Assembly: GCA_007126035.1 (NCBI GenBank)
Contig: SLCC01000018.1
Coordinates: forward strand, 1 to 34,582
Source of the DNA: Gemmatimonadota bacterium
GTDB lineage: Bacteria; Gemmatimonadota; Gemmatimonadetes; Longimicrobiales; RSA9
Direction: 5' to 3'
Length of the DNA stretch: 34,582 bases
Notes under the pieces: generated by a model
The model's database searches: none
What the model was told of the DNA's origin: nothing
The model's input: only the letters and a program-made list of their open reading frames with translations
Shown: positions 1-34,582 of the stretch, piece after piece
Position numbering within the stretch: position 1 is the first letter of the stretch
Layout: each line of letters opens with the position of its first letter
Program-made: the position numbers and the translations under genes

Positions 1-280
1 GCGCGGCCTCCATCCCCTTGGGGCGGTCAAGTCGTGGCATGGATACGTTTCCCATCTTGGGGTAAGCATACACCAAGAACAAGCCGAACGCAACAGAATT
101 CGGAGAATGCGAAAATAGGCGAGAATTGGAGAAAGGGTGAAGGTTTGCCCACTCCCTCCCCAAAATGGACAGGTCTTACTTCAAGTCAGCTCAGGTTCCG
201 AAACGGCTGGTCGCCGCTGCTACGCGATCGTCTCCGACCTCATGGTCCACGGCTCTCAGCTCTCAGTGATGGGTAGGCGC
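1..280. other. Intergenic region, no gene recognised
   Basis: This stretch is visibly less G+C-rich than the rest of the window, with A-rich runs around 80-170, and has no reading frame with a protein-like composition or a ribosome binding site. It lies downstream of the minus-strand operon ending at 281, so it may hold that operon's 3' end and the control region of a gene outside the window. I see no strong hairpin with a T-run and no convincing promoter. Confidence 0.5.
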
Positions 281-1327
281 TCAGCGTAAGCTGTACCGGT
301 TCCGGGCCAGGGCCACCTTCTCCAGCACCGCGTCGACCGTGACTCGACTCATGCCTCCGGGCCGGTATGCCATGCTGGCCGGATAGATCTCGTCAGGGCT
401 CCGGGCGTAGCCGTCAACCACCAGCTCCTGGTACTTGCGGTACGGGCCGTAGCGCTTCGGGTTGGTGTAGCCGTAGAGTCCCACCACCGGTGTATCCAGG
501 GCCCGGGCCAGGTGGAGGGGTCCGGTGTCGGGGCTGATGACCAGCGGCGCTCCCTCCAGGAGCCAGACCAGTCGACGGATGTCGTCGCCCAGCATGTCGA
601 CCACCCGCGCGTCCGTCCGGGCAAGGATGTCGACTGCCATCTCCCGCTCCACCGTGGTCGGCCCCCCCAGCAGGACCGGTCGCATTCCGAAGTCCGACTC
701 CAGCGCGTCGAGCATGCGGGCGTAGCGCTCCGGTGCCCAGTTCTTCTCCGGCTTGCTCGTGCCCACCACTACCCCGCAGGCGGGGCGGTCCAGGTCCTGG
801 AAGAACTGCCGCTGGGCCTCCCGCTCGTCGTCGTGGATCGGGATCCGCCACTCCACCGGCTCCGGGTCGACGCCCAGGTGTTGGAGGAACTCGAAGTACT
901 GGTCCTGCACGTGCTGGACGGGGCGGGCGCCGATCCGCTCGTTCGTCACCAGCCAGTTCAGGTCCCGGGCCCGTGCCCGGTCGAAGCCCAACTTCAGGTC
1001 CGCACGGGCCAGGGCGGTGAGGACTCCCGCCTTGGCGTAGACCTGGAGGGCGATGAGCAGGTCGAACCTCCGCTCCCGCAGCTGGCGGCCCGCGTCCAGG
1101 AACGAACGCCAGGCGCCGGGCCCCTTCCGGCGGTGGAAGACGACGAGCCGGTCCGGAGCTGGGTGGTCGCGCGCCAGGAGGTATGGCACCGGCTGGACCA
1201 CCCAGGTGATTCGCGACGACGGCCACGCCCGCTTCAGCGCGTTGAGCACGGGCAGCACGTGCACCGCATCGCCCAGGGCGCTGAGCATGACCACGCAGAT
1301 CTCCGACGGTGGGACATGGAACCGCAT
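281..1327 (-). CDS. Glycosyltransferase family 9 (heptosyltransferase-like)
   Basis: The protein is a probable ADP-heptose:LPS heptosyltransferase-family enzyme, transferring a sugar to lipopolysaccharide core or a similar acceptor at the inner face of the cytoplasmic membrane. The N-terminus has the family pattern of a first strand followed by SALGDAVHVLPVLNALK. The C-terminal half has VVVGTSKPEKNWAPERY and the nucleotide-sugar-binding signature SPDTGPLHLARALDTPVVGLYG. From the ATG at 1327 the product is 348 residues, normal for the family. An alternative GTG at 1459 overlaps the upstream stop as GTGA, which would suggest translational coupling, but it adds 44 residues of low-complexity, domain-free sequence. 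It is the last gene of the minus-strand operon with the PLP enzyme and M55 peptidase. The exact sugar and acceptor cannot be told from sequence. Confidence 0.88.
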   Translation of the reverse strand: MRFHVPPSEICVVMLSALGDAVHVLPVLNALKRAWPSSRITWVVQPVPYLLARDHPAPDRLVVFHRRKGPGAWRSFLDAGRQLRERRFDLLIALQVYAKAGVLTALARADLKLGFDRARARDLNWLVTNERIGARPVQHVQDQYFEFLQHLGVDPEPVEWRIPIHDDEREAQRQFFQDLDRPACGVVVGTSKPEKNWAPERYARMLDALESDFGMRPVLLGGPTTVEREMAVDILARTDARVVDMLGDDIRRLVWLLEGAPLVISPDTGPLHLARALDTPVVGLYGYTNPKRYGPYRKYQELVVDGYARSPDEIYPASMAYRPGGMSRVTVDAVLEKVALARNRYSLR

Positions 1328-1455
1328 GGCGTCAAGCTCAGCTTCCACAGGCCCGCCGTCAACGGTGGGGCGTGATCGGGCGGAGGATCTCTCCGGCGAT
1401 GACGGGCAGCACGAAGCCCGGGCGTCTGTACCGTCCCGTCCCGTGCCGCTCGAGG

Positions 1456-2472
1456 TCACTCCGGCGCCATTCCCGGGCGACGTCGTCTGGTGGCCCCGAC
1501 AGCGGCGAGTACTGATTCACTTAGGTTGGCGCCGGTGACGAGGAGCACGGCGGGCCCGGGCAGGGCGCTTCGGCCCAGGGCCAGCGCCGCCGCCACGGCC
1601 GCCGCGCCGGAGGGTTCGGCCACGACGTGCTCCTCCAGGATCAGCCACGCCACGGCGTCCAGGAGGTCGTCCTCGCTCACCAGAACCACGTCGTCCACCA
1701 GGCTGCGTATGGCCTGCACGTTCTCCGCCACCGGGGTGCGGGTTGCCAGGCCGTCGGCGATGGTGTGGCAGGTGGCCGTCGCCACGGGCCGGCCGTTCTT
1801 CCACGACAGGTAATACGACGGCGCCCGCTCCGCCTGCACACCGATGATGGCCACCTCCCGATCGTGCCTCTTCGCCACGGCGCCCACACCGCGTATCAGG
1901 GCCGTGTCCCCCATGGGGACCACCAGGGACCGGGTCTCCGGCGCCCGCTCCAGGATCTCCACGGCGATGGTGGCGGGCCCCGCCGGGAGGACGGGGTCGG
2001 TGGCGTCGTCCAGGTAGTAGACCTCGTCGCCTGCCGAGTGCTCACGAGCGGCCCGTGCCGCCGCCGCCAGGTCGGGGCCCGTCTCACGGATCGTGGCGCC
2101 CAGCTCGGCTATGGCCCGGCGCTTCACCGGGTTCGGCCGCTCGGGCAGGAAGACGGTGGCCGGAACGCCAAGGGCGCGGGCCGCCCAGGCCACCGCGGCT
2201 CCATGGTTACCGGTGCTGGATGCCACCACCTCCCGGACCGCCCCGCCCCGGAGCCGCCGGGCCAGCGCGTACAGGGCGCCTCTGGGCTTGAAGGAGCCCG
2301 TGGGAAGCTCGGCCTCCAGCTTGAGCTGGACCCGGACGCCCAGGTGGGAGCCGAGGCGCCGAGCCGCGATCTGCCGGGTCTCGGGTAGCTGGTCCCGGAG
2401 CAGCCGCCGCGCGTCCTCCACGGCAGCGGCGGAAGGTATGGCCCCGGCGAGTACCTGGTCGCTGTTCGTCAT
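1456..2472 (-). CDS. Threonine/serine dehydratase-like PLP enzyme (fold type II)
   Basis: A 338-residue fold-type-II pyridoxal-phosphate enzyme of the threonine ammonia-lyase/serine dehydratase group, which deaminates L-threonine or L-serine to the 2-oxo acid in the cytoplasm. The PLP lysine is K62 in GSFKPRGA, and the substrate loop is SSTGNHG at 85-91. The phosphate-binding glycine loop seems replaced by PMGDTALIRGVG rather than the usual glycine run. No C-terminal ACT regulatory domain is present, so it resembles catabolic or racemase-type members more than feedback-regulated IlvA. The ATG at 2472 follows a GGGGAT stretch. It sits 32 bp behind the M55 peptidase gene and overlaps a possible GTG start of the glycosyltransferase. 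Substrate (Thr, Ser, or a racemase activity) is uncertain. Confidence 0.85.
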   Translation of the reverse strand: MTNSDQVLAGAIPSAAAVEDARRLLRDQLPETRQIAARRLGSHLGVRVQLKLEAELPTGSFKPRGALYALARRLRGGAVREVVASSTGNHGAAVAWAARALGVPATVFLPERPNPVKRRAIAELGATIRETGPDLAAAARAAREHSAGDEVYYLDDATDPVLPAGPATIAVEILERAPETRSLVVPMGDTALIRGVGAVAKRHDREVAIIGVQAERAPSYYLSWKNGRPVATATCHTIADGLATRTPVAENVQAIRSLVDDVVLVSEDDLLDAVAWLILEEHVVAEPSGAAAVAAALALGRSALPGPAVLLVTGANLSESVLAAVGATRRRRPGMAPE

Positions 2473-2504
2473 CGGGATCCCCGGCCCCGAGGCCGACCGC
2501 CTCG

Positions 2505-3389
2505 TCAGCGTAGGCGCGTGAACGCTTCGATCACGTCCATGATCTGGTCGCTGGTGTACGTCAGCTCCCTCTCGCCGGTCCGCGTCACGCCCGGGTAGGA
2601 CTCGCCGGCATCCACCAGGTCCTGGTTCCTGAGCTTGAGGACCATGGTGAATGGCGCCTCCAGGTGGTACGGCTGGTACTCGTGCCGTGCCCGGACCGCC
2701 CGTTCCACGCCGGCACGGATGAGTCGGGACGACTCGTCCGGGTGCAGGCTCAGCACGGCCGACCGTGGGTGGCCGATGCCCTGCTTGACGCTCACGGTCT
2801 CGATGTCGCCGAACAGCTCCCGGACCTCGTCGATGCAGGCCTGGTCACCCGCCACGAACACCACGGGCACGCCGTAGTGGCCCGCTATGAGGGCGTTGAT
2901 GCCTGATTCCGGCATGGATATGCCATTGATGGAGATGTCCTCCACGACGCCGCTCATGGTGTGCTGGAGGATGGCGTCCGGTGTTCCAGGCTTGGCGTGA
3001 TAGCCCACGAAGACGACGGCGCCGAACGTCTCGTCGATGCCCTCCATCATCCCGAGCGCACCACCAGTCCAATCCCTGAGCAGCTTGGCTTGCGGGTGCA
3101 ACATGTCAGGGAGGATGTTGCGGGCGGAGCCGTGGGCATCACGGACCACGATTTCCGTGGCACCAGCGGCCAGGGCGCCCTCCACGGCGGCATTGGTCTC
3201 CTGGGTCATGATCCGGCGGAACAGCTCGTAGTCCTGGCCGCTACGCCTCACCTCCTCGCCGGTCACCACGCCCGCTATACCTTCCATGTCCACGGATATG
3301 AGCACCTTGAGCTCCCTGTCCGGCTGGAGCTGCGCAGCGCACCCGACACCGGTCAATGCGACCAGAAACAGCATGGCGATCCGCTTCAT
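2505..3389 (-). CDS. M55 family D-aminopeptidase (DppA-like), exported
   Basis: A zinc D-aminopeptidase of family M55, expected to release D-amino acids from short D-residue peptides such as peptidoglycan fragments. The start at 3389 has a good Shine-Dalgarno (AAAGGGTGA) and gives 294 residues. The first 17 residues form a signal peptide ending GVGC, an imperfect lipobox with C17, so the enzyme is probably a lipoprotein or periplasmic; cytoplasmic DppA lacks this. The zinc and catalytic residues of DppA are all traceable with constant spacing: D34 and E36 (SVDMEGIAG), H86 (DAHGS), H131 (GYHA), the probable nucleophile H143 (LQHTMSG) and E161 (PESGINA). It is the first gene of the operon with the PLP enzyme and glycosyltransferase. 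A role in cell-wall peptide recycling is inferred. Confidence 0.9.
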   Translation of the reverse strand: MKRIAMLFLVALTGVGCAAQLQPDRELKVLISVDMEGIAGVVTGEEVRRSGQDYELFRRIMTQETNAAVEGALAAGATEIVVRDAHGSARNILPDMLHPQAKLLRDWTGGALGMMEGIDETFGAVVFVGYHAKPGTPDAILQHTMSGVVEDISINGISMPESGINALIAGHYGVPVVFVAGDQACIDEVRELFGDIETVSVKQGIGHPRSAVLSLHPDESSRLIRAGVERAVRARHEYQPYHLEAPFTMVLKLRNQDLVDAGESYPGVTRTGERELTYTSDQIMDVIEAFTRLR

Positions 3390-3507
3390 CGCTTCACCCT
3401 TTCGCCTGAAGTGTAGTGGTCCAACCGCGTCGGGATTCTCTGGCCGATGGTCGCCCATCGCAAGTAGGGGATGAAGGGCGCCCGGCGAAGGCTGAGGATA
3501 CGGAGGC

Positions 3508-4452
3508 TCACTGGCCCGTCGAGCCCCGGGTTCTGGATCCGCGGGGCAGGGCGGTCACCAGCGTCGCTCCGGGCGTCCACTCGCTGACCTGGAACTCCCG
3601 GGACCGGCTGGCCGCTCGGCCCGACTCCTGGTCCGTGATGGTGACGGCGATGCGGTAACGGCCATCGCTCACGGCGGCGTCCACGTAGCGCAGCTCCGCC
3701 AGTGTGCCCGCCGGGCAGGCGTCCGACTCCTCCGAGTAGCGGACCCGGACCGCGCTGTCGTCGTCCACGGGCCGCCCATCGGCGTCGGCGACGCGGCTGA
3801 CGGCGATCTCCGTCGTGTACCGATGGCCTTCCGGCAGGTTGTAGATCTCGTAGTACACATCGAAGGCGCTGTGGGGGAACTCGCTCGTGGGGAGGAGGGC
3901 GAGCGTCGCGCCGCCGTGGCGCCAGCCGTGCTCCGCTCCGGGCTGGCTCAGCGCCACGTCGCTCAGCATCAGCTGGTCGCCACTGTAGTCGGGGACGGGG
4001 AACGGCGAGGTGTAGAGTTGACCCACGCCAGGGGTGGCGGCGTCGGTCAAGATCACGTACTGGCTCAACGTGTGTGACGGGGGGGCCTGCACCTGAACGT
4101 GGGTGGAGAGCAGGTGTCGCCTGGCAGGCGCGCGCGGCAGGCGCACGTACACCGAGTCGTCGGTGCGGAAGACGCTCCGATCCGCCGTGTCGGCCAGCGC
4201 CAGCGTCACGTCGAACCGGTAGCGCACGTCTCCGGCGATCCTCTCCCGATGCAAACTACCCACCGGCACCGCGAATGATGCGACGACGATGGTACTGTCG
4301 GCGGTCCCGCGGAAGGTGTACAGGTCGTAGAAGAATGGAAGCGGCCGCGCCACAGGCTCATGACCCGGACCCGGCTGTGCGCCGGAGCCCACCGCCAGCG
4401 CCGTAGCGGCGGCTGCCAGGAAGAAAGATGTCAGAGCGGGGCGTCGCCGCAT
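3508..4452 (-). CDS. Secreted GWxTD-type domain protein (function unknown)
   Basis: A 314-residue exported protein. The start ATG at 4452 is preceded by GAGGCGG and opens a typical Sec signal (MRRRPALTSFFLAAAATALA, cut near GSGAQ). The mature part is predicted beta-rich, with phrases such as FFYDLYTFRG, VYYEIYNLPEGHRYTTEIAV and RYRIAVTITDQESGRAASR. These match my recollection of the C-terminal region of GWxTD-domain proteins of Gemmatimonadota and related phyla, although the GWxTD motif itself is absent. No catalytic motif is visible. It lies between P5C dehydrogenase (140 bp upstream) and the M55 operon (118 bp downstream), both on the same strand, so read-through is possible. The family call is tentative; the coding call and export signal are firm. 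Confidence 0.75.
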   Translation of the reverse strand: MRRRPALTSFFLAAAATALAVGSGAQPGPGHEPVARPLPFFYDLYTFRGTADSTIVVASFAVPVGSLHRERIAGDVRYRFDVTLALADTADRSVFRTDDSVYVRLPRAPARRHLLSTHVQVQAPPSHTLSQYVILTDAATPGVGQLYTSPFPVPDYSGDQLMLSDVALSQPGAEHGWRHGGATLALLPTSEFPHSAFDVYYEIYNLPEGHRYTTEIAVSRVADADGRPVDDDSAVRVRYSEESDACPAGTLAELRYVDAAVSDGRYRIAVTITDQESGRAASRSREFQVSEWTPGATLVTALPRGSRTRGSTGQ

Positions 4453-4592
4453 GGTCCGCCTCGGGGGAGAGTCGGCCGCTGGTGCTCCACGCTCAATACC
4501 CTGGGTCGTGGCCCGCCGTTCCGGCGGGGAAAGAGTGCGGGCGAGGAGCCGCCATCGCCGCTCCCCGCCCGCAGAGGTCGTGCTGCCGCGTC

Positions 4593-6224
4593 CTACTCCT
4601 CGTCCATGTAGGGGTACGCGAAGTGAGTCGGCGGGACGAATGTCTCCTTGATGGAGCGCATGGACGCCCAGCGGACCAGGTTCAGGTAGCTGCCCGCCTT
4701 GTCGTTGGTGCCGCTGGCCCGGCCGCCGCCGAACGGCTGCTGGGACACGACCGCGCCGGTGGGCTTGTCGTTGATGTAGTAGTTGCCCGCCGCATGGCGC
4801 AGCCGGCTGGACATGTGGACGATGGCCGCCCGGTCCTGCGCGAAGATGGCGCCGGTCAGAGCGTACGGGCTCGTCGTGTCGCACAGCTCCAGGGCCTCGT
4901 CCAGCTTCGAGTCCTCATACACGTACACCGTGAGGACCGGACCGAAGATCTCCTCCTCCATCATCTTGCACCGCGGGTCCGTGGTCACGACCACGGTGGG
5001 CTCGATGTAGTAGCCCTCGCTGTCGTCGTAGCCGCCGCCGGCTATGATCTCGCAGTTCGGGCAGGACTTGGCGTACTCGATGTAGCCCTTGTGGTCGTTG
5101 AAGGCGGACTGGTCGATGACCGCGGAGAAGAAGTTCCGGAAGTCCGTCACCGAGCCCATCTTGATCTCGCCCACCTGGCCCAGCAGCCCGTCCTTCACTT
5201 CCGACCAGATCGAGCTCGGGATGTACGCACGCGACGCCGCCGAGCACTTCTGGCCCTGGTACTCGAAGGCGCCCCGAACCAGCGCCGTCACCAGAGACTC
5301 GATCTCCGCGCTGACATGCGCGAACACGAAGTCCTTGCCGCCCGTCTCACCCACGATCCGCGGATAGCTCTTGTACCTGGCGATGTTCTCGCCAATCGTC
5401 TTCCACATGCCCTGGAAGACGGGCGTCGAGCCCGTGAAGTGCACACCCGCGAATTCGCTGCTCGCCAGCACCGGGTTGCCCACCGCACCGCCACGGCCAG
5501 GTATGAAGTTGATCACACCGGCAGGTACACCGGCCTCCTCCAGGATCTTCATGATTTGGTAGCCGGAGAACACCGCCGACGACGCCGGCTTCCACAGCAC
5601 CGTGTTGCCCATCATCGCAGGCGCCGTAGGCAGGTTGCCGGCGATCGAGGTGAAGTTGAACGGCGTCACCGCGAAGATGAACCCCTCGAGGGCACGGTAC
5701 TCGGCGTAGTCCCAAATCCCGGGCGCGCTGTCAGGCTGCTGCCCGTAGATCTCCTGCATGTAGTGCGGGTTGAACCGATAAAAATCGATCAGCTCGCACG
5801 CCGCGTCGATCTCCGCCTGGTGAACCGTCTTGGCCTGGTTCAGCATCGTCGACGCGTTGACCGCGGCCCGTCTTGGACCCGCCATCAGCTCCGCTGCCTT
5901 CAGGAAGATCGCCGCACGATGCTCCCACGGCATCTCCGACCACTCGGCCCACGCCTTCTGAGAAGCCTCGACCGCCAGCTTCACCTCTGCCTCACCCGCC
6001 TGATGATACGTGGCAAGGACATGCCCATGGTCGAATGGACACACCGCTTCCGCCGTCTTCCCGGAGCGGACTTCCTTGCCGCCGATGATCAGCGGAATCT
6101 CGATATGTTCAGAAAGCATCCTGTCCAGCTCGGCCTTCAGCTCGGCCTTCTCAGGCGTGCCAGGGCCGTAGCTCAGGATCGGCTCGTTGCGCGGCGGTGG
6201 GACCCGTATCATTCCATTGGCCAT
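4593..6224 (-). CDS. pruA: 1-pyrroline-5-carboxylate (glutamate semialdehyde) dehydrogenase
   Basis: This NAD-dependent aldehyde dehydrogenase oxidises L-glutamate-5-semialdehyde (from P5C) to glutamate, the second step of proline breakdown. It is a 543-residue stand-alone enzyme of the ALDH4A1-like type rather than a PutA fusion. The general base E293 is in ETGGKD and the catalytic nucleophile C327 in GQKCSAA. The Rossmann region includes TPFNFTSIAGNLPTAPA (around 187-203) and HFTGSTPVFQGMW. The C-terminal DKPTGAVVSQQPFGGGRASGTNDK motif is characteristic of P5C dehydrogenases. The ATG at 6224 has GAGGT about nine bases upstream. No proline dehydrogenase gene is present in the window, so the partner must be elsewhere. 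Confidence 0.95.
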   Translation of the reverse strand: MANGMIRVPPPRNEPILSYGPGTPEKAELKAELDRMLSEHIEIPLIIGGKEVRSGKTAEAVCPFDHGHVLATYHQAGEAEVKLAVEASQKAWAEWSEMPWEHRAAIFLKAAELMAGPRRAAVNASTMLNQAKTVHQAEIDAACELIDFYRFNPHYMQEIYGQQPDSAPGIWDYAEYRALEGFIFAVTPFNFTSIAGNLPTAPAMMGNTVLWKPASSAVFSGYQIMKILEEAGVPAGVINFIPGRGGAVGNPVLASSEFAGVHFTGSTPVFQGMWKTIGENIARYKSYPRIVGETGGKDFVFAHVSAEIESLVTALVRGAFEYQGQKCSAASRAYIPSSIWSEVKDGLLGQVGEIKMGSVTDFRNFFSAVIDQSAFNDHKGYIEYAKSCPNCEIIAGGGYDDSEGYYIEPTVVVTTDPRCKMMEEEIFGPVLTVYVYEDSKLDEALELCDTTSPYALTGAIFAQDRAAIVHMSSRLRHAAGNYYINDKPTGAVVSQQPFGGGRASGTNDKAGSYLNLVRWASMRSIKETFVPPTHFAYPYMDEE

Positions 6225-6548
6225 GTCGTAGACCTCGTACGTTCATCAAGAGATGGGGGGAACTCTTCCGGGCCCCCCTTCCCGGGCGTGCGCGCTCGCT
6301 GCCCTCGCACGCGGGCCGGCTCAATATGGCCTCGTCTCGCCCAACACGCCAGCCCGTCCCGCATGCAAAAGTGTCCGATATCTGCCGAATCACGTCAGTA
6401 CTGCTGCGCGGCGAGGGCACCATTTGGGGTGAGTGGTGTGTAGAAGGGGCCGGATCATAGTGCGCGCAAGTGTAGTGGTGCCGAGGTCTCGTACAGCCCG
6501 GAGGGTGTCGACGCTGACCGCGCTACTGGGTATACAGGAAATGGTACG
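6225..6548. promoter_or_regulatory. Divergent intergenic region between pruA and ftsH-like gene
   Basis: This 324-bp gap separates divergent genes and should hold both promoters. A TATGAT box on the minus strand (6458-6463) is a fair -10 for pruA but has no clear -35. On the plus strand TCGACG (6508-6513) and TATACA (6531-6536) are spaced 17 bp, but that promoter would start transcription after the AGGAA ribosome binding site (6536-6540), so I do not trust it. A short CCGGG/CCCGG hairpin lies near 6270-6290. No small gene is evident. Confidence 0.35.
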
Positions 6549-8339
6549 ATGAAGGACATAATTCCTCGAAATGCTGTTGGCTGGGCGGTTGCCGCGTCAC
6601 TGGTCCTTCTGCTGGCCGGTGTGGTGGTCTGGCGAGTGTTTCTGACCGATTCTCCGGCGGAGGCCAGTTACACTGGTCTCCTGGGTGCTATCGACCGCTC
6701 GGAGATCGAGTTGATCGTAGTGGAGCCGGAGCGTCGGATCACGGCTTACCCACGCGATGGCGGATCTCCTCTTCGCGTTGTGTTTTCTCTGGGCATGGAC
6801 GGGGAGCTCCTGAGTCGTGCCGAGTCCGCGGGTGTGGAGGTGGAGCTGGCCGCTGCCCGGGACCTGGTGGTTCTGTGGAACGTGCTGATCATTCTGGTAG
6901 TTGCTGGTGTGCTGCTCGTGCTGTTCCGCCCGGTGCTGCGGGATCAGTACGGTGGTGGAGCGGAGTTGGCGACGAGTGCCACGACGTTCGATCATGTGGC
7001 TGGTGCGGACGAGGTGGTTCGCGAGGTTCGCGAGGTAGTGGACTTCCTGCGCAGCTCGGCCGCGTACGAGAGGCTGGGTGCCCGGACGCCTCGGGGCGTG
7101 CTTCTATCTGGCCCGCCGGGCACTGGCAAGACGCTGATCGCGCGGGCGGTGGCTGGTGAGGCCGGGGTCCCCTTCTACTCGGTATCCGGCTCGGCGGTGA
7201 CTGGTTTCGTGGTTGGTCTGGGTGCGCACCGGATCCGGTCCACGTTCCGGAAGGCGCGTCGTCGTGGCGGTGTGATCTTCATCGACGAGATCGACGCGTT
7301 GGGCGGTACGCGTGGTCGTAACACTTCTCACAACGAGGATGACCGGAGTCTGAACCAGCTCCTGGTGGAGATGGACGGATTTGCGAGCCGGTCGGGGGTT
7401 GTGGTGATTGGTGCCACGAACCGGCCGGACGTCCTGGATCCGGCGCTGACGCGTCCTGGCCGGTTCGATCGTCTGGTTTCGGTGTCGTTGCCCACCGCGC
7501 CGGAGCGGGAGTCGATTCTTCGTCTTCACGCGTCGGTCCGGTCGGTGCCGTTGTCGTCCGACGTGGACCTGGGCCGCCTGGCCCGGCTCCTGCCTGGTGC
7601 CAGCGGTGCTGATCTGGAGAACCTTCTGAACGAGTCGGCGATTGCGGCGGGTCGTCGAGGCGCGGCGGAGGTAGCGTGGTTGGACGTGGAGGCGGCGCGG
7701 GACCGGCTGCTCCTGGGTCGCGAGCGTCCGGGCTTCACGGTCTCGGAGGACGAGTGGCGGCTGGTGGCGTACCACGAGGCCGGTCACGTGATAGCTGGAC
7801 TGGTCTGCTGCCCGGAGGACGGACTCCACAAGGTGACGATCCAGGCGCGTGGTCAGTCCCTGGGGGTGGCCCATTTCGAGCCGACCGACGACGTGGCGCT
7901 CCATTCCCGTCGCTACCTGCGCGGTCAGCTGGTGAAGCTGCTTGCCGGGCGCGCGGCGGAGGAGATCTTGGTCGGCGAGGACGGTGTGACGAGTGGCGCG
8001 GAGAGTGACCTGACGCACGCCAACCGGATCGCTCGCCGCATGGTCATGAGGCTCGGAATGGGCCCGGAGGGCAAACTGCTGATCGTGGACGAGACGTTCC
8101 CGCCGAGTGCCGGGGCGCAGGAGCGGATGGAGGTGGCGGTGGAGGGGCTGCTGTCCCAGTCGCTGGAAGCGGCGAAGCATCTCCTAGGTGGCCACCGGGC
8201 TGCTCTGGATGCGCTGGCTGAAGCGTTGCTGGACCGTGAGACACTGGACGGGCCGGAGGTACGGGCGGTCCTCGAGGAGGCGGGGCTGGACCTGACTGGC
8301 GATGGTGGGCCGCGGCTGGCGACGGCAGGGGGCTCGTAG
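6549..8339 (+). CDS. ftsH: FtsH-family membrane AAA+ zinc metalloprotease (divergent)
   Basis: A 596-residue membrane-anchored ATP-dependent protease degrading misfolded or regulatory proteins at the inner membrane. Order: transmembrane helix 1 (about 11-32), short extracytoplasmic domain, helix 2 (about 105-126), AAA+ domain with Walker A GPPGTGKT (188-195), Walker B VIFIDEID (242-249), second region of homology with arginine fingers [21 protein letters not shown] (288-308), then the M41 domain with HEAGH (409-413) and third zinc ligand D487 in TSGAESDL. All catalytic residues are present. The pore loop, usually MFVG, reads FVVG (220-223), moving the conserved aromatic by one position. The C-terminus is short. 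Codon use has more T-ending codons (GGT, CGT) than the next gene. It is probably a paralogue rather than the housekeeping copy. AGGAA lies about 8 bases before the ATG. Confidence 0.93.
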
Positions 8340-8563
8340 CGACGCGACCACGTCCGGCCTACCGGGCGGCGGCCGCCCTGCCCTCCGGGCGCCCGGGACA
8401 CCCGGCCCGGGGGCCGGCCCCTGGCTTGCCCCTGTGGGCTTGGTCCGATAGCCTGTCCACGACAGGCTGTCTCAGGGAGGCCGGTAGCCTGGATGTCCCC
8501 TGGGTACGGTGCCTGCCAGCGAAGGTGACCGTGAATCCAGCCGTTGGGCGGAGGGCTGCGGTG
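8340..8563 (+). promoter_or_regulatory. Structured leader region upstream of the cysteine synthase-like gene
   Basis: This 224-bp gap is extremely G+C-rich and full of inverted repeats. GGGCGG-CGG-CCGCCC lies just after the ftsH-like stop (near 8363-8378). A perfect 8-bp stem with a 3-base loop runs 8450-8457/8461-8468 (AGCCTGTC-CAC-GACAGGCT). A nested pair follows, with an outer CAGGGA/TCCCCTG arm around an inner AGGC/GCCT stem, at about 8472-8502. None matches a riboswitch class I know. The first may end the ftsH-like transcript; the others may be an untranslated leader. Function is inferred only from structure. Confidence 0.35.
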
Positions 8564-9706
8564 ATGCAACGGAACAAAATCGAGCACCTGTCCAGCCTGA
8601 TCGGCAACACTCCTCTCCTGGAGGTCCGGTTCAGGTACCAGTCGGCCGAGCGGGTCATATACGCCAAGGCCGAGCAGGTGAACCTGACCGGCAGCATGAA
8701 GGACCGGATGGCGTTCCACGTGCTGAAGCGGGCCCTCGAGGACGGCCGGCTGAGGCCGGGATACAAGATCGCGGAGGCCACCAGCGGCAGCACGGGCATC
8801 TCCTTCGCCGCCCTGGGCCGTGCCCTGGGTCACGAGGTCGTCATCTTCATGCCGGACTGGATGAGCGAGGAGCGCCGCTCGCTCCTCAGGGGTTTCGGAG
8901 CACGGATCCAACTGGTAAGCAAGGAGGAAGGCGGCTCGCTGGGCAGCATCAGGATGACCGAGGAGCTGGCCGCCTCGGGTGATGCTGTCTTCCTGCCTCG
9001 CCAGTTCTCGAACGCGGACAACGTGGAGGCCCATTACCTGACCACGGGGCCGGAGATCTGGTGGCAGCTCCAGTTCCGCGGCCTGGAGCCGGACGCCTTC
9101 GTGGCCGGTGTGGGCACGGGCGGCACGGTGATGGGCGTGGGCCGTTATCTCCGGGAGCGGAAGCCGGCCGTGAGGGTGCATCCGCTGGAGCCCTCCAGCT
9201 CGCCCACGCTGTCCACTGGCCACAAGGTGGGCAGGCACCGGATCCAGGGCTTCACGGACGAGTTCATCCCATCGATCCTGATGCTGGGCGAGCTGGACGG
9301 GATCGTGGGGGCCGACGACGGCGACTCCATCATCATGGCGCAGAAGCTGGCCGCTGAGCTGGGTCTGGGCGTGGGCATCTCCTCGGGCGCCAACTTCATC
9401 GGTGCGCTGAAGGTGCAGGAAGAGCTGGGTGCGGACGCGGTGGTGGTCACCGCCTTTCCTGACGACAACAAGAAGTATCTGACCACCGATCTCCTCCGGG
9501 ACGAGCCGGTGAAGCCTGGATATCTGGCGCCGGATGTCGAACTACTCGGGATGCGTGCCATCAAGCGCGTGTGTGTTACCTGCTGCACGCCGCCAGAGTG
9601 TTCGGACGCGCGTCTCGACGGCTCGCTGAAGCAGGTGGCGCCGGCCTTCTGTCCCATGACTTCGAGGCCCGGTGATCACCGTCGGCCTGGCGCTGTCGGC
9701 GCCTGA
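8564..9706 (+). CDS. Cysteine synthase/CBS-family PLP enzyme with Cys-rich tail
   Basis: A fold-type-II PLP enzyme of the O-acetylserine sulfhydrylase/cystathionine beta-synthase family, normally joining an activated serine with sulfide. The ATG at 8564 follows GGAGGG by 8 bases and gives 380 residues. The N-terminus has the family hallmark [11 protein letters not shown] (11-21), the PLP lysine is K46 in [10 protein letters not shown], and the phosphate-binding loop is [13 protein letters not shown]. The substrate-binding loop reads TSGSTG (73-78) where cysteine synthases usually have TSGNTG. The C-terminal extension carries [10 protein letters not shown] (C337, C340, C341, C346), which could bind a metal or act as a redox or sulfur-relay site. 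It may make cysteine, or be a divergent member with another nucleophile or substrate. A structured leader precedes it. Confidence 0.87.
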
Positions 9707-9753
9707 GGGACGAGGAGGAGCGAGCTGATGAACCTTCACCCGCAGGGGGGCAC

Positions 9754-9978
9754 ATGTCAGTCGAGCCGGAGGTAGCGGGCAGCGCCGTTTCCGAGCAGGC
9801 CAGCGAGCCGCCGCCCCAGGCGTGTGGGTCGCGGCACCCGCTGCTAGAGGATGTGTGGTGCGAGCGGTTGAAAGGTCACCCCGGCAGGCACGGCGCCGTC
9901 GCCGAGACGAATGCCGCGGAGCTGACGCTGGAGTGGGGGGCGCACCCGGACAGCCAGGCGGCTGACGACGGGGGGTGA
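9754..9978 (+). CDS. Small Cys/His protein, possible zinc-binding
   Basis: A 74-residue protein of unknown function. A GCAGGGGGGCAC stretch directly before the ATG provides a ribosome binding site. The centre reads C24-G-S-R-H28 ... C36-E-R-L-K-G-H42-P-G-R-H46, followed by LTLEWG. This CxxxH...CxxxxGHxGxH...W arrangement recurs in small uncharacterised bacterial proteins and suggests a single zinc site. The ends are Pro/Glu/Ser-rich and probably disordered. It follows the cysteine synthase-like gene by 47 bp on the same strand and may be co-transcribed with it. Confidence 0.6.
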   Translation: MSVEPEVAGSAVSEQASEPPPQACGSRHPLLEDVWCERLKGHPGRHGAVAETNAAELTLEWGAHPDSQAADDGG

Positions 9979-10064
9979 CGCCACGGGCTGGGGCCCGGGA
10001 CCTTTCGGCGGCCGGGGCGTGTAGAGACTGCTCGAGCCGAGACCGTTCCGAGAGGTAGAGCTAG

Positions 10065-12098
10065 ATGTCTAGTGCCCTCGTCCGCCATCGAGCCGACCGG
10101 TCCAGGGCGCCCGGACGGCTGCTCCGTGCTCGGGGCGCCGTGCTCCGAGCCGTGTGGATGCCGGTGGTGGCCGGGTTGGTGGCCGGATTGGTGGCCGGCT
10201 GCGGCGATCTGATCACCCCCTCCCAGCGGGTACCCACGGCCATCTCCTTCGAGGATCAGACGGTGACGGTCACGGCGGGCGAGCCGGTGGACCTGCGGCC
10301 GTTCGTGGTGGATCAGGACGGCCGCAAGTTCGACCGAATCCCGGTCTGGGGCGAGTTCAGCTGGGCTTCATCGGATCCGTCAGTCTTCGACGTGGCCAAC
10401 GGCTTTCTGGCCGTGACCCCCGGCCAGGCTACGGCGATGGTCGAGCTGGCGGAGCTGGAGGGGCGGGCAACGGTCCGGGTGAACCCGTCCTCGCTGGCTG
10501 TGGCGGTTCCCGCCGCGTACCTCGTCCAGGCGGTGCAGCGCCTCGACGGCACGGTCCCGCTGGTGGCGGACCGACCGGCCACGCTACGGGTCTTTGCCAC
10601 CGGTGACGCGGTCAACTTCTTCCAGCCCGACGTCGAGGTGGTCTTCCGCGTGGACGGGTCCGAGGTGGGCCGCCGCCGCGTCGGGCTGACCAGGGGCGGG
10701 TCGATACCCCGTGAGGTGGACCAGGGCGTCTTCCGGGATGCCTGGGACGTGCCCATCCCCGGCCAGTGGATCCTGCCGGGGCTGTCCTTCGCCCTGCGCG
10801 TCGATCCCGATGGGCTGCTGCCGCTGGCGGCTGGAGCGCATACCAGGTTCCCGGCCACCGGGTACCGGTCAGTGGACGTGCGGCGGGTCCCGGACTTCCA
10901 GATCCGCTTCGTCCCCGTCCATCAGACCCGGTTCGGCAGCACGGGCCATGTCCTGCCCGCCACGGCCGCCGCCTGGACCGAGTTCCTGGAGGATGTGTTC
11001 CCCATCGCCGGGATCCAGCGAGACGTCAGGCCGGCCTTCAGCACCGATGCGGCCACTACCAGCGGCCAGACCGACTGGCGCACGGTCATCCAGGAGATAT
11101 GGGCGCTGCGGATGCTGGATGGCGACGACCGCTACTACTACGGCGTCCTGCGCCGGCATGGCGGCTACGCCGGGCTCGGGTATGTGGGCTACCCCGTGGC
11201 CATCGGCTGGGACGACTTCGGCTTCGCCCCCGGCGACCCCGTACCCCTGGCCTACAGCGTGTTCGCCCACGAGCTGGGCCACAACTTCGGACGCTGGCAC
11301 GCCCCGGCGTGCGGTGCCGGCGATGTGGACCCGGACTATCCCTACTCAGGCGGCGTCATTGGCCACTACGGGCTGGACCATTCCCGGCGCGAGATCATGC
11401 GACCGGAGATGTTCGACCTCATGGGCTACTGCAACCCCCACTGGGTCAGCGACTACACCTTCGAGGGGGTGCTGGACTTCCGCCTCGAGCTCGAGGAGTC
11501 CCGGCGGCGCTGGGGCTTCGAGCGCGCCGCCGGCCCCGGGCTGCTGGTATGGGGGTCCGTCGTGGATGGCGCCGTCACCCTGGAGCCCGCCATTGCCGTC
11601 GACGAGGCCAGGCCCACACCGCCCGGCGGCGAGGGCGACCTGATGGTGGAGGGGAGGGACACCGAGGGCCGATTGCTGTTCCGTCGCCCGGTGCCCGCCA
11701 TGGCACTGTCCCACGGGCATGCCGATACCAGGGTGTTCTCGGCAATGGTGCCGCTGGACCAGGCGGCAATCGAGGCGGTGCACACGATCCGCGTCACAGG
11801 GCCCGGTATGCGGGAAGGTACCCGCGAGGGCAATCTCGCCGCGGCGCCTGCCGAGGCCAGGGCCCTGGCGGCAGGACGCGCCCCCTCCTTCTCCAGGGCC
11901 CGTGACCGGCCCGGCGCAACGGAGCTGGCCTGGGACCCGGATCGCTATCCACTCGTCGTCGTCCGGGACGCGATGACCGGTGACGTGGTGGCGTTCGCCC
12001 GCCACGGCCGGGTAGAGCTGCCGGTGCCGGAAGAGCGGTTGACCTTCCAGATCTCCGACGGCGTCCGGTCCGTCCAGGCACGGCCCGAGCGGCGATGA
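10065..12098 (+). CDS. Metzincin-type zinc metalloprotease lipoprotein with BIG2-like domain
   Basis: A 677-residue secreted metalloprotease. The N-terminus has a basic stretch then WMPVVAGLVAGLVAGC with a good lipobox (C46), so it is probably anchored in the outer membrane. Residues about 55-138 look like a bacterial Ig-like (BIG2) domain (FSWASSDPSVFDVANGFLAV). The catalytic site is H402-E-L-G-H-N-F-G-R-W-H412, matching HExxHxxGxxH, followed by a Met-turn candidate DLMGYC (M453). Together these define a metzincin. The C-terminal 200 residues look like beta-rich accessory domains. The start has GAGAGGTAGAG upstream. It overlaps the next gene by 4 bases (ATGA). Substrate is unknown; M66-like or related families are the closest I can suggest. 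Confidence 0.85.
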   Translation: MSSALVRHRADRSRAPGRLLRARGAVLRAVWMPVVAGLVAGLVAGCGDLITPSQRVPTAISFEDQTVTVTAGEPVDLRPFVVDQDGRKFDRIPVWGEFSWASSDPSVFDVANGFLAVTPGQATAMVELAELEGRATVRVNPSSLAVAVPAAYLVQAVQRLDGTVPLVADRPATLRVFATGDAVNFFQPDVEVVFRVDGSEVGRRRVGLTRGGSIPREVDQGVFRDAWDVPIPGQWILPGLSFALRVDPDGLLPLAAGAHTRFPATGYRSVDVRRVPDFQIRFVPVHQTRFGSTGHVLPATAAAWTEFLEDVFPIAGIQRDVRPAFSTDAATTSGQTDWRTVIQEIWALRMLDGDDRYYYGVLRRHGGYAGLGYVGYPVAIGWDDFGFAPGDPVPLAYSVFAHELGHNFGRWHAPACGAGDVDPDYPYSGGVIGHYGLDHSRREIMRPEMFDLMGYCNPHWVSDYTFEGVLDFRLELEESRRRWGFERAAGPGLLVWGSVVDGAVTLEPAIAVDEARPTPPGGEGDLMVEGRDTEGRLLFRRPVPAMALSHGHADTRVFSAMVPLDQAAIEAVHTIRVTGPGMREGTREGNLAAAPAEARALAAGRAPSFSRARDRPGATELAWDPDRYPLVVVRDAMTGDVVAFARHGRVELPVPEERLTFQISDGVRSVQARPERR

Positions 12099-12760
12099 GG
12101 GCGGGCGCGGCGGTGAGGGCCAGTGGGGCCAGGGTCAGGCGCTCGATGAGCGGGCGGTCGGCGAGCTTCCGGGCTACCGCTATCGGCCTGGTCCTGGCAG
12201 CCGGGGCCGGCACCGTCCTGGCGCCGGCGCCCGCGTCGGGGCAGGTGCCAGGCGCTTTCGGCATCGAGGTCAGAGGCGGTGGCGCCATCGGTTCCTATCA
12301 GCCCACCGGTGCCGGCCTCCAGGCCGTGCCGGGGCCCGCGTGGTCCGTGCTCCTGTCCTGGGGGCTGACCGAGGAGCTGGGGCTTCACATGGGCTATTCC
12401 GCCATGACCTTCGGTTGCGACGACGCCTGGTGCCGCGGCTACGACATGTCCTTCGTCTCACGGGGACCGAGCGTGGGCGCGCGGCTCCAGCTGGCCCGAC
12501 CGCTCACGCCGTGGCTGAGGGCGGGCCTCCTGCTGCACGACCTGGATCAGCGCTGGACCGCGGCCCAGGGGCGAGTCAGCGAAACCGCCGCCGGTCGCCT
12601 CGGCCTGGAAGTGGCCGCCGGCCTGACCTGGAACCTGCTGCCCGGGCTCGACCTGGTGCCCGGGGTCCACCTCGGCCTGACGCGGACCCGGAACTCCGAG
12701 GGCGACACCCACAGCGCCCTGTTCACCGCCCTGGACCTGGGTATCAGGTACCGGCCCTGA
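12095..12760 (+). CDS. Exported beta-barrel-like outer-membrane protein
   Basis: A 221-residue protein (205 if the second Met at 12146 is used) with a Sec signal peptide ending PAPASGQ. The mature part has alternating strand patterns typical of small eight-strand barrels (FGIEVRGGGAIGSYQP, WLRAGLLLHDL, LVPGVHLGLTRTRN) and ends ALDLGIRYRP, close to a barrel's final strand. A cysteine pair in FGCDDAWCRGYD may form a disulfide in a loop. Its ATG overlaps the stop of the metzincin gene, so the two are translationally coupled and probably work at the same membrane. Pore, adhesin or structural role cannot be told. Confidence 0.72.
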   Translation: MRAGAAVRASGARVRRSMSGRSASFRATAIGLVLAAGAGTVLAPAPASGQVPGAFGIEVRGGGAIGSYQPTGAGLQAVPGPAWSVLLSWGLTEELGLHMGYSAMTFGCDDAWCRGYDMSFVSRGPSVGARLQLARPLTPWLRAGLLLHDLDQRWTAAQGRVSETAAGRLGLEVAAGLTWNLLPGLDLVPGVHLGLTRTRNSEGDTHSALFTALDLGIRYRP

Positions 12761-12784
12761 AGGCGGGGCGGGACGAGCAACGAT

Positions 12785-12811
12785 GGGGCGACGCGGACTC
12801 CACGTCGCCCC
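12785..12811. terminator. Convergent hairpin, probable bidirectional terminator
   Basis: A perfect 9-bp stem, GGGGCGACG (12785-12793) and CGTCGCCCC (12803-12811), with a 9-base loop, lies between the convergent genes ending at 12760 and 12851. There is no T-run on either side, so it is a weak or U-independent terminator, but its position and perfection support a role in ending both transcripts. Confidence 0.6.
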
Positions 12812-12850
12812 TATCCCGATCACGCGATTGCTCGATTGGACAGGTGGTCT

Positions 12851-13768
12851 CTATCGTCGGCCGCCTGCTGCGCCCCCGCCACCTCCGTTGCTACCGCCAC
12901 CTGGGGCTGAGGTCTCAAAGGTCACGTCATTCTCATTCACGGATCCACTGATACTGAACTCGAAGATACCCTCGCTGTCCAAGCCCTGGGTTTGGTTCGC
13001 AAAATTCACCTTGTATGTGGCTGCGCCAACGCCCTGGCCATTCACGTCCGCGCACTCCTCGTCCACGACCGGAATCCCGATGCTCTCAGCGCCACCGTCG
13101 GGTACAGTCCACTTCATCCTGGAGGTGATAGACGTGTAGGACAGGTCCGCGCACGAGGCCACCTTCTCGAAGTCCTCAGTATCCTCGTCCCAGATCAGAA
13201 CGATGAACTGGACGTCCCAGGCGGCTTGCTGCCGGTTGAGGTCGTAGTGCACGAAGAGGTCGTTTGCGTGGCGCAACTGGACCGTGAAGCGAAGGGTTTC
13301 GCCCAGGACTATCGTACCCACCCAGTCTGCCGTGTGGTGCGTCGTAGTAGTCTGGCCGGTGCCGTGCCTGGCCATACCATTCACGCGGAACAGGTACTCC
13401 CCATCTTCCCATTCCGTGAGGTCGTAGCAGCCTATCTCGGTGCCTGCTTCATTCCGGACATCGTCCAGGTAAACCCAATCCTCGTCCTCTTCGACGTAGA
13501 AGTCGAAGCTGAAGAAGTCGGTACTTTCGTACTGGTCGTCGTCGCGCGTGAACAGGTATCCGTCTGTCCACGTTGCGCAGAGGAGCCCGGTCTCAACGTG
13601 ATACTCGACGTCGGGGGCCGTATACCCGTGCCAGGCGGAGCCACTACCCGCCTGCCAGGTGTGATCCGAATGCAGCGCCGCCTCTGGTACCAGCCCCAGC
13701 GGATCTGCATCCGAGCACGCCGCCAAAACCACCAACGCGCCCAGTGCTGCCATAGAAATCTTCTTCAT
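12851..13768 (-). CDS. Lipoprotein of unknown function under a predicted cyclic-di-GMP riboswitch
   Basis: A 305-residue exported lipoprotein: the signal peptide ends VVLAAC with lipidated C18. The mature chain is acidic, rich in Asp, Glu, Trp and Tyr, and reads as beta-strand (DFFSFDFYVEEDEDWVYL, RFTVQLRHANDLFVHYDL, FEFSISGSVNENDVTF). Four further cysteines (64, 114, 206, 239) could form two disulfides. It ends in a Gly-rich low-complexity tail (GGGSNGGGGG). I recognise no family; a surface-exposed beta-sandwich is the best guess. The ATG has a strong GGGGGA ribosome binding site. The leader (13769-13902) carries a GEMM-I type aptamer and a second hairpin, so expression is likely set by a cyclic dinucleotide, which points to adhesion, matrix or surface lifestyle functions. 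Confidence 0.85.
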   Translation of the reverse strand: MKKISMAALGALVVLAACSDADPLGLVPEAALHSDHTWQAGSGSAWHGYTAPDVEYHVETGLLCATWTDGYLFTRDDDQYESTDFFSFDFYVEEDEDWVYLDDVRNEAGTEIGCYDLTEWEDGEYLFRVNGMARHGTGQTTTTHHTADWVGTIVLGETLRFTVQLRHANDLFVHYDLNRQQAAWDVQFIVLIWDEDTEDFEKVASCADLSYTSITSRMKWTVPDGGAESIGIPVVDEECADVNGQGVGAATYKVNFANQTQGLDSEGIFEFSISGSVNENDVTFETSAPGGGSNGGGGGAAGGRR

Positions 13769-13794
13769 GATCGTCCCCCGTCCTTAGATAGGTT

Positions 13795-13812
13795 TGCCGG
13801 TTGGTCCCGGCA
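13795..13812 (-). promoter_or_regulatory. Hairpin between riboswitch aptamer and start codon
   Basis: On the minus strand TGCCGG-GACCAA-CCGGCA forms a 6-bp stem and 6-base loop between the aptamer's 3' end and the GGGGGA ribosome binding site. No U-run follows, so it is not a classic terminator. It could be part of a translational expression platform or a simple spacer hairpin. Confidence 0.4.
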
Positions 13813-13819
13813 TCGCCCT

Positions 13820-13902
13820 CTTCGGGAGCCCGGCTGTCTCCCGTATCGGGGAGACCCGCGGCTTTGCGGACCGGCCTCGCGGCCGGGGTGCCGTTTCGGA
13901 AG
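13820..13902 (-). ncRNA. GEMM-I (cyclic-di-GMP-I) riboswitch, minus strand
   Basis: Read on the minus strand, the leader of the lipoprotein gene has the GEMM-I architecture. A P1b stem CCGGCC/GGCCGG is capped by a GCGA (GNRA) tetraloop (13886-13871). The conserved CCGCAAAGCC linker follows (13869-13860). A second arm has GTCTCCC/GGGAGAC (13855-13849/13842-13836), then the receptor AGCCGGGC and CCGAAG; CUUC (13902-13899) can pair with GAAG (13823-13820) as closing P1. The 3' half (GGGTCTCCC...GAGACAGCCGGGCT.CCGAA) resembles the Geobacter GEMM elements as I remember them. The ligand-contacting segment reads ACGGCACCCC, aligning a G at the position that is G in cyclic-di-GMP and A in cGAMP-selective variants, so cyclic-di-GMP is favoured. 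The usual AAA after GGC is changed to ACC. The aptamer ends about 50 bases before the ATG. Confidence 0.82.
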
Positions 13903-14467
13903 GAGCTGCTGTTGCTACGGTTCTTTCGATTGTGTGACTGCTGGGCGGGAGTGGCGGGCGGCGGAGCCGTTATCGCCCCGGGGAGAGGGGAGAGAGCTGT
14001 CGGGTGCCCTGTTGTTGTCGGGTCCTCCTGGTCCAGCTATCCGCTCGGCGCACTCGCGGTGCGTTCCGGCGGCCCATCATGGGAAGAGTCGAGCCAGATG
14101 ACGTCGGGTGCCGTTGTCGCCATTGTAAACGTGGTATCCACAATGGTTTGGCTGGCGCGGGCCTGGGCGCGGGCCCCGCTCCCCGCTGCTGCCGCTGTTC
14201 CGTCGTGCAACGATGCCGCGTTGCGGCACGGGACATGGCGCGTGTCTCGGTCGCCTGGTGGTGGACCATTCGTCGAGCGACCCCGGAAACTGTTGATCGG
14301 CCGTGGCCGGGAGTACCCGCCGGGCAGCTGCTGGAACGACCATTGCGGTCCCACCAGCCTCCCGCCGGAGGTCATTGGCGGGGACCGGCTCAGCACGAAT
14401 CGAGACCGTTGACGCTGCTGCGTCTGGAACTGCAGCTTTGAGTGCCACCTTCTCGGGGGAGACGCCA
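13903..14467. promoter_or_regulatory. Long divergent control region with a 7-bp dyad
   Basis: About 565 bp between the riboswitch and the activase gene. Open frames crossing it have no credible start or composition. It should hold the minus-strand promoter for the riboswitch transcript (right of 13902) and the plus-strand promoter for the activase operon. A perfect dyad CCATTGT (14120-14126) and ACAATGG (14140-14146), with a 13-base spacer, is the best operator candidate; it lies in a locally A+T-richer patch. No sigma-70 pair fits well. Confidence 0.4.
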
Positions 14468-17419
14468 GTGGAACCGTTGCATCTGGGCATTGACGTCGGC
14501 TCCACGACGGTGAAGGTCGTAGCGGTGACCCGATCCCGGGATCTCCTGGGCCAGGCCTATGTCCGTTCCCACGGTCGTCCCCGCACCACCCTGCTGTCCG
14601 CGGTCCGGGACGTTTTGGGCGGTCTGGGTGACCCGGCGGTGGAGGCGGTGGGCGTCACCGGCTCGGGCGGCGGCCCCATCGCCGACCCGCTGGGTGTCCG
14701 TCACGTGAACGAGCTGATCGCCCAGACGCGGGCGGTGGGCGAGCTACATCCCCGGGCCAAGACGGTGATCGAGATCGGGGGCCAGGACAGCAAGCTGCTG
14801 GCGCTGGAGCCTGACGGCGCCGTGGGCGGGGTGCGGCTGCTGGACTTCGCCATGAACGCGCTGTGCGCGGCGGGCACGGGGTCGTTCCTGGACCAGCAGG
14901 CGGAGCGGTTGGGGCTGGACATCGAGGGCGAGTTCGAGGAGGTGGCGCTCCGGTCGGAGAGCCCGGCGCGGATCGCGGGCCGGTGCACGGTCTTCGCCAA
15001 GTCGGACATGATCCATCTCCAGCAGCAGGGCACGCCGCTACCGGATATCCTGGCGGGGCTGTGCCTGGCCCTGGCGCGGAACTTCAAGGCGGTGATCGGC
15101 CGTGGTCGGCGCGTGGAGCGGGAAGTCCTGTTCCAGGGCGGTGTGGCGGCGAACCGCGCGGTGCTCCGGGCCTTCGAGGACGTCCTGGGTCTGGAGCAGG
15201 GTACGATCATCGTGCCGCGGCACCACCGGTTGATGCCGGCCATCGGCGCGGCTCTGGTCGCCATGGGAGAGCCCGGGAACGGTGCGGGCCCCTTTGCCGG
15301 GTTCGGCCCCCTGGAGGCCGTGGTCCGTGCCGGCCCCACGGAGACGGCCACCCTCTCGCCCCTCCGGCTCAGGTCGACGAACGGCGGTCGCCCACCCACG
15401 TCGTCGCCCTCCGGGACCCGTGTCCGGACAGTGAGCCTGGGCATTGACGTGGGCTCCATCAGCACCTGCCTGGCCCTGGTGGATGACCAGGACCGGCTGG
15501 TGGCCGGCCGCTACCTGCTGACCGCCGGCCGGCCGCTGGAGGCGGTGCGCCGGGGGCTCCGCGAGATCGGCGACGAGATGGGCGACAGCGTCCGGGTCGG
15601 CGCCGTGGGCGCCACGGGCTCGGGCCGGTACCTGACCGGGGATTTCGTGGGTGCCGACGTGGTCCGCAACGAGATCTCGGCCCAGGCCCGGGCGGCGATC
15701 GCGGCGGATCCCGAGGTGGAGACGGTCATCGAGATCGGCGGCCAGGACAGCAAGTACATCCGGATCCACAGCGGCGCCGTGGTGGATTTCAACATGAACC
15801 ACGCCTGCGCCGCCGGCACCGGCTCGTTCCTGGAGGAGCAGGGCGAGCGGTTGCAGGTGGACATCCGGGCCGAGTTCAGCCGTCTCGCCCTGTCGGCCTC
15901 CGCGCCCGTGGCCCTGGGCGAGCGGTGCACGGTATTCATGGAGTCGGACCTGATCCACCACCAGCAGCAGGGCCGCCAGGTGGACGACCTGGCGGCGGGG
16001 CTCGCGTACTCCATCGCCCAGAACTACCTCAACAACGTGGTCACGGGGCGGAGCATCGGTAAGCGGGTCCTGTTCCAGGGCGGTGTGGCGGCCAACAGCA
16101 GCGTGGTGGCCGCGTTCCAGCAGATCCTGGACCGGCCGGTCATCGTTCCATCCCATCATGATCTGACCGGCGCCATCGGTGCCGCCTTCCTGGCCCGGGA
16201 AGCGAAGGCCGATGGCAGCGGCTCCACCGCGTTCCGCGGTTTCGACCTGTCCCAACGCGCGTACACCAGCGCCGTCTTCGAGTGCGTGGCCTGCCCGAAC
16301 CTGTGTCAGGTGAGCCGGGTCAAGCTGGGCGACGACCCGCCCCTCTTCTACGGCGCCCGCTGCGACCGGTTCGAGGAGGCGGGCCGGAGCCGGGCGGACC
16401 GGAGCCAGGGGATTCCCGACCTCTTCGCCGAGCGGATGTCCCTGCTGCTCGACGGCTACGACGAGAGCGCCTCGCCCGCCGGCCGCACCGTGGGCATACC
16501 GCGCACCCTGCTCTTCTACGACCTGTTCCCCTACTGGCTGGCCTTCTTCCGGGAGCTGGGGCTGGACGTGGTGCTGTCGGACCCGACGAACCCGGGGATG
16601 GTGCGGACGGCGCAGGAGATGGCCACCGTGGAGACCTGCTTCCCGGTGAAGCTGGTCTACGCCCACGTGGACCGGCTGATCAGGCGGGGCGTCGACTACG
16701 TGTTCATGCCCGGCGTGGTGAACCGGGAGCGGATCGCACCGGGCCAGGCCCACGCGCAGTACTGCCCCTACGTGCCCGCCATCTCGTACATGGTGGATGC
16801 GCACCTGGACCTGCGGGCGCGGGGGGTGACGCCGCTGAACGTGGCGCTGGAGATGTCGTGGGTACCCGAGCAGCGGACCCAGCTCAAGAAGCTGGCGCCG
16901 GTGCTGGGCGTCTCCGCCCGTCGCATCGTGGCCGCCGCCCGTGTCGGCCGGGCCTCCCAAGAGCGGTTCTACCAGCGGGTCCGGGACCGGGGCCGCCAGG
17001 TCATTGAGTCGATTCGAGAGGATGACCGGGCCATCGTGGTCGTGGGTAGGCTGTACAACACGTACGACCTGGGCTCGAACCTGGACCTGCCCCTGAAGCT
17101 GCGACGACTGGGCACCCTGCCCGTGCCGCTGGACTACCTGCCCCTGGAGGATGCCTACGGCCAGGTGGCCGACCGCTACGACAACATGTTCTGGCGCAGC
17201 GGGCAGGACATCCTGGCCGCCGCCGGCATCGTGCGCCGGGACCCCCGCCTCACCGCCATCTACCTGACCAACTTCAACTGCGGGCCCGACTCGTTCCTCA
17301 CCGGCTTCTTCCGCCGGCTGATGGGGGACAAGCCGTTCCTCCAGCTCGAGGTGGACGACCACACCGCCGACGCCGGGATGCTCACCCGCTGCGAGGCGTT
17401 CCTCGAGAGCGCCCGCTGA
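14468..17419 (+). CDS. Double-domain acyl-CoA dehydratase activase (BadF/HgdC family) with DUF2229-type C-terminus
   Basis: A 983-residue ATP-driven electron activator. The GTG at 14468 is chosen because GGGGGAG lies 6 bases before it. Two acetate-kinase-fold ATPase domains occur in tandem: LGIDVGSTTVKVV (6-18) and LGIDVGSISTCLALV (324-338). Each has the two cysteines that in HgdC dimers hold a [4Fe-4S] cluster: C133 (CAAGTGSFL) and C173 (RCTVFAKSD), then C447 (CAAGTGSFL) and C487 (RCTVFMESD). Thus one chain could carry its own cluster. The last third has C606-V-A-C609-P-N-L-C613 and PRTLLFYDLFPYWLAFFREL, as in DUF2229-type activase-related proteins. Such proteins use ATP to push electrons at very low potential into a 2-hydroxyacyl-CoA dehydratase or double-cubane-cluster partner. 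The next gene, 10 bp on, is that kind of partner. Confidence 0.92.
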   Translation: MEPLHLGIDVGSTTVKVVAVTRSRDLLGQAYVRSHGRPRTTLLSAVRDVLGGLGDPAVEAVGVTGSGGGPIADPLGVRHVNELIAQTRAVGELHPRAKTVIEIGGQDSKLLALEPDGAVGGVRLLDFAMNALCAAGTGSFLDQQAERLGLDIEGEFEEVALRSESPARIAGRCTVFAKSDMIHLQQQGTPLPDILAGLCLALARNFKAVIGRGRRVEREVLFQGGVAANRAVLRAFEDVLGLEQGTIIVPRHHRLMPAIGAALVAMGEPGNGAGPFAGFGPLEAVVRAGPTETATLSPLRLRSTNGGRPPTSSPSGTRVRTVSLGIDVGSISTCLALVDDQDRLVAGRYLLTAGRPLEAVRRGLREIGDEMGDSVRVGAVGATGSGRYLTGDFVGADVVRNEISAQARAAIAADPEVETVIEIGGQDSKYIRIHSGAVVDFNMNHACAAGTGSFLEEQGERLQVDIRAEFSRLALSASAPVALGERCTVFMESDLIHHQQQGRQVDDLAAGLAYSIAQNYLNNVVTGRSIGKRVLFQGGVAANSSVVAAFQQILDRPVIVPSHHDLTGAIGAAFLAREAKADGSGSTAFRGFDLSQRAYTSAVFECVACPNLCQVSRVKLGDDPPLFYGARCDRFEEAGRSRADRSQGIPDLFAERMSLLLDGYDESASPAGRTVGIPRTLLFYDLFPYWLAFFRELGLDVVLSDPTNPGMVRTAQEMATVETCFPVKLVYAHVDRLIRRGVDYVFMPGVVNRERIAPGQAHAQYCPYVPAISYMVDAHLDLRARGVTPLNVALEMSWVPEQRTQLKKLAPVLGVSARRIVAAARVGRASQERFYQRVRDRGRQVIESIREDDRAIVVVGRLYNTYDLGSNLDLPLKLRRLGTLPVPLDYLPLEDAYGQVADRYDNMFWRSGQDILAAAGIVRRDPRLTAIYLTNFNCGPDSFLTGFFRRLMGDKPFLQLEVDDHTADAGMLTRCEAFLESAR

Positions 17420-17429
17420 GAGGCCTGCC

Positions 17430-18716
17430 ATGACCGATGCCGACTCGGCAGCAGTAGCCGTTCCCGCACTACAGGCAAGGTCCGACGTGGAGCGGACCAC
17501 GTACATCCCCCACATGGGCGATCACTCCTTCGCCATGGCCGCCGCCATGCGCCATCACGGCATGCCCGCGGCCGTCCTGCCGCCCACCGATGACCGCTCG
17601 CTGGCACTGGGTTTGGCGGCGTGCGGCGGGCGTGAGTGCCTGCCGGCCTTCCTGGCCCTGGGCGACATCCTCAAGCTGACCCGTGACGCGGGTTTCGACC
17701 CGGCTCGCAGCGCCTTCTTCTTCCCCGGCTCGTGCGGCCCGTGCCGCTTCGGTCACTACACGGCGCTGCTCAGGGACCTGCTGGAGGAGCGGGGGCTGGG
17801 CGACGTCCGGCTCATATCGCCCAGCGCCGCCAACGCGTTCCACGGCTTCGGCCACCGGCCCCGGCCACTGCGCCAGCTGGCCTGGCAGGGTCTCATCGCC
17901 GTCGACCTCCTGGACCGGCTCCGCCTGGAGACCCGCCCCTACGCGCAAGAGCGGGCGCTGGCGGAAGAAGCTTATCAGGCGGGGCTTCGTGACGTGATGG
18001 AGGCGGTGGAGCAGGGGGGTGGCGGCCGGCTCGTCCGGGCGTTACGCTCCGCCGTGCCACGGTTCACCGGGATCCCCAGGACAACCGACGAGCTCCGCCC
18101 GCTGGTCGGAATCGTGGGCGAGATCTACGTCCGGTGGAACGAGCACGCAAATCGGGGCCTGGTCCGTCAGGTCGAGGAGTTGGGAGGCGAGGTATTGCTG
18201 TCGAGCATGGGTGAGTTCGTGCATTTCTCCACGTACCGGTTGAGGGCGGTGGCCCGGGCGTCGGGTGACTGGCCGGCGCTGGCGCGAGGCGCCCTGACAG
18301 GCGCCTGGCAGTGGCTGGCGGAGCGTCGCCTGGCAAGGGTGGTGGAGCACGCACTCCGGCGCCCCGACGAGGCGGGCAGCGGCTTCGTGGTCCGGGCCGT
18401 GACACCCTTCTACGACGCCACCCTGGGCACGGAGGCGGTGCTCAGCATGGGCCGCGCCATCGACTACGGCCGCATGGGCGCGCACGGGATCCTGAATGTG
18501 CTACCCTTCTCGTGCATGCCCGGCATGGTGGTGGGTGGGATGGCGCCGCGGATCCGCCGGGACCTGGGCCAGCTGCCATGGCTCGACATACCGTACGACG
18601 CCCAGAAGGAGACCAATATCCGGACGCGACTCGAGGCGTTCATGTACCAGGTCCACCAGTTCCGCGCCCGCACCGGAAGGGATCCGCTACGCCGGCACAG
18701 TCGCTTGAGGGTCTAG
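17430..18716 (+). CDS. 2-hydroxyacyl-CoA dehydratase-like Fe-S protein (activase partner)
   Basis: A 428-residue protein resembling the C-terminal module of long CoA-activase proteins and the B/D subunits of 2-hydroxyacyl-CoA dehydratases. Cysteines likely to ligate Fe-S clusters are C65 and C70 (ACGGREC), C102 and C105 (PGSCGPCRFGHY) and C362 (PFSCMPG). No signal peptide or membrane helix is seen, so it is cytoplasmic. In many bacteria this region is fused to the activase; here it is a separate gene in another frame, with its own GAGAGG site and ATG 10 bp after the activase stop. It should receive electrons from the activase. Whether it dehydrates a hydroxyacyl-CoA or reduces another small substrate, as double-cubane-cluster reductases do, cannot be told. 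Its stop overlaps the lgt start (TAGTG). Confidence 0.85.
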   Translation: MTDADSAAVAVPALQARSDVERTTYIPHMGDHSFAMAAAMRHHGMPAAVLPPTDDRSLALGLAACGGRECLPAFLALGDILKLTRDAGFDPARSAFFFPGSCGPCRFGHYTALLRDLLEERGLGDVRLISPSAANAFHGFGHRPRPLRQLAWQGLIAVDLLDRLRLETRPYAQERALAEEAYQAGLRDVMEAVEQGGGGRLVRALRSAVPRFTGIPRTTDELRPLVGIVGEIYVRWNEHANRGLVRQVEELGGEVLLSSMGEFVHFSTYRLRAVARASGDWPALARGALTGAWQWLAERRLARVVEHALRRPDEAGSGFVVRAVTPFYDATLGTEAVLSMGRAIDYGRMGAHGILNVLPFSCMPGMVVGGMAPRIRRDLGQLPWLDIPYDAQKETNIRTRLEAFMYQVHQFRARTGRDPLRRHSRLRV

Positions 18717-19528
18717 TGCTCATTCAGCGCATCATCCACGACTTCGATCCCTTCCTGATCCGGATCCACGGCGACTTCGGCATCCGCTGGTACGCTTTGC
18801 CCTATATCCTGGGCTTCGTCCTGACCTACGTCTGGTTGGCCCGGGCCGTGCGCAGGAAGGAGCTGAAGAGGGTGCGCGTCGACGACCTGGACGCCTTCCT
18901 CTTCTACGTCATCATCGGCGTACTCGTGGGCGCCCGCTTCTTCCACGTCTTCGTCTTCGAGTTCGAGCACTACGGCTTCGACCCGCTCAGGTGGATCGCT
19001 GTCTGGCGCGGTGGCCTCTCTTTCCACGGCGGACTGGTGGGCGCCATCCTGGGCATCGGCCTCTTCGCCCGGCGCCATGACCTGACCATCTACTCCATCA
19101 CCGACAGGATCGCCGTGCCCGTGGCCATCGCCCTGGGGTTCGGCCGGATCGGCAACTTCATCAACGCGGAGATGCCCGGCGTACCCTACGACGGCCCCTT
19201 CTGCGTCGACTACACCCAGAACCCGCACCTCGCCTTCCCGCCCCAGGAATGCCGGCACCCGACCCAGCTCTACGAGATGGCCAAGAACTGGTTCATGGCG
19301 GCCGTGCTCTGGGGCATGGGCGCCCGGGCCGGACCACGGCCAGGCGTCATCACCTGGTCGTTCATCGGCCTCTACGGATTCATCCGCTTCTGGCTCATGT
19401 TCCTCCGGGACGAGGAGCGGGTCCTGGCTGGGATGACGCTGAGCCAGGTCTTCTCAGGGCTCATGGCCATGCTGGCGGCCGTCATGCTGGTGAGGCTCCT
19501 CCGACCGGGCGATCCGGTAGGAAAATAG
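18716..19528 (+). CDS. lgt: Prolipoprotein diacylglyceryl transferase
   Basis: Lgt transfers diacylglycerol from phosphatidylglycerol to the lipobox cysteine of prelipoproteins, the first step of lipoprotein maturation in the inner membrane. The product has 270 residues with about seven hydrophobic segments. It has GGLSFHGGLVG, the signature GRIGNFINAEMPG (E. coli R143, N146, E151, G154 equivalents), HPTQLYE and YGFIRFWLMFLR (R239 equivalent). The position matching E. coli E243 is Met (RFWLMF instead of RIIVEF). The GTG start at 18716 shares one base with the upstream TAG and has GAGG 6 bases before it, implying coupled translation. It serves the lipoproteins seen elsewhere in the window (metzincin, riboswitch lipoprotein, OmpA, possibly M55). 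Confidence 0.93.
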   Translation: MLIQRIIHDFDPFLIRIHGDFGIRWYALPYILGFVLTYVWLARAVRRKELKRVRVDDLDAFLFYVIIGVLVGARFFHVFVFEFEHYGFDPLRWIAVWRGGLSFHGGLVGAILGIGLFARRHDLTIYSITDRIAVPVAIALGFGRIGNFINAEMPGVPYDGPFCVDYTQNPHLAFPPQECRHPTQLYEMAKNWFMAAVLWGMGARAGPRPGVITWSFIGLYGFIRFWLMFLRDEERVLAGMTLSQVFSGLMAMLAAVMLVRLLRPGDPVGK

Positions 19529-19561
19529 TTCGTAACCAGACAGAAAGTGCCGCCCCACCAG

Positions 19562-19578
19562 GCCCGGGCTCGCCGGGC
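19562..19578 (+). terminator. G+C-rich hairpin after lgt, possible terminator
   Basis: GCCCGG (19562-19567) and CCGGGC (19573-19578) form a 6-bp stem with a GCTCG loop, 34 bases after the lgt stop and before the histidine kinase leader. No T-run follows, so termination is uncertain. Confidence 0.3.
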
Positions 19579-19730
19579 TCGCTGACCTAACTTGTGGCGC
19601 CGGAACTAGTTGCCAGGTCGTAGGATCAAGGCACGGCCGTTGCCTCGCCACCTTCCCAACCATGCCGGACGCGAGTAGCGCTGCGGCGAGCCGGCTGAGT
19701 GACCCGACTATCAACGGGGGAATTGTGTTG

Positions 19731-20951
19731 ATGAAGGCACGGAAGCGGCCACTGAACGCGGACTCAGCCAGTGCTTCGCCCGGGCTCCAACTGCTTTCCG
19801 CGAACGGCACAGCTGGCCTAGTGGATGAGAACGATGAGCGTTATCACGCCCTCTTCGAAGGCTCGATGGACGCCATCTATTTGTCCAGCGAGGATGGCCG
19901 TCTTCTGCGAGTGAACCCTGCTTTCCGTGAGCTCTTCGGATACAGCGTGGAAGATCTCCGGACGGCCAGGGCGCGGGATCACTACGTGGATCCAGGCGAC
20001 CGGGATCGTTTCCTCGAGGCGATCAACGAGAAAGGCGCGGTTCGTGATTTCCAGACGCGTCTGCGGCGCAAGGACGGCAGCGTACGAGACTGCCTGATCA
20101 CCTCTACGGCCAGGCGGACGCGGGACGGCGGGCTGGAATACCAGGGCATCATCCGTGATGTGACCGAGCAGTTGCAGGCCCAGACCGAGCTCGAGCGGAT
20201 GACGGAGGCGTTGCGGCGTTCCAATGCGGAGTTGGAGAAATTCGCGTATGTGGCCTCCCACGACATGCAGGAGCCGCTGCGCAAGATAAGGGCTTTCGGT
20301 GATCGGTTGGGCAGCATGCTGGAAGGCGATCTGGACGACCGAGGGTCCGACTACCTTCGCCGGATGGTCTCGGCGGCGGAGCGCATGCAGACGCTGATCG
20401 ACCGTCTGCTCAGCTATTCCCGCGTATCATCCCGCGGCATAGACCTGGCCGATGTGGACTTGGGCGATGTGGTGGCCGAGGTCCTGGTCGACCTGGAGGG
20501 CCAGGTGGCTGCTACCGGCGGCCAGGTGGATGTGGGTCCGCTGCCCCGGCTGCAGGCCGACGCGGTGCAGATGCGTCAGCTGTTCCAGAACCTGATCTCG
20601 AACGCCCTCAAGTATGGGCCCGCCCAGGGCGCGCCCCGGGTGAGCATCCAGGCTCATTACCTGGACCGTCAGGGTCGGAGCGTGCCAGCGGGTCGGGGCG
20701 CCGTCTCGGTCCGGATCAGGGTCAAGGACAATGGCATCGGCTTCGAGCCGGAGTACGCGGAACGGATATTCGAGTTGTTCCAACGTCTTCACGGGCGCGA
20801 CCGCTACGACGGAACCGGTATCGGGTTGGGTGTGTGTCGCCGGATCGTATCGCTTCATGGCGGCTCGATCACGGCTGTGGGCTGTCCTGGTGCCGGGGCG
20901 ACGTTCACCGTGGCATTACCCCTCGAGCAGGAGAGCAGGCGGAATGGCTAG
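19731..20951 (+). CDS. PAS-domain sensor histidine kinase (soluble)
   Basis: A 406-residue cytoplasmic histidine kinase without membrane segments. The PAS domain (about 36-150) has DAIYLSSEDGRLLRVNPAFRELFGYS and ends in GIIRDVTEQ. A short coiled coil (150-172) leads to the HisKA domain with H177 in FAYVASHDMQEPLRKIRAF, the form common next to phytochrome-type and Rcp1-linked kinases. The ATPase domain has an N box NLISNALKYG, G1 DNGIGFEPEYAERIFELFQRL and G2 GTGIGLGVCRRIV. The start at ATG 19731 follows GGGGG; an earlier ATG at 19662 lacks a ribosome binding site. It overlaps the response regulator gene by 8 bases. The PAS ligand or signal is unknown. The likely output is phosphotransfer to the two following regulators. 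Confidence 0.93.
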   Translation: MKARKRPLNADSASASPGLQLLSANGTAGLVDENDERYHALFEGSMDAIYLSSEDGRLLRVNPAFRELFGYSVEDLRTARARDHYVDPGDRDRFLEAINEKGAVRDFQTRLRRKDGSVRDCLITSTARRTRDGGLEYQGIIRDVTEQLQAQTELERMTEALRRSNAELEKFAYVASHDMQEPLRKIRAFGDRLGSMLEGDLDDRGSDYLRRMVSAAERMQTLIDRLLSYSRVSSRGIDLADVDLGDVVAEVLVDLEGQVAATGGQVDVGPLPRLQADAVQMRQLFQNLISNALKYGPAQGAPRVSIQAHYLDRQGRSVPAGRGAVSVRIRVKDNGIGFEPEYAERIFELFQRLHGRDRYDGTGIGLGVCRRIVSLHGGSITAVGCPGAGATFTVALPLEQESRRNG

Positions 20952-21411
20952 CACCCATACCACGCTGATCCCGATCCTCATCGCCGAGGACGACGAGGAG
21001 GACCGGATGCTGGCGAAGGACGCGCTGGAGGAGTCTCGCCTGGCGAACCCGATCCATTTCGTACAGGACGGTGTGGAGCTGCTGGATTTCCTGTACCGCC
21101 GGGGCCCCTACCGGGCTCCCGACTCCTCGCCCAGACCGGGGCTCATCCTCCTGGACATCAACATGCCGCGGATGACGGGGCTGGAGGCGCTCCGGGAGAT
21201 CAAGGAAGACGCGGAGCTTCGACGGATCCCGGTGGTCATCCTCACCACGTCCCGTGCTGACGAAGACATAATCCGCAGCTATGACCTGGGGGTGAACTCC
21301 TTCATCTCGAAGCCGGTGACGTTCGAGGGGCTGGTAGCGGTGATGCGTCTCCTCGGCACCTATTGGTTCGAGATCGTGGATCTGGCTCCCGGGGGAGATC
21401 AATGCTCATGA
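20944..21411 (+). CDS. Rcp1-type single-domain response regulator
   Basis: A 155-residue stand-alone receiver domain. Acidic pocket D16/D17 (AEDDEED), phosphoacceptor D71 in LLDINMPRMTG, switch residue T101 and K123 in FISKPV are all present. The long segment between the second helix and the third strand (RRGPYRAPDSSPRPG) is typical of Rcp1-like partners of PAS or phytochrome kinases. There is no output domain, so it acts as a phosphorelay shuttle or by binding a partner protein. AGGAG lies just upstream of the ATG; the gene overlaps the kinase and the next gene, indicating one operon. Confidence 0.93.
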   Translation: MASTHTTLIPILIAEDDEEDRMLAKDALEESRLANPIHFVQDGVELLDFLYRRGPYRAPDSSPRPGLILLDINMPRMTGLEALREIKEDAELRRIPVVILTTSRADEDIIRSYDLGVNSFISKPVTFEGLVAVMRLLGTYWFEIVDLAPGGDQCS

Positions 21412-22364
21412 GGCCGAACACGCTTCGTGTCCTGCTCATCGAGGACGATGAGGACGACTATGTCCTGGTGCGCGACCTGCTCCGGGACCTGGATTACGTG
21501 GACGTCTCGCTGGACTGGGAATCGGACTACGAGAGCGGGAAGGAGGCGCTCCAGGCCGGGGGCTACTGCGTCTGCCTCATGGACTACCGTCTCGGCGCCC
21601 GTGATGGCATCGAGCTGCTGCGGGAGCTGGACTCCGCGGTTTTCCATACTCCGATCATCTTCCTCACTGGTCAGGACAGCCGCGAGCTCGATATGGAGGC
21701 CATGGAGGCGGGTGCCGCGGACTACCTGGTCAAGGGCAAGATAGGGCCACCGCTCCTGGAGCGCTCGATCCGCTACGTGCTGGAACGGCACCGGCTCCTG
21801 ATGGAGATGCACCGTCGCTCCCTGGTGGACCAGCTCACGGGTATCCTCAACCGCCGGGGCTTCGAGGAGCAGATGATCAGGGAGATGAAGCTGGCCCGCC
21901 GGCGGCGGCGGACCATGACGATCCTGTACGCGGACATCGATGATTTCAAAGCGATCAACGACACCCACGGTCACGCGGAGGGCGACAAGGCCCTGCGCGA
22001 AGTGGCCGATCTGCTGGCTTCGTCGTTCCGGGAGTCCGACATAGTGGCCCGACTGGGCGGCGATGAGTTCGTGGTGGTGGCCCTGGACACCTCCATGCGG
22101 GACATAGCGTTTCCCGAGAGGCGGTTGCAGGTAGCCCTGGCGGATCGAAACGCCACGACCGACCGACCTTATCGGATCTCCCTGGCCCTGGGAATGGCGC
22201 TGTACGATCCTGACGAGCCATGCTCCATCTGGGAGCTGGTCAGCAGGGCCGATGGTCGGATGTACCAGCGCAAGGCGAAGCGACAGCCCGTGCAGAACGA
22301 AGCCGTCGTATCAGAGCGGGGGAGGTCGCCACGGGTGACCGTGGAATCGGAGTCTTCTTCCTGA
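21402..22364 (+). CDS. REC-GGDEF diguanylate cyclase
   Basis: A response regulator that makes cyclic-di-GMP from two GTP. The receiver domain (about 8-125) has acidic residues at 14-16, phosphoacceptor D61 (LMDYRLG) and K111. A helical linker leads to the GGDEF domain (about 142-300) with an intact active site GGDEF (219-223) and metal-binding DIDDFKAIND (178-187). An allosteric inhibition site RESD (210-213) sits five residues before GGDEF, so product inhibition is expected. The C-terminal 25 residues are a disordered tail. Two ATGs are possible, 21402 and 21408; the second makes an ATGA overlap with the preceding stop, and GGGGGAG precedes both. Phosphorylation by the upstream kinase probably switches on cyclase activity. 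The product could be read by the riboswitch at 13820-13902. Confidence 0.95.
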   Translation: MLMRPNTLRVLLIEDDEDDYVLVRDLLRDLDYVDVSLDWESDYESGKEALQAGGYCVCLMDYRLGARDGIELLRELDSAVFHTPIIFLTGQDSRELDMEAMEAGAADYLVKGKIGPPLLERSIRYVLERHRLLMEMHRRSLVDQLTGILNRRGFEEQMIREMKLARRRRRTMTILYADIDDFKAINDTHGHAEGDKALREVADLLASSFRESDIVARLGGDEFVVVALDTSMRDIAFPERRLQVALADRNATTDRPYRISLALGMALYDPDEPCSIWELVSRADGRMYQRKAKRQPVQNEAVVSERGRSPRVTVESESSS

Positions 22365-22426
22365 AACCGTACCGTCGCAGCCCGCCTCGCGCTCTGCGCT
22401 GGTCCGGCCCATCGCAGCAAACCCGG

Positions 22427-23158
22427 CTATTTCGTCACACAGTATCGAAGGCTCTTGCCTCGCCGCCTACGGCTCAGGTCCGTCACATCGATCAGACGCC
22501 CGCCACTGTTCTGGACTAGCTCCTCGACGCGGGATCGTGCGATGAAGTGCATCTCGTAGAGCGGCCGGCCGCGGAGCCGTCGCCAGATGCGACGAAGGTG
22601 TCGGCGACGCAGCGTGTACAGCCGGCTCCGCAGGGTCCCGGGCTCAATGTGTGGTCCGTTGCGGGTCTGGAACACGGCCAGTCCGCCCGGCCGGATGACC
22701 CTGATGAAGTCCTGAATGTAGGACGCCTGATATTCGGGCGGGATATGCTGGAGAGTGATGCTGCTGTAGACCAGGTCGAAGCGGTCGTCGCCCAGCAGCC
22801 GCAGGTCACCGCCAGTGTTCACCAGGTACTGGACCCGCCCGGGATGGCGGTCGAACCTCCTGGCGTTGGCGATCATGGTGTGGGAGATGTCTATACCCAC
22901 CACCTGATCGTAGTGCTCCGCCAGCGCCTGCGTCAGGCGGCCGACGCCGCAGCCGAAGTCCAGGGCCGTCTCCCGCCCCGGTTTCCATGGCAGAGCCGCC
23001 AGGTGCTCGAGCAGGCCGGCCACCTCCTGAAGCCCGGTCTCGAAGAACTCGGCCGGGTCCCACCGTCCGCCCCGGCGGTCATGGCGGGTGAGCACCGCGT
23101 AAAGCGGGTCAGCGTGGCCCAGATCCTCGTATACCTGTCTGACTCCGTCCAGTCCCAT
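22427..23158 (-). CDS. Class I SAM-dependent methyltransferase
   Basis: A 243-residue methyltransferase of the Methyltransf_11/25 type. Motif I is LDFGCGVGRLT (66-76), the acidic end of strand 2 is VVGIDIS, and motif IV is FDLVYSSITLQHIPPEY, followed by IRVIRPGGLAVFQT. The C-terminal part is strongly basic (YTLRRRHLRRIWRRLRGR) and may bind nucleic acid or membrane. The start at 23158 is chosen because the preceding residues are proline/glycine-rich and domain-free; a GTG at 23257 is an alternative. The substrate cannot be inferred. It converges on the GGDEF gene and is divergent from the 145-residue protein gene. Confidence 0.85.
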   Translation of the reverse strand: MGLDGVRQVYEDLGHADPLYAVLTRHDRRGGRWDPAEFFETGLQEVAGLLEHLAALPWKPGRETALDFGCGVGRLTQALAEHYDQVVGIDISHTMIANARRFDRHPGRVQYLVNTGGDLRLLGDDRFDLVYSSITLQHIPPEYQASYIQDFIRVIRPGGLAVFQTRNGPHIEPGTLRSRLYTLRRRHLRRIWRRLRGRPLYEMHFIARSRVEELVQNSGGRLIDVTDLSRRRRGKSLRYCVTK

Positions 23159-23303
23159 TGGCACCCGGTCCGGCGCTGGTCGGTGGAGGCACAGAGAGAT
23201 GGGAAGATAGGCGCCGCCGCCGGGCTCAACAACCGGGCGGCGGGTCGGTCGAGCCACGCTCCACCGGCTGCCCCTTGCGAAATGTCGATGCTGACCCCCA
23301 CCA

Positions 23304-23312
23304 TGCTATAAT
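23304..23312 (+). promoter_or_regulatory. Extended -10 promoter element
   Basis: TGC-TATAAT at 23304-23312 is a perfect extended -10 box in an otherwise G+C-rich gap, with no good -35 at 16-18 bp (TTGCGA at 23275-23280 is 26 bp away). It would drive the 145-residue protein gene starting at 23467. The complementary strand gives TATTAT (23308-23313), so the same site could also serve the methyltransferase gene. The gap of 308 bp (23159-23466) also holds a CCGCCGCC/GGCGGCGG inverted repeat near 23214-23252. Confidence 0.5.
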
Positions 23313-23466
23313 AGGTGATGCCGGAGTCCCGTTCAGCACCGAACCGTGGCTGTCAGCCGCGGTCGAGTACGACGGGTTTTCGGCGTCGCTACATTAGGTT
23401 GTGCGGTCATTCAACGGGCTACTGGTGACGCCCGCATTGCTAACTCGTGAGGCTGGAAAACCGATC

Positions 23467-23904
23467 ATGCCCCCTACCCGTATCCGTATCATACTGCGCT
23501 ACATCGAGATCCTCGACCGCAAAGACCTGGACGAATACGGCGAGTTCGTATTCCGCTTCAAGACCTCGATACCCGATAGAGGTGTGGAGCGTGAAGTCCG
23601 CATCCCCGAGTCTGGCCACTATTCGATTTCGGACCACCCGTCCATGAACCGATTGAGGCTCGACAAGGTGCTGTTCGAGGGTGAGGCCGCGGACGATGAT
23701 ACGCTGGTCCTGGAGGCCTCTGGCGAGGAGCTCGACATCCTGTCTCCCAACGACCAGCTCGAGGAGTATCGCCGGGAGTTCACCGGCCCGGTGGCCAAGT
23801 GGATCGGGCGCTACAGCCCGTGGGACGAGGGCAGTGACGAGGTCACGGACTCCGAGCAGCTCGAGGACTGGCGGCTCTCGTTCGAGATCGAGGACATCAG
23901 CTAG
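23467..23904 (+). CDS. Uncharacterised acidic 145-residue protein
   Basis: I do not recognise this family. The ATG at 23467 begins the ordered part, PTRIRIILRYIEILDRKDLDEYGEFVFRF; 22 further residues from a GTG at 23401 look untranslated. The chain alternates short strands and charged turns, has pI-lowering Asp/Glu clusters, and ends EQLEDWRLSFEIEDIS. The pattern suggests a small beta-sandwich (C2-like) soluble protein without signal peptide or catalytic motif. Its TAG stop shares the palindrome CTAG with the stop of the converging small membrane protein gene. A good extended -10 lies 155 bp upstream. Confidence 0.7.
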   Translation: MPPTRIRIILRYIEILDRKDLDEYGEFVFRFKTSIPDRGVEREVRIPESGHYSISDHPSMNRLRLDKVLFEGEAADDDTLVLEASGEELDILSPNDQLEEYRREFTGPVAKWIGRYSPWDEGSDEVTDSEQLEDWRLSFEIEDIS

Positions 23905-24092
23905 CCGGCGGCGGCGGGGCCTGATCGTGGCGGCCCCTGCTCCATGCTGATCGCGCTGACCCCGTCGGCTGCCGGCTCCGGTGGCTGGCGAGCTGGCCAT
24001 GCCCACAGGATGACGATCAGGATCGCGATCACGAAGAGGGCCAGCCAGAGCCAGAGCCAGCCTGAGCGTCTTGCACGTTCGTCTTCCGCCAT
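23901..24092 (-). CDS. Small single-pass membrane protein
   Basis: A 63-residue protein. The ATG at 24092 has an excellent GGGAGGA ribosome binding site with a 5-base spacer. Residues 1-10 are charged (MAEDERARRS). Residues about 11-31 form one strongly hydrophobic helix, GWLWLWLALFVIAILIVILW. The rest is a Pro/Ala/Gly-rich tail. With positive charges just before the helix, the N-terminus is probably cytoplasmic. Function is unknown; many such proteins are accessory subunits or stress peptides. The gap to the next gene (24093-24199) holds a GGCGCC-TTGCT-GGCGCC hairpin (24124-24140). Confidence 0.65.
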   Translation of the reverse strand: MAEDERARRSGWLWLWLALFVIAILIVILWAWPARQPPEPAADGVSAISMEQGPPRSGPAAAG

Positions 24093-24199
24093 CGGGTCCT
24101 CCCGCCTCCAGGTGCGCCGGGCCGGCGCCTTGCTGGCGCCTCGCCGCTGGCCGGCAGATGCAAGGCCGGTTCCCCCACTGCGGTTTCTGATCCCGGCCC

Positions 24200-24958
24200 C
24201 TACCAGGTGGTGGCCAGGCTGAGGCCCACCGCGATGGACCAGTCGTCCGGTGCCACTTCGGGCGCGGGTGTGCTGTCCCGCTGGTACAGGAAGCTGCTGT
24301 TCAAGGAAAGGGACTGGCTCAGGGCCAGGCGGACGGTTGTCTGGGCCTCCAGCACGTAGTCGTCCAGCCGCTCCCATGTGGGCTGGTAGAAGACGGTCTG
24401 CTCCAGGCGCGCCCCGCTGTCCAGCCGGTGGCGGGCCCTGCCTCTCCAACTCCAGCGGGCGGTGTGGGTGGGGCCGTCGCTGTCGTCACGTGCCAACTGC
24501 TCGTACCAGTAGAGCAGCGCTCCGCTGAGCGACACGTCGCTCCAGCCCTCCCTCCAGAAGGTGTGCTTGAAGCCCGCGCCGGTGTTCATCCGCAGGTCCA
24601 CTCGCCGGAACCGGTCGTGCTCGGCGGTGCCAGAGAGGAACGGTGACAGCCGGGCCGCGGGTCGGAACTCGGCGCTGAGGGAGCCCCGGACGCTGCGTGC
24701 CACCTCGACGCCTTCGCTCCGGCCGTAGCGGGCGCGACCGTTGAAATCCAGCTCGTACCTGTTCGTCTCCAGGTGCGCAAGCCCCAGCTGACCGGTGATC
24801 ACCGTGAGCCGCTCGTTACCGCCGGACCCGTTCACCGACAGACCCACCTCGCCTTTCCACCGATCAGGGTCCTCGGGCTGGTCCTGGGCCTGAAGGCCGG
24901 TCGCTACCATTGCACTGGTGGTGAGCAGCGCCACCACGGTGGGGAATATCCTGTTCAT
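24200..24958 (-). CDS. DUF481/YdiY-like outer-membrane beta-barrel protein
   Basis: A 252-residue exported protein with a signal peptide ending ATGLQAQ. The mature part shows repeated amphipathic strands (KGEVGLSVNGSGGNERLTVI, RYELDFNGRARYGRS, SLSAEFRPAARLSPFLSG, FKHTFWREGWSDVSLSGALLYWYEQL) and ends SLATTW, a C-terminal aromatic typical of BAM-inserted barrels. The pattern agrees with the DUF481 salt-induced outer-membrane protein family. The start is the second Met (24958); ten upstream residues from 24988 lack signal character. It is divergent from the phosphoesterase gene with a 72-bp shared control region. Confidence 0.78.
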   Translation of the reverse strand: MNRIFPTVVALLTTSAMVATGLQAQDQPEDPDRWKGEVGLSVNGSGGNERLTVITGQLGLAHLETNRYELDFNGRARYGRSEGVEVARSVRGSLSAEFRPAARLSPFLSGTAEHDRFRRVDLRMNTGAGFKHTFWREGWSDVSLSGALLYWYEQLARDDSDGPTHTARWSWRGRARHRLDSGARLEQTVFYQPTWERLDDYVLEAQTTVRLALSQSLSLNSSFLYQRDSTPAPEVAPDDWSIAVGLSLATTW

Positions 24959-25030
24959 AGCGAGAGTCTGGTCACATGGTCGGGTCACGTCAAGTCAGGT
25001 CTGGCCCGAGCCTTGCCCTTGTGAAGAACG

Positions 25031-25969
25031 ATGAAGCGAAGAACGATTGTGAGCCCGAAGTCATTGATTGTTGCGGGCGGTGCAGCCATGGCGGGTTTGG
25101 CCGTCTACGCGGCGCTGGTCGAGCCGCGCTGGCTGCAGGTGCGGCGGAAGCGTGTGCACATCAGGTCCATGTCCCCAGACCTGGAGGGGCTGCGGATCGG
25201 GCTCCTGTCAGATCTGCATCTGCGGGCCGGTCGTGGCATGGGCGTGGTGGAGCGGGCCATCGCCGTCCTCGAGAAGGAGCGGCCGGAGCTGATAGCCATC
25301 ACGGGCGACCTGGCGGAGGACGAGGAAGGTCTGGCGGCTGCGCTGGGCGCCGTCTCCCGGCTGCGCGCGCCCCTGGGCGTATACGTGGTCCCCGGCAATC
25401 ACGACCATCGGACGGGTATCGAGGTCTGGAGACGGGCCGTTGCCGAGCGGGAGGTCCTCCGAGACCTGACCAATCGTTACGTGATCCTGGATCGCAACGA
25501 CGTGCGGGTGTGCATCGGCGGCCTGGATGATGACATGGAAGGACAGCCCCGCCTGACCCTGCCGCCGCCGTCCAGCCGGGACCTGACGGTAGTGCTGGCG
25601 CACTCGCCGGATCAGGCCGAGCGTTGTCGGCGGGCATACGACGCCGTTGACCTCATACTGAGCGGCCACACCCACGGCGGTCAGGTCCGACTGCCCGGGG
25701 TAGGAGCGCCGGTGAGCTCGGCGCGGCACCCTGAGCTGTACGAGGATGGTCTGCGGCGTCGGCCGTGGACGCAGGTCTACACGTCCCGCGGCCTGGGGAC
25801 CACGCACCTCCCCGTGCGGTTCCTGTCCCGACCGGAGGTGACCTTGCTCGAGCTCACCCGTGAGCCGCGACCGGCGTGGCCGCTGGCTATCAAGAGGTTG
25901 GCTGGTTTTCCGGCACAACTCCGGACATATTCCGCATTGACCCCAGGCCAGGCTCGACGGAGCCGGTGA
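25031..25969 (+). CDS. Membrane-anchored metallophosphoesterase (YaeI/YkuE-like)
   Basis: A 312-residue calcineurin-like phosphoesterase with an N-terminal hydrophobic anchor (12-30). All metal-binding blocks are present: D61 and H63 (SDLHL), D93 (TGDLAED), N123 and H124 (GNHDH), H191 (AHSPDQ) and H213/H215 (SGHTHGGQ). The GHTHGGQ ending and the size match the YaeI/YkuE/LpxG-type group, which act on lipid or cell-wall phosphoesters at the membrane; a UDP-diacylglucosamine or lipid phosphodiester substrate is possible but not shown. The ribosome binding site is weak (GTGAAG). The C-terminal 40 residues after the domain are basic. Confidence 0.88.
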   Translation: MKRRTIVSPKSLIVAGGAAMAGLAVYAALVEPRWLQVRRKRVHIRSMSPDLEGLRIGLLSDLHLRAGRGMGVVERAIAVLEKERPELIAITGDLAEDEEGLAAALGAVSRLRAPLGVYVVPGNHDHRTGIEVWRRAVAEREVLRDLTNRYVILDRNDVRVCIGGLDDDMEGQPRLTLPPPSSRDLTVVLAHSPDQAERCRRAYDAVDLILSGHTHGGQVRLPGVGAPVSSARHPELYEDGLRRRPWTQVYTSRGLGTTHLPVRFLSRPEVTLLELTREPRPAWPLAIKRLAGFPAQLRTYSALTPGQARRSR

Positions 25970-25994
25970 CTATCCCCTGATTTGGGAGGAGAGT

Positions 25995-26432
25995 ATGAGG
26001 ATACGTGACATTCTCCGCACGAAAGGCAGCGAAGTCATCACGATCGAGCCGGAGCAAAGCGTTCTCGCGGCGGTCAAGGTGCTGTCGGAGCACCGCATCG
26101 GCGCCCTGGTGGTGCGGAGCGGCGACGACGTGGTGGGCATAATCAGCGAGCGGGACGTGCTGAACCTGACTGCCCGGAACCCGTCGCGGCTGGAGGGCAT
26201 ACCGGTATCGGAGGCCATGACCGCCAACGTTATCGTCGGTGTGCCCGATGACGATCTGGACTACGTCATGTCGATCATGACGGAGAACCGGATCCGTCAT
26301 CTGCCGATAGTGGATAAATCTGGCGGCCTGCTGGGCATGGTATCCATTGGGGACGTTGTGGGCGCGGTGCGGCAGAGCATCGAGGCGGAGAACCGTCATC
26401 TGAAGGACTATATCCTGGGGGTCGTGCGCTGA
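25995..26432 (+). CDS. CBS-pair domain protein
   Basis: A 145-residue stand-alone Bateman module with two CBS domains (about 8-62 and 75-128). The first has VLSEHRIGALVVRSGDDVVGIISERDVL, the second MTENRIRHLPIVDKSGGLLGMVSIGDVV. Such proteins bind adenosine nucleotides and regulate a partner; no catalytic part is present. GGGAGGAG gives an ideal ribosome binding site. It is 25 bp after the phosphoesterase and directly abuts the phosphatidylserine decarboxylase frame, so these three probably form an operon. Confidence 0.93.
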   Translation: MRIRDILRTKGSEVITIEPEQSVLAAVKVLSEHRIGALVVRSGDDVVGIISERDVLNLTARNPSRLEGIPVSEAMTANVIVGVPDDDLDYVMSIMTENRIRHLPIVDKSGGLLGMVSIGDVVGAVRQSIEAENRHLKDYILGVVR

Positions 26433-26473
26433 TAAGGTTCTGGAGCGCCGCGCTGTCACGGCTGACGGGTCGG

Positions 26474-27340
26474 TTGGCGGCCGTGCCGGTGCCGGTGCCG
26501 CTACGGCGTCCCGTGTGGGGCGGTGTGGCCCGCGTGCTGGGGATGGATCTGTCGGAGGCGCAGGACCCGGTAACGTCCTACAGATCGCTGGACGAGCTGT
26601 TCGTGCGGCAGCTGCGCCTGGGCGCCAGGACGTGGCCGGAGCGGCATGAGGTGCCGGGCTCGCCGGTGGACGGGGTGGTGGGCGCATTCGGCCGGGTGCA
26701 GGCGGGCGAGCTGCTACAGGCCAAGGGTCGTCGTTACACCGTGGCGGAGCTCCTGGACGATGCCGAGCAGGCGCTCCGTTTCGACACTGGCAGCTACATC
26801 ACGTTGTACCTGGCTCCCCGGCACTATCATCGCATTCATGCCCCCGTCAGCGGCCGGATCGAGTGGGCCCGGCACATCCCGGGGCGGCTGCTGCCGGTGA
26901 ACCGACTCGCGGTGGAGAGGGTTGGCCGGCTCTTCCCCCGCAACGAGCGGCTGGTAGCCGTGGTCGAGCCGCGGGCGGGGCGAGACCCGGAGGATACGGC
27001 TGTCGGGGAAACGGACGCCGGCGCGGCCGCGGACACTGGCGGGGAATGGAGCGTCGAGCATCCGGGTGGCGGGACCGGTGCGGTGGCTGTGGTGGCGGTG
27101 GGCGCGTTCAACGTGGGCCAGATCACCGCCGACTTCGACTCTGCCCTAGCCACGAACAGGCGGCGGGCTCGGCCCGCCACGACGGTGTACGATCCCCCGG
27201 TGGCGGTGGACCGGGGTGATGCCCTGATGGCGTTTCACCTGGGATCCACCGTGGTGCTGCTGTTCGAGCGGCCGCTCGAGCTGGAGCCGGGCCTGGACCC
27301 GGGTGGCGACATCCGGCTGGGCGCTCCGCTCGCGATCTGA
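26474..27340 (+). CDS. psd: Phosphatidylserine decarboxylase proenzyme
   Basis: Converts phosphatidylserine to phosphatidylethanolamine at the inner membrane. The proenzyme self-cleaves at LGST before S258 to form the pyruvoyl cofactor. Triad candidates are D66 (PVDGVVG), H122 (HYHRIHAP) and S258. TSYRSLDELFVRQLR is the family's N-terminal motif. The first available start codon of standard type is TTG 26474 (288 residues), but the same frame reads LIRFWSAALSRLTGR upstream, like the N-terminus of E. coli Psd, and a GGGGGT lies 6 bases before CTG 26429. Translation may therefore begin at that CTG, overlapping the CBS gene's stop. An insertion of about 28 Gly/Ala/Glu-rich residues follows NERLVAVVEPR; it is absent from E. 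coli Psd. Confidence 0.92.
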   Translation: MAAVPVPVPLRRPVWGGVARVLGMDLSEAQDPVTSYRSLDELFVRQLRLGARTWPERHEVPGSPVDGVVGAFGRVQAGELLQAKGRRYTVAELLDDAEQALRFDTGSYITLYLAPRHYHRIHAPVSGRIEWARHIPGRLLPVNRLAVERVGRLFPRNERLVAVVEPRAGRDPEDTAVGETDAGAAADTGGEWSVEHPGGGTGAVAVVAVGAFNVGQITADFDSALATNRRRARPATTVYDPPVAVDRGDALMAFHLGSTVVLLFERPLELEPGLDPGGDIRLGAPLAI

Positions 27341-27382
27341 TCATCCGGTGCCCAACCGCCTCTGGTCCGGTGCCGGGCCACA

Positions 27383-29914
27383 TCAGTTGTCGGCCCGGCG
27401 GGGCCTGGTCCGTCGGGTCGCCTCGGCGAGGAGGGGGTCCTCGGGCCAGTAGTGCTTGGGATAGCGACCGCGCAGGTCCTTGCGTACCTGGTGGTAGGCG
27501 TCACGCCAGAAGCTCTCCAGGTCGCGCGTGACCTGTACCGGTCGCTGGGCCGGGGACAGGAGCCGGATGGTCATCGGGACCCGCCCGCCGCCGACCCGTG
27601 GCGTACTCAGCAGCCCGAAGACCTCCTGGAGTCGCACCGCCAGGGTCGGGGCGTCCGGGTCCGAGTAGTCGACCTGGATCCTGGAGCCGCTCGGTACCTG
27701 GATCCGGGCGGGGGCCAGGTCGTCGAGCCGCGCCCGTTGGGGCCAGGGGATCCGGGCCAGGAGGGCATTGCCCAGGTCCAGCCGGCGCAGCTCGCCCAGT
27801 CGCCGGATCCCGGGCAGGAACGGCGGCAGCCACTCTTCCAGCGATGCCTCGAGGGCATGCTCCGAGGAATCGGGCCACGATTCCGGGTCCAGGTGGTGAA
27901 GGAACTGGAGGCGCTGGCCGAGCTGGCGCGTGTCGCGGTCCCAAGGCAGGCACTGGAGACCCGCCTGCCGGACCCCGTCCACCATCGCATCGGTCACGGC
28001 GGTGGGGTCGGGGTCCTGGAGCGGTGCCTCCGCCAGGGTCAGAGCGCCCAGTGCTCGCCGTCGCCTGGCCACCACTCGCTGGGCGGAGCCGTCCCAGACC
28101 ACCTCCTCCTCGGTCCGGATCCTGGCCGTGAAGTGCTCCTCGATGTCCGCCAGGTCAACCGGCGCCGCGCGGAAGATCCTGGCCTCGGAGCCACGGTCAT
28201 CCACGTCCGCCGCCACCAGCCAGTCGGAGCCCTCCAGCGGCTGGGGCTCGGCGAATCGGGCGCCGCGGCCGCTGCTCAGCAGGAACCGCCCCCGCTCGCC
28301 AGCCCTTCGCTGGCCGATGCGATCGGGGTATGCCAGAGCCGTGAGGAGGCCGACGGCGCTCACGTCGTGTGGCAGGTGCTCCACCGGGGGAGCAGCGGCC
28401 TGCTTTCCCTGGAGGGTCATCTCGAGGAGCCGCTGGAGACGATCGGCCTCGCTACGTGCCCGGTCCGGGACAGACCGCTCCACCAGCTCGACCCTGAGAC
28501 GGAGATCGGCGTCCGGTGTCCGCCCGTGGCCCCGGAGCGTGTCTCGCTCGCTGAGCACCGCCGCAAGCTGGCAGGCGACCCGGCCGTGGCCCAGCTCGTA
28601 TCCGCGGACCAGCATGTGGCCCAGGCGGGGGTGGAGGCCCAGGCGGGAGATCCGCCGGCCGTGAGCGGTCACCGCGCCGGCCGGGTCCACGGCCTCCAGC
28701 TCTCGCAGAAGCTCCATGGCCTGTGAATACGCGGCCGCCGGCGGCGGGTCCAGCCAGCGCAACTCGTCGGGCGACGCGCCCCAGACGGCCAGGTCCAGGG
28801 CAAGTGGCGACAGGTCCGCCTCCAGGATTTCCGGCTTGCGGTGGGGCACGAGCCCGCGATCCTCGGCCCTGGTCCACAGGCGGTAGCACACGCCCGCCGC
28901 CTCCCGGCCCGCCCGGCCACGCCGTTGATCCGCGGCATCCCGGGTGACACGAATTGTCACCAGCCGGCTCATACCTGTGCCCGGGTCGAACCGAGATACC
29001 CGCATCAGGCCACTGTCGATCACCATCCGAACACCCTCGATGGTGAGGGACGTCTCGGCGATGGCCGTGGCCAGCACCACCTTCCGCTGACCCGGCCGGG
29101 CCGGGGCGATGGCAGCGTCCTGCTCCGACCGGCCAAGGTCCCCGTAGAGGGGGTGGATACGGACCCCGGCATGGGAGATTCGCTCGACCAAGCGCCGATG
29201 CACCCGTCGTATCTCCGCTCCACCCGGCAGGAAGACCAGGATGTCGCCCTGCTCCGCCTCCAGGGCATGGAGCACCGACAACGCCACCGCCGACTCGATA
29301 TCGCCGCTCAACGGCGTCCGCCGCCAACGCGTCTCCACCGGGTGCTCGCGACCCTCGGTCGCGATCACCGGCGCTTCGCCCAGCAGGTCGGCAATCGCGG
29401 ACGCGTCCAGCGTGGCCGACATCACCAGCACCCGTAGATCAGGGCGCAGCAGCGAGCCGGACTGGAGCGTCATGGCCAGCCCCTGGTCCGCGTGGAGCGA
29501 CCGTTCATGGTACTCGTCGAAGATGACCAGCCCAACCCCCTCCAGGGACGGGTCCGACTGGAGCATCCGCGCCAGCACACCCTCCGTCACTACCTCGATG
29601 CGCGTGTCTCGACCGACACGGGTATCGCCTCGGATACGGTAGCCTACCGTGCCGCCCGCACCGGGCTCGCCCAGCAGATACGACATCCGGCTGGCCGCCG
29701 CACGGGCAGCCAGGCGACGGGGCTCCAGCATAACGATCCTGCCATCGACGATCCCAGCACCAGCCAGCGCCAGTGGTACCACGGTGGTCTTGCCCGCCCC
29801 CGGCGGCGCAACCAGCACCGCCCGCGAACGGGATTCGAGGGCGCGGACCAGTTCCGGCAGCGTGCCCATCACCGGGAACCGTGACAGATCCCATCGAGTA
29901 CTAAGTTCAGTCAT
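27383..29914 (-). CDS. hrpB: HrpB-type ATP-dependent RNA helicase
   Basis: An 843-residue DEAH-box helicase of the bacterial HrpB family. Walker A is APPGAGKTT (36-44), motif II FDEYHERS (132-139, DEYH in place of the family's usual DEFH/DEAH), motif III MSATLD (165-170), motif VI QRRGRAGR. The N-terminal SRFPVMGTLPELVRAL and C-terminal RYPKHYWPEDPLLAEATRRTRPR are diagnostic of HrpB. Its cellular role is poorly known in any bacterium. No ribosome binding site precedes the ATG at 29914, and a second Met at residue 16 is an alternative start. It converges on psd with 42 bp between the stops and is divergent from the OmpA lipoprotein gene. Confidence 0.96.
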   Translation of the reverse strand: MTELSTRWDLSRFPVMGTLPELVRALESRSRAVLVAPPGAGKTTVVPLALAGAGIVDGRIVMLEPRRLAARAAASRMSYLLGEPGAGGTVGYRIRGDTRVGRDTRIEVVTEGVLARMLQSDPSLEGVGLVIFDEYHERSLHADQGLAMTLQSGSLLRPDLRVLVMSATLDASAIADLLGEAPVIATEGREHPVETRWRRTPLSGDIESAVALSVLHALEAEQGDILVFLPGGAEIRRVHRRLVERISHAGVRIHPLYGDLGRSEQDAAIAPARPGQRKVVLATAIAETSLTIEGVRMVIDSGLMRVSRFDPGTGMSRLVTIRVTRDAADQRRGRAGREAAGVCYRLWTRAEDRGLVPHRKPEILEADLSPLALDLAVWGASPDELRWLDPPPAAAYSQAMELLRELEAVDPAGAVTAHGRRISRLGLHPRLGHMLVRGYELGHGRVACQLAAVLSERDTLRGHGRTPDADLRLRVELVERSVPDRARSEADRLQRLLEMTLQGKQAAAPPVEHLPHDVSAVGLLTALAYPDRIGQRRAGERGRFLLSSGRGARFAEPQPLEGSDWLVAADVDDRGSEARIFRAAPVDLADIEEHFTARIRTEEEVVWDGSAQRVVARRRRALGALTLAEAPLQDPDPTAVTDAMVDGVRQAGLQCLPWDRDTRQLGQRLQFLHHLDPESWPDSSEHALEASLEEWLPPFLPGIRRLGELRRLDLGNALLARIPWPQRARLDDLAPARIQVPSGSRIQVDYSDPDAPTLAVRLQEVFGLLSTPRVGGGRVPMTIRLLSPAQRPVQVTRDLESFWRDAYHQVRKDLRGRYPKHYWPEDPLLAEATRRTRPRRADN

Positions 29915-30113
29915 CGCGACTAAACGTAACCGTCCTGGTGGCCGGGGTTCATCATGTCCTCTCCAGGGGACGCCGTCGACAGGCCGGAGTCTGCGGGTAA
30001 AGGCGGGTTCTGCAACAATATAGCTGTGTCCGGGGTGTTAGCGAGGTGGCTGGCGCTTTTGGCATCGGGCTTGCCGTTAGAGCGTCGAACGATCCAGCGA
30101 AGGAGCAATGGAA

Positions 30114-30779
30114 ATGAATAGACTCAAGAAGATGCCTGTGGCGGCGGCGGCTCTGCTTTTCCTGTTTGGCACCACCGCCTGCGCGGGGTGGGAGCAGCGG
30201 GAGCGGGGCGCCGTGATCGGTGCGGGCGCCGGTGCCGCTGTTGGTGCGGCAGTGGGTGCCCAGGTCGGGTCGACGGCGCGGGGCGCGATCATCGGCGCGG
30301 CGGTGGGCGGAACGGCGGGCGCTATCATCGGTCACCAGATGGACCAGCAGGCCCGGGAACTGGACCGCGAGCTGGAGGGCGCCACGGTGACCCGCGTCGG
30401 TGAGGGTATCGTGGTGACGTTCGAGGGCGGCATCCTGTTCGATTTCGACCGTGCGGACCTGCGTCCATTGGCGCGGCAGAACCTTGGCCAGCTTGCTCAG
30501 AACCTGCAGCAGTACGACCGGACGGAGGTGCTGGTCATCGGTCATACGGACAACGTGGGTTCGGCCGCCTACAACCAGGGTCTGTCGGAGCGTCGCGCCC
30601 AGTCGGCGGCGACCTATCTTACGCAGCATGGCATAGCGGGCCATCGGATCTCGACGCGCGGCATGGGTCTGCACGATCCCATCACCACGAACGAGACGCC
30701 TGAGGGCCGGCAGCTCAACCGGCGGGTCGAGGTGGTGATATACGCGGACGAGGAGTGGCGGCAGGACCTGCAGAGGTAA
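30114..30779 (+). CDS. OmpA-family lipoprotein with glycine-zipper segment
   Basis: A 221-residue outer-membrane lipoprotein tethering the membrane to peptidoglycan. The ATG at 30114 is chosen because AGGAG sits 8 bases upstream; an ATG at 30108 is too close. The signal peptide ends FGTTAC (C23). Residues about 33-73 are a glycine zipper (GAVIGAGAGAAVGAAVGA, GAIIGAAVGGTAGAIIG) able to insert in a membrane. The OmpA C-terminal domain (about 98-215) has the peptidoglycan-binding pattern GHTDNVGS (D146) and LSERRAQSAATYL (R160). The organisation matches the YiaD/Pal-like group. The 199-bp divergent region before it (29915-30113) has TATAGC/TATATT around 30017-30024 as possible -10 boxes. A strong terminator follows. 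Confidence 0.94.
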   Translation: MNRLKKMPVAAAALLFLFGTTACAGWEQRERGAVIGAGAGAAVGAAVGAQVGSTARGAIIGAAVGGTAGAIIGHQMDQQARELDRELEGATVTRVGEGIVVTFEGGILFDFDRADLRPLARQNLGQLAQNLQQYDRTEVLVIGHTDNVGSAAYNQGLSERRAQSAATYLTQHGIAGHRISTRGMGLHDPITTNETPEGRQLNRRVEVVIYADEEWRQDLQR

Positions 30780-30813
30780 GAGTGGCCTCTGCCTGACCAG
30801 GCCCGAACGAACA

Positions 30814-30845
30814 AGCCGCCGCGACCAGCTCGTGGCGGCTTTTTC
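30814..30845 (+). terminator. Rho-independent terminator after the OmpA gene
   Basis: AGCCGCC (30814-30820) pairs with GGCGGCT (30834-30840); the stem extends inward through GCGA/TCGT to a 5-base CCAGC loop, giving 11 pairs including one G-U. TTTTT follows immediately (30840-30844). It lies 35 bases after the stop codon. Confidence 0.92.
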
Positions 30846-30941
30846 GTGGGTAGCCGCTGATCCGGGTGGCCGGTGCTGGCGCGTCGGGCGCTCAGTGGCG
30901 AGATTCACTGCTCCGACAACACCACAGCAGGAGCGCAGGCC

Positions 30942-33653
30942 ATGGTCAGGTCCACTGCCGCGAGCAGGTACGCCGCAGCTTCCCTTCTTGTCGCCCTTGC
31001 CGCCGTGACGGCGGTGCCCGAGCCCATCCAAGCGCAGGCCCCTGCCGGGTCGGCGGTGGGTGCGGCTGTCGACTACGATCCGGCGATCCCATCTCCGAGG
31101 TCGGTCATCGGGCATGATCCGGAGGAGGTTCTGACGACTCCGGAGGACATTGTCCGTTATTTCCGGGCCCTGGCGGACGCGGCGCCGGAGCGGACCCATC
31201 TGGTCCGGTACGCCGAGTCGTGGCAGGGTCGGCCGCTGATCATGCTGGCCATCGGCTCGCCGGAGCGGATGTCTCGTGTGGAGGCGGTGCAGGCGGGCCT
31301 GGCCAGGCTGGCGGACCCCCGGGACCTGTCCGGTGCGGAAGAGGAGCGTCTGATCGCCGAGCTGCCGGTGGTCACGGCGCTGGTTCACTCGGTCCATGGC
31401 AGCGAGATCTCGCCTGCCGGGTCGGCCATGGTCACGGCCTACCACCTGCTGGCGGCGCGTGGTGATCCGGACGTGGACCTGATCCTCCGGGAGTCGGTGG
31501 TCTTGATCGACCCGTTGCAGAACCCTGACGGTCGGGCCCGGTTCGTGTCACATAATCAGCAGGCCCACGCGGCGTCGGCCGACAGTGACCCGGTGGCGGT
31601 GGAACGGGACGAGCCGTGGCCACGGGGCCGGTCGAACCACTACCTGTTCGATCTGAACCGTGACTGGTTCGCCCACACGCAGCCCGAGAGCCGGGGCAAG
31701 GTCGCGGCCCTGCTGGAGTGGACCCCGCAGGTAGTTGCGGACCTCCACGAGATGGGCGGCAACTCGACCTACTACTTCCCGCCGGCGGCCGTGCCGCCGA
31801 ACCCCCATACCACAGAGGAGCAGCATCGTCTCTTCGAGCTCTTCGGCCGGAACAACGCGGCGGTCTTCGACGCCCGGGGCTGGCCGTACTTCATCCGGGA
31901 GATCTTCGACTCGTTCTACCCGGGCTACGGCTCCGCCTGGCCCACCACGCAGGGGGCGCTGGGCAAGACGTTCGAGATGGCGTCGTCCCGTGGTCTGGCG
32001 CTGGAGCGCTACGACGGCAATATCCTCACGTACGGTGACGGGATAGAGCGCAACTTCCACGCGGCGCTCCGCACGGCTCTCACGGCGGCGGAGAACAGGG
32101 AGCGGATGCTGCGGGCGTTCGTGGAGTTCCGGCGCAGCGCGGTGGCGGCCGGGCGCCGGGGTACCAGGGCCTACGTGCTCGACGCCGGTCGTGACCCGGC
32201 CCTGGCGGAGCGGCTGGCCCTGACGCTGGCGTCCAACGGCATCGAGGCGCTCAAGGCGTTGGAGCCCTTCCGTGCCCAGGGCAGGGAGTTCCCGGCGGGC
32301 AGCTATATCGTGCCCCTGGACCAGCCGGCCAGCCGTCTGGCGAGGAACATGCTGGATCCCCACACGCCCATGGACCCCGACTTCGTGCAGCGCCAGCGGG
32401 AGCGGCGGGCGGAGAGGCTGCGGGACGAGATCTACGACGTGACGGCGTGGAGCATGCCGCTCCTCTGGAACATCGAGGTGGTGGCGGTGGACCGGCCCGT
32501 CTCGGTGCGGACGGTGCCGGCTGACCCGGGCCGGTTCGCGCCGTGGGTCGGTCGGTCCGCCGACGGGGCCTCCGCCGGGGCAGGCGCCGCTCCGCCGCCG
32601 CTGCCGCCGGCGCAGGTCGGCTACCTGATCCCATGGGGGACTGCCGCCGCCGCTACGGTGGCCGAGGCTCTGGTTGCCGGCATCCCGGTCCACGCGGCCG
32701 GCGACTGGTTCCGGCTGGACGGCCGTGACCATGGCCCGGGCACGGCGCTGGTCCGGACCGGCGAGCTGGCGGACGGCCAGATGGATGAGCTGGCCGCCAT
32801 CGTCGCCCGGCACGGGGCGGAGGCAGTCCCGGTGCAGAGCGGCTTCGTCGAAGCGGGCATATCCCTGGGCAGCAACCGTGTTCGCGCCCTGTCGGCGCCT
32901 CGCGTCCTGCTGCTGTGGGATGAGCCCACCTCGAGCCTGTCGGCAGGCTGGGCCCGCTGGGTCCTGGAGCGTAGGTATGGCCAGCCTGTCACCGCAGTCC
33001 GGAGCCGGTCCCTGGGGCGCGCGGACCTGACCCGTTACGATGTCATCGTCATGCCCTCCGGCCGTTACACGGACGCTCTGGGCGACGCCGGGCTGGAGCG
33101 ACTCAGGAGCTGGGTCCAGGCCGGCGGCACGCTGATCACCATGGCCGAGTCCACCCGCTGGGCGGGCTCCCAGGACGTGGGCCTGGTCGCGACCCGGGCG
33201 GAGCTGCGGGCCAGGCCGCCGTCCTCGTCGGGCGAGCGTGCCGGGGACGCGGGCCAGCCCATCGACCTGCTGGAGGCCATAACGCCGGAGCGGGAGGCGC
33301 CGGAGCCCGTATCCGGGGCCATCCTCCGGGTCGTACTGGACACGACCAGCGTGCTGGCGGCGGGGGCTGGAGACGAGCTGGGGGCCATGGTCTCCGGGTC
33401 CCGCGTCTTCCCGCCGTTGACGCTGGACCGGGGCAGGAACGTGGGCGTCTACGCCACCTTGGACCGTCTGGTCATGAGCGGTATAGTCTGGGAGGAGGCG
33501 CGGCCGCAGCTGGCGTCGAAGGCGTTCCTCGTCCACCAGCCCATGGGCCGTGGTCGCGTCATTGCCTTCGCGGAGGACCCGAACTTCCGGGGCTACGCGG
33601 AGGGGACGCAGCTGCTGTTCATGAACGCGGTGCTGCTGGGCCCGGCGTTCTGA
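30942..33653 (+). CDS. Secreted M14-family zinc carboxypeptidase-like protein
   Basis: A 903-residue exported peptidase. The ATG at 30942 has AGGAG 8 bases upstream and opens a signal peptide cut near PEPIQAQA. The M14 domain follows: zinc ligands H152 and E155 (HGSE) and H269 (DLHEMGG), NPDG at 194-197 as in other M14 enzymes, substrate-binding FDLNRDW and a probable catalytic E345 (GKTFEMAS). The C-terminal half (about 400-900) includes a class I amidotransferase-like or ThuA-like alpha/beta region (RVLLLWDEPTSSLSAGWARWVLE ... DVIVMPSGRYTD ... WVQAGGTLITMAES), a combination seen in large secreted M14 proteins of related phyla. It probably degrades peptides in the periplasm or outside. It follows the OmpA terminator, so it has its own promoter between 30845 and 30925. 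Confidence 0.9.
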   Translation: MVRSTAASRYAAASLLVALAAVTAVPEPIQAQAPAGSAVGAAVDYDPAIPSPRSVIGHDPEEVLTTPEDIVRYFRALADAAPERTHLVRYAESWQGRPLIMLAIGSPERMSRVEAVQAGLARLADPRDLSGAEEERLIAELPVVTALVHSVHGSEISPAGSAMVTAYHLLAARGDPDVDLILRESVVLIDPLQNPDGRARFVSHNQQAHAASADSDPVAVERDEPWPRGRSNHYLFDLNRDWFAHTQPESRGKVAALLEWTPQVVADLHEMGGNSTYYFPPAAVPPNPHTTEEQHRLFELFGRNNAAVFDARGWPYFIREIFDSFYPGYGSAWPTTQGALGKTFEMASSRGLALERYDGNILTYGDGIERNFHAALRTALTAAENRERMLRAFVEFRRSAVAAGRRGTRAYVLDAGRDPALAERLALTLASNGIEALKALEPFRAQGREFPAGSYIVPLDQPASRLARNMLDPHTPMDPDFVQRQRERRAERLRDEIYDVTAWSMPLLWNIEVVAVDRPVSVRTVPADPGRFAPWVGRSADGASAGAGAAPPPLPPAQVGYLIPWGTAAAATVAEALVAGIPVHAAGDWFRLDGRDHGPGTALVRTGELADGQMDELAAIVARHGAEAVPVQSGFVEAGISLGSNRVRALSAPRVLLLWDEPTSSLSAGWARWVLERRYGQPVTAVRSRSLGRADLTRYDVIVMPSGRYTDALGDAGLERLRSWVQAGGTLITMAESTRWAGSQDVGLVATRAELRARPPSSSGERAGDAGQPIDLLEAITPEREAPEPVSGAILRVVLDTTSVLAAGAGDELGAMVSGSRVFPPLTLDRGRNVGVYATLDRLVMSGIVWEEARPQLASKAFLVHQPMGRGRVIAFAEDPNFRGYAEGTQLLFMNAVLLGPAF

Positions 33654-33656
33654 GGC

Positions 33657-33681
33657 CCTCGGGGGAGCGGCTGAGCCGAGG
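33657..33681. terminator. Weak convergent hairpin
   Basis: CCTCGG (33657-33662) and CCGAGG (33676-33681) with a 13-base loop that itself can fold, followed by TTT on the plus strand. It lies between the convergent M14 and glycosylase genes, so it may end one or both transcripts. Confidence 0.4.
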
Positions 33682-33693
33682 TTTGGCCCTGGG

Positions 33694-34299
33694 CTACGGG
33701 CTCGCCGCTCTCCAGCAGTACCAGGCGACGGCGCTACGCCACGGCCGGTAGCCGGTCCCGATGAGGCCGGTATCGGCGGGCGACGGTGGCTGGGGCAGGC
33801 CGAGCACGCGCCCCAGACCCGCCCGCACGCCCCGGTCGCCGGTGGGCCAGACATCGGGGCGCCGGAGGTGGAAGAGCAGGAACATCTGGGCGGTCCAGTC
33901 ACCGATTCCCCTGGCGCGGACCAGGCGCTGGGTCACCGCCTGGTCGCTCAGGGACTCCCAGCCATCCGCGGGTAGGTCTTCCGTGGCGAGCCGCCTGGCC
34001 AGGTCCCTGATGGCCGCCAGCTTGTTGCGCGAGAGGCCCGCGGCCAGGAGCGCCGGCTCGGGCGTGGCCAGGACCGTTGCGGGTCTGACGTCGCCCTCCA
34101 GGGCGTCTACCAGTCTTCCGTGGATGGTGCGGGCGGCCGTGCCCGCCAGCTGCTGATAGACGATGGAGGAGACCAGGGCCGTGAAGGCGTCGGGGCTGCG
34201 CGGCGGCAGCCGGACCGGTCCCACCCGCTCGACCAGCGGTCCGAAGTCCGGGTCGTGGCGCAGTCGTTCGGTGGCCTCGGACCAGATCGGCTCTATCAT
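33694..34299 (-). CDS. AlkA-type DNA-3-methyladenine glycosylase (HhH-GPD)
   Basis: A 201-residue base-excision repair glycosylase removing alkylated bases such as 3-methyladenine. The helix-hairpin-helix is LVRARGIGDWTAQMF (126-140), and the catalytic aspartate is D155 in VWPTGDRGVRAG. VSSIVYQQLAGTAA (43-56) matches the conserved helix of the AlkA superfamily. The protein is shorter than E. coli AlkA, lacking its N-terminal domain and having no fused Ada domain, like the compact archaeal/yeast MAG-type enzymes. The ATG at 34299 is chosen as the domain start; no clear ribosome binding site precedes it. A TATAGT box (34380-34385) is a plausible promoter. Confidence 0.9.
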   Translation of the reverse strand: MIEPIWSEATERLRHDPDFGPLVERVGPVRLPPRSPDAFTALVSSIVYQQLAGTAARTIHGRLVDALEGDVRPATVLATPEPALLAAGLSRNKLAAIRDLARRLATEDLPADGWESLSDQAVTQRLVRARGIGDWTAQMFLLFHLRRPDVWPTGDRGVRAGLGRVLGLPQPPSPADTGLIGTGYRPWRSAVAWYCWRAASP

Positions 34300-34379
34300 G
34301 ATCCGGAAGGAGTAGCGCCGGCGCGCTTCCCCCACAGCTGCAGCCGCTGTGGAACGCAGCGAGACTTCGGCGTCACCAC

Positions 34380-34385
34380 ACTATA
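34380..34385 (-). promoter_or_regulatory. Possible -10 box for the glycosylase gene
   Basis: On the minus strand TATAGT (5 of 6 to consensus) lies 80 bp before the glycosylase start, with TCGTCA at a 17-bp spacing as a partial -35. The box sits in the palindrome ACTATAGT (34380-34387), so it could also act in the other direction. Confidence 0.4.
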
Positions 34386-34425
34386 GTCCCGCACGATGGT
34401 TCTGACGAGCACCGAGAGCGTCGAA

Positions 34426-34503
34426 GCGCCGCGCTGGCAAGGCGCGAAGCCGAAGAATAGCAGCGCTATTCCGCAGTGCTGAGCAACGTAGCCAGCGCGG
34501 CTG
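34426..34503. repeat. REP-like nested palindromic element
   Basis: An extended dyad: outer arms GCCGCGCTGGC (34428-34438) and GCCAGCGCGGC (34491-34501) are perfect 11-bp complements, and a perfect inner hairpin GAATAGC-AGC-GCTATTC lies at 34455-34471. The bases between are partly complementary as well (GGCGCGAAGC against GCTGAGCAAC). It lies between genes, upstream of the glycosylase, and no frame through it looks protein-like. The form is that of a repetitive extragenic palindrome or small non-autonomous element; only one copy is in the window. Confidence 0.6.
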
Positions 34504-34582
34504 CGGCGGGGCTCGAATGCCGTCAGAGCCATCGTGGCGGACTACTAGCTTCCTGGCGGGTGTGGTCCGCCGGCCAGGAGCC

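Follow-up and report, generated by a model that had tools for sequence, protein, structure and literature searches.

Class I c-di-GMP riboswitches (Rfam RF01051), exemplified by Vc2 and Cd1, lie in 5' leaders and share a P2/P3 architecture, a GNRA loop, a GCAAAG linker, an internal-loop C that pairs with P3, and a G at the selectivity position. In the usual form of the class, the loop is GAAA, the internal loop is AAA/GAC, and P3 carries a tetraloop receptor. G11 of Cd1 is the equivalent of G20 of Vc2 (PMC9262584). A second Rfam model, RF03167 (c-di-GMP-I-GGC), describes aptamers without the receptor, with a consensus of GCGAA, GAAA and AAA/GAC. Geobacter riboswitches of the GEMM-Ib type have the same overall fold and, with A at the G20 position, favor 3',3'-cGAMP. 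Control of surface proteins by c-di-GMP through an RNA leader is known from C. difficile, where the signal promotes production of the adhesins CD2831 and CD3246, Gram-positive proteins whose leaders contain the class II aptamer (PMC11477304).

The window analyzed here is a 34,582-nt stretch of a Gemmatimonadota genome, on the minus strand of which the initial annotation had placed a cyclic-di-GMP-I riboswitch controlling a lipoprotein. A covariance-model search matched RF01051 to nt 13902–13821 over the full model (1–87) with 57.1 bits, well above the gathering cut-off of 35. Given this score and an E-value of 8.7e-9 for a search of the entire window against all 4227 Rfam families, the match is far beyond chance; it is also the sole gathering-level Rfam match within the window. 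The GNRA-capped stem, the linker and the segment ending in CCGAAG that had been picked out are all present (Table 1). The GTCTCCC/GGGAGAC arm listed with them is present too, but GEMM-I aptamers do not typically conserve an uninterrupted 7-bp arm, which here replaces the usual tetraloop receptor. In the Rfam alignment the receptor positions show up as deletions, leaving no site for receptor docking even though a GNRA loop (GCGA) is available. The receptor is typical of RF01051 rather than universal, and the score passes without it. The window aptamer shares with Vc2 and Cd1 the location, architecture, linker, selectivity G and internal-loop C, whereas it differs in its plain P3, its GCGA loop, its ACC/UCC internal loop and an extra hairpin before the ribosome-binding site. 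Absence of the receptor is shared with RF03167, but here the window aptamer scores 55.9 bits, under the cut-off of 59, whereas sister elements reach 63.0 and 68.1 bits; GCAAA, GCGA and ACC/UCC set it apart from that consensus. Judged by its sequence, the element is a genuine c-di-GMP-I (GEMM-I) riboswitch of a known kind, predicted to bind c-di-GMP.

Table 1. Features of the riboswitch locus and of genes discussed in the text
Feature	Position (nt)	Strand	Basis or remark
c-di-GMP-I (GEMM-I) aptamer core	13821..13902	-	RF01051, 57.1 bits; RF03167, 55.9 bits (under cut-off)
Extended P1, 5' strand GCUCCUUC (GCTCCTTC)	13899..13906	-	sequence; pairing modelled
Selectivity nucleotide G, model position 11, equivalent to Vc2 G20	13892	-	RF01051 alignment; PMC9262584
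Internal loop, 5' side ACC facing UCC	13887..13889; 13870-13868	-	canonical, AAA/GAC
P2 hairpin CCGGCC-GCGA-GGCCGG (loop 13880-13877)	13871..13886	-	RF01051 alignment; helix covariation
Linker GCAAAGCC	13867-13860	-	sequence
P3 arm GUCUCCC/GGGAGAC, plain helix without tetraloop receptor	13836..13855	-	alignment; subtype comparison; covariation
AGCCGGGC...CCGAAG	end at 13820	-	sequence
Extended P1, 3' strand GAAGAGGGC	13815..13823	-	sequence; pairing modelled
Post-aptamer hairpin UGCCGG-gaccaa-CCGGCA, a probable element of the expression platform	13795..13812	-	shuffles; arm matching
Ribosome-binding site region, AAGGA and GGGGGA	13774..13785	-	sequence
Unclassified acidic lipoprotein, 305 aa, LAAC lipobox, Cys18, predicted FN3/Ig-like N-terminal domain (~45-156)	12851..13768	-	
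CoA-enzyme-activase-type gene	probable start 14468	+	PF01869 and PF09989
Outer-membrane-barrel-like ORF	12095-12760	+	sub-threshold match; converges on lipoprotein gene
Response-regulator/GGDEF protein, canonical GHAEGD and GGDEF motifs	21363..22364	+	likely c-di-GMP source

The aptamer lies directly upstream of the lipoprotein gene, as had been proposed, and ends 52 nt before its start codon, within a stretch of ∼700 nt that separates this gene from the divergent CoA-enzyme-activase-type gene. The outer-membrane-barrel-like ORF converges from downstream, so the lipoprotein gene appears to be transcribed alone. That ORF is itself preceded by one for a reprolysin-like metallopeptidase of 677 aa (10065–12098, plus strand). 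At 18311–19528 (plus strand), ∼5 kb from the lipoprotein gene, lies the gene for prolipoprotein diacylglyceryl transferase (LGT), which would attach the lipid anchor to the product.

The description of the product as family-less, acidic and disulfide-capable held up. Its lipobox, MKKISMAALGALVVLAAC, passes a PS51257-like rule. Besides a lipid-attachment match under the cut-off (LPAM_1, 15.5 bits versus 20), no Pfam or NCBIfam domain scored above cut-off in the lipoprotein, Big_2 and the known Ig-like Pfam families included. The mature protein has a pI of 4.09 and four cysteines besides the lipidated one (64, 114, 206 and 239); Cys64 and Cys114 are invariant among three aligned homologues, which makes a disulfide between them possible. 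AF2 modeling of the whole protein gave a low-quality result (pLDDT 48.9), weak outside the N-terminal domain. Modeling of residues 31–156 gave pLDDT 78.5 and pTM 0.74, with matches to FN3/Ig-like structures at TM about 0.45–0.6 and E near 1e-3, a level sufficient to predict the fold type, not the function. A PDB sequence search with the lipoprotein gave nothing beyond a match at chance level (E 0.29).

The best overall explanation, to which we assign a probability of about 0.85, is that a receptor-less class I c-di-GMP riboswitch leader sets translation of the lipoprotein. Diguanylate cyclases would raise c-di-GMP, and the canonical pocket should hold it. The bound ligand would stabilize the P2/P3 fold and P1, the fold, pocket letters and genome context being directly documented, and P1 formation would alter the leader beside the ribosome-binding site. 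Scans around the aptamer found neither a consensus promoter nor a U-tract terminator, and the lack of the latter makes translational control likelier than termination. The ribosome-binding site, previously called strong, is present, with AAGGA (13785–13781) 12 nt and GGGGGA (13779–13774) 5 nt from the ATG, but is adequate rather than clearly strong. The GC-rich hairpin in the spacer has counterparts elsewhere: taken together, 26 related spacers are more stable than shuffles preserving their dinucleotides (z -5.9, 0/200; window z -2.3), and hairpin arms match better within than between loci (0/2000 permutations). A nine-codon leader peptide (ATG at 13813, TAA overlapping AAGGA) was considered and dropped, because the spacer of the nearest homologous locus (G149, below) has no ATG.

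How ligand binding would be relayed to the ribosome-binding site was addressed by pairing analysis. P1 can reach beyond the limits first drawn for it (Table 1), and UCCUU in its extended 5' strand is complementary to AAGGA. This extension covaries in receptor-bearing aptamers (2/2000) and is not significant in the subtype of the window (z -1.54). Folding of three leader lengths, with the aptamer forced or not, did not clearly change exposure of the ribosome-binding site, and sequence-only folding favored non-aptamer pairing by about 3–4 kcal/mol. Permutation tests across loci supported no anti-Shine–Dalgarno pairings. The direction of control would most likely be ON at high c-di-GMP, since CUCCUU of the P1 5' strand can otherwise pair with AAGGA and since, by analogy, the adhesion genes that C. 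difficile keeps behind c-di-GMP riboswitches are known to be turned on by the signal. Translational ON control is our best guess, held with moderate confidence. The opposite sign, with c-di-GMP turning the lipoprotein OFF (for example, if P1 formation frees ACCU, upstream of the ribosome-binding site, to pair with that site), is a distinctly weaker candidate. The strand that follows the aptamer is able, in the window and in several related spacers, to pair with the stretch just ahead of the ribosome-binding site, which would compete with P1, and Cd1, likewise of class I, works as an OFF switch at the level of transcription (PMC9262584). Yet this rival outer stem does not reach significance across loci (z -0.98), and the C. 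difficile adhesion-type genes behind c-di-GMP riboswitches are ON (PMC11477304).

Sensing of a different cyclic dinucleotide (3',3'-cGAMP, for instance), or relaxed selectivity resulting from the altered internal loop, is improbable. Throughout the subtype the C-rich internal loop beside the pocket departs from the canonical AAA/GAC, and G20 has been described as a factor in discriminating among cyclic dinucleotides, not a hard filter (PMC9262584). But the G that the initial annotation had placed at the selectivity position is there, by alignment with G20, and the remaining pocket letters are canonical, the linker (GCAAAG) and 3' CCGAA being retained; on account of this G, the idea that the element is a cGAMP switch was dropped. 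The genome encodes ten GGDEF domains, one of them in the window, and has four RF01051 matches. Wherever the GGDEF active site is readable, it has GHxxGD or a close form, which we take, by the published Asp/Ser rule, to fit synthesis of c-di-GMP, again arguing against another ligand. The response-regulator/GGDEF protein encoded in the window is a likely, if putative, source of the signal. Its gene is preceded by those for a histidine kinase (19662–20951) and a receiver protein (20731–21411), making up a two-component c-di-GMP module on the contig of the riboswitch.

This genome has three other aptamers. One (C73:29890–29979, minus strand; L007:9891–9980) is a GEMM-I aptamer upstream of a sugar-transferase-like ORF and has A at the G20 position together with GCAGAG, a signature associated with 3',3'-cGAMP preference. 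G and A at this position therefore coexist in one cell. Another (C146; L008:6753–6839) is receptor-less with C at the G20 position, and the gene behind it starts like that of a lipoprotein (MKWTTPLVLLLAVFAYTAC) and is cut by the contig end. The last (C167; L006:179–257), also receptor-less, is within 260 bases of a contig end. Among 127 aptamers sampled from the phylum, 25 have A at the G20 position, 19 of these with GCAGAG replacing GCAAAG.

Homologues of the lipoprotein were found in just three other genomes among 154 of the window's order; G149 and G374 belong to this order. The nearest, from another family (G149), is 43% identical over residues 6–169. Directly upstream of it lies an RF03167 aptamer (63.0 bits) in a leader very similar to that of the window, so the same RNA does precede a lipoprotein homologue in a relative. 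Neighboring genes in the stretch retrieved from G149 look unlike those of the window, suggesting that aptamer and gene have stayed together. No aptamer was seen near the remoter homologues (G374 and G109) within the DNA examined. In G374 (C124, minus strand; L040/L192), a homologue of the N-terminal domain heads an open frame of 1219 aa, indicating that this domain is used with different C-terminal parts.

To place the element among its relatives, we compared 127 unique aptamers, with groups assigned by regular expression. In the larger group (72/127), P3 contains a CUA-type receptor, the loop is always GAAA, the internal loop is AAA/GAC or similar in nearly all cases, and lipoprotein start codons mostly lie 17–27 nt past the aptamer. 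The second group (40/127), which includes the window, has a plain P3 helix, a non-GAAA loop in 39 of 40 members (mostly GCGA), an internal loop of the ACC/UCC or ACA/GCC type, and start codons mostly 39–65 nt past the aptamer. Stems in these homologous leaders covary, as expected of a GEMM-I aptamer: 94.7% of cells are paired in the second group (20–44% in slid alignments), and across its 40 members double changes occur at 11 of 22 P2/P3 pairs. The covariation score is 0.245 versus 0.125 for shuffled alignments (0/500, a count that is not a probability because the sequences are related). A degenerate or non-functional GEMM-I relic that has lost gene control is very unlikely: neither promoter nor terminator was found around the aptamer and switching is not evident thermodynamically, but all core letters are kept, the subtype helices covary, and aptamer and homologous lipoprotein recur in another family.

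RF01051 is present in 204 of 395 Gemmatimonadota genomes, and the coupling to lipoproteins extends across the phylum. Scored with a regular-expression lipobox and a greedy ORF caller, in a sample that leans toward high-scoring aptamers and toward the window's order, the first downstream ORF carries a lipobox for 77 of 133 aptamers (58%), versus 20 of 319 background ORFs (6.3%) from 20 stretches of 20 kb chosen regardless of content. When each genome contributed a single aptamer, the lowest result in 1000 draws was 38/71, versus 8/110 for background ORFs preceded by a gap of 120 nt or more (Fisher p 4e-12). Together with the recurrence in G149, the difference of 58% versus 6% argues that the link between aptamer and lipoprotein is not accidental. 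In this phylum, c-di-GMP-I aptamers mostly precede, and from their placement probably control, surface lipoproteins, a habit rather than a one-off. All ten lipoproteins tested behind such aptamers contain Big_2 Ig domains; they were hand-picked from top-scoring loci, and the proportion among all such lipoproteins may be lower. Tandem receptor-less c-di-GMP-I aptamers precede a lipoprotein gene in two genomes (G315:C48:33385–33543, L139; G380:C120:10676–10840, L145), and two neighboring aptamers are also seen in G308:C24 and G001:C64.

With the riboswitch reading, the product would be a lipid-anchored, acidic, Ig/FN3-like surface protein that probably joins a sessile or matrix program with the Big_2 lipoproteins that follow this class of RNA throughout the phylum. 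An adhesin or matrix role, as first suggested, is a reasonable inference from the company that the lipoprotein keeps. A broader proposal strikes us as an even bet: that the c-di-GMP-I riboswitches of Gemmatimonadota are a dedicated regulator of many Ig-like surface lipoproteins and that the receptor-less GCGA subtype is a structurally distinct aptamer lineage, which replaced its tetraloop, receptor and pocket-side internal loop jointly and has its own translational platform of aptamer, hairpin and ribosome-binding site.

Systems of this kind are already known. Newer are the lipoprotein regulon that spans the phylum and the linked structural subtype, neither of which we found described in the literature searched. 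A search combining c-di-GMP riboswitches with Gemmatimonad- gave no paper, which does not prove absence elsewhere. The predicted control by c-di-GMP provides a functional handle on a protein without a family, and the joint change of tetraloop, receptor and internal loop offers a natural experiment on the tuning of this riboswitch class by tertiary docking. No PilZ domain in the genome of the window exceeds the cut-off, and RNA may be a main c-di-GMP read-out for surface proteins in this largely uncultured phylum.
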